Position numbers and translations under genes: made by a program
The notes under the pieces: model-generated
Databases searched by the model: none
The model's input: the letters and a program-made list of their open reading frames with translations, nothing else
Told to the model about the DNA's origin: nothing
Shown here: one piece after another, positions 1-64,000 of the stretch
Position numbering within the stretch: the stretch's first letter is position 1
Layout of the letters: each line of letters begins with the position of its first letter
NCBI RefSeq assembly: GCF_009828745.1
Contig: NZ_WTSX01000005.1
Coordinates: 62,001 to 126,000 of the forward strand
Direction of reading: 5' to 3'
DNA: 64,000 nucleotides
DNA from: Erysipelothrix anatis
GTDB taxonomy: Bacteria; Bacillota_I; Bacilli_A; Erysipelotrichales; Erysipelotrichaceae

Positions 1-203
1 ACCTTTTGAGCCTCTGAGCCGATTAATTTGCCGTTAACACGGACTTCATCGCCAGGAACAACATGGATTCCCATTTCAGTAACTTTTTTGCCATTAAGGC
101 TAACCCTGCCCTGTGCGATCAATTCTTCGGCTTTGCGACGTGATGCAACACCAGCTTGGGCGATAAATTTTTGTAATCTAATTGCTTGATTTGAAGAGTT
201 CAT
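1..203 (-). CDS. rluB: 23S rRNA pseudouridine synthase B, N-terminal part
   Basis: This is the first 67 codons of a gene that runs off the left edge. The translation starts MNSSNQAIRLQKFIAQAG and continues with ASRRKAEELI, the signature of an S4 RNA-binding domain at the N terminus of RluB/RsuA-type pseudouridine synthases, which modify 23S or 16S rRNA. The catalytic domain is outside the window. The ATG at 201-203 lies inside the end of scpB, a 26-bp overlap, so translational coupling with scpB is likely. The order scpA-scpB-rluB is the usual one in Firmicutes. RluB rather than RsuA or RluE is inferred from this neighbourhood. Confidence 0.85.
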   Translation of the reverse strand, partial: MNSSNQAIRLQKFIAQAGVASRRKAEELIAQGRVSLNGKKVTEMGIHVVPGDEVRVNGKLIGSEAQK

Positions 204-723
204 GAGTTTCATCCAACATTTCTAGTTTTATTTCTGGTAGTTCTTTTAGGGATGTAAGCTTAAAGACATCCATAAATGAGTCTGTAATTTCATAGAGAAT
301 CGGTCTTCCCGGCGTCTCCGCGCGGCCCGATTCTTTCACGAGATCAAGGGCTTCTAAACGACGCATCATCATATCCGAATTAACGCCGCGAATTTCTTCG
401 ATTTCAACTCGTGTAATCGGCTGTTTATAGGCGACGATTGCCAAGGTTTCAAGAGCTGCTTGTGATAATTGGCGATTCTTCTTGAATTCCAACATATCCG
501 TAATCACTTCATGAAGTGCTTCTTTGGTAACAAGTTTTAGCAATCCACCAAATTCGACAAGTTCAAGGCCACGTGATTGAGCATCTAAGCTTTGTTTATA
601 ATTTTGAATTAATTGTTCGAGTTGTTCTGCATCAAGGTTCATCGCAAGCATTAATTGTTCTCGATCTACACCTTCGTCACCAAATGCAAAAAGTATTCCC
701 TCGATTATTCCGAGATTTTCCAT
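178..723 (-). CDS. scpB: Segregation and condensation protein B
   Basis: The 181-residue protein is a winged-helix kleisin partner that joins ScpA and SMC in the bacterial condensin, which compacts and segregates the chromosome. The central LSQAALETLAIVAYKQPITR stretch (about residues 85-104) and the following VEEIRGVNS are the family signature, and length is normal (about 180-200). Its start codon directly abuts the scpA stop codon and its 3' end overlaps rluB, so the three genes look like one transcript. Nothing in the sequence is unusual. Confidence 0.95.
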   Translation of the reverse strand: MENLGIIEGILFAFGDEGVDREQLMLAMNLDAEQLEQLIQNYKQSLDAQSRGLELVEFGGLLKLVTKEALHEVITDMLEFKKNRQLSQAALETLAIVAYKQPITRVEIEEIRGVNSDMMMRRLEALDLVKESGRAETPGRPILYEITDSFMDVFKLTSLKELPEIKLEMLDETHELFKSSN

Positions 724-1449
724 TTATATTCCTCCCCTTAAAAAGACATCATCACCTTGGAAGTTTACTCTGAGTTCTCCCATGCGCAGCATATCTAATA
801 CCGCTAAAAAACTTACGAGTAAATGTTGAAGTGAATATGACTCTTGTAAGAGTGTTTCCAATTTGTACACTTTATCGTTTGTAAATTTACGACGTAAATC
901 CTCAATCACATCATCTACCGAGAGTTCTACTCTCTCAATTGAAACATCTTGTGGATTTGCAATTTTAAACCGTTCCAAGACTTTTGTCATTGCACTCATT
1001 AAGTCATACGGTGTCTGTTCGTAAGTAATGGTGTCGTTGAGTTCTTGACGCAACTGCTTGAAGAGACCTGCAGAAACAGGTTTAGAGAATTGCTTCGATC
1101 GTTCTTCATATCGTTGTGCCAGTTCAATACTGACATCTTTATAACGTTGATATTCGACTAATCGGCGCACTAAATCGGTTTCTGCATCGTCTACAGCATT
1201 TGTATCCAACTCTGATTTGTCACGAGGCAACAGTCGCTTACTTTTGTATTCGATAAGCCCCGCTAACTCACTCATGTACTCGCTCGCCACTTCAAGTTTT
1301 TGTTCTTGCGCTTGGTTAATAAACGTGATGTATTGATTGGCAAGTTCAAGGATATTTAAATCAAAAAGGTCAAGTTTCTTATCCTTGATCAAGTATAGCA
1401 TGAGGTCCAAAGGACCGTTGAATTGTTCGAGTGTAACTTCAAAGTTCAT
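724..1449 (-). CDS. scpA: Segregation and condensation protein A
   Basis: This 241-residue kleisin bridges SMC heads and ScpB in the condensin complex. The N terminus (FEVTLEQFNGPLDLMLYLIK) is the diagnostic ScpA motif, and the C terminus (about residues 160-240) has the winged-helix that binds the SMC head. The gene is the first of the scpA-scpB-rluB group, with 30 bp separating it from the phosphorylase gene upstream. Length is typical for Firmicutes. Confidence 0.95.
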   Translation of the reverse strand: MNFEVTLEQFNGPLDLMLYLIKDKKLDLFDLNILELANQYITFINQAQEQKLEVASEYMSELAGLIEYKSKRLLPRDKSELDTNAVDDAETDLVRRLVEYQRYKDVSIELAQRYEERSKQFSKPVSAGLFKQLRQELNDTITYEQTPYDLMSAMTKVLERFKIANPQDVSIERVELSVDDVIEDLRRKFTNDKVYKLETLLQESYSLQHLLVSFLAVLDMLRMGELRVNFQGDDVFLRGGI

Positions 1450-1479
1450 GAGTGACTCCGTTTCATTATTGTTTCGTTG

Positions 1480-2778
1480 TTATAAGATTGCAGCGATTAA
1501 TTCTGGTTTTTCGATTGTATCGTTATTGATTTCAAAACATGCTACTGCATCCTGTACATGTGATTCAAGAATTTCTTGGTCACTGTAAAGTGTTGCAAGA
1601 ACATCCCCGACTTCAATTTTATTCCCTACTTCTTGTGAAAGCATAATTCCAGCTTTGTAGTCAATTGTGTCTTCTTTCGTTTGACGACCCGCACCAAGAT
1701 GCATGGATACAAGTCCAAGTTCCATAGCTTTCAGATCATGGAGATATCCTTCTTTGTTTGCAATGACTTCTTTTGAATAGGTTGCATGTGTGAAGGTATC
1801 AAGATCTTCAAAGACTGAAATATCGCCACCTTGAGCAGCAATCCAACTTAAGAATACCTCGTAAGCTTTGCCACTTCGCAGTGTTTCCAAAGCCATATCG
1901 TACCCTTTTTCAGGTGAATCTACAAATTGTGCTTGAAATAACATGTATCCGGCTGCGACGAGGCAAAGCTCTTCAAGGTCTTTAGGACCATTGTTTTTCA
2001 GTGTTTCAACGGCTTCGCGAACTTCCAATGCATTACCAATTGCATTTCCAAGTGGCTGATTCATGTTCGTCAGCATCGCATTTACTTCACGGCCTAAGTT
2101 TTGACCAATTTGAATCATTGTTTCAGCAAGTTTACGTGCATCTTCAACAGTTTTCATAAAGGCGCCTTCGCCATACTTAACATCAAGAAGAATACAATCC
2201 GCACCTCCAGCTAATTTCTTTGACATAATTGATGATGCAATTAATGGTAACGCATTAACTGTTCCGGTTACGTCACGTAAGCTATAAAGCACTTTGTCTG
2301 CATAGACTAGATTTCCAGTTTGACCCACAACCGCAACATTAATGTCATTTACTTGTTTTATAAATGCGTCTGATGTTAAAGAGATGTTGTATCCTGGGAT
2401 AGCTTCAAGTTTATCAAGCGTACCCCCAGTATGACCTAAACCACGTCCACTCATTTTCGCAACTTTAGCGCCTGCAGCAGCAACTAAAGGGCTCAAAATA
2501 ATCGTAGTTTTATCCCCTACACCGCCGGTTGAATGTTTGTCTACTTTTTTTCCAGCAATTGCTGTTAAGTCAATAATATCGCCACTGTGGAGCATCGCTT
2601 CGGTAAGTACAGTTGTTTCTTCAACATTCATTCCTTTAAGAACAATTGCCATTAACAAGGCACTTGTTTGATATTCTGGTATTGTATTATTTGTAACACC
2701 TTCAATCCAAAATTTGATTTCTTCTTGCGTTAGCGTTAAGCCATCTCGTTTCTTTTCAATGATATCGACCATTCTCAT
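1480..2778 (-). CDS. pdp: Pyrimidine-nucleoside phosphorylase
   Basis: The 432-residue enzyme reversibly cleaves uridine, thymidine and deoxyuridine with phosphate, releasing the base and a (deoxy)ribose 1-phosphate for salvage. The glycosyltransferase family 3 phosphate-binding signature KVDKHSTGGVGDKTT lies near residues 80-95, followed by KMSGRGLGHTGGTLDK. The ATG at 2778 sits 11 bases behind an AGAGG ribosome site; a second ATG two codons later is too far from it. It follows thyA-dfrA by 2 bp, so thymidylate synthesis and pyrimidine salvage are probably co-transcribed. Pdp rather than thymidine-specific DeoA is inferred from Gram-positive context. Confidence 0.92.
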   Translation of the reverse strand: MRMVDIIEKKRDGLTLTQEEIKFWIEGVTNNTIPEYQTSALLMAIVLKGMNVEETTVLTEAMLHSGDIIDLTAIAGKKVDKHSTGGVGDKTTIILSPLVAAAGAKVAKMSGRGLGHTGGTLDKLEAIPGYNISLTSDAFIKQVNDINVAVVGQTGNLVYADKVLYSLRDVTGTVNALPLIASSIMSKKLAGGADCILLDVKYGEGAFMKTVEDARKLAETMIQIGQNLGREVNAMLTNMNQPLGNAIGNALEVREAVETLKNNGPKDLEELCLVAAGYMLFQAQFVDSPEKGYDMALETLRSGKAYEVFLSWIAAQGGDISVFEDLDTFTHATYSKEVIANKEGYLHDLKAMELGLVSMHLGAGRQTKEDTIDYKAGIMLSQEVGNKIEVGDVLATLYSDQEILESHVQDAVACFEINNDTIEKPELIAAIL

Positions 2779-2780
2779 AA

Positions 2781-3236
2781 TTATTGTTTCCTCTCGTATA
2801 TATTTAATTCAAAAGTATCAAAATGTTTTGTTTCAGTTAGGGCAAACATTTCTAAGTCAATCGCTGGAAAAAAGGTATCGCCTTCAACTTCATTATCAAT
2901 TTTAGAAATGATTAATTTATCTGCAAATTCCATACTTTGTAGATAAATTTCACCACCACCTGCAATAAAATAAGTTTCTTTGTCTTCTTGATGAGCTTTC
3001 AAGAAACTTTGCAAATCATGAATCGCGTTCGGATAGGTTGTGTCACGAGTCACGACGTAAATATCACGTTTATCGAGTTTCTTAGGTAGTCCTTCATATG
3101 TTTTGCGGCCCATAATAAGTTTTTGATGTAACGTCGTATTTCTGAAATGTTGCAAATCTTCTTTATTATGCCACGGCATGCTACCATCTAACCCCAGCGT
3201 ATTTTTATGATTGACGGCAGCGATAATAATGTACAT
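2781..3236 (-). CDS. dfrA: Dihydrofolate reductase
   Basis: This 151-residue enzyme reduces dihydrofolate to tetrahydrofolate with NADPH, restoring the cofactor oxidised by thymidylate synthase. Visible signatures are the N-terminal AAVNHKNTLGLDGSMPWHNKED (substrate and Met20 loop), the LIMGRKTYEGL cofactor segment and FIAGGGEIY. Its ATG overlaps the thyA stop by one base (TAATG), so the two are translationally coupled. Length is slightly short compared with 159-170 residues but all core elements are present. Confidence 0.95.
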   Translation of the reverse strand: MYIIIAAVNHKNTLGLDGSMPWHNKEDLQHFRNTTLHQKLIMGRKTYEGLPKKLDKRDIYVVTRDTTYPNAIHDLQSFLKAHQEDKETYFIAGGGEIYLQSMEFADKLIISKIDNEVEGDTFFPAIDLEMFALTETKHFDTFELNIYERKQ

Positions 3237-4105
3237 TAAACGCTGACCTTCGCTTTTATCAGTGGATGCGGATCGTAACCTACTAGCTCGAAATCTTCAT
3301 AGGAGAAGTCATCGATTGATGATTGATTGCCATGAATCACTAATTGCGGTAGCGTCCGAACGTCTCTTGCCAATTGGGTTTCTACAGCATCAAAATGATC
3401 GGCATAGATATGTGCATCTCCAAACGAGTGAACAAATTCACCAACTTGGAGATCACACACCTTCGCAATCATATGTACTAATAATGCATAGGATGCAATG
3501 TTAAATGGAACACCTAAAAAGATATCTGCACTTCGTTGATACAATTGAAGTGACAACTTTTTGTCTTCAGAAACATAAAATTGTAGAAATGCATGACACG
3601 GTGGCAACGCCATCTCTTCAATAAATTCAGGATTCCATGCACTTAAAATGATGCGTCGTGAATTGGGATTGTGTTTGATTTGTTCAATAACATTATTCAA
3701 TTGATCAACCCCATTAAAATCGCGCCATTGTTTACCATAGACTGGTCCCAAATCACCAAACTGTTTTGCAAAAGCATCATCAGTTTTAATTCGTTCAATG
3801 AATTCAGCCATGGTTTCACCAGTATAAAACTCAGACGCTACGAATTTCTGATAAGGCCATTCATTCCAAATTCGTACATTGTTTTTAACAAGCCACTGAA
3901 TATTCGTGTCACCACTAATAAACCAAAGCAACTCTTTCGCAACAGAAGCAAAGTGAACTTTCTTCGTTGTGAGGAGCGGAAATCCTTCTTGTAAATCAAA
4001 GCGCATTTGATAGCCAAAAACACTACGTGTTCCCGTTCCGGTACGATCACCGCGGTCTTGCCCATGATCTCGAACAAAACGCATCATTTCTAAATAGTTT
4101 TTCAT
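3236..4105 (-). CDS. thyA: Thymidylate synthase (ThyA type)
   Basis: The 289-residue enzyme methylates dUMP to dTMP using methylene-tetrahydrofolate. The catalytic cysteine is Cys170 in [12 protein letters not shown]; the phosphate-binding arginine pair is at 150-151 ([12 protein letters not shown]), and [18 protein letters not shown] forms the rest of the active site. Length is near the 264-residue form with a short insertion around residues 85-120. The gene heads the thyA-dfrA-pdp group. A TATAAT-like -10 at 4125-4130 precedes it, so transcription may start in the 46-bp gap after the SSB-like gene. Confidence 0.96.
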
Positions 4106-4151
4106 TTTATCACCTATACATTATTATACAAAAAAAACCTTCGTAAAGATA

Positions 4152-4442
4152 CTACTTGGGATGTAAGTACTCGATATGTTCGGCAATTATCATCATTTCA
4201 CCATTGATGAATTCAAGCCGTCCTTTCACAGACATGATATCGTTGATTTTCGCATGATCTAGAATTTCAAGACATCCACCCTTCCAAATTCTCATTGGAA
4301 GGATTGTGTTTAAAAACGTTCCATCAGATTGTCGGAAATTCGAAGTCACTTCGAGTTCAAAGTCTGCATAATTTTGTACTGTATGGTTTACTGCTTTTTC
4401 GGGGAGTCGGTGTAAATACCCGACTGTTTGGACAACATTCAT
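4152..4442 (-). CDS. Short SSB-like OB-fold protein
   Basis: A 96-residue protein with a pattern of beta strands typical of single-stranded-DNA-binding OB folds: MNVVQTVGYLHRLPE at the N terminus resembles the NxVxLxGxL start of SSB, and IWKGGCLEILDHAKINDIMSVKGRLE resembles the W..A..L...KGD.V.V.GRL core. It has no acidic C-terminal tail, so it is unlikely to serve as the main SSB that recruits partner proteins. It could be an accessory SSB/PriB-like protein. A strong ribosome site (GGAGGTGAC) precedes the ATG. The function is inferred from pattern only. Confidence 0.6.
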   Translation of the reverse strand: MNVVQTVGYLHRLPEKAVNHTVQNYADFELEVTSNFRQSDGTFLNTILPMRIWKGGCLEILDHAKINDIMSVKGRLEFINGEMMIIAEHIEYLHPK

Positions 4443-4496
4443 ATGTCACCTCCTTTTCGCTTAGACTAAAGAAATCATTTTTGATTTGCAAACACC

Positions 4497-4523
4497 AAAA
4501 AAGCAGTGAAATTCACTGCTTTT
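4497..4523 (-). terminator. Intrinsic terminator after ymfH-like gene
   Basis: A 9-bp stem (AGCAGTGAA pairing with TTCACTGCT) followed on the minus strand by a run of six T. It lies 22 bp after the stop of the M16 peptidase gene and separates that unit from the SSB-like gene. Confidence 0.85.
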
Positions 4524-4544
4524 AATCCAATGGCACTGCCATCT

Positions 4545-5798
4545 TTATTGATTTTGGGACATCAACAAGAAACTTGAATTGTCAGTTTTGACCTTAGCTT
4601 TTATTTCGAGAATATCCTCAAAGGTAAGTGCTTGAACCATGCTTAAGAAGCCAAAATAGTGCATTTCTTGGAAATGTTCTCTGGCCACATTAACGGCTAA
4701 ATAATCTGCATTTGATAGCGACATAACCATCTCACCATAGTATCTTTTTTTGAGCTGATCGAACTGTTCTTGATCTGCAATAAGGTGGACCATTTGGTCA
4801 TTAATTATTTCTTCAAAACGTGCGTATTCGGTACCTTCGTTAAAAAAAGTAATCAAAACAAAGGTTTTTTGAACCTCAGTTCCATACGCAAATGAGTGTG
4901 ATATTGCACCTTCGTCGAGCCATGTTTGATAATGTGGGTTTAATTCTGAAAAATTCATTTCTAAGAGCATGTCGAATAGAAACTCTTCTTTTTGAAGACT
5001 CGTCCCTGTATACGGAAGCTTAAACGATAAACTCATTTTAGGTGTTTCTACATTTTCGAAAATTTCGCGACGTGTGTGTTTTACCTCAAGTGGTTCATCA
5101 GGGTAAACATCTTCAACCTGACTTTCTACTTTAATATGGTTCTTAGTTTTTCGTTCAACAATTTCTTTGACGACCTCAGGATCTTCTGGGGTAACAATAG
5201 CCAGAACCATTCGACTATCGTTATAGTTCAGGTCATAAGCCTTACAAAGATCTTCTAGAGTGGTTGCATTAATACTTTCTTCCGTTCCAACGATGTCATA
5301 GATAAATGGAAATTGATGTAATGCATTCCGATAGGTTTCATTGATAAGGCGTGTTATTGGTCGTTGTTCATACATTTTCATTTCTTCAACGATAATTCCT
5401 TTTTCCTTTTCGACACTGTCTGCAGTCACCGTAAATGAGCTTACGAAGTCTAACAGCAAGGAAAGTGGCGCTTCTATCGCACCATTATGACCAAAGTAAT
5501 AAAATGTTTGTTCATAGGATGTAAATGCATTTCCACTTGCTCCCATCGCTGCAAATTGAGACAGAATGTCTCCAGCTTCATCTTCAAACAACTTATGTTC
5601 CAAGAAATGTTGGACACCTTTCTTGTGTTCTATTATTTCGCCATCTTTACGTTGTTGTATATTTAGTGCTCCAAAAGGTGTACCATATACAGCCGCAGAG
5701 CGTTTAAATCCAGGATGATGAATAATATAGGTATACAATCCACTTTCTGTTACGAATGTCGAAACTGATTCATTAAAGCTGTTGTCAATTTTATTCAT
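4545..5798 (-). CDS. ymfH: M16 zinc peptidase, YmfH-like (catalytic member)
   Basis: This 417-residue protein belongs to the pitrilysin/insulinase family. The inverted zinc motif HFLEH is present near residue 64, with the third ligand candidate in the following EKEKGIIVEEM segment, so this is the catalytically competent partner. The preceding gene encodes a related protein without this motif, as in the ymfF-ymfH pair of Bacillus. I chose ATG 5798, just behind AAGGAG, rather than the upstream in-frame start at 5861; it overlaps the previous gene by 8 bp. Substrate is unknown; such pairs are often linked to peptide processing. Confidence 0.85.
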   Translation of the reverse strand: MNKIDNSFNESVSTFVTESGLYTYIIHHPGFKRSAAVYGTPFGALNIQQRKDGEIIEHKKGVQHFLEHKLFEDEAGDILSQFAAMGASGNAFTSYEQTFYYFGHNGAIEAPLSLLLDFVSSFTVTADSVEKEKGIIVEEMKMYEQRPITRLINETYRNALHQFPFIYDIVGTEESINATTLEDLCKAYDLNYNDSRMVLAIVTPEDPEVVKEIVERKTKNHIKVESQVEDVYPDEPLEVKHTRREIFENVETPKMSLSFKLPYTGTSLQKEEFLFDMLLEMNFSELNPHYQTWLDEGAISHSFAYGTEVQKTFVLITFFNEGTEYARFEEIINDQMVHLIADQEQFDQLKKRYYGEMVMSLSNADYLAVNVAREHFQEMHYFGFLSMVQALTFEDILEIKAKVKTDNSSFLLMSQNQ

Positions 5799-7023
5799 GG
5801 TTATTGTCTCCTTCCCCTTGTGCACGATACGCATAAGTAAATGGCGCACCCAGGTGACCAATAACTTCTTTCACCTGTTCTACTGTTACATTTGTTATTT
5901 TCTCTTGTAGTGCTTCAATACTTTCGTCAACACCTAATAACTCATTTCTAAATTGACGGTCAGCAATCCGTTTAAGATTTTCTGTAGTACCTTCTAAACC
6001 TAAATTAAGGTATTGAATCGCAGGTTCGATATCCAGTGATTCCTGCTTCATAATTTCAAATTGCTCCTGAATCAGAGTTAGTGTCTTGTCAAGATTACGA
6101 TCGTTGATACCTGTCGCAATAATCATGACACCGTCAAAAAGCTGACGTGACGCATAAATTGAATACGCCAAACTATGCTTCTCCCGTATATTTTGGAACA
6201 GCAGTGATGACGGCAATTGTCCAAGATACGCAACAAATACTAAATACGCAGCATAGAGATCATGGTATGGGTCAATGTCTGTAGCATATAACGAGACGAT
6301 TTCTGTTTGTCCACCTGCATGATGCTGTGTCATCATTTTTTCCGTGATTTCGGGATAGATAAGTGGGGTTTCTATATTGTTTGAAAATCCCTGATTAAAA
6401 CGCGAGACATCAATGTCGTGAAGATCTCCAACAATATAAATGGACTTAAACGCTTCCTCAACGAGTGTTTGGTGAAAGTCTTTCACCATCTCTACTGTGA
6501 CCGTTTCGATTGCTTCAAGCGTCCCAAATGAGTTAACCGAAAATAGCGAATCGGGTGCAGCGTTCAAAAATGCTTGTTGTTGCGCATAATGAGCGCTGCT
6601 TTCCTTGATGCGAGCATGATGCAAACGCAGACCATCCTTGGCTTCGTTTACCGTCTCTTCATTGATAAGCACTTCATAAAACATATCTGCTAAAAGGTCA
6701 ACTTGTGCTTGTTGTACAGGTTCATCTGTAAACTTCGCATGAATACTTTTAACGGCAATGTCGATGACTTGATACTTACCAGCAGTATATGTATTGCTAC
6801 TTGTTTTTGTGCCATACATAAAGTCCAAACGTTTTTGTAACTGTTCTTTCGTAGGCGTTGCAGTAGTGCGGTCGTTCATCATTCTACTTAAAATGTTTGC
6901 GACGGTGTTTTGTTGATCATTTAATTCGAAAACAACTTTCAAATTGATCAGTACTTCTTTAAATTTTGGTTCATAAATCTTAGTGATGTGAATATTATTT
7001 GCCAGATTAGTGTGTTCAATCAT
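5791..7023 (-). CDS. ymfF: M16 family peptidase-like protein, YmfF-like (non-catalytic)
   Basis: A 410-residue member of the M16 fold that lacks the HxxEH zinc motif: the corresponding N-terminal region reads NILSRMMNDRTTATPTKEQL. It is therefore probably a structural partner of the neighbouring catalytic protein, the usual heterodimer arrangement of M16B peptidases. The C-terminal half keeps the family LREKHSLAYSIYA-like segment (NIREKHSLAYSIYA). The ATG at 7023 has an AGGAG site eight bases upstream; the longer frame beginning at 7071 has none. It is divergent from pncB. Confidence 0.8.
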   Translation of the reverse strand: MIEHTNLANNIHITKIYEPKFKEVLINLKVVFELNDQQNTVANILSRMMNDRTTATPTKEQLQKRLDFMYGTKTSSNTYTAGKYQVIDIAVKSIHAKFTDEPVQQAQVDLLADMFYEVLINEETVNEAKDGLRLHHARIKESSAHYAQQQAFLNAAPDSLFSVNSFGTLEAIETVTVEMVKDFHQTLVEEAFKSIYIVGDLHDIDVSRFNQGFSNNIETPLIYPEITEKMMTQHHAGGQTEIVSLYATDIDPYHDLYAAYLVFVAYLGQLPSSLLFQNIREKHSLAYSIYASRQLFDGVMIIATGINDRNLDKTLTLIQEQFEIMKQESLDIEPAIQYLNLGLEGTTENLKRIADRQFRNELLGVDESIEALQEKITNVTVEQVKEVIGHLGAPFTYAYRAQGEGDNNHE

Positions 7024-7101
7024 GTTATACGCTCCTAAAAATGATACAATAATGCTATAATTGTACATCAATCACAATTAAATAGAAAGCATGGTGACAT
7101 C

Positions 7102-8547
7102 ATGATTCAACCTAAAGATTCTGTTTTCTTAACAGACCTCTACGAGTTTTCAATGGCGTATACATATTTTAAAGAACAACGTCATGAGGAAATTGTCTAT
7201 TTTGACATGTTCACACGAAAAATCCCCAACAAAGGAGGATATTTGATTTTCAATGGTTTATCGAAACTCATTGAAGCTATCAACAATTTTAAATTCCAAC
7301 AAGAACATATCGATTATTTAAAAACACAAGGATTTGATGATCCGGAATTCTTGGATTACTTACTTAATATGGACCTTAACATCGATGTTTGGGCCGTCGA
7401 GGACGGTACTGTCGTCTTCCAAAACGAACCACTTGTAACAGTTCGTGGTACAGTCATCGAAGCTCAACTCATTGAAACGATATTGTTACTTTCAATAAAC
7501 TATTCAACCTTGGTCACGACGAAGGCAAGCCGTATTGTTAATGCGGCTCGTGGGCGCACGGTTCTCGAATTTGGTGCGCGTCGCGCTCATGGATTTGACG
7601 CCTCACTTGATGGTGCACGTGCAGCAATTATTGCGGGGGCAGTGGGAACATCACATACGCTAGCCGGTCATAAATATGGGGCATATGTTGCAGGAACAAT
7701 GGCCCATTCTTTTATCCAACTTCATGATAATGAACTGGATGCATTTATGACATATGCTCGCAACAATCCCGACAACTCTGTCTTCTTAGTCGATACCTAT
7801 GACACCTTGAAATCTGGTATTCCAAATGCAATCAAAGTTGCTAAAGAATATCTAGAACCAAACGGATACCGCCTTAAGGCAATTCGTCTTGACTCTGGAG
7901 ACTTAGCGTATTTATCAAAGGAAGCACGCCGCATGCTCGATGCAAGTGGACTTCAGGATTGTAAGATTATGGCTTCGAATTCACTCGATGAATACTTAAT
8001 TGATGACTTAATTTATCAAGGTGCAGCAATTGATCAATTCGGAGTTGGCGAAAACTTAATTACCTCCAAATCTGAACCAGTCCTTGGTGGTGTCTATAAA
8101 CTTGTAGCACAGGAGCGTGATGGGGCAATCATTCCTAAAATTAAAGTTTCGGAAAATATTGAAAAAATCACGAACCCAGGTCACAAACGACTATACCGTT
8201 TTTATGACAATACAAGCGAAAAAGCCCTTGCCGACTATATCGCTCTTGCCGATGAGATCATCCCTACAGATGAAATAACAATCTTCGATCCTGCAGCACC
8301 TTGGAAGAAGAAGACCTTAACGAATTACCAAGTACGCGAACTTCAAGTTCCAATCTTCGTGAATGGTAAGTGTGTTTATGCACTCCCTCACTTGGATGAT
8401 ATTGCTATCTACTCGAAACGAGAACTAGAAACAATGTGGGATGAAGTGAAGCGTCTGCATTATCCACACCAGTATTATGTGGATTTATCGCAAAAACTTT
8501 ATGATTTAAAATTGTCCTTACTCCACGACATTAACGAAAACAAATAA
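7102..8547 (+). CDS. pncB: Nicotinate phosphoribosyltransferase
   Basis: The 481-residue enzyme converts nicotinate and PRPP to nicotinate mononucleotide, the first step of the Preiss-Handler salvage route to NAD. The N terminus (DSVFLTDLYEFSMAYTYF) and the LEFGARRAHGFDASLDGARAAIIAG segment are characteristic, as is GTMAHSFIQLHDNELDAF and the RLDSGDLAYLSKEAR ribose-phosphate site. Length matches the Gram-positive form. It is transcribed alone, divergent from the M16 pair, and followed by a strong terminator. Dependence on salvaged nicotinate would fit a reduced cofactor biosynthesis. Confidence 0.95.
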   Translation: MIQPKDSVFLTDLYEFSMAYTYFKEQRHEEIVYFDMFTRKIPNKGGYLIFNGLSKLIEAINNFKFQQEHIDYLKTQGFDDPEFLDYLLNMDLNIDVWAVEDGTVVFQNEPLVTVRGTVIEAQLIETILLLSINYSTLVTTKASRIVNAARGRTVLEFGARRAHGFDASLDGARAAIIAGAVGTSHTLAGHKYGAYVAGTMAHSFIQLHDNELDAFMTYARNNPDNSVFLVDTYDTLKSGIPNAIKVAKEYLEPNGYRLKAIRLDSGDLAYLSKEARRMLDASGLQDCKIMASNSLDEYLIDDLIYQGAAIDQFGVGENLITSKSEPVLGGVYKLVAQERDGAIIPKIKVSENIEKITNPGHKRLYRFYDNTSEKALADYIALADEIIPTDEITIFDPAAPWKKKTLTNYQVRELQVPIFVNGKCVYALPHLDDIAIYSKRELETMWDEVKRLHYPHQYYVDLSQKLYDLKLSLLHDINENK

Positions 8548-8552
8548 AAGGA

Positions 8553-8585
8553 AATACCCAATCACATTCAGATTGGGTATTTTTA
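8553..8585 (+). terminator. Intrinsic terminator of pncB
   Basis: A 10-bp perfect stem (ATACCCAATC with GATTGGGTAT, 7-nt loop) followed by TTTT, starting a few bases after the pncB stop. Confidence 0.9.
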
Positions 8586-8618
8586 ATGATAATAACAAGC
8601 ATGTTGTGAAAAAAGCAC

Positions 8619-8658
8619 TTTGTGTTTGCATCGTGAAAGCGTATACTTATTTTAGGAG
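8619..8658 (+). promoter_or_regulatory. Candidate promoter and cre-like site of the AraC gene
   Basis: A -10 candidate TATACT at 8642-8647 lies 16 bp after TTGTGT (8620-8625), followed by an AGGAGG ribosome site. The sequence TGAAAGCGTATACT (8634-8647) overlaps the -10 and matches the CcpA cre consensus TGWNANCGNTNWCA except at two positions. Read by eye only, so the cre assignment is weak. Confidence 0.35.
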
Positions 8659-8667
8659 GATTGACCA

Positions 8668-9489
8668 ATGACCCACACATCGCTTATGAATCATATTAAT
8701 ACGATTCACTTACGTTCTATTCATCATTCAAAATTTGATGCCGATTGGCATTCAACACTACACTCCCATGCTTTCACCGAACTATTTTACGTAATTCGTG
8801 GAACTGGTCGTTTCATATTTCAAGATAACACTACAATTAATGTTCGCGAGGATGATCTCGTCCTTGTTAACCCCAATATCCTACATACTGAATTTTCGGA
8901 TTCTCATGATCCCTTAGAATATATTGTTGTGGCCATTGATGGAATCGAGTTTGTTTCCGAGTATGAAAATGACGGTTTTTCTGTCCATAACTATTACGAA
9001 TACAAACACGAAGTTCTCTACTTTCTAAAATCTTTAGTCACAGAAACTCGGCTTAAAGAACCTTATCACGAAATGATCGTGGATCTTCACCTCAAAAGTC
9101 TCATTATAAGTATTGTACGTCGAACCATCTTGAACCTCACGGTTGTTGTCAATCGTGAAGATGTCAACAACGATTGTATCTTCATCGAAAATTACATCAA
9201 TAAGAATTTTAGAGATTCAATCACACTGGATAAACTCGCTGAACTAACGTTTCTAAATAAGTACTATATCTCACATATCTTCAAAAAACATTCGGGGATG
9301 TCACCCATCGATTTTGTCCTTAACAAACGGATCACAGAAGCAAAACGCTTGCTTGAGAGCACTGATTATTCAATATCACAAATTTCGGCAATTGTCGGAT
9401 TCTCGAGTCCGTCCTACTTCTCGCAGTTTTTTAAGAAAGAAATTGGTATGAGCCCTAGAAAGTATAAAGATACTTTTCAACCAAAATAA
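8668..9489 (+). CDS. AraC-family transcriptional regulator with cupin sensor domain
   Basis: A 273-residue regulator. Residues about 15-100 form a cupin ligand domain (HSTLHSHAFTELFYVIRGTG with spaced histidines), and residues about 170-270 hold the two helix-turn-helix motifs of AraC (LDKLAELTFLNKYYISHIFKKHSGMSP and ISQISAIVGFSSPSYFSQFF, ending GMSPRKYKD). Such proteins usually sense a sugar. It converges on the GH101 glycosidase gene, which makes control of mucin-glycan use a reasonable guess, but no operator was identified. It stands alone with its own promoter and terminator. Confidence 0.92.
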   Translation: MTHTSLMNHINTIHLRSIHHSKFDADWHSTLHSHAFTELFYVIRGTGRFIFQDNTTINVREDDLVLVNPNILHTEFSDSHDPLEYIVVAIDGIEFVSEYENDGFSVHNYYEYKHEVLYFLKSLVTETRLKEPYHEMIVDLHLKSLIISIVRRTILNLTVVVNREDVNNDCIFIENYINKNFRDSITLDKLAELTFLNKYYISHIFKKHSGMSPIDFVLNKRITEAKRLLESTDYSISQISAIVGFSSPSYFSQFFKKEIGMSPRKYKDTFQPK

Positions 9490-9503
9490 TTACCCAAAAC
9501 AAG

Positions 9504-9536
9504 TAAAAAAAACGCTTCAGAAGAAGCGTTTTTTTA
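9504..9536. terminator. Bidirectional terminator between AraC gene and GH101 gene
   Basis: A 9-bp stem (AAACGCTTC with GAAGCGTTT, 4-nt loop) is flanked by an A-run on the left and a T-run on the right, so it can end both converging transcripts. Confidence 0.9.
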
Positions 9537-9537
9537 A

Positions 9538-12500
9538 TTAGGGATTAGAACGTCGTTTAAATTTAGTGAAGCAAAGCACGATACCTATTACACTCATCAT
9601 GCTTCCAAATATAACTATCATTGAATTTACAGCAACACCTGTCGAAGGAAGGTTCGAGTTTCCATTATCTGAAGATCCTTCTGGCTTCACTCCCGGATCG
9701 GATGGATCCATCGGATTTACGGGTTCTAGAGGATCGACAGGGGTGACGGAATCTCGAAGTTCAAGGTTTTCAAAACCACGTTCAATTTCCATAATAATAC
9801 TGTCAATTTCACTTTGTGAAGGCTTATCCAATAATGCTCTTTCATCAATTTTCGCTAATAGTGCAACACCCTGTTTAACACTTGTTTCTAAATGTGTGTA
9901 CGAGTCTACTGTATAGTTGTTCACCTCAAGTGCTTCAAATTGTGCAATGAGTGTACGTAAGCGCTCGATACTTAAATCTGTTAGTGGTGGAGTTATATTA
10001 GTTTGATTTACTATAGATATATTATCTAGAATGAAATCATTATACCCGCGGAAGTTGATGTCTTTATTTGATGCATCTTCGACATCTGCCTTCGTAGCTG
10101 TCGAGTAAATAGCAAACCATGTCTGGCCCGTCTCAGATCCCGTAATCTCAAATTCCATTCTTTGAGGCCCTTCTTGGTCTCTGGTTGATACCATTTCAAG
10201 CATCTGTTCATTATTACTTAAGTGTCCATCACCTATCATCACTGCATAAGTATAATCTGAACCCATCTCGTAGTCGAACGATACCATGTATTTTTGTCCG
10301 GGTTCGAAACGCACCATTTGTGGAATCGTTTGATACACGCGTCTTTGACGCCCGGTCAGTCCATTTGTTTTAAGTGACCAATCTCCATCGATTACATCGC
10401 TAATTCGTTTATTATTCCAACCTCGTTGTGTGTACGGATCATGCTTTTCGGATAAATGAGTTCGGTTATCTTCTACCCCCTCTATATCACCGACGACAAA
10501 TGGGTAAATGCCCTGAGCATTATTCTCAAAATCATTGAAAAAGTTACCCGTTTCATCGATTGGATTTCCTGCATTTTCCGTTATTCGTACACCGTCAAAG
10601 TACGTCGCACCACTTCCCGGTTCACGGGTCAATTGAAGCGTTACGTCGCCAGTTTGAGGTGCTTTAAAGAAGACAAACATATTTTGAAAGTAACTTGTAT
10701 CATCCACAGTTGATGATTTCGTATTATGCTCATAGGCCTTGACATAGTTCTCCGCAATGGAGCGATTTGTGTACGCTTCTTTTCGTTCTTCATCCGTAAC
10801 AATTGAAAGTGTTGCTTTCGCATCGCTACGGTTATCCACGCCAACATAAGCCACGTAATCTGCACCAGGGGTAAGATCGGTGAGAACTTGTGATACAGAT
10901 GAAAGTGAATCATTATCCCGCATCACAAGCATATCATTCGAAGCTTGTGATTTTTCGATTGTAATCGAATCAGTATCACCTTTTTGTGTCCATGCATCCA
11001 GGTTTTGTGTATTGAACCCAGGGTCAACGATATGTGCTCCTTCACCGTAAGTCATTTCAGCTTGCTTCTGAGTACCACGATAAACGGAATACGGCATATC
11101 AGCCTCTGCATTCAGTGTTATCTTTCCGTCAACTACCGGAATTTCAGAAACCAGTTCTTTACCCGTTTCTGTGAGTTTGTAGTACATCACAGAACTCACA
11201 TTCCAATCTGAAGGGAGTTCCCACTCAGTTTTTCCACCTATTTTATTGAAGTGATACAGTTTTTCTTCTGCATTAGAAAGCGTCTTGCCCGTTGCATCCC
11301 ATGACCAAGGAATTAGGTACGTTTCACCATCTAATACGATTTTATCATTCAACGTCATTGTACGATGTGTATAACCATCGTAATCATTTTTAAAATCATT
11401 TGAACCCCGTTTGATTTTTAGTGTATTGTTCATCTCGTCGATGAGTGTTACTTCCATTTCCGGAGTCCATTCATAGGACAATCCATCTTGATTCGTCATC
11501 GTAACCACTTCACCATTGACCCATTGATTTACTGTAAAATGTTGAACAAACTTAGTCGGGACATTGTTCTCAAATAGATTAACGATGTATCCGTTGTAAT
11601 CATTTCGCCCTTGCCATCCTTCGAAGTCTTTCATATCGTAACCCCCAAGAAGTGGCGCAATCGCTGCTCCGGTATAAGCTGGATAATCAGCAACCCATAC
11701 ATCTTTTTGATGATTATAAATAAATCGCGCAACATTACTATTGATACCTTTTAATTTGTAGCCGCCATAGGTCAAATCAGCAGCCCAATGTGAGAATGTC
11801 GTATCTGGTTCAAAGGCATATCCCCATTCACCACCAAGACGCCATCCTTGATCATTAATTTCCTTCGCTAACTGATGGCTTGCCCAGGCACCATTATCAC
11901 CAGATTGTCCATTACCCCATACATCAACATAAATGAAATCTAAATTGTTGTTGGGCCCTAAGACATTCCCTAATTCTTCAAATCGTTCACGCCGGCCACC
12001 TGCAAGATCTTTAGCAGCATCAATGTTAATCCCTTGATCAATCCAATTCCAACCATAATTGTATGAACCGTCCGCATTTTTTCTCAGCAACGTTTCAGAA
12101 AAGTATTTAGATTCTGGGTACGTCTCACTAGCGTTCACGTGTATCCCAATACGTGCTCCATAGTCTACGGATCGATCAAGTAATTTTCTAAACTCCGTGA
12201 CACCACCAATTCTACTTCCAATATTCGCATAATCTAAGTGACCAGAATCATGACCCTCACTACCGTATCCTTTGAGCAGAATAGATTGACCCAGACCATC
12301 TGTGTGAAGTCCGATTTTTTTGATACCATCCAGTGTCGTTAAAAATGGATTTTGTGCGTGTGAACCAAAATTCATTGCAATGCGATATGCAACTAAATCT
12401 GGTACATCTTCAGCTCCTTTAGCAACATACATGATATCCCGATAGGCGATTGCAGCATCTTGCCAATTTACTGTTTGATCATTATTTCGATCTTCACTGA

Positions 12501-14505
12501 GTACTACCTTAACAACTGGCAACTCTAGAGTATCATCGTCATACATCACATCACGATGATAATACCATGGTGAACTTTGCAGCCCCATTGAGTTAAAACT
12601 CAGATATTCTTGAACACGTGCATTTACGCGAGTAAAGTCATTGGAACCACCACCCGCTGAATATTGTGAGTTTGAGTAGATTCCGGCAGCGACTTCACCA
12701 TTAGAAATAAACCCATACATAAGTGGCTGATTATATCTGCGTAATTGTGAATCTACAGGTACAAGCGTATCGCCCGAAACAGTAGTATCAGTAGACATTC
12801 GTGTCGCCATGAGCTGTGAATCTGCTTCACTGCTACGAACAGAAACTAAACTATGATTCGGGATTTCAATCGTCCGTACTGTTGTCTCGTTAGTGTACGG
12901 TGTCGGATTGTTGTTTTGAATTTTTGTTACTTCAAACGTAACACTTTCCCCGTCCACCCTAAGTATCGCAGTAAGATCGACATTTAGCATGTGAGCTTCA
13001 TCCCGTACCTTCATGAGATACTCAACTTGATTTTCAGCCAAACGTGTCATAGAAACCTCAGGAATTACATCAATCCCGTTAAGTACCAATGTATTTAAAA
13101 TGCTAGGTTGTCCATGCATTATGGTTCCATTATTAAGTTCATACTTAACAATACGTGGAAATGTTTCGTCTATGGTGACTGTCATTGCATCAGACTTTAT
13201 TGTTGTGAGTGTACCACCTTCAATTGGATCTGTAGGACGTTGTTGCGGAATATGACGAATCACAACATTATCGAGCAACACTTCCAGTGTTCCACGGTCT
13301 TTAAAGATTCCAATTTCCGCAGCATTAGGATGAAGACTTCCCATGATATTTGAGAACACTTCTTCCCCGTCAACAGAGAGAGCCAACGTTGAATCAGACA
13401 CTTTAGCAGTCATTTTAAATGTTTTTCCTTGTTCGATACGTGGGCCTTCGGCCATGCTAGAATAACTCGACTTCGTCCCGAAATGCTCACTGAAAAAGAG
13501 ATTCGTTTCATCTCCTGTTGAGACAGTTGCAAACGTTTTAGAATCTACAGCACGCATCGCAAAACCAAACCGATTTGCTTTTCCTTTAACAGTCACATCA
13601 GCTTCAATTGTGTAATTATCCATAAGTGCGACTCGCTCGAAAGTTGCAATTTGTTTTCCCGATGCGCTATCAAAATTAACCTTTAGTGCTTGGCCTGATT
13701 CCGTGGTAACGATTTCTTGTTTAACATCGCCAAGCATTGGAAAGAGGACCTTCGTATCGCCTAGAGATTCTGATTCGAAGTCCAATTTAAATTCATAATC
13801 ATCATATATATCCACAGTTTCGCGTGGTTCACGAATAATTTCTTTAGGAATATCTGTTTGATCGGTCGATTTGATCATAATACTCGAAGACTCACTACCA
13901 AATTGACCCAATCTAATCGCAATATCTTGATATGGAGCTAAAGCATCGACTATTCCTGGGTCAAACATATGATCACTAATTACAGTTTGCTCGCCTTCAG
14001 ATTGAGCTCCTTTCAAAATAAACTTATTATCTTTAAATGTAACATCAAGGCTGTAAGATTCATTTTGAAGTGGTAATGTTCCGCCGAGGGCACCATACGT
14101 TCCTTGACCATCGACTGCATATTGCCAAAACCATCCACTTGCATTGTATCCAATAGAAATGTAATTATTGAAGTCTTTAAAAAACAACATAATATTTAGT
14201 CGTGTTTTTTGTGGGTTGGATAACGGAATAAAAGTCAGTGAAGTTCCAACTTCTTTTCCATTCATTTTCCATCCGTTCTTTTTGGTGAAAAAAGCAGACT
14301 TATCACTATTATTGTTTGCTTCGTGAGATGACAATTGAATATAACGCGTTTCATCTTCAATTCTCTCCTCTATTGTTCCTTGTGGACTTAACAAACTTAT
14401 CCAATCTGGATTGGTATCAGTAGTAGCACTAACTATTTGTGGGTTAACAGCACATAACGTTAAAACTAATACCAATGACCACAGACCAATCATTAATTTT
14501 TTCAT
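9538..14505 (-). CDS. LPxTG-anchored endo-alpha-N-acetylgalactosaminidase (GH101)
   Basis: A 1655-residue surface enzyme of glycoside hydrolase family 101, which releases the Gal-GalNAc (core 1) disaccharide from serine or threonine of mucin-type glycoproteins. A signal peptide spans about residues 1-27. The catalytic barrel contains the DFIYVDVWGNG nucleophile motif near residue 857 and LGGEWGYAFEP, with the likely acid/base Glu, near residue 891. Beta-rich lectin-like regions flank it. A FIVAR-like helical region (about 1505-1585), a proline-rich spacer and LPSTG (1619-1623) followed by a membrane helix and KFKRRSNP complete it, so sortase should attach it to the cell wall. ATG 14505 follows GGAGG; the ORF start at 14547 has no such site. 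Confidence 0.95.
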   Translation of the reverse strand: MKKLMIGLWSLVLVLTLCAVNPQIVSATTDTNPDWISLLSPQGTIEERIEDETRYIQLSSHEANNNSDKSAFFTKKNGWKMNGKEVGTSLTFIPLSNPQKTRLNIMLFFKDFNNYISIGYNASGWFWQYAVDGQGTYGALGGTLPLQNESYSLDVTFKDNKFILKGAQSEGEQTVISDHMFDPGIVDALAPYQDIAIRLGQFGSESSSIMIKSTDQTDIPKEIIREPRETVDIYDDYEFKLDFESESLGDTKVLFPMLGDVKQEIVTTESGQALKVNFDSASGKQIATFERVALMDNYTIEADVTVKGKANRFGFAMRAVDSKTFATVSTGDETNLFFSEHFGTKSSYSSMAEGPRIEQGKTFKMTAKVSDSTLALSVDGEEVFSNIMGSLHPNAAEIGIFKDRGTLEVLLDNVVIRHIPQQRPTDPIEGGTLTTIKSDAMTVTIDETFPRIVKYELNNGTIMHGQPSILNTLVLNGIDVIPEVSMTRLAENQVEYLMKVRDEAHMLNVDLTAILRVDGESVTFEVTKIQNNNPTPYTNETTVRTIEIPNHSLVSVRSSEADSQLMATRMSTDTTVSGDTLVPVDSQLRRYNQPLMYGFISNGEVAAGIYSNSQYSAGGGSNDFTRVNARVQEYLSFNSMGLQSSPWYYHRDVMYDDDTLELPVVKVVLSEDRNNDQTVNWQDAAIAYRDIMYVAKGAEDVPDLVAYRIAMNFGSHAQNPFLTTLDGIKKIGLHTDGLGQSILLKGYGSEGHDSGHLDYANIGSRIGGVTEFRKLLDRSVDYGARIGIHVNASETYPESKYFSETLLRKNADGSYNYGWNWIDQGINIDAAKDLAGGRRERFEELGNVLGPNNNLDFIYVDVWGNGQSGDNGAWASHQLAKEINDQGWRLGGEWGYAFEPDTTFSHWAADLTYGGYKLKGINSNVARFIYNHQKDVWVADYPAYTGAAIAPLLGGYDMKDFEGWQGRNDYNGYIVNLFENNVPTKFVQHFTVNQWVNGEVVTMTNQDGLSYEWTPEMEVTLIDEMNNTLKIKRGSNDFKNDYDGYTHRTMTLNDKIVLDGETYLIPWSWDATGKTLSNAEEKLYHFNKIGGKTEWELPSDWNVSSVMYYKLTETGKELVSEIPVVDGKITLNAEADMPYSVYRGTQKQAEMTYGEGAHIVDPGFNTQNLDAWTQKGDTDSITIEKSQASNDMLVMRDNDSLSSVSQVLTDLTPGADYVAYVGVDNRSDAKATLSIVTDEERKEAYTNRSIAENYVKAYEHNTKSSTVDDTSYFQNMFVFFKAPQTGDVTLQLTREPGSGATYFDGVRITENAGNPIDETGNFFNDFENNAQGIYPFVVGDIEGVEDNRTHLSEKHDPYTQRGWNNKRISDVIDGDWSLKTNGLTGRQRRVYQTIPQMVRFEPGQKYMVSFDYEMGSDYTYAVMIGDGHLSNNEQMLEMVSTRDQEGPQRMEFEITGSETGQTWFAIYSTATKADVEDASNKDINFRGYNDFILDNISIVNQTNITPPLTDLSIERLRTLIAQFEALEVNNYTVDSYTHLETSVKQGVALLAKIDERALLDKPSQSEIDSIIMEIERGFENLELRDSVTPVDPLEPVNPMDPSDPGVKPEGSSDNGNSNLPSTGVAVNSMIVIFGSMMSVIGIVLCFTKFKRRSNP

Positions 14506-14623
14506 ATTTCCTCCATCTAGAGCCTTTGCCCAAATTAATGATAGCACTTACATTGTGGTGTGTGTTTAGTTAAATTGTGATAGAAGTTATATATGTTGAG
14601 GTTTAAATAAAACAAACATACAA

Positions 14624-14650
14624 TAAAAAAACGCTTCTTTCGAAGCGTTT
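14624..14650 (-). terminator. Intrinsic terminator of the nucleoside transporter operon
   Basis: A 9-bp stem (AAACGCTTC with GAAGCGTTT) followed on the minus strand by seven T. The stop codon of the last permease gene starts within the stem. The stem sequence is the same as that of the terminator at 9504-9536. Confidence 0.9.
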
Positions 14651-15602
14651 AACGTTTTCCTTGGTCGTATGGATCCCCAAGAGCTTTTGGAGCTGCTTGT
14701 GTTTTCGAAGAGAACCATAAGACAATTAAGGTTGCAATATACGGGAACATCTTGAAGAATTGTTCTGGTATATTTAAATTTGTAAAGAATGGAATTGCAG
14801 AGTATACATTTGAGATTGTAAGGGTTAATGCAAAGAAAATTGATGAAATGAATACCGGTATCGGTTTCCATTGTCCAAAAATTAAAATCGCAAGCGCTAA
14901 GAATCCGTAGCCACTCACAGTTCCCGAGAATGATGTACTTACTGGAATCATAATCGCAAATCCACCAAGTCCACCCAGTGCACCAGAGATTAATACAGCA
15001 GCCCATCGAATTTTGTAGACATTTACTCCGGCCGCATCAAGTGCATTAGGGTTTTCACCCGCCGCACGCAAACGTAATCCAAAACGTGTTTTGTACATTA
15101 CGAATACAACAACAATCAGAATAATGAATCCGAGGTACGTTGTAATATACGCATTTTTAAAGAATAAGTCACCAATGACAGGTATGTCCCCTAACAATGG
15201 AACTTTTCGAATTAAGAATACATTTTTGAATGGAATTTCTTTAACAGAGTAAACCAATCGGGCCATAACAACCGCAAAAGCAGGTGCGAACATATTGATC
15301 GCAGTACCCGAAATAGTTTGATCCGCCTTCATGTTGATAGATGCAAATGCGTGTACTGCGGCAATTGCCATTCCTGCTAGAATCGCTGCGATCATTCCAA
15401 TTACAAACAGAAGTTGCGGCGCAAACATTCCTTGTAACATGAATAGTGTTAGGATTCCAAAGAAGGCACCAAATACCATAATTCCTTCCAAGGCAATATT
15501 TACAACACCACTGCGTTCAGAAAAGAGTCCACCAAGTGAAACCATGAGTAATGGAATCGCTACATAGAGCATTTGTTGAAATACAAAGTATGCCATTGTC
15601 AT
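14649..15602 (-). CDS. BMP-type nucleoside ABC transporter, permease 2
   Basis: A 317-residue, strongly hydrophobic inner-membrane permease of the BPD_transp_2 family (NupQ/YufQ-like), with about 8-10 membrane segments. Motifs such as ERSGVVNIALEGIMVFGAF and LRLRAAGENPNALDAAGVNV are typical of this permease partner. It pairs with the preceding permease, the double ATPase and the BMP lipoprotein to import purine or general nucleosides. Its ATG overlaps the upstream stop by four bases and follows GGAGG at nine bases. The gene ends the operon at an intrinsic terminator. Confidence 0.92.
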   Translation of the reverse strand: MTMAYFVFQQMLYVAIPLLMVSLGGLFSERSGVVNIALEGIMVFGAFFGILTLFMLQGMFAPQLLFVIGMIAAILAGMAIAAVHAFASINMKADQTISGTAINMFAPAFAVVMARLVYSVKEIPFKNVFLIRKVPLLGDIPVIGDLFFKNAYITTYLGFIILIVVVFVMYKTRFGLRLRAAGENPNALDAAGVNVYKIRWAAVLISGALGGLGGFAIMIPVSTSFSGTVSGYGFLALAILIFGQWKPIPVFISSIFFALTLTISNVYSAIPFFTNLNIPEQFFKMFPYIATLIVLWFSSKTQAAPKALGDPYDQGKR

Positions 15603-16693
15603 GATTCTTTACCTCCTGATTTTTTATCTCGTGTTAGTTTACCAATAACACCTCGCAAGAATACAGTTAATGCAGAAATATAGATAATTGCGGATGTGAT
15701 GACTTGGATGATCTCGGGCTCTAGACGGAATAATTGTAAGTTATTACCACCATATGTAATTTGAGAGATAAAGAGACCTGAGAAGATTATACCTATTGGA
15801 TTGTTTTGACCCAACAAGGCAACAGCAATTCCATCAAATCCTTCTTTGAGTAATCCATATAAGGTAGTCATGTATATTCCAACATCAGATAGATACATCA
15901 ACGCTCCACCTAGTCCAGCAAGACCTCCAGCAATCATCATTGATAAGATGATACTACGTGTCTCATTAATTCCAGCATAACGGCTTGCATGTCGGTTAAA
16001 TCCAACAGCGCGAAGTTCATACCCAAATGTAGTTTTCTCGAGCACGATATACAGAACTATAGCACTAATTATTGCAATAATGATACCAATATTCAATGAT
16101 GAATTCGGGAAGATTGTATCCAATCCCATTCTTGGCAAGTATGCATTTTTAGGCGGTAGTGTACGACTGTATTGCGCATCAAATGCTGTACGCATAATCA
16201 AGAAGTTAACCAGATAAACTGCAATATAGTTCATCATAATTGACGAAATAACTTCGTTAACATTTCGATAGGCTTTTAAAGCACCAACTACTAGTCCCCA
16301 AATAGCTCCTGCAAGAGCACCTAAAACAATACCTACAATCCAGCCAAATCCAGGAGGCAAGAATGTCCAGTTAACACCAACATAAATTGCGGTGAAGGCA
16401 CCAACAGTAAATTGTCCCGTTACCCCGATATTAAACAGTCCAGTTCTAAATGCAAATCCAACAGATAAACCCGTCATGATAATTGGTGTTGCATTAAAGA
16501 GCACGTTACCAATTCCACGTAGTCCATCATGTAAACCACCCTTTAGGATTAACGCAAATGCGCTTAAGACAAATTGTGGTTTAATCGCTAAAATAACGAT
16601 AAATCCAAAAACGAGTCCAATTGCTACTGCTAATAATGAAGCAATTAAGTTGTGGGATTGTTCGTTTTTAAAATAGTTTTTGATTTTACTCAT
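15599..16693 (-). CDS. BMP-type nucleoside ABC transporter, permease 1
   Basis: A 364-residue membrane permease of the BPD_transp_2 family, NupP/YufP-like. It has a short basic N terminus, then about eight to ten hydrophobic helices. The segments TGLFNIGVTGQFTVGAF and TTFGYELRAVGFNRHASRYAG match the conserved core, the second being the cytoplasmic loop that contacts the ATPase. Its start overlaps the ATPase gene by 8 bp and its stop overlaps the next permease by 4 bp, showing one translationally coupled unit. Confidence 0.92.
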   Translation of the reverse strand: MSKIKNYFKNEQSHNLIASLLAVAIGLVFGFIVILAIKPQFVLSAFALILKGGLHDGLRGIGNVLFNATPIIMTGLSVGFAFRTGLFNIGVTGQFTVGAFTAIYVGVNWTFLPPGFGWIVGIVLGALAGAIWGLVVGALKAYRNVNEVISSIMMNYIAVYLVNFLIMRTAFDAQYSRTLPPKNAYLPRMGLDTIFPNSSLNIGIIIAIISAIVLYIVLEKTTFGYELRAVGFNRHASRYAGINETRSIILSMMIAGGLAGLGGALMYLSDVGIYMTTLYGLLKEGFDGIAVALLGQNNPIGIIFSGLFISQITYGGNNLQLFRLEPEIIQVITSAIIYISALTVFLRGVIGKLTRDKKSGGKES

Positions 16694-18215
16694 CAGTATT
16701 TCCTCGTTTCGCTCCAGCCATGTAAAGTCCTAATTCTTGCTGTGTTACGGAATCTGGAGTAAATTCTCCTACTAATTCACCATTATGCATTACAAGAATT
16801 CGATCACTTACATTCATTATTTCAGATAGCTCATAGGATACAAGAAGTACGGATTTTCCTGCATCACGCTGTGCAACAAGTTGTCTATGAATATATTCAA
16901 TCGCACCAACATCAAGACCCCGTGTTGGTTGTACTGCCATTAATACATCACTACCCATATCAATTTCACGGGCTAAGATAGCTTTTTGTTGATTACCACC
17001 TGACATGCTACGAACAATTGTATGAGGCCCTTTTGAACTTCGAATATCAAATTTCTCGATCATTTCTTTTGAATATACATCAATGGCATCATACTTCATA
17101 AAACCATTTTTTGAGAAACGGTCTTCAAAATAAGACTTTAATACGATATTGTCTGCCAGATTGTATTCCAAGACAAGACCATCACGGTGGCGATCTTCTG
17201 GGATATGTGAAAGCCCATGAGTGTTACGATAACGAATCGATTTATTTGTAATATCATTATCACCAAGCGCAATGACACCCGACTTAATTGGCAACAAGCC
17301 TGCTAACGCATATACAAGCTCATGCTGGCCATTTCCTTCAATCCCTGCAATACTTACAACTTCACCACGTCGTAAATCAAAGCTAATATTTTTGATTGCG
17401 TCATGACCTCCATGCGTGGAATCAATGGATAACCCATTAACAGATAGTACAACATCGCCAAGTTTTGCAGGTGCTTTGTCAATCGTAAGATCAACTTTAC
17501 GTCCAACCATCATTTCTGACATTTCTTCAATTGAAACATCTTTAACATCTACAGTTCCAATATACTTACCTTTACGTAAAACAGTACAACGGTTTGCTAC
17601 TTTTTTTATCTCGCCTAATTTATGTGTAATGAAAACTAGTGACTTACCTTCTTTCTGAAGTTGTAACATAATTTGCATCAGCTCATCAATTTCTTGAGGT
17701 GTTAGTACCGCTGTCGGTTCATCAAATATCATGACATCACTTTCGCGATAAAGCAGTTTGAGAATTTCAACACGTTGTTGCATTCCCACAGAAATATCTC
17801 TAATTTTTGCATCAGGATTTACATTCAGTCCATAACGTTCACTAAGCTCAACAATTGCTTGGCGGGCTTCTTTTTTATCTACGACACCTTTTGATGTTTG
17901 TTCAACACCAAGGATAATATTTTCAGTAACTGTAAACGTATCAACAAGTTTGAAGTGTTGATGCACCATCCCTATTTTAAGTGCCGTTGCTTCATGCGGA
18001 TTTGAAATTTTCGTAGGAACTCCACGAACAATAATCTCTCCGCCATCTGGTTGATACATACCAAAAAGGATTGACATCAACGTTGATTTTCCCGCACCAT
18101 TTTCCCCTAGTAGTGCGTGAATTTCACCTTCGCGAATATTTAATGTAACTTGATCATTCGCAATGATGCCAGGAAATACTTTAGTTATTTCTTTCATTTC
18201 GACGATATGATTCAT
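16686..18215 (-). CDS. BMP-type nucleoside ABC transporter, duplicated ATP-binding subunit
   Basis: A 509-residue protein made of two fused ABC ATPase domains, like NupO, RbsA and MglA. The first domain has Walker A GENGAGKST and Walker B VMIFDEPTAVL with signature DISVGMQQRVEIL; the second is degenerate, with GIEGNGQHEL in place of Walker A and signature RSMSGGNQQKAILARE. This asymmetry is normal for the family. ATG 18215 is preferred over a GTG at 18224 because AGGAG is eight bases before the ATG and overlaps the GTG. A terminator-like hairpin separates it from the lipoprotein gene upstream. Confidence 0.93.
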   Translation of the reverse strand: MNHIVEMKEITKVFPGIIANDQVTLNIREGEIHALLGENGAGKSTLMSILFGMYQPDGGEIIVRGVPTKISNPHEATALKIGMVHQHFKLVDTFTVTENIILGVEQTSKGVVDKKEARQAIVELSERYGLNVNPDAKIRDISVGMQQRVEILKLLYRESDVMIFDEPTAVLTPQEIDELMQIMLQLQKEGKSLVFITHKLGEIKKVANRCTVLRKGKYIGTVDVKDVSIEEMSEMMVGRKVDLTIDKAPAKLGDVVLSVNGLSIDSTHGGHDAIKNISFDLRRGEVVSIAGIEGNGQHELVYALAGLLPIKSGVIALGDNDITNKSIRYRNTHGLSHIPEDRHRDGLVLEYNLADNIVLKSYFEDRFSKNGFMKYDAIDVYSKEMIEKFDIRSSKGPHTIVRSMSGGNQQKAILAREIDMGSDVLMAVQPTRGLDVGAIEYIHRQLVAQRDAGKSVLLVSYELSEIMNVSDRILVMHNGELVGEFTPDSVTQQELGLYMAGAKRGNTDE

Positions 18216-18245
18216 CGGTTTCACTCCTTCAATGAATTTTAAACA

Positions 18246-18272
18246 GAAAAAGCCCCAACGAAGGGGCTTTTC
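18246..18272 (-). terminator. Hairpin between bmpA-like gene and its ABC genes
   Basis: An 8- to 9-bp GC-rich stem (AAAAGCCCC with GGGGCTTTT) with U-tract on the minus strand, 15 bp after the lipoprotein stop. As an attenuator it would let the binding protein be made in excess of the transporter, a common arrangement in binding-protein ABC operons. Confidence 0.88.
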
Positions 18273-18287
18273 TAATTACTAGTTGGT

Positions 18288-19400
18288 TTAGACAATTTTA
18301 ACTTTTTCTAATTTCAAGTCGCTGAAATCATTAGCATGTGTTGTTGGAATTGATGAACGTATTCCATCTTTGTCTGCTTTGAAATCTGCGTAGATTTTAT
18401 CATAATCTGCTTTTGTGAATGTCTCGAAACGATCAAATTTGTCTGGCAATCCTACTGAATCATTTGCGATTCCATAAGTTGTTGCCTTACCACCTTCGAA
18501 TTTACCTTCGTAGTGATTTTTCAATGCTGCGTGAACAGATCCTTGTAACTGCTTGACTGCTGATGTAATGATTGTTTCACTGTCAGCGCTTTGATCTTTG
18601 TCAACACCAATAGATTTCTTGTTTGCTGCTTGTGCGGCTGCAAAGACTGAGTTTCCTGCACCACCCGCTGATGCGAAGATTACTTCAGTACCCGCTGCAT
18701 ACCATCCAGCTGCAAGTGTTTGAACTTCTGGTTTTGGCTCAAATGTATTTGCGTAGTTGTAACGGACTTCAACGTCAACGCCTAACTCTTTAGCTGCTGC
18801 ATCTGCTCCATATAGATAACCAATACCATATTTTTCAACTGCTGGTACTCGGTATCCACCAATAAATCCAAGTTTAGTCATGCCATCTTTAACTGCTGCA
18901 TATCCTGCAAAGAATCCTGACTCATGTTCATCATATAGCAATGAGTTTGTATTGCTTCCAATAACTGGCTCAGAGTCACCATTTTCTTGAGGTAAGCTAT
19001 CCACAAAGATAAAGTTTACATCAGGGAAATCTTTCTGTGCTCTAAATACTGCATTATTAAATAGGAATCCAGGTGTTACAATAACTTTAGCTTTTCCATC
19101 TTTGATAGCTTTACTAATTGTATTGTAGTACTCATCATCATTAGCTGTTGATGGTCGGTAATAAGTTGCTGAGATTTGTTTGTCCTTGTTTGCTTCGTTA
19201 TGTTCTTTAACATACGATTGAACACCTTCCCATGATCCTTGGTTGAATGATCCGTCATCGATCGTTCCAACGTCTGTGATTAAAGCAATTTCACCACCGG
19301 TACCTTCTTTGCCTGTTTCTTGCTCCTTTTCAGGTGAAGCACAAGCTGTCAGTCCAAATACCATTAATGCGACTAATGCTATAGTCCAGAATTTCTTCAT
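18288..19400 (-). CDS. bmpA: BMP family nucleoside-binding lipoprotein
   Basis: A 370-residue lipoprotein of the basic membrane protein (PnrA/NupN) family that captures nucleosides outside the membrane. The signal peptide MKKFWTIALVALMVFGLTAC has its lipobox LTAC with Cys20. ALITDVGTIDDGSFNQGSWEG is the BMP signature that shapes the nucleoside pocket. The frame is open to 19505 but ATG 19400 follows GGAGG at the right distance. It is the first gene of the importer operon; a palindrome and a -10 element lie 45-90 bp upstream. Confidence 0.95.
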   Translation of the reverse strand: MKKFWTIALVALMVFGLTACASPEKEQETGKEGTGGEIALITDVGTIDDGSFNQGSWEGVQSYVKEHNEANKDKQISATYYRPSTANDDEYYNTISKAIKDGKAKVIVTPGFLFNNAVFRAQKDFPDVNFIFVDSLPQENGDSEPVIGSNTNSLLYDEHESGFFAGYAAVKDGMTKLGFIGGYRVPAVEKYGIGYLYGADAAAKELGVDVEVRYNYANTFEPKPEVQTLAAGWYAAGTEVIFASAGGAGNSVFAAAQAANKKSIGVDKDQSADSETIITSAVKQLQGSVHAALKNHYEGKFEGGKATTYGIANDSVGLPDKFDRFETFTKADYDKIYADFKADKDGIRSSIPTTHANDFSDLKLEKVKIV

Positions 19401-19444
19401 TGTTATCCTCCGTACAAGTTCTCCTTGTAAGACAATAATAAGCA

Positions 19445-19491
19445 ATATTATGTCTAAAATCAAGTCAAACAAACGCACTCTAGAGTGCGTT
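19445..19491 (-). promoter_or_regulatory. Promoter and perfect palindromic operator candidate of bmpA
   Basis: The 20-bp sequence at 19472-19491 is a perfect palindrome (half site AACGCACTCT). On the minus strand it ends inside the -35 position (TTTGTT, 19468-19473) that is 17 bp from a good -10 (TATAAT-like TAATAT, 19445-19450). It has no T-run, so it is unlikely to be a terminator. A dimeric repressor bound here would block RNA polymerase. Regulator unknown. Confidence 0.55.
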
Positions 19492-19731
19492 GAAATCGCT
19501 ATCATTGATTGTTGTGGTAATTTGATTTAGAACATTGTATAATGAAATGTTACTAGGGTATTTTTTATTTTTCATCATGTGATATTTATATGAAGTTCAG
19601 CAATCATAAATATGTACTATTTAAAGGTTTTTTCCTACAATTCTTAAATTTCACTTTCTACCCTTCATACATATTATTTCTATGTTTATTAGGTATGTGT
19701 GGCAACGAAAAAAATTTCACATATTATTCAA
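19492..19731. other. AT-rich gap between bmpA promoter and thrS terminator
   Basis: I see no convincing gene here. An open frame of 63 codons on the plus strand (19590-19781) has no ribosome site and runs through the thrS terminator. A TATAAT-like element at 19538-19543 (plus strand) could be a promoter but has no target. Confidence 0.4.
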
Positions 19732-19766
19732 ATAAAAAGAATCCCTGCCTAAGCAGGGATTCTTTT
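19732..19766 (-). terminator. Intrinsic terminator of thrS
   Basis: A 13-bp perfect stem (AAAGAATCCCTGC with GCAGGGATTCTTT, 4-nt loop) followed by T residues on the minus strand; it begins at the thrS stop codon. Confidence 0.93.
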
Positions 19767-21522
19767 ACGCTTCCTTGTTAATTGTATGAATGTATTTTGA
19801 TTTTACTTCTTCGTTAACAAGAGCAACAAAGTCTTCAAGACTGAATGGATTCTGAGCACGTTCACCAAAACGTCGAACGTTGACAGAGCGTTCCTCGATT
19901 TCTTTATCACCAATAATTACTTGCATTGGAATTTTATGCATTTGAGCTTCACGCAAGCGATAGCCCAGTTTTTCGTTACGTCCATCAACCGAAACACGAA
20001 TGCCTTGTGCTTCTAAGATTTCTTTGACTTCATTTGCATATTCCATGTGGAATTCTGTATTCACAGGAATAATTTCAACTTGTTTTGGTGCTAACCATAA
20101 TGGAAATGCTCCAGCAAAGTGTTCAATAAGAATTCCAATAAAACGCTCGATTGAACCAAATATAGCACGGTGAAGCATGATTGGTCGTTGTTTTGAACCA
20201 TCCTCCGCAACATATGTTAGATCAAAGCGTTCTGGTAGATTTGTATCCAACTGAACGGTTCCACATTGCCAAATACGGTTTAACGAGTCACGGACTTTAA
20301 AGTCAAGTTTAGGTCCGTAGAATGCCCCATCGCCAGGATTGATTTTGAATTCTTTACCAGCCGCAATACATGCTTCCTCAAGAATCTTCTCAGAACGATC
20401 CCAATCCTCGATTGATCCAATATATTTATCTTCTGGACGTGTCGAGAGTTCAATGGAATATGTTAATCCAAAGACAGAATAGATTTCTTCAATAAAGTCT
20501 AAGATTTCAATAATTTCGTCTTGTAACTGTGCAGGCGTCATAAACAAGTGAGCATCATCTTGCGTAAACATACGAACGCGGAATAAACCATTAAGGGCTC
20601 CACTCGCCTCATGACGGTGTACAGTACCCATTTCCGCAAGGCGAATTGGAAGATCACGGTATGAATGTAAGTCATTTTTATAAACTAACATACCGCCTGG
20701 ACAGTTCATTGGCTTGATTGCGAAATCACGATCATCAATTGACGAAGTGTACATGTTTTCACGGTAATTTTGCCAGTGTCCAGAAACTTCCCATAGGTCC
20801 TTATTTAACATCGTAGGTGTTTGTGTAAAGACATAACCACGACGTGTATGAGCTTGTTGGTAATAAGCATCAAGGGCTTGTCGTAACTTCATTCCATTTG
20901 GCAACCAGAATGGGAATCCAGGACCATACTCACTCATCATGAATAGTCCAAGTTCTTTCCCAAGTTTTTTATGATCTCTAAGTTTTGCTTCTTCAAGCCA
21001 GTTTAGGTAATTGTCGAGATCTTCTTGTGTTTCAAATGTAATTCCATAAACACGTTGCAACATTTTATTATTTGCATCGCCTTTCCAGTATGCTCCGGAT
21101 ACCTTGAGAAGTTTAAAATATTTCATTTTTTTCGTTGTCTCAACATGAGGTCCGCGACAAAGATCGATAAATTCTGCTTGACGGTATGCTGAAATTGTTT
21201 CGTTTTCATCTAAATTTGAAATGATATCAAGTTTATAGGAATCATCTTTGAATTCTTCCATTGCTTCTGCTTTTGAAAGTTCAATACGTGTTATTCGTTT
21301 GTCTTCTTTGGCAATTTTACGCATCATCGCCTCAATTTTTGGCAAATCGTCTTCTGTTAATTTGACGTCACCCAAATCCATGTCGTAGTAAAAACCATCT
21401 TCAATTACTGGACCTACCCAAAATTTTGCTTCTGGATAAAGGCGTTTCACGGCATGCGCAAGTAAGTGTGCGGATGAGTGATTCAGAACATTTAATTCTG
21501 GATTTTCTTTAATATTAATCAT
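19765..21522 (-). CDS. thrS: Threonyl-tRNA synthetase lacking the TGS domain
   Basis: This 585-residue enzyme charges tRNA-Thr. The editing domain is at the N terminus (NHSSAHLLAHAVKRLYP near residue 14; CRGPHVETT near residue 133), followed by the class II core with motif 2 (GTVHRHEASGALNGLFRVR), the zinc-site cysteine in PMNCPGGM, and the anticodon domain at the C terminus. Usual ThrRS has about 640 residues; the first 60 or so, forming the TGS domain, are missing. The start is fixed by AAGGAAAG upstream and by the T-box terminator ending about 25 bp before it. Threonine starvation should induce it through the leader. Confidence 0.95.
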   Translation of the reverse strand: MINIKENPELNVLNHSSAHLLAHAVKRLYPEAKFWVGPVIEDGFYYDMDLGDVKLTEDDLPKIEAMMRKIAKEDKRITRIELSKAEAMEEFKDDSYKLDIISNLDENETISAYRQAEFIDLCRGPHVETTKKMKYFKLLKVSGAYWKGDANNKMLQRVYGITFETQEDLDNYLNWLEEAKLRDHKKLGKELGLFMMSEYGPGFPFWLPNGMKLRQALDAYYQQAHTRRGYVFTQTPTMLNKDLWEVSGHWQNYRENMYTSSIDDRDFAIKPMNCPGGMLVYKNDLHSYRDLPIRLAEMGTVHRHEASGALNGLFRVRMFTQDDAHLFMTPAQLQDEIIEILDFIEEIYSVFGLTYSIELSTRPEDKYIGSIEDWDRSEKILEEACIAAGKEFKINPGDGAFYGPKLDFKVRDSLNRIWQCGTVQLDTNLPERFDLTYVAEDGSKQRPIMLHRAIFGSIERFIGILIEHFAGAFPLWLAPKQVEIIPVNTEFHMEYANEVKEILEAQGIRVSVDGRNEKLGYRLREAQMHKIPMQVIIGDKEIEERSVNVRRFGERAQNPFSLEDFVALVNEEVKSKYIHTINKEA

Positions 21523-21545
21523 TCTTCTTTCCTTCTCTTTCTAAT

Positions 21546-21765
21546 AAAAAAGTACCACGATAACAAACCCTAAAAGGACGTGTTAACGCGGTACCACCTT
21601 CATTCACTGTAATAGTGCACTTTATCTGTTAACGCCAGCAACGGAATTTTTTCGAAAATTCACTCAAAGGTTGTAAATGTAAATGTCTACGAGAAGTTTT
21701 CAGCGACCACTTCACTCTCTAGTTCAACGTTTTTACATTCATGTCCTTATCATCGATTTATAGTA
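21546..21765 (-). promoter_or_regulatory. Threonine T-box riboswitch of thrS
   Basis: On the minus strand this leader contains AAGGTGGTACCGCG (21587-21600), the T-box sequence that binds the tRNA acceptor end, followed by a terminator hairpin built from GGTACCGCG and CGTGGTAC and a T6 run. Stem I carries GAGAGTGAAG and a specifier position reading ACA-ACC (21669-21674), both threonine codons; alignment with the methionine leader at 38964 favours ACA. Uncharged tRNA-Thr would stabilise the antiterminator. Confidence 0.9.
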
Positions 21766-21767
21766 TT

Positions 21768-21795
21768 ATTATACTCGACTCTTTTTAAATTACAA
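21768..21795 (-). promoter_or_regulatory. Promoter of the thrS leader
   Basis: TTGTAA (21790-21795) and TATAAT (21768-21773) on the minus strand are 16 bp apart, just upstream of the T-box leader and directly after the neighbouring aminopeptidase gene. Confidence 0.7.
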
Positions 21796-21804
21796 GCCTA
21801 AAGA

Positions 21805-23031
21805 CTACAGAACAATATTTCCCTCTTTAATGATTGTAACGGTATTTCCATCAAATGTTGTACCTTCTGCATGCATATCCTCACTCCCAAACATAAAGTC
21901 CACGTGAATGAGGGATTGATTAATACCTCGTTCTAAAAGTTCATCATGATTCATGCTTCCACCATTCTCTATTAGAGGATATCCTTTTCCAAGAGCAATA
22001 TGGCACGATGCATTTTCATCAAACAGAGTATTGTAGAACAATGTTTTTAGATTTGAAATTGGTGAATCAAACGACACCAATGCAATTTCACCAATACGTC
22101 GACTATTTTCATCTGTATTGAGAAGACCTTCGAGTGCCTCTTTTCCTTGTTCGGCATCAAAATCAACGACGACACCATCTTCAAATTTTAACCAGAATTT
22201 GTCGATGAGTCGACCATTATTGTTTAGCGGCAACGTATTGTAGACGATTCCATTTACATTCATACGATCTGGAGTCGTAAATGACTCTTCAGTTGGAATA
22301 TTAGCGTTAAATGGAATTCCTTTTTGTGATGGACTATTACCACCCGACCAGATGTGTCCTTTAACAAGACCAATTGTAATGTCTGTTCCCAAACCATTTT
22401 TAAAATGAACTGACTCGAAATTGTATGCGTTTAGAGCACTATTTTGCTTATGAAGTTGGGCATTATGTTTCTCCCACTCTTGTTTTGGATCATTATCTTC
22501 GGTTACGCGAGTAGCATATAGAATGTACTCATAAAGCTTATCATAAGCTTTTTGCGCTTCTAATTCAGGAAACACTGCCTTAGCCCAGTTATATGTAGGG
22601 TAAGCTGCAACCAGCCATTGTCCTTGATTACTCATGGAGTAGTTTGCAAATGCTTGTAATGCTTTTCCTCTAACTTGAGATACGGCCATAACTTTCGAAG
22701 CATCGACATCATTCATGAGTCCAGGATTCGGACTACGTAATGCTAGTTTAACTAGGTCTTCTTTAAGGTACTCGTCGTGTTCAAGAATTAATGATTCTGG
22801 GATATGTGTTAGTGTTTCTTCACTTTGATAAAGATAGTGAAGTCTTGAAATTTGCTCACTTGTAAACTTGACGATAACTTGTTTTGCTTTTAATTTGTAT
22901 GCTTCTTCGGTTAGAAGAGCAACAAATTCATGGTGTTCTGGTCCTGCATTAATAATCAACGTCTGATTCGGTTGTACATTAAGAGCCGTTTCAACCAACA
23001 AATTTGCATATTTTCTATCGATATTTTTCAT
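21805..23031 (-). CDS. M29 family aminopeptidase (copy 2)
   Basis: A 408-residue metallo-aminopeptidase of the AmpS/PepS/thermophilic family M29. Conserved features are MPDRMNVNG-like TPDRMNVNGIVY, the metal ligands expected in PTEESFTTPDR, FYNTLFDENASCHIALGKGYP and LIHVDFMFGSEDMHAEG. These cytosolic exopeptidases trim N-terminal residues from small peptides. It is clearly a tandem paralogue of the next gene, sharing length and nearly all motifs. A hairpin (23054-23073) lies between them, so expression may be lowered relative to copy 1. Confidence 0.9.
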   Translation of the reverse strand: MKNIDRKYANLLVETALNVQPNQTLIINAGPEHHEFVALLTEEAYKLKAKQVIVKFTSEQISRLHYLYQSEETLTHIPESLILEHDEYLKEDLVKLALRSPNPGLMNDVDASKVMAVSQVRGKALQAFANYSMSNQGQWLVAAYPTYNWAKAVFPELEAQKAYDKLYEYILYATRVTEDNDPKQEWEKHNAQLHKQNSALNAYNFESVHFKNGLGTDITIGLVKGHIWSGGNSPSQKGIPFNANIPTEESFTTPDRMNVNGIVYNTLPLNNNGRLIDKFWLKFEDGVVVDFDAEQGKEALEGLLNTDENSRRIGEIALVSFDSPISNLKTLFYNTLFDENASCHIALGKGYPLIENGGSMNHDELLERGINQSLIHVDFMFGSEDMHAEGTTFDGNTVTIIKEGNIVL

Positions 23032-23053
23032 AAGTACCTCTTTCTTTAACTAA

Positions 23054-23073
23054 AAGCGTGGTTTCCCACGCTT
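23054..23073 (-). terminator. Hairpin between tandem aminopeptidase genes
   Basis: An 8-bp stem (AAGCGTGG with CCACGCTT, 4-nt loop) followed by TTTTAGTT on the minus strand. The short T-run suggests a partial terminator. Confidence 0.55.
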
Positions 23074-24298
23074 AGATTACAAAGTTTCCAGCTTCAAATA
23101 CAACAACTTCAGTGTCATCTTGCGTTACTCCAATAACACTCATATCTTCACTTCCAAACATGAAATCTTCATGGTTAATTGAATCGTTTGAGTTATGAGC
23201 GAGTAATTCCTCTTGTGACATTGATGTACCGTTTTTGATGTTCATAGGATAAGCACGTCCAAGAGCCATGTGGCATGAAGCGTTCTCATCAAATAATGTA
23301 TTGTAGAACAAAATATTTAGGTCGGAAATTGGTGATTTGTGCGAGATAAGGGCAATTTCACCGATGTGACGGCTTCCTTCATCAGTATCAAGAAGTTGAC
23401 GTAATGTCTCTTTTTCTTGTTTTGCATCAAAATCAACAACTTTACCATCGACAAAGTCTAACCAGAACTCATCGATGAGTTTTCCGCTATAGTTCAATGG
23501 TTTTGTACTGTAAACACGTCCATTTACATTAAGACGATCTGGCATCGTAAATGATTCTTCAGTTGGCATATTCGGATTGAACTTATGTCCACCTTCAGAT
23601 GTTTCTTCTCCACCTGCCCACACATGATCTTTTACAAGACCAACTGTGATGTCGGTTCCTTTACTATTTTTGAAGTGTAAAGATTTGAAGTTATAGTCAT
23701 TAAGAACCGTATTTTGATGTGCTAAGACAGCGTTGTGTTCAGCCCATGCAACAACTGGATCTTTGTCTTCAGTGACGCGAGACGCATAAAGAATTGCTTC
23801 AAGTAATTTTTCATAAGCCTCTTCCACTGGTAACTCTGGGAATACTACATGTGCCCATTCATTTGTTGGTAAAGAAATTAATGACCATTGTCCACGATTT
23901 GCCATCGTATACTCACGCATTGCTTTTAAAGCTTCACCTTGAGCTTTTGCTGCAGCAGCGAGTTTATCGCCATCTACATCCGCAAATAAGCCTGGAGATG
24001 GAGCATAAACTGACAAGCGACATAAGTCTTGTGTTAAGTAATCATCATTCTCGTCAACAATCCATTGAGGCACACGTGTATATGTTTCTAAATCTTGATG
24101 TAATGCGTGTTCTTTTCCAATAATGTCGTCGCTGAACTTAACGACAACTTTTTTAGCACCAACTGCATAAGCTTCTTTTACGAGAAGTCTTGCAAACTCA
24201 TAGTGCTCTGCTTTTACGTTAATAAGTAGTGTTTGTCCTGGTTGAACATTAACACCGACTCTAACGGCTAATTGTGCATATTTTTCAATTAATGTCAT
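23072..24298 (-). CDS. M29 family aminopeptidase (copy 1)
   Basis: A 408-residue M29 aminopeptidase, similar throughout to its downstream neighbour: MPTEESFTMPDRLNVNG, LFYNTLFDENASCHMALG and INHEDFMFGSEDMSVIG hold the conserved metal-binding positions. The ATG at 24298 overlaps the stop of the ROK kinase gene by four bases (ATGA) and has GGAGAAA upstream; the in-frame ATG at 24322 lies inside the kinase gene. Being co-transcribed with glycolytic genes suggests a housekeeping role in peptide use. Confidence 0.9.
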   Translation of the reverse strand: MTLIEKYAQLAVRVGVNVQPGQTLLINVKAEHYEFARLLVKEAYAVGAKKVVVKFSDDIIGKEHALHQDLETYTRVPQWIVDENDDYLTQDLCRLSVYAPSPGLFADVDGDKLAAAAKAQGEALKAMREYTMANRGQWSLISLPTNEWAHVVFPELPVEEAYEKLLEAILYASRVTEDKDPVVAWAEHNAVLAHQNTVLNDYNFKSLHFKNSKGTDITVGLVKDHVWAGGEETSEGGHKFNPNMPTEESFTMPDRLNVNGRVYSTKPLNYSGKLIDEFWLDFVDGKVVDFDAKQEKETLRQLLDTDEGSRHIGEIALISHKSPISDLNILFYNTLFDENASCHMALGRAYPMNIKNGTSMSQEELLAHNSNDSINHEDFMFGSEDMSVIGVTQDDTEVVVFEAGNFVI

Positions 24299-25209
24299 AC
24301 ATTTTTCTCCTGTGAGTAGCATAACATCGCCGCTCCAATAACTCCTGGTTCTTCTAATGACGCAAGCACAAATTCACGATCACGCATTGTAGGATGAACC
24401 AATGATTTGTACGCTTCAATCATCTTGTCCCAATATAAATGGCGAGAGAATGTGACTCCTCCACCTAGGACAAAGATATGAGGATCTGTAACATGTGAAA
24501 TGATTGATAAAAGCATTCCTACGTCGTAAGACATTTCTTCAACAAGTTGAACTGCCTTAGGATCATTTGATTCGTACAATTTAAATATTTGAGAAGCAGA
24601 TGTTATTTCTGGGTCAATTGATTCTTGAGCTTTGCGAACCATTGCTGATCCACTCGCTTCATTTTCAACCGCACCAGCATTCAATGTGTTTACGTCATCG
24701 CGTTGTTTGCGATGTCTGTCAATTACAATATTTCCAATTTCACCAGCATATCCGTGAATTCCGGATACAAGTCTTCCGTCAACTACGAGCGCACCACCAA
24801 TTCCTGTTGAATGCGTAACATAGTAAACTATTTTCTTGCCTTTTCCTGAACCAACTAAAGCTTCAGCTAAACCAGCAACATTTGCATCATTATCCATGTA
24901 AATGGGTAAATCAAAATGTTTTTTTAAGTAATCAACTACTGGAAAACCAGTAAATCCAGCAAGATTTGTCGATAGAGTTACCGACCCTTTTTCTGTATCT
25001 ACTGGTCCAGGAATTCCGATTCCAATTCCAGCACATTGATCACAGTTTTCTAAACTGTTGATCATGTCAACGATATTGTTTAGAACAGTTTCTGGTCCTT
25101 GAGATGCTAAAGACGGACGCTTGATTTCTTCAACAATGTCACCAAGTTCGGTAACAATTGCAACACGAACATTCGTACCACCTAAATCAACACCAATATA
25201 CTGTTTCAT
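24295..25209 (-). CDS. ROK family sugar kinase (glucokinase-like) without zinc motif
   Basis: A 304-residue ROK protein with the ATP phosphate loop VDLGGTNVRVAIV at the N terminus, the sugar-binding IGIPGPVD and MDNDANVAG segments and GEIGN near residue 154. It has no DNA-binding N terminus, so it is a kinase, not a NagC/XylR repressor. The usual ROK zinc ligands, GEIGH and CxCGxxGCxE, read GEIGN and VNTLNAGAVE here: all four are replaced. Adjacent pyruvate kinase and phosphofructokinase make glucokinase the most likely job. Confidence 0.85.
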   Translation of the reverse strand: MKQYIGVDLGGTNVRVAIVTELGDIVEEIKRPSLASQGPETVLNNIVDMINSLENCDQCAGIGIGIPGPVDTEKGSVTLSTNLAGFTGFPVVDYLKKHFDLPIYMDNDANVAGLAEALVGSGKGKKIVYYVTHSTGIGGALVVDGRLVSGIHGYAGEIGNIVIDRHRKQRDDVNTLNAGAVENEASGSAMVRKAQESIDPEITSASQIFKLYESNDPKAVQLVEEMSYDVGMLLSIISHVTDPHIFVLGGGVTFSRHLYWDKMIEAYKSLVHPTMRDREFVLASLEEPGVIGAAMLCYSQEKNV

Positions 25210-25220
25210 AATTTTACCTA

Positions 25221-26648
25221 CTATTTAACTTCAATAATTTTCATTAAGTTAGTGTTACCTGTTCCTGTTGGATATCCAGCAGCAATGATAACTTTTTTAC
25301 CAGGTTCAATACCAAATGTTTTCGCAAAAGTTGATGCAATTTCATCATCATTTGTCATATCATTACGGACGTCTGAGTAAACTGGAATGACACCCCATGA
25401 TGATTGAAGGCTACGTTGAACTGCTTTATCAAATGTAACTGCAATAACAGGAACATTTGGACGGTATTTTGAAATACGACGTGCTGTTGAACCTGATTGT
25501 GTAAAGGCAACAATTGCTTCTACATCATTCATGTTCAATGCTGTTTCAGCAACTGACATACCAATTGAATCTTGCATTGTACGTTTTGAAGTACTGATTG
25601 CGTGTGATAAGCGTTCACGGTAAGGAATAATTTCTTCCATTGCTAATGCGATTTCACGCATAACACGAACTGCTTCGATTGGATATGCTCCAACAGCTGA
25701 TTCTCCTGAAAGCATGATTGCATCAGTTCCATCAAGAACTGCATTTGCAACATCACTTGCTTCGGCACGTGTAGGACGTGGGTTTTGTTGCATTGATTCT
25801 AACATATGAGTTGCAGTAACAACTGGTTTACCCATACGGTTAGCTAATGCGATCATACGTTTTTGGTAAATTGGAACTAAGTGTGTACTTACTTCAACAC
25901 CTAAGTCTCCACGGGCAACCATGACACCATCAGCAAGTTCTAAAATGCTTTCTAAGTTATCGAAACCTTCTTGGTTTTCAATTTTTACGATGATTTGAAC
26001 ATCTGGACGTCCTGCTGCTTCTAAAACATCACGAATGTCTTGAACATCTTGAACACGACGAACAAATGATGCAGCAACAAAGTCAATTCCGTTGTTAGCA
26101 CCAAAAGTAATATCATTACGGTCTTTTTCTGACATAAATGGCATACTTAGTACTACGTTAGGAATATTCACACCTTTACGTGTTTTGATGAATCCTGGGT
26201 TTTCAACACGGCAAATTAGGTCTTTGTCATCTTTATCGATAACTGTTAACTTCATTTTTCCATCGTCGATGAGTAGGTAATTTCCGACTTGAACGTCAGC
26301 ATGTACTTCAGGTACTAAAAGTGTGAAACGTTCTTTAGTTCCCATGAAATCTGCATCAAATCCAACGCGAACGACATCACCTGTCTCAAAAGCGATTGCG
26401 CCATCAGTCATGTCACCACAACGGATTTCAGGTCCTTTTGTATCAAGTAAGATTGCCAAGTTGATACCAATTCGGTCGCTAACTTCACGAACAACGTTCA
26501 TGCGTCGTAAGTGGTTTTCTTGGACGTCATGTGAGAAGTTGAAACGAACAATATTCATTCCCTCTTTTGCCAATGCCTCAAGCATTTCTGGTGACTCTGA
26601 AGCTGGTCCAATCGTACAAATAACTTTTGTTTTTTTCATTTCTTGCAT
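25221..26648 (-). CDS. pyk: Pyruvate kinase
   Basis: A 475-residue enzyme that transfers phosphate from phosphoenolpyruvate to ADP in the last step of glycolysis. The N-terminal KKTKVICTIGPAS, the active-site IIVKIENQEGFDNL with its catalytic lysine, and MVARGDLGVEV are all present. It lacks the extra C-terminal PEP-utiliser domain found in Bacillus, so the length matches the short bacterial type. Of the possible starts I prefer ATG 26648, about 10 bp after GAGAG; ATG 26639 is an alternative. It lies 19 bp after pfkA. Confidence 0.95.
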   Translation of the reverse strand: MQEMKKTKVICTIGPASESPEMLEALAKEGMNIVRFNFSHDVQENHLRRMNVVREVSDRIGINLAILLDTKGPEIRCGDMTDGAIAFETGDVVRVGFDADFMGTKERFTLLVPEVHADVQVGNYLLIDDGKMKLTVIDKDDKDLICRVENPGFIKTRKGVNIPNVVLSMPFMSEKDRNDITFGANNGIDFVAASFVRRVQDVQDIRDVLEAAGRPDVQIIVKIENQEGFDNLESILELADGVMVARGDLGVEVSTHLVPIYQKRMIALANRMGKPVVTATHMLESMQQNPRPTRAEASDVANAVLDGTDAIMLSGESAVGAYPIEAVRVMREIALAMEEIIPYRERLSHAISTSKRTMQDSIGMSVAETALNMNDVEAIVAFTQSGSTARRISKYRPNVPVIAVTFDKAVQRSLQSSWGVIPVYSDVRNDMTNDDEIASTFAKTFGIEPGKKVIIAAGYPTGTGNTNLMKIIEVK

Positions 26649-26667
26649 TAAATAATGTCTCTCTTTC

Positions 26668-27627
26668 TTATACCAATCGATCGTGTAACTCAAATAAAGG
26701 TTTTCTGGATTTCTTAGGTGTACGTAGCGCTTCAGTAATATCGATTGTCATTACTTTTTCGCTTACGATTCCAACACAACGGCCACCTTCGCCCGACATT
26801 AATGCCTGCACTGCTTTATCCCCAAACTGTGTCGCAAGAATACGGTCACGCGCAGTAGGTGAACCACCACGTTGAATATGACCTAAAATTGTTGCACGTC
26901 CGGAGAATCCAGTATGTTGTGATATTTTTTGCGCTAATAAGTGTACATCAGTAATTTTCTCACTGATGATAAGGATCGCATGACGCTTTCCTTTCACTTG
27001 TTCAAAGTAATTGAGTCGCTCAAGAACTTCAGCTTCATCATAGCCGGTTTCTTTTGTAACGATAACTTCTGCACCAGTGGTAATTCCTGCGTAAATTGCA
27101 AGGTCACCACAACGGTTCCCCATTACCTCAACTACTGAACAGCGGTGATGTGAACTTGATGTATCACGTAATTTATCAACGTTTTCGATAACAGTGTTTA
27201 GTGCTGTATCAAAACCAATTGTGTAATCTGTTGAATCGATATCATTATCGATTGTCCCAGGAATACCAATACAGTTTATTCCCATTTCCGTTAGAGCAAG
27301 TGCCCCGCGATAACTTCCGTCACCACCAATGACTACTAGTCCTTCAATACCATGTTTTGCGAGATTTGCGACTGCCTTTTCACGAACCTCAACGAGCTTG
27401 AATTCTTCTAATCGGGCGCTACCTAAGATCGTTCCACCTTGAATGATAATATCACTCACGTCGCCACGATCTAATTTACGAATGTTGTCATTGACTAATC
27501 CTTCATAGCCATTAAATACACCATAAACTTCAAGGCCTGCACTTATTCCAGAACGCACAACTGCTCGAATTGCAGCGTTCATTCCTGGCGCATCACCACC
27601 AGATGTCAAAATGCCAATTTTTTTCAT
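26668..27627 (-). CDS. pfkA: 6-phosphofructokinase
   Basis: A 319-residue ATP-dependent enzyme producing fructose 1,6-bisphosphate, the committed step of glycolysis. ILTSGGDAPGMNAAIRAVVR, GGDGSYRGA, GIPGTIDNDIDSTDYTIGFDTA with the catalytic Asp, and GHIQRGGSPTARDR are classic. Length equals that of the Bacillus enzyme. It heads a run pfkA-pyk-ROK kinase-aminopeptidases with very short gaps. An extended -10 element lies 18-25 bp before the start. Confidence 0.97.
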   Translation of the reverse strand: MKKIGILTSGGDAPGMNAAIRAVVRSGISAGLEVYGVFNGYEGLVNDNIRKLDRGDVSDIIIQGGTILGSARLEEFKLVEVREKAVANLAKHGIEGLVVIGGDGSYRGALALTEMGINCIGIPGTIDNDIDSTDYTIGFDTALNTVIENVDKLRDTSSSHHRCSVVEVMGNRCGDLAIYAGITTGAEVIVTKETGYDEAEVLERLNYFEQVKGKRHAILIISEKITDVHLLAQKISQHTGFSGRATILGHIQRGGSPTARDRILATQFGDKAVQALMSGEGGRCVGIVSEKVMTIDITEALRTPKKSRKPLFELHDRLV

Positions 27628-27644
27628 AATCCACCTCTTGAGTA

Positions 27645-27680
27645 ATCATACCACTTTTCGCCAATTATTTCGCCTTTAAA
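27645..27680 (-). promoter_or_regulatory. Candidate pfkA promoter
   Basis: On the minus strand an extended -10 (TGG then TATGAT, 27645-27650) lies in the 56-bp gap before pfkA. Two direct copies of GGCGAAA precede it (27655-27677) and might be a regulator site. No good -35 is visible. Confidence 0.45.
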
Positions 27681-27683
27681 TAT

Positions 27684-28610
27684 CTATTTTTGTGCAATTC
27701 GACGGTTTTTACCCGTCATTTCTAATGGGCTTGTTAACGCATGGATTCTATCCACTAGTCTTCGTGCTCTGATTTCATCTGAAACTCCTCTGGTATCCAG
27801 TTTATAGAGCCCTACCAAAAGTTCCGGACGGTAGTTACTTGTGATAATTGTCTTCCGTTTATTCTCAAGTCTATCATTGAGAATAGACAGTAATATTTCA
27901 TCACGACTCCACGACGTAATCGGCTCGGCACCGAGATCATCAAGTACAAGTACTTTAACGGACCTAAGTTTCCGTAAAATTCGATCCAACTCGTATGAGT
28001 TATTAAAATTTTGCTTTAACAGGCTAAGTAATGATGGGACATGAACAAATGCTACTGAATGGTTTTTCTTTGCAAATTCATTCGTTACAGCCGCACTTAT
28101 ATAGCTTTTTCCAATTCCTAAATCACCAAAAATAAAGTAACCTAGCGAATTGTCTTCAACGAATTTTACCAACGTACCCATCACAGATTTAAAATGAGCA
28201 CTTTCATTTTGATAGTCAATCTTATCGAAGTGTGCTTCACGTAAATTTAAGGGTAACGGCATCACTTGGTATTTATTCAAATATGAATATTCATTTTCAA
28301 TTTCATCGAGAATCGGAAGTTCTGTCACGAATTCATCAATGATTCCTGTATGCTTATCGTAAGCTAAATCTACAAAGCTGGCTAACTCCGGATTAGCAAC
28401 AACTTCATGTTTTGCATATGAGTGTGCTTTACGTTTTGATTGAACCCATCGTTTGAATTTGGATGCATTCTCGACGATAACCTGTTCAGGACAGTCATAC
28501 TTTTCAATAAATAATTGAATTTCAGGTAACTCAAGTAATTTCTTACCCAATTCATCACGTGCTTTAATCTGATCAGGTGTTAGTTCAAATGACATATTTC
28601 TAAAACTCAT
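27684..28610 (-). CDS. dnaI: Primosomal helicase loader DnaI
   Basis: A 308-residue AAA+ ATPase that loads the replicative helicase onto DNA. Walker A is GDLGIGKSYISAAV near residue 160 and Walker B VLVLDDLGAEPITSW. The N-terminal 100 residues form the helicase-binding region, though I do not see an obvious CxC...C zinc knuckle (only one Cys in YDCPEQV). Its start overlaps the end of dnaB by four bases and has GGAGG upstream. The dnaB-dnaI pair is the standard Firmicutes arrangement. Confidence 0.93.
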   Translation of the reverse strand: MSFRNMSFELTPDQIKARDELGKKLLELPEIQLFIEKYDCPEQVIVENASKFKRWVQSKRKAHSYAKHEVVANPELASFVDLAYDKHTGIIDEFVTELPILDEIENEYSYLNKYQVMPLPLNLREAHFDKIDYQNESAHFKSVMGTLVKFVEDNSLGYFIFGDLGIGKSYISAAVTNEFAKKNHSVAFVHVPSLLSLLKQNFNNSYELDRILRKLRSVKVLVLDDLGAEPITSWSRDEILLSILNDRLENKRKTIITSNYRPELLVGLYKLDTRGVSDEIRARRLVDRIHALTSPLEMTGKNRRIAQK

Positions 28611-29764
28611 GATTGTCCTCCTTTAAGATATGCTTCGATAATTCTCGTGTTTTCATCATCCGACTCTTGGGTTACTTCAATTGCTTCTGTATAATCAGGA
28701 GATTGAATTTCTACACGAGCCTTAGGTTGACTTTGCACTTTAGTTATTGGTCTTGATACTTCATCTTGAGCTTGCTTAGCCGTTTCAATTCCTTTACGTT
28801 TCCACGTTGCCGCAATTTTTTCTACATAGTTTTTATTCAAGTTTTTATTATTATTGTCTAGGATGTATTCTATTAGAATATTAACAACCTCATCATTGAA
28901 TTTAAAGTTACTCTGTAGCGACTTAATAAGATTTTTATCTGCATCCACAACATAATCATTTTCTTGTTTATATGCAATAAAACTGATGGGATCAAGTTCA
29001 TAAGCATTTGAAACAGTATTAACATTTTGAATTCCATGGTCTCGATCAACAAGAACCTGAAACTTCCGTTTATCAAAAATCATTGTTTCAAAATTAGTTG
29101 CCGCTAGGAGCTTAGACTTCATGTCAGCATAGCTTATTTTATAGTTGCTTCCAAACTCTTCAACAACATCAATAACTTCCCGGGTTCTAAGCTGCATTGG
29201 AAAAATCATTGGATTTAAGGTCTTAAAGAAAGAACTTGCGTCAAAACGTCTTTTTCGTGATGTCTCGGCAACCGGCCTTGTAATGAATGCTGATTCAGAT
29301 TGTTCGTCCCAAGTGGACAATCTTGCAATATCAAACGGCGCAGTAATTTCTTCAGCTGTATCCGGGATTATCGGAACCTGAACATGTTCACATGCTTCGA
29401 TATACTTTTCGCGACCCATCACAATAGCATACAGACGACCAAATGTACTGTGTTCCATAAAATCAACGGGACGAAGCGGCTCTAGCAACTCCAAGGAAAG
29501 TGACTTATCAAGTTCAAATGTACGTATTAATCCAAAGCGCTCGAGCTCTTTCCGATTTGCTTCGAATTCGCGTACATCAACTTGAAGAATTCGTAGTAAT
29601 TCTCTTATTTCAACACTAGAATCTAATGTAGAAAATTCGTAAAGCGTCAAATAGAGCGATGCTGCGGGATACGAAAAAAGTGGTTGATAGTACACCAATA
29701 AACTATGCAATTGGTCGGGTGCAAGATCATATTTTTTGTTTACATGAATCACTACTTTCGCCAC
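28607..29764 (-). CDS. dnaB: Replication initiation and membrane attachment protein DnaB
   Basis: A 385-residue DnaB of the Bacillus type, not the E. coli helicase. It helps DnaD and DnaI load helicase at the origin and at restarted forks. The N terminus (LAPDQLHSLLVYYQPLFSYPAASLYLTLYEF) matches the family and the region around 270-345 resembles a DnaD-like helical domain (EYILDNNNKNLNKNYVEKIAATWKRKGI). It is shorter than the Bacillus protein (about 470). The start abuts coaE. Confidence 0.9.
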   Translation of the reverse strand: MAKVVIHVNKKYDLAPDQLHSLLVYYQPLFSYPAASLYLTLYEFSTLDSSVEIRELLRILQVDVREFEANRKELERFGLIRTFELDKSLSLELLEPLRPVDFMEHSTFGRLYAIVMGREKYIEACEHVQVPIIPDTAEEITAPFDIARLSTWDEQSESAFITRPVAETSRKRRFDASSFFKTLNPMIFPMQLRTREVIDVVEEFGSNYKISYADMKSKLLAATNFETMIFDKRKFQVLVDRDHGIQNVNTVSNAYELDPISFIAYKQENDYVVDADKNLIKSLQSNFKFNDEVVNILIEYILDNNNKNLNKNYVEKIAATWKRKGIETAKQAQDEVSRPITKVQSQPKARVEIQSPDYTEAIEVTQESDDENTRIIEAYLKGGQS

Positions 29765-30342
29765 TATTGTTCTCCTCTCAATTTATGAATAACTGCATCA
29801 ATACAGTCGTGTAATTCAGCTAACGAACCGTCGTTATTGATTACAAAATTCGATTTTTCAATTTTGGAAGCCTCATCAAGATGACGTTTCGACCGGCGAT
29901 TCACTTCAGCCTCATCAAGCCCCCGTTGAGCTAGTCTTTGAATACGTGTCGAATATGGTGCAGTTATCATCATTACTTTATCAAAAGCCTTTTCGGAATG
30001 TGATTCAAACAAGAGCGGCACTTCAAAGAATATAATTTGATTCTGGGCATTTACACGATTTACATCTTGTTGAATGTGTGGGAAGACTAAATTTTCCAGG
30101 GCATCAAGTTTTTCATAATCATTGAACACAATCGACGCTATTTTACTGCGATCAATGTCGCCAGTTGACGTAAGAATATCATGACCAAACATTGTTATTA
30201 GAGCGTCATAAAGGCGCCCGTTCTTTTCATAATAATCATGGACCATTTTATCGGTATCATAGACTTCATATCCAAGAGCACGTAGATACTCACTTGCCTG
30301 AGATTTACCGCCACCGATTGTTCCTGTAATCGCAATTTTCAT
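29764..30342 (-). CDS. coaE: Dephospho-CoA kinase
   Basis: A 192-residue kinase catalysing the final step of coenzyme A synthesis. The P-loop GTIGGGKSQASEYLR, YDTDKMVHDYY and the lid arginine segment RLAQRGLDEAEVNRR are diagnostic. ATG 30342 overlaps the mutM stop by four bases and follows AGAAGGTG; the longer frame from 30429 lies inside mutM. The polA-mutM-coaE-dnaB-dnaI order is conserved in Firmicutes. Confidence 0.94.
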   Translation of the reverse strand: MKIAITGTIGGGKSQASEYLRALGYEVYDTDKMVHDYYEKNGRLYDALITMFGHDILTSTGDIDRSKIASIVFNDYEKLDALENLVFPHIQQDVNRVNAQNQIIFFEVPLLFESHSEKAFDKVMMITAPYSTRIQRLAQRGLDEAEVNRRSKRHLDEASKIEKSNFVINNDGSLAELHDCIDAVIHKLRGEQ

Positions 30343-31160
30343 CGTTTCACCTTCTGACATTTTGGACAAAATACACTTGACCTTCCACCAATAACAATTC
30401 GATCCATCGTTGTCCCACATCGAGGACACGGCTTACCGCCTTGTCCATAGGCCGCAAGTTGAATTTGAAATCGACCATGAACGTTGAGTCCAGATGTATA
30501 AGATCTAATTGTGGTTCCGCCTGCTTGAATCGCATTTTCCAAAATGCGACGCGCAGACAAAATAAGCTGTGACAATTTGACCGTCGAAATCATCTTCGCA
30601 GGGGTTAATGGATGAACGCGAATATCATGAAGTATTTCATCTGCATATATATTTCCGACCCCCACAAAAATAGCTTGATCAAGCAATACTAGCTTGATTG
30701 GACGACCAATTGTACTGTATTTCTTCTTTAAATATTCTGGAGTAAGTTCGTTGTCCCATGGTTCATACCCCAATCGCTTACTCTCAAAGAATTGCTCCGG
30801 ATGCTTTGTAACCACCATTCTCGAAAACTTTCTTGTATCCAAGTAATGAACGTAATGGTTAGCTGTATTGAATGTAAGATGCGTATGTGCGTTAGGTCGT
30901 TGTTGCGAGTCATAAAGATGGAATTTGCCTTCCATTCGCAAATGAATAATCCAATTATATCCATTGGTAAGCTCAAACCAAACATATTTTCCGCGACGTT
31001 TGAAATCAACAAACGATTCACCTACGAGCACATCAATTGGATACTCTGAACCAGTTTCCAATAATGGTTGGTATCGAAGGTTAATGGCTTTAATCTGTTC
31101 ATTTAGTAGCGAGACACCCATTGTTTTAACAATAGTCTCTACCTCTGGCAATTCTGGCAT
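30339..31160 (-). CDS. mutM: Formamidopyrimidine-DNA glycosylase
   Basis: A 273-residue base-excision repair enzyme removing 8-oxoguanine and formamidopyrimidines. The N-terminal PELPEVET supplies the catalytic proline and glutamate; KRRGKYVWFEL and GGTTIRSY lie in the DNA-binding core. The C terminus has an intact zinc finger (PCPRCGTTM and FCPKCQK). It lies 3 bp after polA and overlaps coaE. Confidence 0.97.
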   Translation of the reverse strand: MPELPEVETIVKTMGVSLLNEQIKAINLRYQPLLETGSEYPIDVLVGESFVDFKRRGKYVWFELTNGYNWIIHLRMEGKFHLYDSQQRPNAHTHLTFNTANHYVHYLDTRKFSRMVVTKHPEQFFESKRLGYEPWDNELTPEYLKKKYSTIGRPIKLVLLDQAIFVGVGNIYADEILHDIRVHPLTPAKMISTVKLSQLILSARRILENAIQAGGTTIRSYTSGLNVHGRFQIQLAAYGQGGKPCPRCGTTMDRIVIGGRSSVFCPKCQKVKR

Positions 31161-31163
31161 TCG

Positions 31164-33677
31164 TTACTCTCCTAACCAATTTGATCCGATATCAACTGAG
31201 ACTTTTAATGGAATTGGCCAATCAACGATACTCTCCATTACTGATGTCATCAGTGAAATCACTTGATCCACTTCTTCATCTATTACATCAAAAACAAGCT
31301 CATCATGAACTTGTAGAATCATGACTGATTTTAAATTTGCTTCTTTCAATGCACGATGTGCTTTAACCATTGCAATTTTTATTATATCTGCTGCAGTTCC
31401 TTGGATTGGTGCATTCATTGCTGCACGTTTTCCAAATTCTTTGACTGCACGATTCTTATCGAAAATTTCTGGAATATAGCGTCGTCTTCCAAAATACGTT
31501 GTAACAAAACCATCTACCTCACATTTTGCAATGACCGAATCCATATATTTTTGAATATTTGGGTAAGCTTCATTGTACTTATCGATAAATGCACTTGCCT
31601 CCGCAATCGAAATATCAAGTTGTTTTGATAAACCAAATCCTGAGATACCATACACGATTCCGAAGTTTACAGATTTCGCTTGGCGACGCATAGCTCCATC
31701 AGCTGAAGAAACACCAAAAATTTCATTTGCAGTGGCCGTGTGAATATCAACATCATGCTTAAATGCATCCATCATTTTTTCTTCATGTGCTAAGTAGGAT
31801 AAGACCCGTAACTCGATTTGAGAATAGTCAATACTTACAAGCTTATGTCCTGGACTCGCAATGAATGCTCCGCGGATTGCACGTGTCTCCTCGTCACGAA
31901 CCGAAATATTTTGTAAATTGGGATCACTTGATGACAAACGGCCTGTTTGTGTTGCATGTTGATTAAACGACGTATGGATACGATTATCTGCACCAATAAA
32001 TTTTGTGAGTCCAACTGCATACGTGCTATAGAGCTTAGCGTACTTGCGGTATTCCAAGATCGGCTTGATTATTGGGTGCACACCCTCAAGTGATTCTAAA
32101 ACGGACACTGCCGTAGAGCGCTTTTTACCACTAGGAAGTTGAAGATGATCGAATAGTACTTCGGAAAGTTGTTTCGGAGAATTAATGTTAAACTCCTCGC
32201 CTGCTTCGTCATAAATTAATTGAGTCAGCATATCAATCTTTGACTTGGTTTTTTCGGCAACATCATCAAGTATGCTACGATCCACATTAATTCCTAAGAA
32301 TTCACATTCCGCAAGCACCATAACTAGCGGTAATTCGATGTCATCATAAATAGCAATGAGATCATCTTTCAAAGCCTTTTCTTTCAACTCTGAATATAAT
32401 GTGTGCATTCTTTTAATTGTCGCAAAATTTTGCTCTAGACCTTCATAATTTAAATACCACGCATTGTATTCGTCTTTTAACTTTTCAAATGTCGTCACAG
32501 ACGGATTAATTATAAATGCGAGTAAGAGAATATCTTCAATGCCCGCCTGAATCGCTATATCATGCTCTAATGCGAAACGATAAAGGGCTTTGGAAGAAAC
32601 TGCAAACAACTGTTTCTCACGACCAAGTAACCCGTGGAATACACTGTCTAGAATCATTTCTGGAAGTGTCAGATAGGCAAAAGCTACATCATTAGCATTG
32701 TATATGGTAATCCCTTGAAGTACATCTTTCTTGTCATAATCTAACATCAATGTCACATCGTCTGCCAACCACGATTCTTCGAGATCAGCCATTTTAAAGT
32801 TTTCTTTAACTGTATCAGTGATTTCAACATCTTCTGTTATTAAGGAATTCATATCATATTTTCGATAAAATGCATTCAAAGTATTGTCAGGAAGGGCATA
32901 TCGAAGCGTATCCAAGGTTATGGAATTGGGTACTTCGACATCAATTTTAGCAAGCTCGTAGGACAAACGCGCTTGAGCTTCATAATTACGAACATTCTCA
33001 CCCATTTTCCCTTTAATTTCATCTTTATGAGCATACAAGCTCTCAAATGAGCCATACTGTTGAATTAATTTAAGTGCTGTTTTCTCACCAACTGAAGGAA
33101 CTCCGGGAATATTATCACTTGTATCACCTTGAAGTGCTTTAACATCCACGATTTGTGATGGTGTAATGTTCATTTCCGTCTCAAGATTTTGAAGGTTCAT
33201 CGTTTTAATGTCGGTAATTCCCTTTTTCATGAGAAGAACTTCAACGTTTGTATCAATTAACTGTAGTAAGTCACGATCACTGGATAATATTTCCACCTTT
33301 ACATTGTTATATTGCTTTGACAAGGTTCCAATAATATCATCCGCTTCATAACCACTGATTTCTAATCGAGGAATTGGGTATGCATCAATGAATTCTCGTA
33401 CAAGAGCGAATTGGGAAACTAACTCATTATCAACTTCTTTTCGGGTCCCTTTATATTCGCCAAACATCTCATGTCTAAATGTTTTATCCTTAGTATCAAA
33501 AGCGACAAGGATATAGTCCGGTTTTGTAAGTTCAATGGCTTTCGTAAGCATTGTCGAAAAGCCATAAACAGCATTGGTCACAACACCTGTTGAAGACATC
33601 ATATGTCCTCGTGATAATGTTCCATAATATGCTCGAAACAACATCGAGTTTCCATCTATTAATAGTAATTTTTCCAT
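31164..33677 (-). CDS. polA: DNA polymerase I
   Basis: An 837-residue repair polymerase. Residues 1-290 form the 5' nuclease (LLIDGNSMLFRAYYG, GYEADDIIGTL, PGVPSVGEKTALKLI). The middle region has no DxE motif, the equivalent stretch reading LMLDYDKKD, so 3'-5' proofreading is probably lost, as in Bacillus. The polymerase domain holds DYSQIELRVLSYLAHE, RRQAKSVNFGIVYG and LQVHDELVFDV. ATG 33677 is preferred since GGAGG ends five bases before it. A hairpin precedes the gene, overlapping the end of the lipoprotein gene. Confidence 0.96.
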   Translation of the reverse strand: MEKLLLIDGNSMLFRAYYGTLSRGHMMSSTGVVTNAVYGFSTMLTKAIELTKPDYILVAFDTKDKTFRHEMFGEYKGTRKEVDNELVSQFALVREFIDAYPIPRLEISGYEADDIIGTLSKQYNNVKVEILSSDRDLLQLIDTNVEVLLMKKGITDIKTMNLQNLETEMNITPSQIVDVKALQGDTSDNIPGVPSVGEKTALKLIQQYGSFESLYAHKDEIKGKMGENVRNYEAQARLSYELAKIDVEVPNSITLDTLRYALPDNTLNAFYRKYDMNSLITEDVEITDTVKENFKMADLEESWLADDVTLMLDYDKKDVLQGITIYNANDVAFAYLTLPEMILDSVFHGLLGREKQLFAVSSKALYRFALEHDIAIQAGIEDILLLAFIINPSVTTFEKLKDEYNAWYLNYEGLEQNFATIKRMHTLYSELKEKALKDDLIAIYDDIELPLVMVLAECEFLGINVDRSILDDVAEKTKSKIDMLTQLIYDEAGEEFNINSPKQLSEVLFDHLQLPSGKKRSTAVSVLESLEGVHPIIKPILEYRKYAKLYSTYAVGLTKFIGADNRIHTSFNQHATQTGRLSSSDPNLQNISVRDEETRAIRGAFIASPGHKLVSIDYSQIELRVLSYLAHEEKMMDAFKHDVDIHTATANEIFGVSSADGAMRRQAKSVNFGIVYGISGFGLSKQLDISIAEASAFIDKYNEAYPNIQKYMDSVIAKCEVDGFVTTYFGRRRYIPEIFDKNRAVKEFGKRAAMNAPIQGTAADIIKIAMVKAHRALKEANLKSVMILQVHDELVFDVIDEEVDQVISLMTSVMESIVDWPIPLKVSVDIGSNWLGE

Positions 33678-33691
33678 AATTTCCTCCATTT

Positions 33692-33740
33692 AAAGAAAGG
33701 AAACCCTTAGGTTTATCGACTTATCGATTTAAGGGTTTCC
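33692..33740 (-). terminator. Hairpin at the end of the ZnuA-like gene, before polA
   Basis: An 11-bp perfect inverted repeat (33699-33709 with 33730-33740, arm GGAAACCCTTA) with a 20-nt loop and TTTCTTT after it on the minus strand. The 5' arm is made of the last codons of the lipoprotein gene. It would end most transcription ahead of polA. Confidence 0.6.
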
Positions 33741-34678
33741 AAGTTTTGATACATGATTCGAATGTAATCATACTGTTCCGCAACATCCTTTTCAGATAAT
33801 GAATAAACATTGCTTAATTGTATCTCAGTTAGCGATAGTTCTGTTTTTAACTGATTGTATAGTGCTGTTTGTTCTTCCGTCATACCTTCTTCAAAGGCAA
33901 TATGTTTTACATTATTTGTTTGAATAGATGTACGAATATCGTTGAGCATCGCTTCCGTTGGAAGAGCACCGAACTTAGAAATGGTTACCGGATATACTTC
34001 GACCCCAAAACTCTTTTGCCAGTTTCCAAATGTCGGCGTCATCGTGACAATTTTAATGGGAACTGCTGGTGTTTTGATTTGTTGGAAATCGGCTTGCAAA
34101 CTCGTTAATTCAATTTCTAGTTTAGAAAATCTATCTTCAAATTTTGCAGCATCATCAGGATATGTCGCAACTAACCAATCTTTAATGGTTCGAGCCATCG
34201 AAGTCATCGCTAGCGGATCCATCCAAATGAACGGATCTTTATCATAAACATCTACCCGCTCAAAGTTTGGAGTATCATAATACGGTGATTCGACTACGTG
34301 TGTCGAATTCGCAGCTGTTACTGTTGTAAAGCGAGCAAAGTTGTAAAGTGATGAGCGTTCCGCCATATCTATAACTTCAATCTTATTGTTAGAGATGATA
34401 TCATCACGATAAATTTCCCAGTAAGGTTGAATTTCATTGATATAAAACATCGTATCCGCTTTTTCGAGAACTTCTTTGTAATCATCTCTAATTTGAGCAG
34501 TTTGAGGCGTTGACCCAACATCAAGTCGTTCGACATTTACGCGGTCTCCTGCCAATGTTGTTACGAGGTATTCTAAAGGATAACTTGTAACTACTACATT
34601 CTTATTTTTTGGAACGCAGCCCGTCAACATCAGTGTAAACATTACTACAACCAATGTACTTTTAATTAATCTTTTCAT
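33713..34678 (-). CDS. ZnuA-like metal-binding lipoprotein with lost ligands
   Basis: A 321-residue lipoprotein (lipobox LTGC, Cys21) of the cluster A-I binding proteins that normally deliver zinc or manganese to ABC importers. Fold landmarks are VVVTSYPLEYLVTTLAGDRVNV, ADTMFYIN, PFIWMDPLAMTSMARTI and TPTFGNWQKSFGVEVYPV. The usual histidines are absent: PHxxEP is replaced by STPQTAQIRDDY, DPHxWLDP by DPFIWMDP, and HxxFxYF by TPTFGNW. No ABC ATPase or permease is adjacent. The protein may bind something else or act without metal. Confidence 0.8.
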   Translation of the reverse strand: MKRLIKSTLVVVMFTLMLTGCVPKNKNVVVTSYPLEYLVTTLAGDRVNVERLDVGSTPQTAQIRDDYKEVLEKADTMFYINEIQPYWEIYRDDIISNNKIEVIDMAERSSLYNFARFTTVTAANSTHVVESPYYDTPNFERVDVYDKDPFIWMDPLAMTSMARTIKDWLVATYPDDAAKFEDRFSKLEIELTSLQADFQQIKTPAVPIKIVTMTPTFGNWQKSFGVEVYPVTISKFGALPTEAMLNDIRTSIQTNNVKHIAFEEGMTEEQTALYNQLKTELSLTEIQLSNVYSLSEKDVAEQYDYIRIMYQNLETLKSISR

Positions 34679-34696
34679 AAATACCCCTCTTTCAAA

Positions 34697-35797
34697 TTAC
34701 GCTTCTACTTTTGATTCTAATTCCCAATTATTTTTCTTCAACGCATAAATTGCACGCAATGAGAAGTAAATTGGCATTGAAAGTAAAATACCGATAAATC
34801 CAAACATGACACTCGATGCAAAGAACACAAAGAGAGAAGACACCGGATCAATTTTATCTCGTTTTGAATATACAAATGGTGAGATGACATAGTTGTCTAA
34901 GTTTGAAAGGATAAACAAGCCAATTGCTAATGCAATAATGCGCGGTACTGGAAGCATTAGTGAAGTTAAAACAGCAAGGACTTGAACTGTGATTGGACCA
35001 ATGTATGGTATTAGCAATGCAAATGCAGCCATAACACCTAATACTAATGCATAGTTATGCCCAACCAACGAATAGAGAATCGTATATTCAACAAACGTTA
35101 TTGTCATGATGACAATAAGTGTTTGAAGATATTGTAACACAGCGCGGTTCACGACAATGAGTGAATTCGCAACTTTTGGAGAAACTTTATACGCACAATT
35201 CAATACTTTTCGCGTTACATCTTCATAATCGAAAATGAGATAAAGACCAATAACTAATGAGAAGAGCGCAGTCGTCAAGAAATTAATCAGTTGACCGACA
35301 AATTGTGATGCAAATGTTGGAATTGTTGGTACGCTTTTAATAAGGCCCTCCAAGATTTTAACACCTTCATTTACAAGATTTGTAACCCATGGTTCTGGTT
35401 TCCCTTGTTGGAAATCTGTGTAGTACTTTAGCAGTTGTTGAATACCATCAACACTTGAATTGATTATAGTCATCATATCAGTAATGAGCTTTGGTAGTAT
35501 TGATGAAATCAATAAGACAACGAGTGCTACAAAAACGATGAGTGTTAGTGGCACAACAATTTGTCGCTTGATTCCAAATTTTTCAAAATACTTCGTGATT
35601 GGATGTAGGATATAAGCAATTCCGAATCCAATGATGAATGGCATCAAGATTGATTGAAGTTTTCCAAATGCGTAAATCCAGAATCCTTCTGTAAGCATTA
35701 GCAAATATAATGTAACTAATGACATAATAACGATTAACAGTCGATTGAGTGTTAAGTTTTTATTTATAAACGTCTTAACTTTTTCCTGTGTGTTCAT
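34697..35797 (-). CDS. AI-2E family membrane transporter
   Basis: A 366-residue integral membrane protein of the AI-2E (PerM/YtvI) family with about eight helices: two near the N terminus, a soluble central stretch (about 105-190), then paired helices ending NLDNYVISPFVYSKRDKIDPVSSLFVFFA. The last motif with its conserved proline is typical. Substrates differ among members and include autoinducer-2 and sodium/proton exchange, so no substrate is assigned. The 18-bp gap to the ZnuA-like gene suggests a shared transcript. Confidence 0.87.
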   Translation of the reverse strand: MNTQEKVKTFINKNLTLNRLLIVIMSLVTLYLLMLTEGFWIYAFGKLQSILMPFIIGFGIAYILHPITKYFEKFGIKRQIVVPLTLIVFVALVVLLISSILPKLITDMMTIINSSVDGIQQLLKYYTDFQQGKPEPWVTNLVNEGVKILEGLIKSVPTIPTFASQFVGQLINFLTTALFSLVIGLYLIFDYEDVTRKVLNCAYKVSPKVANSLIVVNRAVLQYLQTLIVIMTITFVEYTILYSLVGHNYALVLGVMAAFALLIPYIGPITVQVLAVLTSLMLPVPRIIALAIGLFILSNLDNYVISPFVYSKRDKIDPVSSLFVFFASSVMFGFIGILLSMPIYFSLRAIYALKKNNWELESKVEA

Positions 35798-35807
35798 AAG
35801 TCCCCCT

Positions 35808-36338
35808 TTATCTCATATAGAGATTTTGTGCTTTTTTTAGGATATACTGGTGCATTTTACTGTAACCAAATCTGACAATTGGAATCAACATTAAATTACC
35901 AAGTAATACCCAGAAGCTGCGATAAGCTAGAAAAGCCATAAACTCTTGGTTATACCCCTTGCTATACCAAGCCATGATGTAAGTTATTATTTCTTTGATA
36001 AATAAACTTACGATAATTAACAGAATAAACTCTGATACAGAGTAACCGATATGTCGATCGAATAGTCGCACGATCAACATTGTAAGTGCAAACGATACAA
36101 AGAAGATTGGAAAGCTATCCATATAGTTGAATTCCAACCAAATGCCCAGTATCATCGCTTTGATGATGGACTCTTCTCTACTATCATTTTGGCTCAACAT
36201 GATTAAACCCATAAATGCCATATTGCTTACAAATGTAAATTGTGGAATCAGAAATTGACGCCCGAGCGCATTTAGAACTCCATCTAAAAACAAGAGTATG
36301 ACAATATAGACAAAATGCATTAGTCGAATTGTTCTCAT
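35808..36338 (-). CDS. mreD: Rod shape-determining protein MreD
   Basis: A 176-residue membrane protein with about five to six helices and little conserved sequence. Identification rests on its position directly after mreC, with a four-base overlap, and on the size and hydrophobic pattern (IRLMHFVYIVILLFLDGVLN at the start). MreD works with MreC and RodA/PBP2 in cell wall elongation at the membrane. Confidence 0.85.
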   Translation of the reverse strand: MRTIRLMHFVYIVILLFLDGVLNALGRQFLIPQFTFVSNMAFMGLIMLSQNDSREESIIKAMILGIWLEFNYMDSFPIFFVSFALTMLIVRLFDRHIGYSVSEFILLIIVSLFIKEIITYIMAWYSKGYNQEFMAFLAYRSFWVLLGNLMLIPIVRFGYSKMHQYILKKAQNLYMR

Positions 36339-37174
36339 GGTCGTTTAACCACCGATATAAATCGAAGATCATCAAAGTCAACATTCGACTTCACATAAAC
36401 GACAACACCAATTCCGTCCGCAATATTTCGTTGTGAATGAACATTTCCAATAAGTAATCCTGCTGGATAGACACCACCAATTCCTGCGGTGGATACAACC
36501 ATATCCGGCGATATTGACGAATTCGTCTCTAGCAAATTAATTGAGAACAGATTGGTTTCATGATTATAGGAATCTAAAATTCCCTGAACATATTCACCTG
36601 GTGCCGTTTCGATACGGACAGATACTTTTGAATTATCATCATTTGCAGTTAAAATTGAGACTTCGGATTGATTTTCACTCACGTGTTTAACACGACCGAT
36701 GACTCCTTGCGGAGCAATAACACCGTCACCAACACTAACACCATCTGCGGCGCCAATGTCTATTGTAATTGTGCTATCCCAACTCTCACTGGAGTGATAC
36801 TTCACGGTTCCATTAATTTGAACTAACTCTGTATAAACACTTTTTAATTCATTTTGTGCTTTTAGCTGACTAATTTCTTCTTCAAGAGCTTTTACGCGTG
36901 TCTGCCAATGTGCCGCATTTTCCAATTCATGGCGTAACAAGTCATTTTCGTATCTTACGTCCCACATTGTCGCTACATCCGTCATAAAGCCACTTGCTGT
37001 TTCAATTGGATAGTCAATTAATCCATATTTCATCATAGAAAAGAAGCTGAAGAAATTACGGTCTACATTTTGATAAAATTTTGATCCCTTTATCATTCCT
37101 GTTCCCATAATTGCTACGACTATGATTAGTATGAGCGTCTTCATCACGCTATTGAAAGTACTTTTTCTTTTCAT
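36335..37174 (-). CDS. mreC: Rod shape-determining protein MreC
   Basis: A 279-residue protein with one N-terminal membrane anchor (about 9-27), a coiled coil (about 70-105, with the EEISQLKAQNELK heptads) and the extracellular beta-barrel domain (GAADGVSVGDGVIAPQGVIGRV, TAGIGGVYPAGLLIGNV). MreC scaffolds the elongation machinery. The mreB gene that usually precedes it is not here. It has its own promoter at 37190-37218. Confidence 0.93.
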   Translation of the reverse strand: MKRKSTFNSVMKTLILIIVVAIMGTGMIKGSKFYQNVDRNFFSFFSMMKYGLIDYPIETASGFMTDVATMWDVRYENDLLRHELENAAHWQTRVKALEEEISQLKAQNELKSVYTELVQINGTVKYHSSESWDSTITIDIGAADGVSVGDGVIAPQGVIGRVKHVSENQSEVSILTANDDNSKVSVRIETAPGEYVQGILDSYNHETNLFSINLLETNSSISPDMVVSTAGIGGVYPAGLLIGNVHSQRNIADGIGVVVYVKSNVDFDDLRFISVVKRP

Positions 37175-37189
37175 TGAATCACCTATTTT

Positions 37190-37218
37190 ATTATACTTAA
37201 GAATGACTGTCTTTACAA
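37190..37218 (-). promoter_or_regulatory. Promoter of mreC-mreD
   Basis: TTGTAA (37213-37218) and TATAAT (37190-37195) on the minus strand are separated by 17 bp, 16 bp before the mreC start codon. Confidence 0.75.
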
Positions 37219-37240
37219 ATAAAAGCGTGATTCTTCACAC
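37219..37240 (-). terminator. Weak terminator after radC
   Basis: A 6-bp hairpin (GTGTGA AGAA TCACGC, with one G-U pair) at 37225-37240, followed by TTTTATTT, directly after the radC stop and before the mreC promoter. Confidence 0.5.
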
Positions 37241-37241
37241 A

Positions 37242-37928
37242 CTATTCTATAAACAATTCCGGTAATTGAAATCTAAGTGAGATGTAGTTTGACTGCGAGA
37301 CAATTAAATGGTCATAAACTTCCACACCTACAAGGCGACACGCCCTTATCAACACAGTCGTCGCTTCGATATCACTACGACTTGGTGCCATCGTCCCACT
37401 CGGATGATTATGTACAAATACCACTTTCATCGCTCCGACGATACTCGCTTCACGAATGATGTCTCGAGGATGTATTAGACTTCGATCTACAGTTCCCACA
37501 AACAAAACTTGATGATTTAGAATACAACGATTTTGATTTAGGTATATTACTAGAAATTGCTCTTGTTTTGCATATCCTATTTTTATGAATAACCATTTAA
37601 TAATTGATGCAGTATCATAAATTTCGACAATTTGACCACAATGTGGCTCAACCATTCGTTTGGCAATCTCGATGATTGCCAATACTTCAATTGCCTTCAC
37701 TTTTTTAATCCCATTAATTTTAATTAGTTCATGTAATGTCATTTTTGGCAATCCCGTAATGTTACCACATCGTTCAAAAATTAAATCCGCAATCTCAAGC
37801 ACGGATTGGTACTTGGTTCCAGAACGTAATACAATCGCCAGCAATTCCCGATCGGATAATACTTCAATCCCTAAATGCTCAGCACGCTCTCGTGGACGCA
37901 AAGAAGGATGCATATCATGGATTTTCAT
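37242..37928 (-). CDS. radC: RadC/JAMM-domain protein
   Basis: A 228-residue protein of the RadC (DUF2466) family. The N-terminal third resembles a helix-hairpin-helix region (MTLHELIKINGIKKVKAIEVLA), and the C-terminal MPN/JAMM domain carries the metal motif VFVHNHPSGTMAPSRSDIEAT. The family is widespread but its biochemical role is unsettled; a repair function is historical. The start codon lies in the loop of a perfect 14-bp stem (37902-37962). Upstream is metQ with only a 48-bp gap. Confidence 0.92.
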   Translation of the reverse strand: MKIHDMHPSLRPRERAEHLGIEVLSDRELLAIVLRSGTKYQSVLEIADLIFERCGNITGLPKMTLHELIKINGIKKVKAIEVLAIIEIAKRMVEPHCGQIVEIYDTASIIKWLFIKIGYAKQEQFLVIYLNQNRCILNHQVLFVGTVDRSLIHPRDIIREASIVGAMKVVFVHNHPSGTMAPSRSDIEATTVLIRACRLVGVEVYDHLIVSQSNYISLRFQLPELFIE

Positions 37929-37962
37929 GTCATCATCTCCATTAATAAATATGCATCCTTCT
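37902..37962 (-). repeat. 14-bp perfect inverted repeat enclosing the radC start
   Basis: Arms AGAAGGATGCATAT (minus strand, 37949-37962) and ATATGCATCCTTCT (37902-37915) match perfectly and enclose a 33-nt loop with the GGAGATG ribosome site and the radC ATG. The 3' arm lies in codons 5-9 of radC. No T-run follows, so this is not a simple terminator. Confidence 0.8.
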
Positions 37963-37976
37963 GTTTAATACTTAAA

Positions 37977-38774
37977 TTATTTCAAGACACTTGTAACCGC
38001 TGGCGCAAATTGAGCATCAATGTAATCTTTCACACGTTGATCTTCAAATGCTTTAATAATAGCTTTGGTCTTTGGACTATCTTCATTTCCTTCTTTAACT
38101 GCAACGACATTAACAATGTCTGCAATTGTTTCTGGAGAGATCGTTTCCGTTTGAAGTACACGATCAACTACTTTCGCAGTGATTGCGTAGTTTCCGTTTA
38201 ACACAACATACTCTGCATCATTTATGAGTGGTGCAATTCCATCACTTTGAACTTCTTTAATGGTGATTTCTTGGTTAAATTTAACGATATCTTTAACAGT
38301 TGCGGTATCACGATTATCCCCAAGCTCAATCCAACCGATTTCTTCAAGAACCTTCAGTGCTCTTGGTAAATTTGTTGCATCATCTGGCACAAGTACAGTA
38401 TCACCTTTAGCAACATCAGCTAAAGAAGACTTCTTCCCTGCATAGATCCCAATTGGTTCATAATGAACTTTTAATACGTCCACTAAATGCGTTCCATTAT
38501 CCTTATTGAAGTTTTTGAGGTAAGGAATGTGTTGGAAGTAGTTTGCGTCCAAACCACCTGATTCAACTTCAGTGTTCGGAATTTTGTAGTCGTCAAACTT
38601 TTTAACCGTTAACTCAAAGCCTTGCTCTTTGAGTGGTTCGCGAAGTTGCTCTAAAATATCTCCATGTGGAAACGGTGTTCCACCAATTACGATAGTTTTA
38701 TCATCGCCACTTTTCGAAGCACCACAACCAGCCAATACCAATAATGCTGCTAATACAACGAGTAATTTCTTCAT
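37977..38774 (-). CDS. metQ: Methionine-binding lipoprotein MetQ
   Basis: A 265-residue NlpA/MetQ lipoprotein (signal peptide ending LAGC, Cys17) that binds methionine for ABC import. Typical segments are VIGGTPFPHGDILEQL, GLDANYFQHIPYLKNFNKD and VPDDATNLPRALKVLEEIGWI. The partner genes metN and metI are not adjacent, so it must use components coded elsewhere. The preceding leader is a T-box with an ATG specifier, supporting methionine over other ligands. Confidence 0.93.
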   Translation of the reverse strand: MKKLLVVLAALLVLAGCGASKSGDDKTIVIGGTPFPHGDILEQLREPLKEQGFELTVKKFDDYKIPNTEVESGGLDANYFQHIPYLKNFNKDNGTHLVDVLKVHYEPIGIYAGKKSSLADVAKGDTVLVPDDATNLPRALKVLEEIGWIELGDNRDTATVKDIVKFNQEITIKEVQSDGIAPLINDAEYVVLNGNYAITAKVVDRVLQTETISPETIADIVNVVAVKEGNEDSPKTKAIIKAFEDQRVKDYIDAQFAPAVTSVLK

Positions 38775-38803
38775 ATGTTCTCCTCCTTATTGTTTCTACA
38801 TAT

Positions 38804-39050
38804 AAAAAACGCCCATCCCTAAGGATGAGCGTGCTCATGTTACCACCTTAATTTAATTATCTTTCACAAGATAATCCTTATCGAGTACTATCATACTCTG
38901 TCGCGTTAACGGGCGAACCCGGTCTTACCTAAATACACTATCTCAGTAAAACTGCTCCAAGGCCATTTTCATTTAACTGCCACTATCTGCTCTCACCCTA
39001 CACAGACTCTCTGAAAGTTTTCATTAAACTACTTTCCTTTTCATCGCTTT
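38804..39050 (-). promoter_or_regulatory. Methionine T-box riboswitch of metQ
   Basis: On the minus strand the T-box sequence AAGGTGGTAACATGAGC (38834-38850) is followed by a terminator (ACGCTCATCC, TTAG, GGATGGGCGT, then T6, 38804-38832). Upstream are the stem I elements GAGAGTC and an apparent specifier ATG (38964-38966) followed by GCCTTGGAGCAG, which lines up with the same stretch of the thrS leader. Uncharged tRNA-Met should allow readthrough into metQ. Confidence 0.85.
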
Positions 39051-39055
39051 TACAT

Positions 39056-39084
39056 ATTATGAGTTACATTTTCAGATATGTCAA
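39056..39084 (-). promoter_or_regulatory. Promoter of the metQ leader
   Basis: A perfect -35 TTGACA (39079-39084) and CATAAT (39056-39061) on the minus strand, 17 bp apart, immediately upstream of the T-box leader. Confidence 0.8.
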
Positions 39085-39107
39085 CACATATTTAATAAAT
39101 CTTGTTT

Positions 39108-39135
39108 ATCATGTTCTATTTTTAATGAACATGAT
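39108..39135. repeat. Inverted repeat upstream of the metQ promoter
   Basis: ATCATGTTC and GAACATGAT, perfect 9-bp arms 10 bp apart, 24 bp upstream of the metQ -35. It might be a regulator site or a small hairpin; no T-run follows on either strand. The rest of the gap to the next gene (39136-39270) shows nothing I can name. Confidence 0.5.
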
Positions 39136-39304
39136 GCTAAGACGTCCCCTAGACATCTGTTTGTTAAAGATTGCTGTTTTTGCATTAACCCAACGTTCAT
39201 TAAGCTATTTCTAAGTACCATTCACAAATTATCCGACTTCACATCATTGCATCTCAATATTATTTTCGGTAAACAGTGTTATAATTTCCTTAGGAGTGAT
39301 AACT

Positions 39305-40324
39305 ATGAACCTTTTTGATAAAACTAAGATTAAAAACTACGAGTTGAAAAATCGCCTCGTTATGGAACCTATGTGCATGTATTCAGTATTTAAGCATGAT
39401 GGTATCCCCACATACTTCCATTTTGCGCATTATGTCTCGCGCGCAATCGGCCAAGTTGGGATGATCATCATCGAATCAACAGGCGTTGCACCAGAAGGAC
39501 GCATCACTGACGATTGCCTAGGATTATACAACGACGACCAAATTGCACCATTCAAAAATATTGTTGATGCTGTCCACGAGGAAGGATCCATTATCGGCGT
39601 TCAATTGAATCATGCGGGCCGTAAGTCAACTGCAAGTGATGGAATTGACACCATCTACGGACCTAGCGCAATAGCTTATTCTGATGATTCACGCACACCC
39701 GTAGCCCTCACAACCGACGAGATAAAACGTATCATCAAAGATTTTCAAGAAGCTGCTGTTCGTGCCGATAAGGCAGGGTTTGATGCAATTGAAATTCACG
39801 GTGCACACGGATATCTTATTTCTGAATTTATGAGCCCTGCTTCAAATCATAGGACTGACAAGTACAAAGATGGATCCGTGTTCTTACAAGAATTAACAGC
39901 TGCGGTTACCCAAGTTTGGCCAAAACATAAGATATTGTCACTACGTGTTAGTGCAACTGATTATGAACCCAATGGACAGACTGTGGACGATACAATTCGT
40001 ATGCTCGAACCTGTTGCGGCTTCATATGACTTCATTAATGTTTCATCTGGCGGAATTACAATTAATCCACCAACTAAAATATATCCTGGATATCAAGTTC
40101 CGTTTGCACATAAGATTAAGAAGGCTTTCCCCAACAACAATATTATTGCTTGTGGTATGCTAGGGAATCCCGATCTTGCGGCCTATGTCATTGAATCAGA
40201 ACAAGCTGACTACATCGGACTAGCGCGGCCTCTTCTCTCAAATGCTAACTGGGTGCTTCACGCAGCCCATGCTCGACGTAAAAACGATCTCATTACCCAA
40301 CAATATAAACGTGCTTTTAAATAG
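39305..40324 (+). CDS. NADH:flavin oxidoreductase, old yellow enzyme family
   Basis: A 339-residue FMN-dependent reductase of the YqjM/NamA branch, which reduces activated alkenes. Features are LKNRLVMEPMCMYS at the N terminus (including the Cys of this branch), QLNHAGRKS, FDAIEIHGAHGYLISEFMSP with the substrate His pair, and IACGMLGNPDLA. The ATG at 39305 has AGGAG eight bases upstream; a TATAAT-like -10 lies at about 39281-39286. It is monocistronic and ends in a terminator shared with the next gene. Confidence 0.92.
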   Translation: MNLFDKTKIKNYELKNRLVMEPMCMYSVFKHDGIPTYFHFAHYVSRAIGQVGMIIIESTGVAPEGRITDDCLGLYNDDQIAPFKNIVDAVHEEGSIIGVQLNHAGRKSTASDGIDTIYGPSAIAYSDDSRTPVALTTDEIKRIIKDFQEAAVRADKAGFDAIEIHGAHGYLISEFMSPASNHRTDKYKDGSVFLQELTAAVTQVWPKHKILSLRVSATDYEPNGQTVDDTIRMLEPVAASYDFINVSSGGITINPPTKIYPGYQVPFAHKIKKAFPNNNIIACGMLGNPDLAAYVIESEQADYIGLARPLLSNANWVLHAAHARRKNDLITQQYKRAFK

Positions 40325-40327
40325 AAG

Positions 40328-40364
40328 AAAAGGTTGTGATGAATTATACATCACAACCTTTTTT
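40328..40364. terminator. Bidirectional terminator
   Basis: A 14-bp perfect stem (AAAAGGTTGTGATG with CATCACAACCTTTT, 7-nt loop), with A-rich and T-rich flanks. It serves the reductase gene and the small gene after ftsZ, whose stop codon lies at its edge. Confidence 0.92.
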
Positions 40365-40644
40365 ATGCTTTAAGTTTATTCGCAAGTTCGAAGAGCACAG
40401 GTTCTGCACCGACACCAGTTCTTAATGATGTACCATCAATGACTTCAATATGTTCATTTGCATCGTCATATGTAACCATTGAGACCGCTACAGCTTCATT
40501 TTCGGTTACACGTTCAAACAATTCTGGCGTTGTCGCTTCAATTGTTGCTTCAACATCCATCATACGCAAGTACTCATCAATTTTATTGATTATTTTCGGA
40601 TTGTATGATGCTTCGTTACGAAAAATTACAAATACTTTTTTCAT
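40363..40644 (-). CDS. Small protein of unknown function downstream of ftsZ
   Basis: A 93-residue soluble acidic protein that I do not recognise. It begins KKVFVIFRNEASYNPKIINK and has an alternating strand/helix pattern (strand 3-8, helix 17-29, strand 33-38, helix 41-48, strand 51-57), which suggests a small Rossmann-like alpha/beta fold. It has a good ribosome site (GAGGAG) and follows ftsZ by 35 bp, with a 7-bp hairpin (40659-40675) in between. Its place in the ftsA-ftsZ unit suggests, but does not show, a link to division. Confidence 0.75.
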   Translation of the reverse strand: MKKVFVIFRNEASYNPKIINKIDEYLRMMDVEATIEATTPELFERVTENEAVAVSMVTYDDANEHIEVIDGTSLRTGVGAEPVLFELANKLKA

Positions 40645-40679
40645 ATAAACTCCTCATAGTGTGCAAACTGCACACCGTA

Positions 40680-41741
40680 TTAACGTGTTCTAAAAAATTC
40701 AGGAATATCGTTATTAGTTGTTTCTGTACGTTCGTTTTGTGATGATTGTGATCCTGAACGTTCTACTTGAGCGACTGTTTCTTGAACATCACGAACTGAA
40801 TCATCAAAACCTGTGGCAATCACAGTCACAATAATTGCATCCCCAATATTTTCATTAATGGCAACTCCAAAAATAATGTCGATATCATTTCCAGCCGCTT
40901 CACGAATGTATTCAACAGCTTCACTCGCATCTTGAATCGAAATTGAATCTCCACCAGTAACGTTCACAATCGCGTTACGAGCGCCATCAATTTGCGCTTC
41001 TAGTAATGGTGACGTAATTGCTTTTTGTGCAGCTTCGATTGATTTGTTCTCGCCTTGAGCCATACCAATTCCGATTAGAGCGCTACCTTGTCCTTGCATA
41101 ACAGAACGAACATCAGCAAAGTCCAAGTTAATCATTGCAGGAACAGCAATTAAGTCTGTAATTGTTTGAACACCTTGACGTAATACATTATCTGCTTCTT
41201 TAAATGCTTCTTGGAAAGGAATACGGCCAATTACTTCAAGCAATTGATTGTTACTTACGATAATTAGAGAGTCTACATATTGTTTTAGCTCATCGAGGCC
41301 TGAAGACGCTTGTTCGCGACGGCGACGTCCTTCGAAAGTAAATGGTTTTGTAACGATCCCAACGACCAATGCTCCTTCTTCTTGAGCAATCTTGGCAACA
41401 AGTGGCGATGCTCCTGTTCCCGTTCCACCACCAAGACCAGCAGTAACAAAGACCATATCTGCATCTTTAACTGCAGCACGGATTTCATTTTCACTTTCGA
41501 CTGCAGCTTTGCGTCCCATTTCTGGATTAGCACCAGCTCCAAGCCCTTTGGTTACTTCACGTCCTAATTCAATACGATTCACGACTGGTGAAACATTAAG
41601 CACTTGTAGATCAGTATTGGCTACATAAAACTCTACACCCTTCATGCCTTCATCAACCATTCGGTTAACGGCATTATTTCCGGCCCCACCGACGCCAATA
41701 ACTTTAATTCTTGCTACACTATGTTGAAAATTTGTACTCAT
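40680..41741 (-). CDS. ftsZ: Cell division protein FtsZ
   Basis: A 353-residue tubulin homologue that polymerises into the division ring. The nucleotide-binding [16 protein letters not shown] and tubulin signature [15 protein letters not shown] are intact, as are the T7-loop residues LDFADVR. The C-terminal linker is short and ends DIPEFFRTR, the conserved peptide that binds FtsA. ATG 41741 lies behind GGAGG; a GTG three codons upstream overlaps that site. It follows ftsA by 18 bp. Confidence 0.97.
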
Positions 41742-41759
41742 TTTGTTCACTCCTCCAAT

Positions 41760-42995
41760 TTATCGTTCAAAGAACATGTTTTTAAGTTTTTGAGTAATCG
41801 AATCATCTTTTATATCTGTTTCAATATTCAATACCGTATTCATAAAGTCAATTTCATCAACGCTTGCCATCGTCATTTCTCGATAGACATGTTGATCTTT
41901 ATAGTAGTAAAACGAACCGAGCACAGCTGTTAAGCCTGGCTCCTTCGCTCCAAACGTTGTCGACCGATACGTTGTTACTTCAGAATTACTTTCATTCGCA
42001 ATCACGGTCTCGAGTCCCGCTATGACGCTAGCCTCACCGGTCACGACAAATTTTGGTGATCCTAATTCAAATATTGGTTCACATCGCATTACCAAATCTT
42101 TTAAAAACATTTTGATATCATCCGCAACAATTGCCATTAGTTCTTCTTGTGTCAACACATGTGTTGTTGATTTTGTTGACCACATGAAGATTGGGTCATT
42201 GCTTGGGTTCTCTAAATCTAAATCTACATTGTAATACATCAATCGGTGTACCACATCACTGGGCACTTTTAATGTTGTTTCTATTTGTTTTAAAAATCTC
42301 TCGAATCCCGTTTCAAGGTAGTCACTGGATAGCAGAACCCCTTTATGAAACAAGGATAACCGTGTCATTTTTTCATGGAGCGTTATCGCAATTATAGGCT
42401 TATCGATTGACGCTTCAAATAGAGATGCTTCTTTACCAAATCCGATATCATCAGAAATGATATCCAAGATTTTCAATCCCGATTTCTCTACGACACTTAC
42501 ATAAGGGAATATTACTGATTGTTTTCCATAGTAACACTCTGCTTCTATTGTAAGTGCGTCGCTTTTTTCGTTTAATGGGAGCTTGCGTGTTGAGCTTCCA
42601 TTAACAAAAAATTTACTCATTAATATGTTTGTTAAGATATATCCTTCAGGATATTGTGTTTTCGCTAATTCATTATATGCGCGCCGGACATCCGACTCCG
42701 AGATACGTCCTGTAATTGGGACCCTTAACTGACGGTTTATGCGCTTGGTATGTACTCCAGGTACAACCAATAATATGCGCTTTACAACTACCCCCAAGTT
42801 GCGAGATGCATTCTCAACAGCTTTTTTAATTGAATCTACAACATGTGTTTCACTCATAATCGTATATCCTGAGATACCCAGATGGGGAACACGTTCTACT
42901 TTTAAAATATTTAATCTACCATTGAAAAATTGTCCAACTAATAAGCGTACTTCGTGATCCGCAATTTCTAATGCTGCAATGATTTGTTTTTCCAT
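41760..42995 (-). CDS. ftsA: Cell division protein FtsA
   Basis: A 411-residue actin-like protein that tethers FtsZ to the membrane. Residues 1-20 form the phosphate 1 region (AALEIADHEVRLLVGQFF), about 80-160 the 1C domain, and the C terminus SITQKLKNMFFER is a short amphipathic helix for membrane binding. The sequence is diverged, so identification relies partly on the adjacent ftsZ. A GGAGG site precedes the ATG, and -10 candidates lie 20-45 bp upstream. Confidence 0.9.
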   Translation of the reverse strand: MEKQIIAALEIADHEVRLLVGQFFNGRLNILKVERVPHLGISGYTIMSETHVVDSIKKAVENASRNLGVVVKRILLVVPGVHTKRINRQLRVPITGRISESDVRRAYNELAKTQYPEGYILTNILMSKFFVNGSSTRKLPLNEKSDALTIEAECYYGKQSVIFPYVSVVEKSGLKILDIISDDIGFGKEASLFEASIDKPIIAITLHEKMTRLSLFHKGVLLSSDYLETGFERFLKQIETTLKVPSDVVHRLMYYNVDLDLENPSNDPIFMWSTKSTTHVLTQEELMAIVADDIKMFLKDLVMRCEPIFELGSPKFVVTGEASVIAGLETVIANESNSEVTTYRSTTFGAKEPGLTAVLGSFYYYKDQHVYREMTMASVDEIDFMNTVLNIETDIKDDSITQKLKNMFFER

Positions 42996-43119
42996 TTGCG
43001 AACCTCCTTCATGCTTAGTATAATAATATCATAATCAAAGCTAAGATTAAAGGCATTAGGGCTTGACTTCAACAGAAATTTCACAATCATATTTTGTCTA
43101 TTTTTTTTAGGAAACCTAC

Positions 43120-43148
43120 TTGATTAAACATATTGCGTATGGTATAGT
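43120..43148 (+). promoter_or_regulatory. Promoter of rpmB
   Basis: TTGATT (43120-43125) and TATAGT (43143-43148) are 17 bp apart, about 40 bp before the rpmB start. Confidence 0.75.
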
Positions 43149-43188
43149 TACTAAGCGTTAAAGAATAGACAAGAAAGGGGGTTACGGT

Positions 43189-43380
43189 ATGCCTAGAGTA
43201 TGTTCAGTAACTGGAAAGAAAACCATGTCTGGAAACAAACGCTCACATTCACTTCGTGCAACACGTCGTAAATGGAATGTTAATCTTCAGAAAGCGACAA
43301 TTATGGTCGATGGAAAGCCAACTAAGGTCCGTATTTCCGCCCGTGCATTAAAAACTATCAAAGCACAACAAGCTCGATAA
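43189..43380 (+). CDS. rpmB: 50S ribosomal protein L28
   Basis: A 63-residue, very basic ribosomal protein. The N terminus [19 protein letters not shown] and C-terminal [12 protein letters not shown] are the family signature. It has a single cysteine, so it is the zinc-free form usual in Firmicutes. The AAAGGGGGTT ribosome site is strong. The gene is divergent from ftsA and converges on thiN, as in related genomes. Confidence 0.97.
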
Positions 43381-43387
43381 TAAAAAT

Positions 43388-43410
43388 AACGGTGGATCAC
43401 CGTTTTTTTA
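43388..43410 (+). terminator. Intrinsic terminator of rpmB
   Basis: A 7-bp stem (AACGGTG with CACCGTT, 3-nt loop) followed by T6. On the minus strand the A-rich flank (TTATTTTTAT) might also help to end the thiN transcript. Confidence 0.88.
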
Positions 43411-44001
43411 TTATTGATTTGCTTGTATTATAAGTGCAGGCCCACCTTGAAGCGTCACAACCCCTATATCATCTAGAATCTCATTTGATGTTAGATAAGT
43501 ATCACCAAATTTAACATCACGTTGATTAAGCGGATATTTGAATCCTTCAAGTGTAATCGTAATCGGCTCAAAAACAAGCACAGATAAATAGTAATAATCA
43601 TTTTTAGCGATATGGTGAGTACCCTCATCATATCTTTTTATTTTGTTTTGACCATCGTACAAGGTGATCCGCGAATCAAGCATTGCTGTTATCACATTGC
43701 TGTATTCGTGATCACGGCGTCGACCCAATCCCCCATAGACTATAATTTCATCATAATCCCCTGCTTGTTTGTACGCGAACAGAAAATCAGTATCATCTTT
43801 CATTGGGTTGAGTCGGATTGTTGTTTCGGCATAGTTTTTAATTCGCTGGAAATCATCTTCACTAACAGAATCAAAATCTCCACATGCCAACATAACAGGA
43901 ATGCCCTTGTTTAAACAAACAAGGGCTCCATAGTCAACACCGATAACATCACCTTCAACGGTTCCTTCAAAGTCCCCTAGAACGAGTGTGACGGTTCTCA
44001 T
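43411..44001 (-). CDS. thiN: Thiamine pyrophosphokinase
   Basis: A 196-residue enzyme that makes thiamine diphosphate from thiamine and ATP, allowing use of imported thiamine. VDYGALVCLNKGIPVMLACGDFDSV (conserved aspartates) and KDDTDFLFAYK followed by YGGLGRRRDHEYSN are the family motifs. It is the last gene of the cluster and overlaps rpe by four bases. Its lower similarity in the C-terminal third is usual. Confidence 0.92.
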   Translation of the reverse strand: MRTVTLVLGDFEGTVEGDVIGVDYGALVCLNKGIPVMLACGDFDSVSEDDFQRIKNYAETTIRLNPMKDDTDFLFAYKQAGDYDEIIVYGGLGRRRDHEYSNVITAMLDSRITLYDGQNKIKRYDEGTHHIAKNDYYYLSVLVFEPITITLEGFKYPLNQRDVKFGDTYLTSNEILDDIGVVTLQGGPALIIQANQ

Positions 44002-44645
44002 AATAAAGAAATAACTGCCTTTTCAATATCATCACTGAAAACATAACTTCCAGCAACTAAAATATCTGCGCCTGCTGAACGTGCACGAATACCAGTTTCG
44101 TCATTAATGCCACCGTCAACAGAAATGAGATACTCGTAGTTATTTGATTGTCTGAACGCGTCAACTTCTTTGATACGCTCCAACATTTCAGGCATGAATG
44201 CTTGGCCTCCAAACCCTGGTTCAACACTCATGACAAGAACAATATCTACATGTTTAAGATATGGAACAATAAGCGAAATATCTGTGCCTGGCTTTAATGT
44301 GATTCCAGCTTTTACACCACGTTTTTTTAAATCCTTAACAGCGGCAATTCCATCCATGACATCATCAAAACATTCAGCATGAATCGTGATGGCATCAGCA
44401 CCTGCATCGATAAATGCATCAAAATACTGAACAGGGTCACTGATCATCAAATGGACATCCATCAATAAATCCGATACATGATCAACTTGTTTGAGAATGC
44501 CAGGACCAAAACTAATATTTGGCACAAAGTGACCATCCATAACATCAAAGTGTAACCACTTAGCCCCCGCTACTTCAACACGTTTAAGCTGTGTCTTCAT
44601 TTCTGAAAAATCTAAAGATAATACTGATGGCGATACTATTTTCAT
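43998..44645 (-). CDS. rpe: Ribulose-phosphate 3-epimerase
   Basis: A 215-residue TIM-barrel enzyme of the pentose phosphate pathway interconverting ribulose 5-phosphate and xylulose 5-phosphate. PSVLSLDFSEM, WLHFDVMDGHFVPNISFGP, DVHLMISDP, VMSVEPGFGGQAFMPE and SVDGGINDETG carry the metal and catalytic residues. It overlaps rsgA and thiN by four bases on each side. Confidence 0.97.
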   Translation of the reverse strand: MKIVSPSVLSLDFSEMKTQLKRVEVAGAKWLHFDVMDGHFVPNISFGPGILKQVDHVSDLLMDVHLMISDPVQYFDAFIDAGADAITIHAECFDDVMDGIAAVKDLKKRGVKAGITLKPGTDISLIVPYLKHVDIVLVMSVEPGFGGQAFMPEMLERIKEVDAFRQSNNYEYLISVDGGINDETGIRARSAGADILVAGSYVFSDDIEKAVISLL

Positions 44646-45499
44646 CCCCGTGTGTCCTCCTTGATTAGTTTTACTACATCCACATAATTTGTGTATCGAA
44701 TTTTTGATACAGCATCATTTTCTACTGCTTCTTTGATTTTACAACCTGGTTCTTTTAAATGCAAACAATTACGATATTTGCATTGCCCAATGTAAGGCGC
44801 GAAATCTGGGATCGATTCAGCTAACATTTGAACATCAACTTGTGAAAAATCAAGTGATGAGAATCCTGGTGTATCAGCAATCCATCCTCCAGCAATTTCA
44901 TAAAGTTGGTTATGACGGGTTGTATGGCGTCCTCGACCGAGTGCTTTAGAAATCGCTTGCGTATTTAACTGTAATTCTCCATTAATGCGATTTAAAATAC
45001 TTGATTTTCCAACACCACTTTGGCCTGCAAGCACCGATAGTTTATCTTTTAGGATATTCTCTAAAGGGTCCGTTGGTAAATTTTGGCCCGTAAGAACCAC
45101 TTGATAACCACGCGTTTGGTATTCTTGAATGATTTCATTTTGCGCCTCTTTTGTAATCAAATCAGCTTTAGATATGACAATGACGGATTTAATACCTTCA
45201 AGTGAAATCAAAAATATAAGGCGATCTACAAGTGTGTATGAAAAATCTGGTTCTTTCGCCGACATTACGATTAAGGTTTGATCTATGTTAGCAACCAGTG
45301 GGCGTATGAGATGATTCTCCCGTTCAAGAACTTCCTGAATCACCCATTGTTCCTCAAGAAACTCGACATGAACATTGTCCCCTACAATGGGTTTTTGTCC
45401 CAGTCGAAGCTTTCCCATTGCCTTCGCAACATGAAATTCGCCGTCCATATAAATCGTGTAATGATTCGAAACGATTCGCGTAATTCTTGCTTTTTTCAT
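44642..45499 (-). CDS. rsgA: Ribosome small subunit GTPase RsgA
   Basis: A 285-residue circularly permuted GTPase that assists late 30S maturation. An OB domain (1-65) is followed by the permuted GTPase with G4 ISKADL, then G1 GQSGVGKSSILNRI and G3 DTPGFS, and a C-terminal zinc knuckle (GQCKYRNCLHLKEPGCKI). The order prkC-rsgA-rpe-thiN is conserved in Firmicutes. The gap from prkC is 66 bp with no obvious terminator. Confidence 0.96.
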   Translation of the reverse strand: MKKARITRIVSNHYTIYMDGEFHVAKAMGKLRLGQKPIVGDNVHVEFLEEQWVIQEVLERENHLIRPLVANIDQTLIVMSAKEPDFSYTLVDRLIFLISLEGIKSVIVISKADLITKEAQNEIIQEYQTRGYQVVLTGQNLPTDPLENILKDKLSVLAGQSGVGKSSILNRINGELQLNTQAISKALGRGRHTTRHNQLYEIAGGWIADTPGFSSLDFSQVDVQMLAESIPDFAPYIGQCKYRNCLHLKEPGCKIKEAVENDAVSKIRYTNYVDVVKLIKEDTRG

Positions 45500-45565
45500 A
45501 CTTTACCTCATACCTCTATTTTAGCAATTTTCTCAGTGCGTGCAGTTTTATGCACTTAGTTTACA

Positions 45566-47338
45566 TTACTCCGATCCTGGTTTGTTTGATCCTGAATTTC
45601 CAGATTCAGGTTTTCCATTATCAGGGTTGCCGGTATCTGGTTTTTCTGGTTCCGGTTTTGTTTCAGGCTCCGGATTGGTCATCTTTTCATAATAATAAAG
45701 CGTTACAGAACTTCCCTCATCTTGAACATAATAGCTTCCTGCTAATGGATTAGTACGTTTGACAACATTGTACTCAAGTTCTTTAATTTCAGCGAGGCTA
45801 AGCCCTGCCTGTGGCAATAATTCTGTTCGCGTTACGATCCCCAACGCTTCAAGTTCTTGTTTGGCTGCCGCAACTGATTTACCTGTAACATCTGGAATTA
45901 AAAGTTGCATCTTTGAACTTACTGTCAGCGTCAATTCACGTCGTTGGTTCGGGACAATTTTATCACCTGGATTTAACCCTGATTGACTAATTACAATTCC
46001 TGGAGCCATATCTTTTCGCGGCTCAGTTACTGTCTTAATTTCAACATTAACATCTTTAAGCGCTTGTGTCACGGCTTCCACCGTCATACCCGTATAATCT
46101 CCTACTTCGAACATCTTTCCATGGGATACCGTTAATTTAATCTGGTCTCCTTTAGCAACAGTTGCTCCTTCACCAGGCTTTGTTGCCATAACAATGCCGG
46201 ATTCGTATTCGTCTGAGTAACTGTAACTCACAGAAGCATTTACATTTAATCCTAATTGTTCAAGTGCTACTTTCGCTTCTTCAACTGTCATACCGGTAAC
46301 TTTCGGAACTTGAATATCAACTTTAGGTTTTGGTCTGAATAGAAACCATGCAAAGAGTCCCACCACAACAACAGCGGCAACACTTCCCCCAATTATCATC
46401 ATTTTTTTACGTTTTTTCTTTTTGGCCTCGAGTTCAGCTTCTTCTTCAGTTAATGTTCCGAGTACACGTGTCCCTTGGTCATCTTCAGGTGTTTCAAACT
46501 CCCACAAGGGTTCATCGGCACGAGAAGGGTCCAAAATATCTGACAAATCCTCGATAAATTCATCGATATTACGGTAACGGTAGTTTCGATTTTTGACTGT
46601 TGCTTTAGCAATAACATTTACGATTGAATTGGGCAAACTCGGATTGAATTTTTGAACCGAGGGAAACGGGTCACGCATATGTTTCATCGCAATTTCGACA
46701 GGATTTTCCCCACGATACGGAATTTCACCCGTTAAGAGTTCATAAAATACGACGCCCAGTGCATAGATATCTGATTGCTTCGTTGCACCTTCTCCACGCG
46801 AAAGTTCTGGAGCCATATAATGGACCGACCCTAATACCGAATCATGACGTGTTAATTGGATTGCGTCGCCTGCAAGGGCGATACCAAAGTCAGTTAGTTT
46901 TACAGTTCCATCATCTTTGATGAGCACATTTTGTGGTTTGATGTCACGGTGAATTACTTGATTCGCATGTGCAACTTGTAGTGCTTGTGCAAGCTGTTTG
47001 ATAATCGCAACAGCTTCAAACTTATCCAAAGCGCCACGTCGATGAATCAACTCTTTTAATGTTGTACCTCTCACCACTTCCATTACAATATAGTGTTGCC
47101 CATTGTCTTCACCGACATCGTAGACTTCTACAATTCCTTGATGACTAAGGCGACTCGCAGCAGTTGCTTCACGCTGAAAACGAAGCAGTGATACTGGGTC
47201 TGTAGACATTTCGCCACGCAGCCGCTTTAATGCAACCTCACGGTCTAAAACTGTGTCTTTCGCAAGAAAAACATCGGCCATTCCGCCATTTCCGATTCTA
47301 CGAATGAGTATGTATCGATTCCCTATGATTTCCGTCAT
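45566..47338 (-). CDS. prkC: Serine/threonine kinase with PASTA domains
   Basis: A 590-residue membrane kinase that senses muropeptides or lipid II. The kinase domain (about 9-270) has the glycine-rich loop RIGNGGMADVFLAKD, lysine in VALKRLR, HRDIKPQNVLI and DFGIAL. A membrane helix lies at about 315-336, followed by three PASTA repeats (starting near IQVPKVTG, FEVGDYTG and LLIPDVTG). The C-terminal tail is repetitive, rich in Pro, Glu, Asn and Gly. It overlaps the phosphatase gene by four bases, so the pair is co-made. Confidence 0.96.
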   Translation of the reverse strand: MTEIIGNRYILIRRIGNGGMADVFLAKDTVLDREVALKRLRGEMSTDPVSLLRFQREATAASRLSHQGIVEVYDVGEDNGQHYIVMEVVRGTTLKELIHRRGALDKFEAVAIIKQLAQALQVAHANQVIHRDIKPQNVLIKDDGTVKLTDFGIALAGDAIQLTRHDSVLGSVHYMAPELSRGEGATKQSDIYALGVVFYELLTGEIPYRGENPVEIAMKHMRDPFPSVQKFNPSLPNSIVNVIAKATVKNRNYRYRNIDEFIEDLSDILDPSRADEPLWEFETPEDDQGTRVLGTLTEEEAELEAKKKKRKKMMIIGGSVAAVVVVGLFAWFLFRPKPKVDIQVPKVTGMTVEEAKVALEQLGLNVNASVSYSYSDEYESGIVMATKPGEGATVAKGDQIKLTVSHGKMFEVGDYTGMTVEAVTQALKDVNVEIKTVTEPRKDMAPGIVISQSGLNPGDKIVPNQRRELTLTVSSKMQLLIPDVTGKSVAAAKQELEALGIVTRTELLPQAGLSLAEIKELEYNVVKRTNPLAGSYYVQDEGSSVTLYYYEKMTNPEPETKPEPEKPDTGNPDNGKPESGNSGSNKPGSE

Positions 47339-48063
47339 TTTTTGTCACCCTCCAACAATATTATCGAGATGTTATCATAGCCCCCAGAACGGTACGCCAT
47401 TTCCATAAGTCGATGTCTTTTTTCTAGTATATTTCCTTCATTCATTATTTGTGTGATCATTGAGTACGGAACATAGCCGTGAAGACCATCACTGGATAAG
47501 AGAAGATAATCCCACCCTTTTTCAATGGTAATTGTTTCAAATGAGATTCTTTCATCGATTCCAACTGCATTCATGAGTACATTTCGTTTTGGATGTTTAT
47601 CAATTTCTTCTTTAGAGATTTGATTACGACGGTACATCTCGTACGCATACGTTTGATCTTCTGATAGTTGTGTTAAGTTTTGATTCTCAAAACGATAAAT
47701 GCGACTATCTCCAATATTAAAGGCAATTGCACCATCTGATAAAATAATGCAAGCAATCATAGTTGTACCCATCCCTTGGAATTCAGGGACCACTAACGAT
47801 TCATGATATACAGCTCTATTTACTTCAGTAATCGCTTTATTAAACCAGGTAGTTACCTCATCTAGCGTCGTAAAGTATTTATGGTCTACAAACGATTCCG
47901 CTAACATACGTGCGGCCATTTCACTTGCAACTGAGCCAGCATTAGCACCACCTATACCATCACATACCATCGCTAAAAGGGCATTATGATTTTCTACAAC
48001 TGCGACATTATCTTGGTTTTCTTTTCGTAATAATCCTATTTCGCTAATGCTTGTATATTTCAC
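47335..48063 (-). CDS. prpC: PP2C-type protein phosphatase
   Basis: A 242-residue metal-dependent phosphatase that reverses PrkC phosphorylation. RKENQDN near the start, VCDGIGGANAGSVAS, FNIGDSRIYRF, LLLSSDGLHGYV and GGYDNISIILL hold the metal aspartates. I prefer the GTG at 48063, seven bases behind GAGAGG; an ATG at 48078 in the same frame has a poorly placed site. Either choice leaves the catalytic core intact. Confidence 0.94.
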   Translation of the reverse strand: MKYTSISEIGLLRKENQDNVAVVENHNALLAMVCDGIGGANAGSVASEMAARMLAESFVDHKYFTTLDEVTTWFNKAITEVNRAVYHESLVVPEFQGMGTTMIACIILSDGAIAFNIGDSRIYRFENQNLTQLSEDQTYAYEMYRRNQISKEEIDKHPKRNVLMNAVGIDERISFETITIEKGWDYLLLSSDGLHGYVPYSMITQIMNEGNILEKRHRLMEMAYRSGGYDNISIILLEGDKK

Positions 48064-48093
48064 GGTTAGACCTCTCATTTCTTCTTGTCTATC

Positions 48094-49308
48094 TTAATAT
48101 TTACGTTGTAACTTGGCAATATAGAATCCATCACCCATGGTTTCCATCGGGTTCATGGTTTCATCGTGAAGCAACGTAAAGTTGTCATGATTCTCTAAAA
48201 ACTCTTTAATTTGTTTTTCATTCTCTTTTCGATTCAGTGTACAGGTTGAATACATCAAGATACCTGATTCTTTTACCATCGGTGCAATGTGACTGAGCAT
48301 GTCTTTTTGAAGAGTCACTAGCGTATCTAAATCTTGTGGATAAATATGATATCGTAAATCATGTTTGTGCGAAAGAACGCCCAATCCTGAGCATGGTGCA
48401 TCAATAAGAATACGATCGTATTGTTCCTTCGATTGATACTCAAGTACATCTTGCGTGTGAATTGTCGCAATTTGTACATTTGTTCGTTCCATCAATTGAC
48501 GTGTGGATGTTGCTCGCGATTCATATAATTCTACGCCATCAATAACACCATTATTTTCCATAAGTGCGGCAATTTGGGTTGTTTTTGTTCCTGGACCACA
48601 GCAGCAATCAAGAACGCGCATACCTGGCTCCAACGCCATCTGTTTCACAACCTCTTGAGAATTAACATCTTGAATTAAGAGGTATCCCTCATCAAGATAG
48701 TTTGTCTTAAATAATTCAGCTTTCGCAATCGTATGCCCCCCAAGTGTATCAAATACTGAAGGATCCAAAGTATCGGTTGGTTTTAGTGTATTTAAGCGAA
48801 CATATGCAGGCTTGATTTGTTGGCAGTAAATTGCGTAATCCAGTGCAAATGCTTCCGAGTATTGTTTGCTTAAAAGTTTTAAAATCCATAATGGCATGCT
48901 GTACTGAATTGATGCTACTTGAAGTGTATCGCCTTCAATAGGTCGTTCGCCTCGCTTCATAACATTTTTCAAAACAGCATTAACGACACCCGCATAGCGG
49001 AATTTTTTTATTTTCTTTGCTAGATCCACTGACTCATTTACGATGGCATAATCGGGTATTTTATCCATTTTGAAAAACTGTGCCAGTCCCATTTTAATTA
49101 TTAACTGAATCTCTTTCGGGAGTTTCTTATCAATTAAATCTTCGAATTGATAATCAAGATACAAACTATGTTGCAACGTTGTGTACACAAGTGCACTTAC
49201 AAACGCTTGATCTTCAGGTTTTAAATCTAATTCTTTTAACACAAGGTGAGCATGTCTATCTTTGAAGTAAACTTCAGATAGAACTTTGTAGGTTTCGGTT
49301 CTTCTCAT
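48094..49308 (-). CDS. rsmB: 16S rRNA cytosine-967 methyltransferase RsmB
   Basis: A 404-residue protein with an N-terminal NusB-like RNA-binding domain (1-130) and a SAM-dependent methyltransferase domain (LDCCCGPGTKTTQIAALMENNGVIDGVE). The catalytic cysteines are in DAPCSGLG and MYSTCTLN. It lies two bases after the priA stop; the def and fmt genes often found in between are absent. Length is slightly below the 430-450 norm. Confidence 0.94.
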   Translation of the reverse strand: MRRTETYKVLSEVYFKDRHAHLVLKELDLKPEDQAFVSALVYTTLQHSLYLDYQFEDLIDKKLPKEIQLIIKMGLAQFFKMDKIPDYAIVNESVDLAKKIKKFRYAGVVNAVLKNVMKRGERPIEGDTLQVASIQYSMPLWILKLLSKQYSEAFALDYAIYCQQIKPAYVRLNTLKPTDTLDPSVFDTLGGHTIAKAELFKTNYLDEGYLLIQDVNSQEVVKQMALEPGMRVLDCCCGPGTKTTQIAALMENNGVIDGVELYESRATSTRQLMERTNVQIATIHTQDVLEYQSKEQYDRILIDAPCSGLGVLSHKHDLRYHIYPQDLDTLVTLQKDMLSHIAPMVKESGILMYSTCTLNRKENEKQIKEFLENHDNFTLLHDETMNPMETMGDGFYIAKLQRKY

Positions 49309-49310
49309 CT

Positions 49311-51440
49311 TTATTCGAGCGTTAATGGATTAACATCAACACTCACTCCTGTTCTATTTATTTTCTTATACAACTCTAATGCTTGATGCGTTTTAGCGAT
49401 CATAACATCGAGATCTTTTCCTTTTAATATTATACGGCTTCTGTGCCTACGATTCAAACGTCGTAACATGACTGGACCGATTTGTTGAATTTGTGGGTCT
49501 TCGACAAACGGAACGAACCCGTTTGCAGCTGCGAATGCTTTGTCTGCATCTTCATCACTAAATATTATAGAAATAAGGTAGCGATACGGTGGATAATTTG
49601 CGATTTGACGGTAGTTCATTTCAAATTTGAAAAAGTGCTTATATTTTTGGTGAATCGCTGTTTGAATCGCGTAGTGATCTGGATTGGCCGTTTGAATCAT
49701 GACTTCCCCTGGATATTGGCCGCGCCCTGCACGCCCAGATGCTTGGAGTAGCATTTCAAATGAAAGCTCTACAGCACGGTAATCTGTGTGAGCCAATGCA
49801 GTATCGGCATTAATAATCCCTACTAATGTCACATTCTCAATATCGAGACCTTTCGCGATCATTTGGGTTCCAACAAGAATATCTGTTTCGTGATTCATGA
49901 AGGCATTTAGAATTTTTTCGTGAGCATTTTTTTGACGGGTAGAATCTGCATCCATACGACCAATTCGAGCCTGTGGAAACAATACTTGTAAATGCTCTTC
50001 CAAACGTTGTGTTCCAACGCCACTACCAACTATGTTTTGATTTCCCTTCGCGTTCGCATTGTGATGTGCTGCGTATCCACACACATGACATTTCAAACTT
50101 GCTTCATCTTTATGATAGTTTAATGAGACATCGCAATTCGGGCATTGAATTACCTCATTATTGACATCTTTAAGCAAGGTCATATACCCACGCCGATTCA
50201 GCAACAACATAACCTGTTGTTTTTTTTGTAGGCGATCATAGATTCCGTCGAGTAACGTCGGTGTCAGCAAATGAGATGCACGGTTTTTAAGTGCCTGACG
50301 CGTATCGATTACGGTTACTTTGGGAAAGGTCTGATTGACACGTTCTGGTAGTTCCAAAAGTGTATAGACTCCTTTTAGAGCTCTTGCATAAGTCTCTAAT
50401 GCTGGTGAAGCGCTCCCTAAGACCAAAGGACATTTATGATACTTGCTTCGGTGAATCGCAACATCACGAGTGTGGTAGAATGGTGTATTTTCTTGCTTAT
50501 AACTACTGTCATGTTCTTCATCCATTACGATTAATCCTAAATTTTGAAATGGCATAAAGGCCGCGGATCGTGTGCCAACGACAATATTGACCTCACCCCG
50601 TTTAACCCGCATGTACTGTTCATATTTTTCTTGGTCATTTAATGCAGAGTGATAAATCGCGACGTCTTCACCAAAGCGCGTAGAAACACGATCAATCATC
50701 TGTGGTGTTAGTGAAATTTCAGGAACTAGAATTAATACTTGCTGCCCCTGACTCACAACATCATGTGCCAACTGTAAGTATACCTCAGTTTTTCCACTAC
50801 CTGTTACACCATGTAACAAGTAAGTGTGTGCACTGTTAAAGTGTACCCGCTTCAGGATATCTGATTGCGCATCTGTTAATGCGTACTTTGCATCCTGCTG
50901 AACTATTGGCTTACTTTCGTAGATAACCTCTTGATCTTCGAGTGCAAGGATTCCCTTATCGATAAGACTACGGAAACCAGAGTACATTTTTTGTGCTTCT
51001 TTTACAGGTAATGTTGTATCCGTGCGAAATGCATCTAGAAATTGTTTTTGAGTCGGTGTCAGTCCTTGGATATTCCCATGCAATCGGCGAACTACCCGTT
51101 GTGTTTTAATACGCTTGGTATTCGATTTAGGTCGTAATTTATTGGGCAAAATTGTTTGAAGACAACGGATCATTGGAGCTATCGTTTGGTCTTTCATCCA
51201 TTCTGCCAATTCAAAAAGTTCTTTATTTATTACCGGTTCGTCATCCAAAACTTCTATAATTTCAGCAATCTCATAATCCATAGGAATTGGGGGATATACT
51301 TGATTCACGAAGCCAATAAGCTCACGGTTATTCATCAAAACCTTAACACGCATACCCGCTTTTACATCATGACTACCGCTTTGGTAAGTCAGTGTTTTGT
51401 TTCCTAAAAAACTATTTTCTATATAGACATCAAGATACAT
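49311..51440 (-). CDS. priA: Primosomal protein N' (PriA helicase) with one zinc site
   Basis: A 709-residue superfamily 2 helicase that restarts collapsed replication forks. Walker A GVTGSGKTEVYLQL, the DEEH box VMDEEHDSSYKQ, and FLVGTQMIAKGLD-like ILVGTQMIAKGLDIENVTLV are intact. Of the eight zinc cysteines only four remain (CPNC and CHVC, about residues 430-455); positions that usually read CRDCGYVPQ and TCPECAS read LKDVNNEVIQ and NANAKGN. So one whole site is lost. ATG 51440 is preferred, six bases after GGAGG. Confidence 0.95.
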   Translation of the reverse strand: MYLDVYIENSFLGNKTLTYQSGSHDVKAGMRVKVLMNNRELIGFVNQVYPPIPMDYEIAEIIEVLDDEPVINKELFELAEWMKDQTIAPMIRCLQTILPNKLRPKSNTKRIKTQRVVRRLHGNIQGLTPTQKQFLDAFRTDTTLPVKEAQKMYSGFRSLIDKGILALEDQEVIYESKPIVQQDAKYALTDAQSDILKRVHFNSAHTYLLHGVTGSGKTEVYLQLAHDVVSQGQQVLILVPEISLTPQMIDRVSTRFGEDVAIYHSALNDQEKYEQYMRVKRGEVNIVVGTRSAAFMPFQNLGLIVMDEEHDSSYKQENTPFYHTRDVAIHRSKYHKCPLVLGSASPALETYARALKGVYTLLELPERVNQTFPKVTVIDTRQALKNRASHLLTPTLLDGIYDRLQKKQQVMLLLNRRGYMTLLKDVNNEVIQCPNCDVSLNYHKDEASLKCHVCGYAAHHNANAKGNQNIVGSGVGTQRLEEHLQVLFPQARIGRMDADSTRQKNAHEKILNAFMNHETDILVGTQMIAKGLDIENVTLVGIINADTALAHTDYRAVELSFEMLLQASGRAGRGQYPGEVMIQTANPDHYAIQTAIHQKYKHFFKFEMNYRQIANYPPYRYLISIIFSDEDADKAFAAANGFVPFVEDPQIQQIGPVMLRRLNRRHRSRIILKGKDLDVMIAKTHQALELYKKINRTGVSVDVNPLTLE

Positions 51441-51463
51441 GCTCATCCTCCTATAAAGACTTA

Positions 51464-51486
51464 AAACAACTCCTAAAGAGTTGTTT
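51464..51486 (-). terminator. Hairpin between gmk and priA
   Basis: A 9-bp stem (AAACAACTC with GAGTTGTTT, 5-nt loop holding the gmk stop codon), followed only by TTAAG on the minus strand after the stem. Probably an attenuator or stability element rather than a full stop. Confidence 0.5.
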
Positions 51487-52045
51487 CAATGTTTCGCTTA
51501 ATAATTAGTGCAACAGAGTCTGCTGCGAGTTGTGGGTTCTCATTACAAATAACGTATCGGTAGTGGTTCATTAGTTCCATTTCTTTACGTGCCTTATCCA
51601 ATCGTTCTTGGATAACATCTTGTGACTCTGTTTGACGTCCTTCAATCCGTCGTTTTAACTCTTCCATACTTGGTGGTACTAAAAAGATACTCAAGGAATC
51701 TGGTACTTTATCAATAACTTGCCGTGCACCTTGTACTTCAATTTCTAAGAGTACATTTTTCCCAAGATCGCGTAAGCGGTCCACTTCCGCCATCAATGTA
51801 CCATAGTAATTGCCAACAAACTCTGCATATTCCAACATTTCATCATTTTCAATTGCTTCTTTAAAACGTTCTTGACTCACAAAATAGTAGTCTTTTCCGT
51901 CAATTTCACCATTTCGCGGTTTACGCGTCGTCATTGAAATTGAAAATGCAAGATTCAGTTCTTCCTTTTCAAAAAAAATCTTTCGTACAGTTCCTTTACC
52001 GACACCGCTTGGACCCGAAAGAATAATGAGTAATCCTCGTTTCAT
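51473..52045 (-). CDS. gmk: Guanylate kinase
   Basis: A 190-residue enzyme phosphorylating GMP to GDP. The P-loop LSGPSGVGKGTVRK, SMTTRKPRNGEIDGKDYYFVS, LEIEVQGARQV and the lid region RRIEGRQTES are typical. ATG 52045 is chosen because AAGAGG lies nine bases ahead; the ATG at 52054 adjoins that site. It opens the gmk-priA-rsmB-prpC-prkC-rsgA-rpe-thiN run. Confidence 0.95.
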   Translation of the reverse strand: MKRGLLIILSGPSGVGKGTVRKIFFEKEELNLAFSISMTTRKPRNGEIDGKDYYFVSQERFKEAIENDEMLEYAEFVGNYYGTLMAEVDRLRDLGKNVLLEIEVQGARQVIDKVPDSLSIFLVPPSMEELKRRIEGRQTESQDVIQERLDKARKEMELMNHYRYVICNENPQLAADSVALIIKRNIETTL

Positions 52046-52073
52046 AAACACCATCCTCTTAAATATTTTTATT

Positions 52074-52084
52074 ATTATACCACA
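52074..52084 (-). promoter_or_regulatory. Extended -10 promoter candidate of gmk
   Basis: On the minus strand TGTGGTATAAT (52074-52084) has the TGn extension before a perfect TATAAT, about 30 bp before the start codon. No clear -35. Confidence 0.6.
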
Positions 52085-52118
52085 GCTTCTCTTAAAATGC
52101 TTTTAAACTCGTGTATTT

Positions 52119-52195
52119 TACAGTGATTCTGCGACAATTTAACACATTAAATTTCATACATTTGAATGATACTCCAATTCTACAGTTATTCTGTG
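52119..52195. repeat. Two related 15-bp direct repeats between gmk and rqcH
   Basis: TACAGTGATTCTGCG (52119-52133) and TACAGTTATTCTGTG (52181-52195) differ at two positions and are 62 bp apart. The second is nearly palindromic (ACAG...CTGT). They might be regulator sites in this divergent promoter region. Confidence 0.35.
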
Positions 52196-52205
52196 CTTTG
52201 CTTTC

Positions 52206-52229
52206 GAGACGCATACCGGTATGATATAA
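52206..52229 (+). promoter_or_regulatory. rqcH promoter candidate with palindromic spacer
   Basis: A perfect TATAAT lies just upstream of the rqcH ribosome site, with TTTCGA at about 17 bp. The spacer contains the 12-bp perfect palindrome CATACCGGTATG (52212-52223). Confidence 0.5.
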
Positions 52230-52254
52230 TACTATCACTTGAGAGGTTGATACT

Positions 52255-53880
52255 ATGGCTATAGATGGCGTTTTACTACATCGCATTGTTACTTTAATGG
52301 ACGAATCGAGTCCAATCAAAATTAATCGCATTACCCAACCGTCAAACCACGAGTTTTTAATTCATGGTTTTGCTGGTAAAAAAATGAATTTAATGATTTC
52401 AACACATCCGGTATTTAGTCGCGTTCAATGGACCCGATCAAAACCTACAACGAACATTGACCAAACACACATGCTCACCTTGATGCGTAAGCATTTAGAT
52501 GGTGGTATTATTACAAAAATTGAACAATATGGTTTTGACCGAATCATTGAAATACATGTTGAACATCGCGATGATATGGGCGTGATTCGCCCGTATCGAT
52601 TAATTGTCGAGCTTCTTGGGAAGTACGCAAACGTTATTATTGTGGATGATAATGGCATTATTGTGGACGCCCTCAAACGAATTTCTCCCTTTGAAAATAC
52701 GTCACGCGCAATTGTAAGCGGAAGCACCTATGATTACCCACCACAATTTGATAAAAAGTCATTCATGGACTTAGCGACATATGATCCTGAGAGTGCATTA
52801 CGAAATCAATTTAATGGTATTTCACCTTTACTTGAACGTGAGTTGACACATCGTCTAAAAACCGAAGATGCCGATACCATCGTTCAAGAACTGATGACAT
52901 CCACAACTCTTTATGTTTATGATAATGACTTTCATATCATCCCGTTAACGCACCTCAATAAACCACATCAAGAATTTCCAATCATGGAAGGATTGGATGC
53001 TTTCTTCCACGATTTACAAGAACAAGACCGGATTAAAGCACAAACAGGAGATTTGGTTAAACTCATTCGACGGGAACTTAAACGCAGCAAACAAAAGTTA
53101 CCACGATTGTACGAAGATGTAGAAAAGGCATTAGACAGTGATCATCTACGTGAATATGGAGACCTTCTCTTCGCCTTCGCTAGCACACTTCCAAATGGGC
53201 AAAACGAGATTACGCTTGAAGACTTTAGTGGCAATCCAGTCACGATTCCGTTGGACCCTCGTTACTCTGGAAAAGACAACGCGCGACTTTATTTCAAAAA
53301 GTACCAAAAAGCGAAAACATCGATTCGTTATTTAGAAGAACAAATCGATAAAACTGAAGCCCGGATTCATTATTTTGAAGGGTTGCAAGTTCAAGTCGAA
53401 CAAGCATCCGTTGAAGATGCACAGGAAATTCAAGAAGAATTAGTATCACAAGGGATCGTTCATCAACGACGACTTAAACGACGTCAAACACAACAAAAGA
53501 AGAAAAAACCAAATTACACAACGATTGTGTATGACGATGAAACAACTATCTTTGTTGGTAAAAACAATATTCAAAATGATGCAATCACCTTTAAGCTTGC
53601 ACGAAAAGATGACATGTGGTTTCATGCTGCATACGACTTTGGCGCCCATGTCTTAATCAAAACGCCCGAATTGGACGAACAAAAGATTAGATTATGTGCT
53701 CACCTTGCAGCTTATTTTTCTAAGAGCAGACTCGGTAGTTCCGTTGAAGTACACTATACCCAAGCCCGTAATATCAAAAAAATTCCAGGTGGTCAGTTAG
53801 GTCTCGTAAGTTTATCCACTCACAAAAGTATCTTTATAGATCCTGATAAAGAACTCATCGACCACTATATCGGCAATTAA
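52255..53880 (+). CDS. rqcH: Rqc2 homologue RqcH (NFACT protein)
   Basis: A 541-residue ribosome quality control factor that binds stalled 50S subunits and adds alanine tails to trapped peptides; also annotated as fibronectin-binding protein. NFACT-N (about 1-180) keeps the DR pair at 95-96 (YGFDRIIEIH) needed for tRNA-Ala recruitment. A helical coiled-coil middle (about 255-420) is followed by NFACT-R (ARKDDMWFHAAYDFGAHVLI). It is divergent from gmk, as yloA is in Bacillus. Confidence 0.94.
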   Translation: MAIDGVLLHRIVTLMDESSPIKINRITQPSNHEFLIHGFAGKKMNLMISTHPVFSRVQWTRSKPTTNIDQTHMLTLMRKHLDGGIITKIEQYGFDRIIEIHVEHRDDMGVIRPYRLIVELLGKYANVIIVDDNGIIVDALKRISPFENTSRAIVSGSTYDYPPQFDKKSFMDLATYDPESALRNQFNGISPLLERELTHRLKTEDADTIVQELMTSTTLYVYDNDFHIIPLTHLNKPHQEFPIMEGLDAFFHDLQEQDRIKAQTGDLVKLIRRELKRSKQKLPRLYEDVEKALDSDHLREYGDLLFAFASTLPNGQNEITLEDFSGNPVTIPLDPRYSGKDNARLYFKKYQKAKTSIRYLEEQIDKTEARIHYFEGLQVQVEQASVEDAQEIQEELVSQGIVHQRRLKRRQTQQKKKKPNYTTIVYDDETTIFVGKNNIQNDAITFKLARKDDMWFHAAYDFGAHVLIKTPELDEQKIRLCAHLAAYFSKSRLGSSVEVHYTQARNIKKIPGGQLGLVSLSTHKSIFIDPDKELIDHYIGN

Positions 53881-53951
53881 TAACCATTACATAGCAAACA
53901 ACACCATGCTATACTATCTATAGAGCAAGTAAAATAAAGGAGGCATTGTAC

Positions 53952-54140
53952 ATGACACCATTTTTAGCTATTCTTCTTCCTGTATTCTCGGTCATCTTTA
54001 TGTATTTCGTAATCAAACATCTCTATATCATGCGTTGTGATGTTTGAGAAATGAAAGTGATGATGCAAGAAGCATTTGATAAGCAACACCGCCCCCATAA
54101 TGATTTTGATGCACACACGCAAGAAAAAGAGTCGGAATAA
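53952..54140 (+). pseudogene. Small membrane protein gene with in-frame TGA
   Basis: A strong ribosome site (AAAGGAGGC) precedes an ATG that opens a 63-codon frame. Codons 1-31 give a membrane segment (MTPFLAILLPVFSVIFMYFV and a short basic tail), codon 32 is TGA (54045-54047), and codons 33-62 continue in the same frame as a hydrophilic tail (EMKVMMQEAFDKQHRPHND...) to TAA within the terminator. A -10 TATACT lies at 53911-53916. It may be a recent nonsense mutation, a readthrough gene, or two short proteins. Function unknown. Confidence 0.6.
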
Positions 54141-54154
54141 TCCGACTCTTTTTT
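54124..54154. terminator. Bidirectional terminator
   Basis: An 11-bp perfect stem (AAAGAGTCGGA with TCCGACTCTTT, 4-nt loop) with A and T runs at its sides. It serves the small membrane protein gene and the converging nuclease-like gene. Confidence 0.92.
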
Positions 54155-54896
54155 ATGTTTGAGAAATTACACCTATAACTGGAAAATGATCCGAATTATA
54201 ACGCCCTTTTTCGTTTACGGCGACTACAATATCACTAGCATGAATTGTCCATGAATCGTCCAAGAAAATATAATCAATTCGTTCCATATCCATGACATCC
54301 TGTTGAGTATCAAAATCATTAAACGTTCCAAACTTTGAATCTTTCGCAACACTTTGGTACTTTGCTTCTAAAAGTTGAATCGGGGCTGCATCGGGTGTCA
54401 AGTTAAAATCACCAGTGATGATCACAGGTAAGTTTTTGTCCATCAATGTCGTTAAAACATATATTTGTTTTGCTTGTGCATCCGTTACAATATGGTCAAT
54501 GTGACATGAAGCAAATTGAAAGACAACATCTGATTTCTTAATTCGAAATGTCGCAATCGTTGCGACACGATTGCATGCTGAATTCTCAAATTTACTTGGC
54601 ACATCAGGTGTATCGGACAACCAATACGTTTTATCCTCAAGGCATTCCAATGTCTGTTCATTAAAAAGAATGGGAGATGCTTCACCTGAGCCATCAACTT
54701 CACGGGCCTGTCCAACAAGCCGATATCCGGGAATCTGTGCCAAATCATGGTATTGCTTTGGTGTTACTTCTTGTAAACCAATCACATCATAAGCATCCTT
54801 TTCCAAGGATTCTATTAAGTACTGTGACCGATATTTCCAAGAATCAACACCATCATTGGCTAATAAACGAATGTTATATGTTCCAACTTTCAACAT
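54153..54896 (-). CDS. Endonuclease/exonuclease/phosphatase family protein
   Basis: A 247-residue protein of the EEP fold. Motifs are VGTYNIRLL at the start, IGLQEVTP with the metal glutamate, SCHIDHIVTDAQAKQI, ITGDFNLTPDAAPI and the C-terminal MERIDYIFLD and NSDHFPVIGVI. Members act on DNA, sugars or phosphoesters, so the substrate stays open. There is no signal peptide. It follows the YgjP-like gene by 9 bp. Confidence 0.9.
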   Translation of the reverse strand: MLKVGTYNIRLLANDGVDSWKYRSQYLIESLEKDAYDVIGLQEVTPKQYHDLAQIPGYRLVGQAREVDGSGEASPILFNEQTLECLEDKTYWLSDTPDVPSKFENSACNRVATIATFRIKKSDVVFQFASCHIDHIVTDAQAKQIYVLTTLMDKNLPVIITGDFNLTPDAAPIQLLEAKYQSVAKDSKFGTFNDFDTQQDVMDMERIDYIFLDDSWTIHASDIVVAVNEKGRYNSDHFPVIGVISQT

Positions 54897-54905
54897 TATA
54901 GTCTC

Positions 54906-55547
54906 CTAACGCCCCTTGCGTTCTTTAATTACATATTTATAGTCTGGCATTTGTTTTTCAATAATTGCATAGAAAGCAGCACTATGATTAAATTCTAAAA
55001 TATGTGCACATTCATGCAACACGACATACTCAATGAAACGGTGATTTTCATGAAAGAGGTACGTGTTAAAGGCTAACTCACCACCACGGTTACAGCGACC
55101 ATAGATTCGCTTGTACTTTCTGATTTTATACTTTGGTACTTGGATTCCCAGCGCCAAAGCATAGTGCGTCACCAAAGCGTCAAGCTGTTTATCCAACAAA
55201 TCTTTAAGGTGAAGAAGCACCGTACGTTCTAATCGATCCACACTCCATGATGTCGGATACCTTAATATTACCGTATCCTTTTCTAGTTGAATCTCAAATT
55301 TAGCACTGGCATAATACGTGATTGGGTATGTCGTACCAAATATCTTTAACGACGGTTGTTCCCACGTAAATCCTGCCGGTTCATACGCATCTAGATGCTT
55401 CATAATCCAATGTTCTTTTTCTTTCACAAATGAATCAATCAATGGTTTTGGAGTTTGATGTGGTGCCCGTACGAATACTTCCCCATCTCTAACATGTAAT
55501 GCTAGTGTTTTCCTGTTTGAATATATAATTTCTATTTTCATAGACAT
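54906..55547 (-). CDS. YgjP-like metal-dependent hydrolase (DUF45)
   Basis: A 213-residue protein of the YgjP/WLM-related family. The zinc-metallopeptidase motif VVLHECAHILEFNHSAAFYAII, with HExxH and a third His, is near residues 173-194. KYKIRKYKRIYGRCNRGGELAFN is the conserved segment before it. Physiological substrates are unknown. Two ATG codons (55547 and 55541) compete and neither has a clear ribosome site; the longer one is given. Confidence 0.88.
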   Translation of the reverse strand: MSMKIEIIYSNRKTLALHVRDGEVFVRAPHQTPKPLIDSFVKEKEHWIMKHLDAYEPAGFTWEQPSLKIFGTTYPITYYASAKFEIQLEKDTVILRYPTSWSVDRLERTVLLHLKDLLDKQLDALVTHYALALGIQVPKYKIRKYKRIYGRCNRGGELAFNTYLFHENHRFIEYVVLHECAHILEFNHSAAFYAIIEKQMPDYKYVIKERKGR

Positions 55548-55638
55548 ATCATATCATGTTCGTTATGAATTATTAACGAAATTAATAAGTCCAACTTTTT
55601 CGTTGCATAAACGTGGTATAATACGTTAGGTGATAAAA

Positions 55639-56409
55639 ATGAAAAATTCAGAGATATTTTATTTTGACGTAGATGGGACACTCTTAGACAATAAGAGTCA
55701 TACAATTCCCGAATCTACAATTGAAGCTTTAAAGCAATTAAAAGCCACTGGTTACAAAATAGCTTTATGTACAGGACGTAGCCTTTCTGGCGCATATGAG
55801 GTTGGTGTCGTTGATATGATGCCATGGGATGGATTTGTTCTCGCAAATGGTTCACAAATCTTAGATGCTTCTTTAAATACTATTAAAGAAACACCACTTC
55901 CTGTAGCATGGCTTCATGACTTACTTAAAGTCCATGATGGTCCATTTTTAATGGAAGGTGATACCCTCTTTTTAAGTAGCGAACCCAATCAACGTCTTGT
56001 TGATTCATTTGCACATTTTCACATTGATACTTACTACCCAGTTCAAGCGTACAATGATGAAAAAATCTTCAATTTAATGTCGTATGCTTTTGACACAATT
56101 CCTGAAGCACTTCGTGAGGAAATGTTTAAAGATACGATAACCGTTCTTGATCAACTTGGAAATACAGAAATTATGAGCATTGAATCCGGAAAGCACAATG
56201 GAATTCAACATCTAAATAGACATTTAAAGACAACACGTTACACAATGTTTGGAGATGGCGAAAATGATATGGATGCGCTCGCAGGTGCAACCTATTCTGT
56301 TGCTATGGGAAATGCAGTTGCTCACGTCCAAGAAAAAGCAAAATATGTGACCAAGCCAGTAAATGAAGATGGAATCTACCATGCCCTTAAAGCGCATGAT
56401 GTTATTTAG
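55639..56409 (+). CDS. Cof-type HAD phosphatase
   Basis: A 256-residue haloacid dehalogenase-like phosphatase. Motif I is FYFDVDGTLLDNKSHT, motif II the CTGRS near residue 48, and motif IV GDGENDMDALAGATYSVAMGNA. The central cap domain (about 80-180) is of the Cof/IIB type, whose members dephosphorylate sugar phosphates or cofactors. The ATG at 55639 follows TAGGTG. It is 8 bp from the membrane protein gene downstream, probably one operon. Confidence 0.93.
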   Translation: MKNSEIFYFDVDGTLLDNKSHTIPESTIEALKQLKATGYKIALCTGRSLSGAYEVGVVDMMPWDGFVLANGSQILDASLNTIKETPLPVAWLHDLLKVHDGPFLMEGDTLFLSSEPNQRLVDSFAHFHIDTYYPVQAYNDEKIFNLMSYAFDTIPEALREEMFKDTITVLDQLGNTEIMSIESGKHNGIQHLNRHLKTTRYTMFGDGENDMDALAGATYSVAMGNAVAHVQEKAKYVTKPVNEDGIYHALKAHDVI

Positions 56410-56417
56410 GAGATACT

Positions 56418-56984
56418 ATGAGTAAGAAAAAAAATGGATTAAGTGAACTCGAAGAGTTATACCAATTTGGTATTATCAAAGATAAGAGACGCCGATTGAT
56501 TTTAGTGATTCCCAACAAGCAAGAAGGCTATCACCTTCAAGCAGGAGATATGACTAAAGTTCGTTTGCTTGATGGACAATATATTTGGGCGGCTTTACTC
56601 TTTGTTTTAGGGATTGGACTTTTAAAACTTCCATTAATTGCCGTGACTGTATTTGCCGTTGCCGTAATTGTTGGATTTGAAGTGTTCAAACGGTTTGTCT
56701 TCCTGAAAGACAAGCAAATCATCAAAATATCAGATACTGATTATGCAAAACTTGAATCCGAAGAAGCACTCCGTGCACTCAAGTCAGATCGCTTCATGGA
56801 TTTCATTTTGCCAATTTTCGTTGCTCTTGTCTTAATTTCAAGACAATTCGAAATTGGTGGCTACCAAGGTATTGAAGCTACAGTCTTTAGTCTCCTCATC
56901 GCATTATCAGCAGGATTCTTTGCTTACAACTTCTTTAACTGGTTGAAGATTCTCAAAAAACTTAAAGCATTCAAAAAGAAATAA
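56418..56984 (+). CDS. Membrane protein of unknown function
   Basis: A 188-residue protein I do not recognise. A basic cytoplasmic N terminus (1-50) is followed by two close membrane helices (about 54-93), a charged loop with KISDTDYAKLESEEALRALK, and two more helices (about 126-170), ending in a lysine-rich tail. The four-helix layout with both ends inside is clear. It follows the HAD gene by 8 bp and ends at a strong terminator. Confidence 0.8.
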   Translation: MSKKKNGLSELEELYQFGIIKDKRRRLILVIPNKQEGYHLQAGDMTKVRLLDGQYIWAALLFVLGIGLLKLPLIAVTVFAVAVIVGFEVFKRFVFLKDKQIIKISDTDYAKLESEEALRALKSDRFMDFILPIFVALVLISRQFEIGGYQGIEATVFSLLIALSAGFFAYNFFNWLKILKKLKAFKKK

Positions 56985-56988
56985 TCAT

Positions 56989-57017
56989 AAAGCACATCTC
57001 TCGATGTGCTTTTTTTA
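56989..57017 (+). terminator. Intrinsic terminator of the HAD-membrane protein operon
   Basis: A 10-bp stem (AAAGCACATC with GATGTGCTTT, 4-nt loop) followed by a T-run. Confidence 0.92.
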
Positions 57018-57051
57018 ATAAAAAGCGATATCGAGCAGGATATCGCTTTTC
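57017..57051 (-). terminator. Intrinsic terminator of glmS
   Basis: A 12-bp stem (AAAAGCGATATC with GATATCGCTTTT, 6-nt loop) with T residues on the minus strand, about 40 bp after the glmS stop. Confidence 0.88.
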
Positions 57052-57091
57052 GTCGTTCAGCGTAATCAGAAAGTGAGGACTGATTACTGGT

Positions 57092-58894
57092 TTATTCTAC
57101 AGTTACTGATTTTGCAAGATTTCGAGGTTTATCAACATCAAGACCTTTCAAGTCACTGATCATATAGGCAATGACTTGCAATGGAATGATTGCCACAAAA
57201 GGTGCGACCAACGCCGGAACATTTGGAATAGTAATAATTGAATCCTCTGGATCCAATCGATACGCCACCTTTTCCATAATAACACAGAGAATTTGACCAT
57301 CTCGTGCCTTTATCTCTTGAATGTTACTGATTGTTTTTTCGATTAAATGTGATTGCGTTGCAACTGCAACCGTTAATATTTGGTCATCTATGAGGGCAAG
57401 GCTGCCGTGTTTGAGTTCGCCCGCTGCATAAGCCTCACTATGAATATATGTAATCTCTTTAAGTTTCAAAGACCCTTCGACTGCTAAGGCACTATCCAAA
57501 CCTCTACCCACATAGAACGCACTGTTCAAATTTATATACGGCTGGACGATTGCCTCAATATCGTTTCTATGTTGAATCATTGTGTCCATAGCATCTAACA
57601 TTGTATTCACATCTGTCATGTTGATCGACGTTTGGGATAATTTGTGTGCAAGTAAATAGAAACATGTTATCTGACTCATATATGCTTTGGTACTCGCGAC
57701 TGAGCGTTCAATCCCTGCTTTTGTTAATATCAATGCATCGACATCACGCGCAATTGATGAACCATCGACATTAACGATTCCCAGTGTTCTAATACTTTTA
57801 GATTTAGCTAAACTTAAACATGCTAGTGTATCCGCAGTTTCTCCCGATTGACTTACAACGATTACTAAGTCTTGGGGATTTAGAATTGGATTGCGATAAC
57901 GAAATTCACTTGCAACGTCAACATTTACTGATTTACGAGCAAGCGTCTCAATCCAGTGCTTACCAACTAAACCTGCATGCATTGCAGTACCACAAGCAAC
58001 AATATGAATCGTCTCAATGTCTTCAAAGAATAGGTCGTCAATTCCATCTGCCTCAAAACTTGCGAATCCATCTTGAATACGATTTTGCAGGGACCGCCTC
58101 ACAACACTTGGCTGTTCAATAATTTCTTTCATCATATAGAATTTTTCGCCTTGCAGGCCGACTTCATCAATATTCCATGATGCATGTTGTACATCAAATT
58201 GCATTTCTTCACCACTGCCAGCATCAAAGATTTCGAGCTTATTTGATGATATCATCGCAATACTCGATTCATCCAATAAAACAAAATCTCGAGTATAGTC
58301 CAAAATTGGTGTCATATCAGATGCAATGAAATACTCTTGATTACCAATTCCAATGAGGAGCGGACTCCCCTTTCTGATAGCATAAATTGTATTCGGTACA
58401 TCTACAAACATCACTGCAATTGCATATGAACCCTCGATGCGCTTAAGAAACGCTTGAATCGTCTGTAATGGATGTTTGATCGTCGAATACATACTATCTA
58501 GCAGCTTAGCTGCTACTTCTGTATCTGTTTCAGATTCAAATTGATACCCTTCGCTTATTAATTCCTGTTTAATTGATTGGTAGTTTTCGATAATTCCGTT
58601 ATGAACCAATGTCACCAATTTACCACGGTGTGGATGCGCATTTTGCTGCGTTGGTTTTCCATGAGTTGCCCACCGCGTATGCGCAATTCCTACACAGGGT
58701 TGAAGCGATTGAACCGATCGACTGGGTTCAATAATGTTTGCTACACGACCCAATACTTTGACCGTGCTAAAATCTGTATCCGTTGCAACAGCAAGACCTA
58801 CAGAATCGTAACCACGATACTCCAGATGAGACAAGCCCGCAATTAAAACATCGACTGCATTTCGTGCGCCGACATATCCTACAATTCCACACAT
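57092..58894 (-). CDS. glmS: Glucosamine-6-phosphate synthase
   Basis: A 600-residue amidotransferase that makes glucosamine 6-phosphate from fructose 6-phosphate and glutamine, the entry to peptidoglycan precursors. Cys2 (MCGIVGYVG) is the glutaminase nucleophile; HTRWATHGKPTQQNAHPH and DTEVAAKLL are conserved. Two SIS domains follow (VACGTAMHAGLVGKHW and VVSQSGETADTLA), ending DKPRNLAKSVTVE as usual. The GAAGGAG site lies before the ATG. Expression is under a ribozyme in the leader. Confidence 0.97.
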   Translation of the reverse strand: MCGIVGYVGARNAVDVLIAGLSHLEYRGYDSVGLAVATDTDFSTVKVLGRVANIIEPSRSVQSLQPCVGIAHTRWATHGKPTQQNAHPHRGKLVTLVHNGIIENYQSIKQELISEGYQFESETDTEVAAKLLDSMYSTIKHPLQTIQAFLKRIEGSYAIAVMFVDVPNTIYAIRKGSPLLIGIGNQEYFIASDMTPILDYTRDFVLLDESSIAMISSNKLEIFDAGSGEEMQFDVQHASWNIDEVGLQGEKFYMMKEIIEQPSVVRRSLQNRIQDGFASFEADGIDDLFFEDIETIHIVACGTAMHAGLVGKHWIETLARKSVNVDVASEFRYRNPILNPQDLVIVVSQSGETADTLACLSLAKSKSIRTLGIVNVDGSSIARDVDALILTKAGIERSVASTKAYMSQITCFYLLAHKLSQTSINMTDVNTMLDAMDTMIQHRNDIEAIVQPYINLNSAFYVGRGLDSALAVEGSLKLKEITYIHSEAYAAGELKHGSLALIDDQILTVAVATQSHLIEKTISNIQEIKARDGQILCVIMEKVAYRLDPEDSIITIPNVPALVAPFVAIIPLQVIAYMISDLKGLDVDKPRNLAKSVTVE

Positions 58895-58954
58895 AAAAAA
58901 TCTCCTTCGATTATGATTATATTTAAGTTTTAATGTCGTTGATCGTATTATTAT

Positions 58955-59098
58955 GATTGAATCAACATTGTAATGGTTAATAAGGGTTTTGTGTCTTTGT
59001 CCTTATCTAACGGTCCATTAACCGAAGAGGCATCCGCCGATATTCGATACTCCTCTTTCCTCGTCACTCTTCTTTGAGCCGGGCGCTATAATTATCGT
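58955..59098 (-). ncRNA. glmS ribozyme
   Basis: On the minus strand the leader has AATTATAGCGCCCGGC, with the cleavage site between 59087 and 59086, followed by AGTGACGAGGAAAGAGG, TATCGAA and TCGGCGGATGCCTC, all hallmarks of the glucosamine 6-phosphate-activated self-cleaving ribozyme. It lies about 60 bp before the glmS start. Its end is set approximately by the ACAAAACCC stretch. Confidence 0.95.
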
Positions 59099-59126
59099 CT
59101 TTTTTATCTCCTTTCATTAGGGTAAA

Positions 59127-59155
59127 AGAATATCACATGCACTTTCAAAGCACAA
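59127..59155 (-). promoter_or_regulatory. Candidate promoter of glmS
   Basis: TTGTGC (59150-59155) and TATTCT (59127-59132) on the minus strand are 17 bp apart, upstream of the ribozyme. The remaining AT-rich stretch 59156-59269 shows nothing else. Confidence 0.5.
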
Positions 59156-59269
59156 TAAATTGGTATAAGTTTTCAATATTTTTCAAAATTATGTCCCTAT
59201 TTAGTGGCGCATCGCTATGGCATTTTTATTTTTTATTGACTGAATGTATCGTTTTAAATATTTTTTTCA

Positions 59270-59298
59270 AAAAAAAAGACCGACGTGTGTCGGTCTTT
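59270..59298 (-). terminator. Intrinsic terminator of clpB
   Basis: A 10-bp stem (AAAGACCGAC with GTCGGTCTTT, 4-nt loop) followed by nine T on the minus strand. Confidence 0.92.
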
Positions 59299-59306
59299 CG
59301 ATGTTC

Positions 59307-61862
59307 TTAATTTAGTAATTCAGCTGCGTTGACTACGGATAATACAAACTTACCGTCTTCAACATCAACAACTATGGTTGCGTGTGGTGCAACATCTTGT
59401 TCAATTAGTAAATAAGCGATACGTGTTTCGATTTCACGTTGAATAAAACGTTTCATTGGTCGCGCACCGTAAGTTACATCACTTCCTTGTTCAACGATAG
59501 CATTGATAGCTTCCGAAGTTACGTCTAAATTAATATCACGATGTTGAATACGAAGTGCCAACTCGTGAACAAACTTAATTGCAATATCACGTAAGACCGC
59601 ATCATTCAATGCATTAAAGACAATGATCTCGTCAATACGGTTGATGAACTCTGGTTTGAAGTGACTTTGAACTGCTTGCATGTAATTGTTGTTGCGGATT
59701 GATGTATCCTTTTCAAATGCAAACTGGCTTCCTAAGTTTGAGGTCATAATAATAATTGTGTTTTTAAAATCCACTGTTACACCTTTACTATCTGTGATCC
59801 GACCATCATCAAGAATTTGTAATAAGACATTGAATACGTCTGGATGAGCCTTTTCAATTTCATCCAATAGCACGATTGAGTAAGGATGACGACGGACTTG
59901 CTCCGTTAATTGTCCCCCTTGTTCATAGCCAACATATCCTGGAGGCGCACCAATTAAACGCGCCACACTGTGTTTTTCCATGTACTCACTCATGTCAATC
60001 CGTATGATTTGATTTCGGTCATCAAACAACTGTTCAGCAAGGACGCGGGCAACTTCAGTTTTACCAACACCTGTTGGTCCCAAGAACATAAAGGATCCTA
60101 ACGGACGGTTCTCGTCTTGGATTTGTGCTTTCGAACGCAGTATCGCATCCGTTACGATTTGTAATGCGTCATCTTGACCCTTAACAGATTTTTGAAGCTC
60201 AGCTTTAAGATTCAAGAGTTTTTCTCGTTCTGATGCTACAAGTTTGGTAATGTTGATACCCGTCCATTTCGAAATAATTTCAGCAATTAATTCTTCAGTA
60301 ACGACCTCTTGGATCATACCACCTTCTTTTTCAAGCTCACTGTCCGCTTGGATTTGTTTCTCCAATGCCGGAATCGTTTCATACTGAAGTCGAGCAGCAT
60401 CTTCATACCGTGCTTCATTTTGAGCACGCTCGTAATCTAATTTTGCTTTCTCGAGTTCTTCTTTAGCATCCTTCATACCGTCGACAGCTTGTTTTTCTTT
60501 TTCCCATTGTGCGAATAGAATATCATGTTCTTCTTTTAGATTACTGAGCTCTTCGACTATTTCATCTAAGCGGTCAAGTGCCCGATCATCCGTTTCATCT
60601 TTCAATGAAATTTCTTCAATCTCAAGCTGACGGATACGACGTGTTAACTCATCCAACGCCTCAGGCATTGACTCCATCTCAACTCGAATCGAAGCACTCG
60701 CTTCGTCAATCAAGTCAATTGCTTTATCCGGTAAGAATCGGTCAGTGATATATCGATCTGATAATTTCGCTGCGGCGACAATCGCTTCGTCCAATATGGT
60801 AACACCATGGTGAGATTCAAAACGATCTTTAAGTCCACGTAGGATGGAAATGGTGTCGTCTACAGTTGGCTCTAAAACTGTAACACGTTGGAAACGACGC
60901 TCTAGTGCTGCATCTTTTTCAATATTTTGACGGTATTCATTAAATGTGGTTGCTCCAATCAAATGAAGTTCACCACGCGCAAGCATCGGTTTTAGTAAAT
61001 TTGCAGCATCCATGGATCCTTCTGTTTTACCTGCACCAACAAGATTATGAATCTCATCAATAAAGAGGATGATATTTCCGTCTGCTTTCTCAACTTCTTC
61101 AAGCACCGCTTTGAGCCGCTCTTCAAACTCACCGCGATATTTTGCACCTGCTATTAGAGATCCCATATCCAGCTCAATAAGCTGTTTGTTTTTCAAACTG
61201 TACGGAACATCACCACGCATAATACGCCATGCTAGACCTTCCGCAATTGCTGTTTTACCAACCCCAGGTTCACCAATTAAAATTGGATTATTCTTTGTTT
61301 TTCGACTCAATATTTGGATAACACGACGAATTTCATCATCACGACCAATGATTGGATCGACTTTACCGTCACGAACATCTTTAACGAGATCGCGACCATA
61401 TTTTAAGAGTGCATCGATGTTATTTTCTGCTTGCGGTGAATCAATAGTTCGACCTCCGCGATGCTCAAGCATAACTTTCTCTACTTCATTGTAAGGCAGT
61501 AAATTTTTATAGATTGATTCTAACTCCACAATGGCTAAGAAAATTGCATACAAGGATACATAGACATCCCCTTGTTTCTTTGACCATTCCGTTGCTTTCA
61601 TCATCATCTGACCAAATTCATTGCTTGCACCAAGCTGAGCTCCTTGAACCTTAGGCAAACGCGATAATGCCTCTTCGGTTATATTGGATAACGCAGCTTT
61701 CTCGACATTGCTCTCCATAAGAATAATGTCGAGGTCATTGGTGTTTAAGATTGCTTTCATCACATGAAGTGGTGTCAGCGAACTATGACCCATTGCGGTT
61801 GCGTAGTTTACAGCCTCCATAATGGCTTGTTGGGATTTTTCAGTTAAGTTATCGTTGTTCAT
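59307..61862 (-). CDS. clpB: ATP-dependent chaperone ClpB
   Basis: An 851-residue hexameric disaggregase that works with DnaK to rescue aggregated proteins. An N-terminal Clp_N region (about 1-140) is followed by AAA-1 with [14 protein letters not shown], a long coiled-coil middle domain (about 395-520, [15 protein letters not shown] and later heptads) that separates ClpB from ClpA/C, and AAA-2 with [17 protein letters not shown] 61862 follows GGAGG; the longer frame from 61889 overlaps the operator. A CIRCE lies just upstream, after dnaJ. Confidence 0.97.
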
Positions 61863-61882
61863 TGCTTTACCTCCTTTATGTT

Positions 61883-61909
61883 TTAGCAATTAAACTCTAT
61901 GAGTGCTAA
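61883..61909 (-). promoter_or_regulatory. CIRCE operator before clpB
   Basis: The 27-bp stretch TTAGCAATT-N9-GAGTGCTAA (plus strand) matches the CIRCE consensus TTAGCACTC-N9-GAGTGCTAA at 16 of 18 arm positions with exact spacing. HrcA repressor would bind it. On the minus strand TTTAAA and TAGAGT 17 bp apart form a possible promoter overlapping it. Confidence 0.88.
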
Positions 61910-61925
61910 TTGATAGTTTAAAGAA

Positions 61926-61943
61926 AAGTGATTTGCATCACTT
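61926..61943 (-). terminator. Hairpin between dnaJ and clpB
   Basis: A 7-bp stem (AAGTGAT with ATCACTT, 4-nt loop) and TTCTTT on the minus strand, overlapping the dnaJ stop. A partial terminator separating the dnaK-dnaJ unit from clpB. Confidence 0.6.
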
Positions 61944-63047
61944 GAACGCGTTTTTAAAACGGTCAAAGACGCTCTCACCTTTTTCTTCTCTTAGTGTTTC
62001 ATAAGTTTCACGTTCTTGACGTGAAAGTTTTGTTGGGACTTCCAATTTAACTTCTACGAATTGGTCTCCCATACGTGAGGAACGTAAATCTTTAATTCCT
62101 TTATCACGCATTCTAAATTTCGTGTTTGGTTGGGTACCAGCAGGAATTGTGAGAGTCACATCTCCATGAACTGTAGGAACATCAATTTCAGTTCCCAGTG
62201 CTGCATCAACTACAGAAAGCGGAACTTGAATATGAATGTTGTTTCCATCACGTTTGAAGTGTTTATGCGGTTTCACACCAATCTCTACGAAGAGATCACC
62301 ATTAGGACCACCATTTAAACCACGTTCCCCTTTGCCAGAGACGCGAAGTTGTTGTCCTGATGCAATACCTGCAGGAATTTTAATATCAACGTTTACACGT
62401 TTGCTATTGAATCCTTTACCACCACATTCTTTACAGAATTTCGTGATTGTTTTACCCGTTCCACCACAATCTGGACATGTTGTCGCAGTTTGGAATGTAC
62501 CAAACGGTGTACGTTGTTGTGTTACAGTTTGACCGGTTCCACTACAACGGGAACATGTTTTAATATCTTCTTTTGAATGGGCGCCTGTTCCGTGACATAC
62601 ATGACATTGTTCATCAACGTTTAAAGTAACTGTTTTCTCAACTCCGAAAACAGATTCCATAAAGTCAATGTTCATACTCATGAAGCGATCTTGACCTTTT
62701 TGTGGCGCATTTGGATCGGCACGGCGTGTACCGCCGCCACCGAATCCGCCACCAAAGAAGGAACTAAAGATATCGCCAAAGTCATCGAAGCCTGCAGCAC
62801 CACCGCCACCATATCCAGCATTTTGATCAAATGCAGCATGACCGAATTGGTCATAATTCGCACGTTTAGAACTATCAGAAAGAATATCATATGCTTCCTG
62901 AACCTCTTTAAATTGCGCTTCTGCTCCATCTTCTTTATTAACATCTGGATGATACTTTTTCGCAAGCTGACGATAGGCCTTTTTAATTTCTTGATCAGAT
63001 GCACCTTTCGATACACCTAAGACTTCATAATAATCGCGTTTAGCCAT
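61938..63047 (-). CDS. dnaJ: Chaperone DnaJ (Hsp40)
   Basis: A 369-residue cochaperone that delivers substrates to DnaK and stimulates its ATPase. The J domain (1-70) has [21 protein letters not shown] and HPD; then a Gly/Phe-rich linker (about 73-112), a zinc-binding region with four CxxCxGxG repeats ([32 protein letters not shown]) and the C-terminal peptide-binding domains. All zinc cysteines are kept. It lies 24 bp after dnaK. Confidence 0.97.
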
Positions 63048-63071
63048 ATCTAACCTCCGTATTCAAATTCA

Positions 63072-64000
63072 TTAATTCTTTTCTTCAAATTCTGCGTCAA
63101 CAACTGTTTCATCAGTTTCAGGTTGTGCTTCACCTGCTTGTTGTGCTTGTTGCTCATACATTGCTTGTGACATCGCTTGAGCAGCTTGTTCAAGCGCATC
63201 AAGTTTTTCACGCAATGTATCCATATCATTTTCATCTAATGCTGATTGTAATTCATCACGTAGTTTCTTAACTTCTTCTTTTTGTGCCTCATCAACGTTT
63301 GCATCTTCATTTTCTAATGTTTGATCAATTTGGTTGATAAATTGTTCTGCACGGTTTTTGAGCTCAGCTTCTTCACGAAGTTTAGCATCTGCTTCAGCAT
63401 TTTCTTCAGCTTCACGAACCATACGATCGATTTCTTCATCGCTTAATCCTGAACTGTTTGAAATTGTGATTGATTGTTTTTGGTTAGTACCTTTATCAAG
63501 TGCTGACACGTTAACAATACCGTTAACATCGATATCAAATGTAACTTCGATTTGAGGAACACCGCGACGTGCTGGTGCAATACCATCAAGTTTAAATAAA
63601 CCAAGAGATTTATTATCTTTCGCCATTGGACGTTCACCTTGTAAGACATTAATATCTACCGCTGGTTGATTATCCGCATAGGTTGAGAAGACTTGTGATT
63701 TCGATGTTGGAATCGTTGTGTTACGTTCGATCATTGCAGTCATAACGCCACCTGCAGTTTCGATACCTAATGATAATGGCGTTACGTCTAATAGTAAGAC
63801 GTCTTTAACATCACCTGAGATAACACCACCTTGAATAGCTGCTCCCATAGCAACAACTTCATCAGGGTTTACAGATTTGTTTGGTTCTTTACCAAGTTCT
63901 GATTTTACAGCTTCAACGACAGCTGGAATACGTGTTGATCCACCAACCAAGAGAACTTGATGAATGTCATTTCGTGTTAAGCCTGCATCTTTCAATGCTT
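63072..64000 (-). CDS. dnaK: Chaperone DnaK (Hsp70), C-terminal part
   Basis: The last 308 or so residues of Hsp70; the rest lies beyond the right edge. The end of the ATPase domain ([40 protein letters not shown]), linker [15 protein letters not shown] and substrate-binding domain ([20 protein letters not shown]) are clear. The helical lid and the tail [13 protein letters not shown] complete it. No start codon is present in the window. It leads into dnaJ as in the usual hrcA-grpE-dnaK-dnaJ operon. Confidence 0.97.

Follow-up and report, generated by a model that had tools for sequence, protein, structure and literature searches.

The window analyzed here, a 64,000-nucleotide stretch of the Erysipelothrix anatis genome (2.19 Mb, 29 contigs, 3.33% contamination), carries the gene for the replication restart helicase PriA within the series gmk-priA-rsmB-stp-prkC-rsgA-rpe-thiN (43411-52054), an order that we take to be common in Bacillota, with no def or fmt behind priA. 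A gene for a ZnuA/AdcA-type metal-binding lipoprotein also lies in the window (33713-34678, minus strand). The priA gene and the parts of its Cys-rich region are:

49311..51446, minus strand: priA, replication restart helicase PriA (primosomal protein N'), an open reading frame of 711 amino acids
50145..50183, minus strand: residues 422-434 (MTLLKDVNNEVIQ), a predicted metal-free turn in place of the first outer CxxC knuckle, from 11 Erysipelothrix sequences; sisters keep CxxC there
50076..50144, minus strand: residues 435-457, the inner zinc site CPNC...CHVCG, kept, with C435, C438, C453 and C456 present in 11/11 Erysipelothrix sequences
50028..50075, minus strand: residues 458-473, a predicted variable-length loop in place of the second outer CxxC knuckle, from the alignment and low pLDDT

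The protein scores 566 bits against the TIGR00595 equivalog model (cut-off 230) and matches the Pfam families 3'BD, DEAD, Helicase_C, Zn_ribbon_PriA and PriA_C. Specifically, it matches the 3' DNA-binding domain (PF17764, 65.7 bits, cut-off 22.7), the PriA C-terminal domain (PF18074, 38.6 bits, cut-off 26.9) and, at residues 435-459, the PriA zinc ribbon (PF18319, 42.1 bits, cut-off 26), which places the Cys-rich region as an insertion in the second helicase lobe. The SF2 helicase motifs are intact (Walker A GSGKT, DEEH and motif VI GRAGRG), the solved PriA structures 8fak, 6dgd and 4nl4 are the top fold matches, and this is the single priA gene found in the genome, the remaining matches among its long open frames being weak (<40 bits). 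A canonical two-zinc PriA has eight cysteines in four CxxC pairs; the window protein has four only, those of the inner pairs. Judged by sequence, then, it is PriA, though not a two-zinc PriA, and we read it as an ordinary vertical orthologue whose Cys-rich region has turned into a predicted one-zinc domain.

This region spans residues 417-482 (window 50001-50198; NRRGYMTLLKDVNNEVIQCPNCDVSLNYHKDEASLKCHVCGYAAHHNANAKGNQNIVGSGVGTQRL), and its only cysteines, C435, C438, C453 and C456, align with the inner two pairs of E. coli PriA. We compared the two replaced segments across 11 Erysipelothrix sequences (L003 and L009 being left out as near-copies) and 12 hand-picked sister sequences. The first segment is constant in length to within one residue and contains an invariant lysine, K426 (11/11); the second differs in length among the 11 and has a D-G or N-G pair in 8/11 rows, which would fit a plain beta-turn. 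Identity in the first and second segments is 0.48 and 0.32 in Erysipelothrix vs 0.44 and 0.29 in the sisters, and the gap fractions are 0.03 and 0.11 vs 0.00 and 0.02, so that the length variation of the second segment looks like relaxation. No Cys, His, Asp or Glu column is kept in at least 8 of the 11 sequences in either segment, and a substitute ligand is therefore not apparent. In the AlphaFold2 model, block means of pLDDT over the Cys-rich region are 47-61, vs 64-83 in an eight-Cys control (L081), and fall below 50 at residues 464-475, with no such stretch in the matching region of the control. The order of the five predicted strands is identical in the two proteins, as read from this low-confidence model; because of that low confidence we left ligand geometry unread.

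Compared with the E. coli and Klebsiella PriA of 8fak, 6dgd and 4nl4, the window protein shares the whole domain order, the best fold match and the aligned inner cysteines but lacks the outer four cysteines and the positions at which PriB docks. As described in the available excerpt of PMC10175261, the Cys-rich region of E. coli PriA rotates on fork binding and exposes the PriB-docking face, PriB docks through Asp438, Ser481, Thr482 and His483, and a beta-hairpin of the region is needed for unwinding. In our alignment Asp438 lies between C436 and C439 of the first outer pair and Ser481-His483 lie just after C479 of the second, and the PriB-docking face thus sits on the outer knuckles. The two-zinc PriA of Erysipelotrichaceae sisters, Bacillus, Listeria and Paenibacillus belong to the same family, with the same motifs and length, but keep all eight cysteines. 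Zinc-free copies of zinc ribosomal proteins are similar in that a zinc ribbon has been made metal-free, but those are second copies for zinc scarcity (PMC5912738, seen in excerpt), whereas here the sole priA found is the altered one.

Distribution of the outer-pair loss

We searched 60 relatives for PriA, of which 12 are in Erysipelothrix and make 13 genomes of the genus with that of the window. Both outer pairs are missing and both inner pairs present in all 13, some of which are assembled as a single contig, and the same loss is found in the nearest named relative, Erysipelothrix aquatica (98% PriA identity), and in E. inopinata. Since it is shared by all these genomes and the named species, the loss is not due to chance or sequencing error. 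One searched genome (G026) yielded only a PriA fragment and another (G028) none; in G028 and G283, nearly complete genomes of the same family, a first look found no PriA candidates, related helicases included.

Among 192 distinct PriA rows from the phylum and two Lachnospiraceae, 170 have all four ligand pairs; the outer pairs are missing from 14 and the inner pairs from eight. In this count the last pair was allowed as C-x(0-2)-C/H, so that rows L187 and L188 score as eight-ligand. The 14 rows are Erysipelothrix only, namely the 13 genomes and a second, shorter fetch of the window gene (L001). Eight cysteines are also present in all of 15 named PriA, eight from other Bacillota, taken from the 72 plasmid-collection records with PriA. 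By these counts the outer-site loss is rare among relatives, and the Erysipelothrix PriA is a real, genus-wide and rare variant of a known protein. In a literature search run mostly without subscription papers we recognised no account of PriA zinc-site loss.

The preliminary description had stated that only CPNC and CHVC remain, with the flanking CxxC pairs replaced, and the four cysteines of the 13/13 genomes bear this out; its further statement that exactly one (presumed) zinc site has gone and the other is whole also agrees with the sequences, which have lost both outer pairs and kept the inner four. It had named two findings that would count against it, namely other side chains completing site 1 and a loss common in Firmicutes PriA; instead, the two replaced segments of the 11 aligned sequences contain no conserved Cys/His/Asp/Glu column, and the 170 of 192 rows and eight named PriA of other Bacillota keep all pairs.

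The sister genera g9 and g10 keep eight PriA cysteines and are 48-49% identical to the window PriA. In a PriA tree built by a quick method from 55 picked rows, with the Cys-rich region removed, Erysipelothrix forms one clade (SH-aLRT 93) that is sister to g9 and g10 together (99), and two zinc-state changes are required in all. The tree fits one event of outer-pair loss on the Erysipelothrix stem, after the split from g9 and g10.

Mirror-image PriA and probable loss of the motor

All eight rows without inner pairs come from one genus, g88 of family f11. Its PriA keeps the outer pairs (e.g. CRTC and CPVC), has lost both inner pairs and is without recognisable Walker A and DEEH motifs, each in 8/8 genomes. 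It is like the Erysipelothrix PriA in having a one-site Cys-rich region fixed over a genus, but unlike it in which pairs are kept and in the absence of the ATPase motifs. In four sister genera of g88 in f11 (L148, L157, L163 and L171), both the ATPase motifs and the eight cysteines are kept. From their sequences, rows L110, L111, L113 and L139-L146 (g88, f11) are probably motor-dead PriA, a state fixed in the genus.

A further 18 of the 192 rows have no recognisable Walker A motif yet keep all four ligand pairs, and the inner site is therefore not simply tied to ATPase activity. As far as these motifs tell, inner-site loss accompanied motor loss once, and motor loss does not force inner-site loss. 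Rows L103, L105-L109, L112, L114-L118, L180, L183 and L185, from f6, f17 and part of f11, combine four zinc pairs with no recognisable Walker A and point to repeated loss of the PriA motor. In E. coli PriA the outer four cysteines and the inner four form two separate zinc sites, and the natural patterns, in which the outer four or the inner four are lost together, agree with this arrangement.

The helicase-loading pathway and other zinc proteins

Two genes for later steps of restart are also present in the window:

27684..28610, minus strand: dnaI-like helicase loader gene, without the N-terminal zinc motif (CxxC...C...C), from profile matches and genus comparison
28607..29458, minus strand: dnaB-type primosomal gene (DnaB in the Bacillus sense, as opposed to the helicase of E. 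coli), Pfam DnaB_2 53 bits, overlapping dnaI

The dnaI-like gene comes after the dnaB-type gene, whose start codon is uncertain (its open frame is longer than the interval given), and lies 21 kb from priA. Its product has the curated NCBIfam DnaI model NF006505 as best match, at 169 bits against a model cut-off of 228, and has no Pfam DnaI_N match; we name it a DnaI-like loader because the N-terminal zinc motif is absent. Pfam DnaI_N was dropped as a test of presence, as it misses DnaI proteins that bear the motif (G014). In B. subtilis, restart proceeds through PriA-DnaD-DnaB and then DnaI (PMC13220808, in excerpt), and the N-terminal domain of DnaI is the helicase-binding part and contains a zinc fold (excerpts of PMC13326638 and PMC3791466).

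The DnaI zinc motif is absent from 13/13 Erysipelothrix genomes and is present in 28/31 other genomes of the family and in 8/8 of family f2, with the matched DnaI of G265 left out of this reading. It is also absent from 9/9 f11 genomes, including g88, and from g9, g10, g41 and G086, all four with eight PriA cysteines. Across the Erysipelothrix, g9, g10, g41 and f11 genomes read, this amounts to several separate losses. Because g9 and g10 lack the motif too, its loss from DnaI preceded or coincided with that of the outer site in PriA. We had considered DnaI zinc loss as a mark special to lineages with changed PriA, but this idea is weakened by four other f11 genera, which were read as lacking the motif while keeping eight PriA cysteines; a test of association between the two losses is powerless, since the PriA losses number two. 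The loss of the motif also suggests that the helicase-loading chain has changed. DnaB- and DnaD-type genes are both present in Erysipelothrix, DnaB_2 genes being found in 13/13 genomes with two matches apiece and in 35/35 of the genomes searched, and on this ground we rejected the idea that a missing DnaD or DnaB had brought about the PriA change.

The other zinc proteins that we read have kept their sites. DnaG keeps its zinc motif in 6/6 Erysipelothrix genomes and TopA its two ribbons in 6/6; DnaX keeps its four-Cys site in 5/5, six genomes having been examined, of which G011 had no DnaX match over the cut-off; and DnaJ and Fpg keep their zinc motifs in the window. The change is therefore not a general shedding of zinc.

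Explanations for the one-site PriA

The explanation that we favor, and to which we give as much credence as doubt, is that the outer knuckles, putatively a docking face as their E. coli counterparts are for PriB, were released within a DnaD-DnaB-DnaI restart pathway, while the inner site and the helicase were kept. The inner site would go on holding the wedge part of the Cys-rich region, so that unwinding works, and the two would remain under selection together with the motor. The outer knuckles would serve other work in the DnaD/DnaB/DnaI hand-over and could thus be dropped or remodelled: a rigid, zinc-held outer face would no longer be needed, either because the partner contact had moved or because it had never relied on that face. 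According to the excerpt of PMC13220808, broad conservation of PriB is confined to the gamma-proteobacteria. It counts against release that the outer site is kept by most other PriA of the phylum, which work with an identical set of DnaD, DnaB and DnaI, and a presumed lack of PriB alone therefore does not explain the loss. We also know of no partner contact of the PriA Cys-rich region in Bacillota, a second point against release; the 18 rows with four ligand pairs but no recognisable Walker A and the poor AlphaFold2 model of the region likewise weigh against the favored explanation. Adaptive and neutral versions of outer-knuckle release fit the evidence in hand alike.

Neutral decay, a serious candidate that we put somewhat short of an even chance, would treat the outer site as no more than a structural staple that lost one ligand by drift along the stem of the genus and then the remaining three, with no change of partner. 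It predicts the clean loss of one complete site, and it accords with a single loss in a single genus and with the variable length of the second segment (gap fraction 0.11 vs 0.02 in sisters). The preliminary description had argued that so clean a loss speaks for adaptation over random decay, but a zinc site is dead once one ligand is lost and the rest are then unconstrained, so that decay too would remove all four and the argument fails. What speaks against decay is that K426 is invariant and that, once scaled to PriA as a whole (identity 0.57 in Erysipelothrix vs 0.48 in sisters), the segments show no clear excess of substitutions over those of the sisters.

A bolder form of outer-knuckle release, which we offer tentatively and regard as unlikely, is that the PriA zinc sites are separate modules that can be deleted singly, the outer docking the loading partners and the inner serving the wedge. 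The Erysipelothrix PriA would then unwind without a platform, the g88 PriA would be a platform without an engine, and in Erysipelothrix the whole hand-over from PriA to DnaI would have been rewired, at the cost of zinc in the first protein as well as the last.

It is improbable that zinc sites were shed because zinc was scarce or because host nitric oxide or oxidants attack zinc thiolates. NO modifies PriA, DnaG and TopA of Salmonella by S-nitrosylation (excerpt of PMC6094482), zinc-independent protein copies are a known response to scarcity (PMC5912738, likewise in excerpt), the DnaI motif is gone as well and the ZnuA/AdcA-type uptake gene is within the window; however, the inner PriA site is retained, and we rejected general zinc saving in view of the motifs kept in DnaG, DnaX, TopA, DnaJ and Fpg. 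That site 1 is still assembled from other side chains is very improbable: His461, His462 and Asp427 are near the lost positions in the window PriA, but no such column reaches 8/11 in the replaced segments. An artefact of assembly or contamination, for which the 29 contigs and 3.33% contamination might be cited, is refuted, with negligible residual probability, by the shared state of the 13 genomes and two named species.

The roles of the PriA zinc sites are known mainly from E. coli cysteine mutants, in which an effect on folding is hard to tell from one on function. The two natural PriA, each fixed in a genus and each without one site, are ready-made tools for drawing this distinction, and the mirror-image g88 protein raises the usefulness of the Erysipelothrix variant. 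The joint DnaI loss directs attention to the loading step, whose contacts are poorly mapped in Bacillota. Even if only decay was at work, the variant would show that a bacterium can retain the helicase and do without half of the PriA zinc domain.

Two further priA genes are of note. The Erysipelothrix priA of G006 (contig C1, 986165-988299) matches as two pieces in different frames, split where the N-terminal part gives way to the helicase, and in the Acaryochloris marina plasmid pREC1 (L330) an ISL3-type element interrupts the plasmid priA.

Follow-up and report, generated by a model that had tools for sequence, protein, structure and literature searches.

In-frame stop codons are widespread in bacterial genes and are mostly short-lived (PMC7918605). 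Like the nonsense-interrupted genes of that survey, a small gene in the window (the whole stretch of 64,000 nucleotides of Erysipelothrix anatis DNA analysed here) is separated by a single substitution from a sense codon in a close relative and still has a conserved frame downstream of the stop; unlike them, it is very short and is found in two species only. With selenoprotein genes it shares an in-frame UGA and a conserved frame after it, but it differs from them in that selD was not matched, that neither selA nor tRNA-Sec scored above cut-off, that no significant structure follows the UGA, and that codon 32 of its ortholog is Arg (CGA) and not Cys. The Mollicutes are relatives of the Erysipelothrix group. 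Unlike the Mycoplasmatales with genetic code 4, however, the genome from which the window comes ends ordinary genes with TGA, has a prfB gene with a UGA frameshift site and yielded tRNA-Trp(CCA) as the only tRNA-Trp found, and codon 32 of the ortholog is CGA rather than the TGG of a UGA-to-Trp reassignment. We consider it very probable that a small orphan membrane-protein gene has here suffered a recent, ordinary nonsense mutation and is now a young pseudogene.

At 53952-54140 (+), an ATG opens a frame of 63 codons, the TAA counted, in which a single in-frame TGA occupies codon 32 (Table 1); the translation reads MTPFLAILLPVFSVIFMYFVIKHLYIMRCDV, a stop, EMKVMMQEAFDKQHRPHNDFDAHTQEKESE and a second stop. 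Between the Shine-Dalgarno sequence AAAGGAGGC and the ATG at 53952 lie 7 bases, and the loop that contains the TAA (54138-54140) belongs to a strong hairpin (-21.7 kcal/mol, z -7.2 by RNA folding), which is followed by T's and is common to the small gene and the convergent endonuclease/exonuclease/phosphatase-like gene. The initial annotation, which had described the ribosome-binding sequence and ATG, the 63-codon frame, the TAA within a terminator and the TGA at codon 32, agrees on all these points with the sequence, the translation and the RNA folding. The promoter-like site is likely to be the small gene's own promoter, although the scan is weak (4 sites, against 2.7 expected by chance in the region); a TATAAT-like hexamer aligns at the same place in Erysipelothrix aquatica. 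The upstream neighbour we take to be rqcH, from a reading of its translation. One stop in a frame of 62 codons would be unremarkable alone; this frame stands above chance because the uninterrupted 62-residue ortholog of E. aquatica has the same frame, ribosome-binding site, promoter-like site and terminator.

Table 1. Features of the interrupted small gene and its neighbours (window positions)
Feature	Position	Strand	Basis
rqcH, upstream neighbour	52255-53880	+	
Promoter-like site, ATTACA-18-TATACT, extended -10 (TG before second hexamer)	53886..53915	+	Consensus scan
Shine-Dalgarno AAAGGAGGC	53936..53944	+	Sequence; kept in E. aquatica (alignment)
5' part, 31 codons (transmembrane segment) and TGA	53952..54047	+	Translation
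In-frame TGA, codon 32; CGA (Arg) in E. aquatica ortholog	54045..54047	+	Codon comparison; tblastn, ortholog vs window
3' part, codons 33-62 (hydrophilic) and TAA	54048..54140	+	3/90 bases differ from E. aquatica; dN 0.027 vs rqcH dS 0.26
Bidirectional terminator hairpin, TAA in loop	54123..54154	.	RNA folding, both strands
Endonuclease/exonuclease/phosphatase-like gene, convergent to small gene	54153-54896	-	
Metallopeptidase-like gene, convergent	54906-55547		

The sole ortholog found lies at the same site, after rqcH, in the sister species E. aquatica VA92-K48 (NZ_WTSY02000034.1; G002:C34), where it encodes 62 residues without interruption (MTPLLLYFLPVISIIFMYFVIKHLYIMRCDVREMKVMMQEAFDKQHRPHNDFDANTQEKEPE). 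The ortholog has CGA at codon 32 where the window has TGA, a difference of one transition; TGG, CGA and GGA had been named beforehand as the codons that an alignment might reveal at this position, and one of the three is what the relative has. The TGA itself is known from one genome of the window's species, with which a strain-specific and a species-specific change both fit. The end of rqcH was matched in all 13 genomes of the genus, and the small gene in the window's genome and one other only. In six other genus genomes (L005, L008, L009, L010, L013 and L014) what apparently stands directly after rqcH, judged from the translations, is the convergent metallopeptidase-like gene that the window has at 54906-55547, so that the small gene, together with its convergent neighbour, seems to have been added in this lineage only. 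Among 272 genomes of the family, good matches were confined to the two Erysipelothrix species; other genera gave weak matches (E 0.001-0.007), which were not taken as homologs, and the one examined, in genome G126, was spurious, lying antisense to glycosyltransferase and polysaccharide genes. The intact ortholog has no Pfam or NCBIfam match, and the small gene no match in plasmids, phages or viral contigs.

AlphaFold2, run on the single sequence of the intact ortholog without an alignment, predicts one continuous helix from residue 3 to residue 57 (mean pLDDT 76, pTM 0.40), and residue 32 would therefore be internal to the helix rather than mark a joint between domains. The model hints at a 62-residue protein whose single transmembrane helix continues into a charged C-terminal tail; the stop may thus cut inside the helix, and only the membrane segment would then be left. 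As to function, topology alone can be guessed. The earlier placing of the TGA 'exactly between' a hydrophobic and a hydrophilic half was right about codon 32 and overstated about the boundary, the predicted helix spanning that residue.

Between the window and E. aquatica, codons 33-62 differ at 3/90 bases and codons 15-31 at 1/51; codons 1-14 differ at 12/42 and the spacer at 16/71. The synonymous difference in rqcH between the same two is 22 % (dS 0.26, dN 0.009), and dS in several other window genes is 0.08-0.30. At the rqcH synonymous rate an unconstrained 3' half would be expected to carry about 20 differences, and three or fewer have a binomial probability of about 6e-7. Set against the 22 % of rqcH, the divergence of codons 33-62 therefore indicates that selection kept the 3' half as protein during most of the period after the split, and the readthrough idea, which the initial annotation made to depend on conservation of these codons in relatives, does not fall on that count. 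Since the 3' half was apparently protein-coding for most of the divergence, sense-to-stop is the natural direction of change, and the stop at codon 32 is probably recent or, less likely, still bypassed. If all three changes arose in the window lineage after the stop, and neutral divergence is about 0.125 per lineage, the age of the stop would be at most about a quarter of that of the lineage; direction and date are both estimates, drawn from small counts and one ortholog with no outgroup. Local exchange could alternatively have caused the low divergence, one neighbouring gene having a dS of only 0.08. The 3' half is without sign of decay, and a bypassed stop would look alike; the three changes downstream of the stop have no polarity and are too few for relaxed selection to be seen. 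At the other end of the gene, the first 14 codons (53952-53993) have diverged far more than codons 15-62 (5/144, including the stop), mostly by exchange of one hydrophobic residue for another.

This organism uses UGA as a functional stop. When stop-codon usage was counted in the window, 9 of the 49 long non-overlapping ORFs were found to end in TGA. The genome's prfB gene (RF2; L040, G000:C28) scores above its profile cut-off and keeps the classical CUU-UGA-C +1 frameshift site (...LKALGDSL, CTT-TGA-C, then ...DLAQKQSK... in the +1 frame); this frameshift, the classical RF2 autoregulation, presupposes that RF2 recognizes UGA. The earlier view that general reassignment is unsupported is upheld by both results. 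None of the features of a code in which UGA is Trp, namely absence of TGA as a terminator, a tRNA-Trp(UCA) and loss of prfB, was found in the genome. In the Hirsh-type suppressor, tRNA-Trp has A24. UGA suppression by a tRNA-Trp(CCA) with a 4-bp anticodon stem has also been reported (PMC13092985). The only tRNA-Trp gene found in the genome by similarity, with anticodon CCA, has a 5-bp anticodon stem (ACGGT/ACCGT) and G24, and therefore shows neither the 4-bp-stem mechanism nor the Hirsh-type change.

The selenocysteine option, for which a search of the genome for selA and selD had been proposed, fared badly: SelD had no match in the window's genome, and the only SelA match there scored 68 bits, short of the cut-off of 267.9. 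Nothing scored over the Rfam cut-off for tRNA-Sec in the 13 genomes of the genus, and the two best-scoring loci coincide with tRNA-Leu(TAA) calls by ARAGORN. RNA folding gave no significant structure after the UGA (54030-54110, z -1.5). Selenocysteine and general UGA reassignment at codon 32 are both contradicted. Sub-cut-off SelA-like matches with in-frame stops were also seen in two relatives (G012:C11:313861-314691 and G003:C1:1319240-1320124); these are SelA-related proteins of the aminotransferase type.

The favoured explanation, and a very probable one, is that the ancestor of the window's species and E. aquatica carried a lineage-specific gene of 62 codons between rqcH and the convergent endonuclease-like gene, and that one transition from CGA to TGA, in the window's strain or species, produced the premature stop. 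Termination would be expected at codon 32 through RF2, the product would be a 31-residue membrane peptide without the C-terminal tail, and the gene would then most likely be a young pseudogene. We infer both the direction of the change and the functional loss of the truncated product, the former from comparison of the two sequences. Two features that would be looked for in a young pseudogene are found here, in that the ortholog has a sense codon and an uninterrupted frame and the organism reads TGA as a stop. Of the three options first put forward, the nonsense mutation is thus the one with positive evidence, in the CGA of the relative and the conservation of codons 33-62; selenocysteine falls away, and readthrough and coupled mini-proteins are left without positive evidence. 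The value of the locus is mainly for annotation, as a clean example of an orphan small membrane-protein gene in which a sense codon appears to have turned recently into a stop, in a genome that reads UGA as an ordinary stop and in which no selenocysteine machinery was found. A bypass of the stop would make the locus an example of a recently evolved readthrough switch instead.

It is unlikely that the UGA is leaky, with a near-cognate tRNA-Trp reading it often enough to supply full-length protein and keep the gene functional. Codons 33-62 are intact and conserved, as this reading would have it, but a recently gained stop accounts for their conservation equally well, and the sense codon in the sister species implies that readthrough is not a conserved feature. 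The base after a stop that makes it leakiest is C, whereas G follows codon 32; no suppressor-like tRNA-Trp was found in the genome, and the fold downstream is insignificant. Basal readthrough of bacterial stops is 0.1-1 %, rising to as much as about 10 % under stress (reviewed in PMC10057733), and purifying selection acts at some in-frame stops in bacterial genes (PMC7918605), both of which count in favour of leakiness. Programmed readthrough calls for a stop and a stimulating context conserved among orthologs, and here the only ortholog has CGA and no significant fold lies downstream. Still less likely is a regulatory stop, at which low-level readthrough would give little full-length protein and an excess of the 31-residue membrane peptide while codons 33-62 remained under selection.

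Lower again in probability is a split gene, in which the 31-residue membrane peptide and a 29-residue soluble peptide would both be used, the latter made by reinitiation at the codon-34 ATG (54051). That ATG lies 3 nt after the TGA, near enough for coupled reinitiation, and its 29-residue frame is open up to the TAA; yet there is no Shine-Dalgarno sequence at a usable distance before it, it is an ordinary internal Met in the intact ortholog, the junction lies within the single helix of the AlphaFold2 model, and no homolog was found in which the halves are encoded separately. Just as improbable is an error of sequencing or assembly. The case for it is that a single base in a single draft assembly (29 contigs) is at issue, but the assembly is 99.98 % complete, the neighbouring genes are intact, no other internal stops occur in credible genes, and an assembly error more typically takes the form of an indel than of a clean substitution.

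When ORFs of at least 50 residues on two E. aquatica contigs were compared with the window at 29.3-54.1 and 54.2-64 kb, the small gene alone, among credible genes, had an internal stop. Three other apparent cases (29283-29579, 29946-30122 and the start of 39209-40321) were rejected as interrupted genes, each being judged either an ORF that runs antisense to a conserved gene or the artefact of a start extended too far. A string of 13 bases, ATGTTTGAGAAAT, is present at two sites only on the window's + strand, at the TGA (54040-54052) and 115 bases downstream (54155-54167). In E. aquatica one base is different in the upstream copy, and the C-to-T change makes the two window copies identical. Short-tract conversion is conceivable as the source of that change, though a plain transition suffices. 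In E. aquatica an insertion-sequence-like element stands directly after the terminator of the small gene. The sequence CTAGTGTTGGTGAGA is found inverted at both E. aquatica contig ends (L004:2171-2283 and L016:1-128) and has 14 copies in that genome and 0 in the window's genome; a probable full copy of the element, of about 1.47 kb, lies at G002:C49:993-2458 in E. aquatica.
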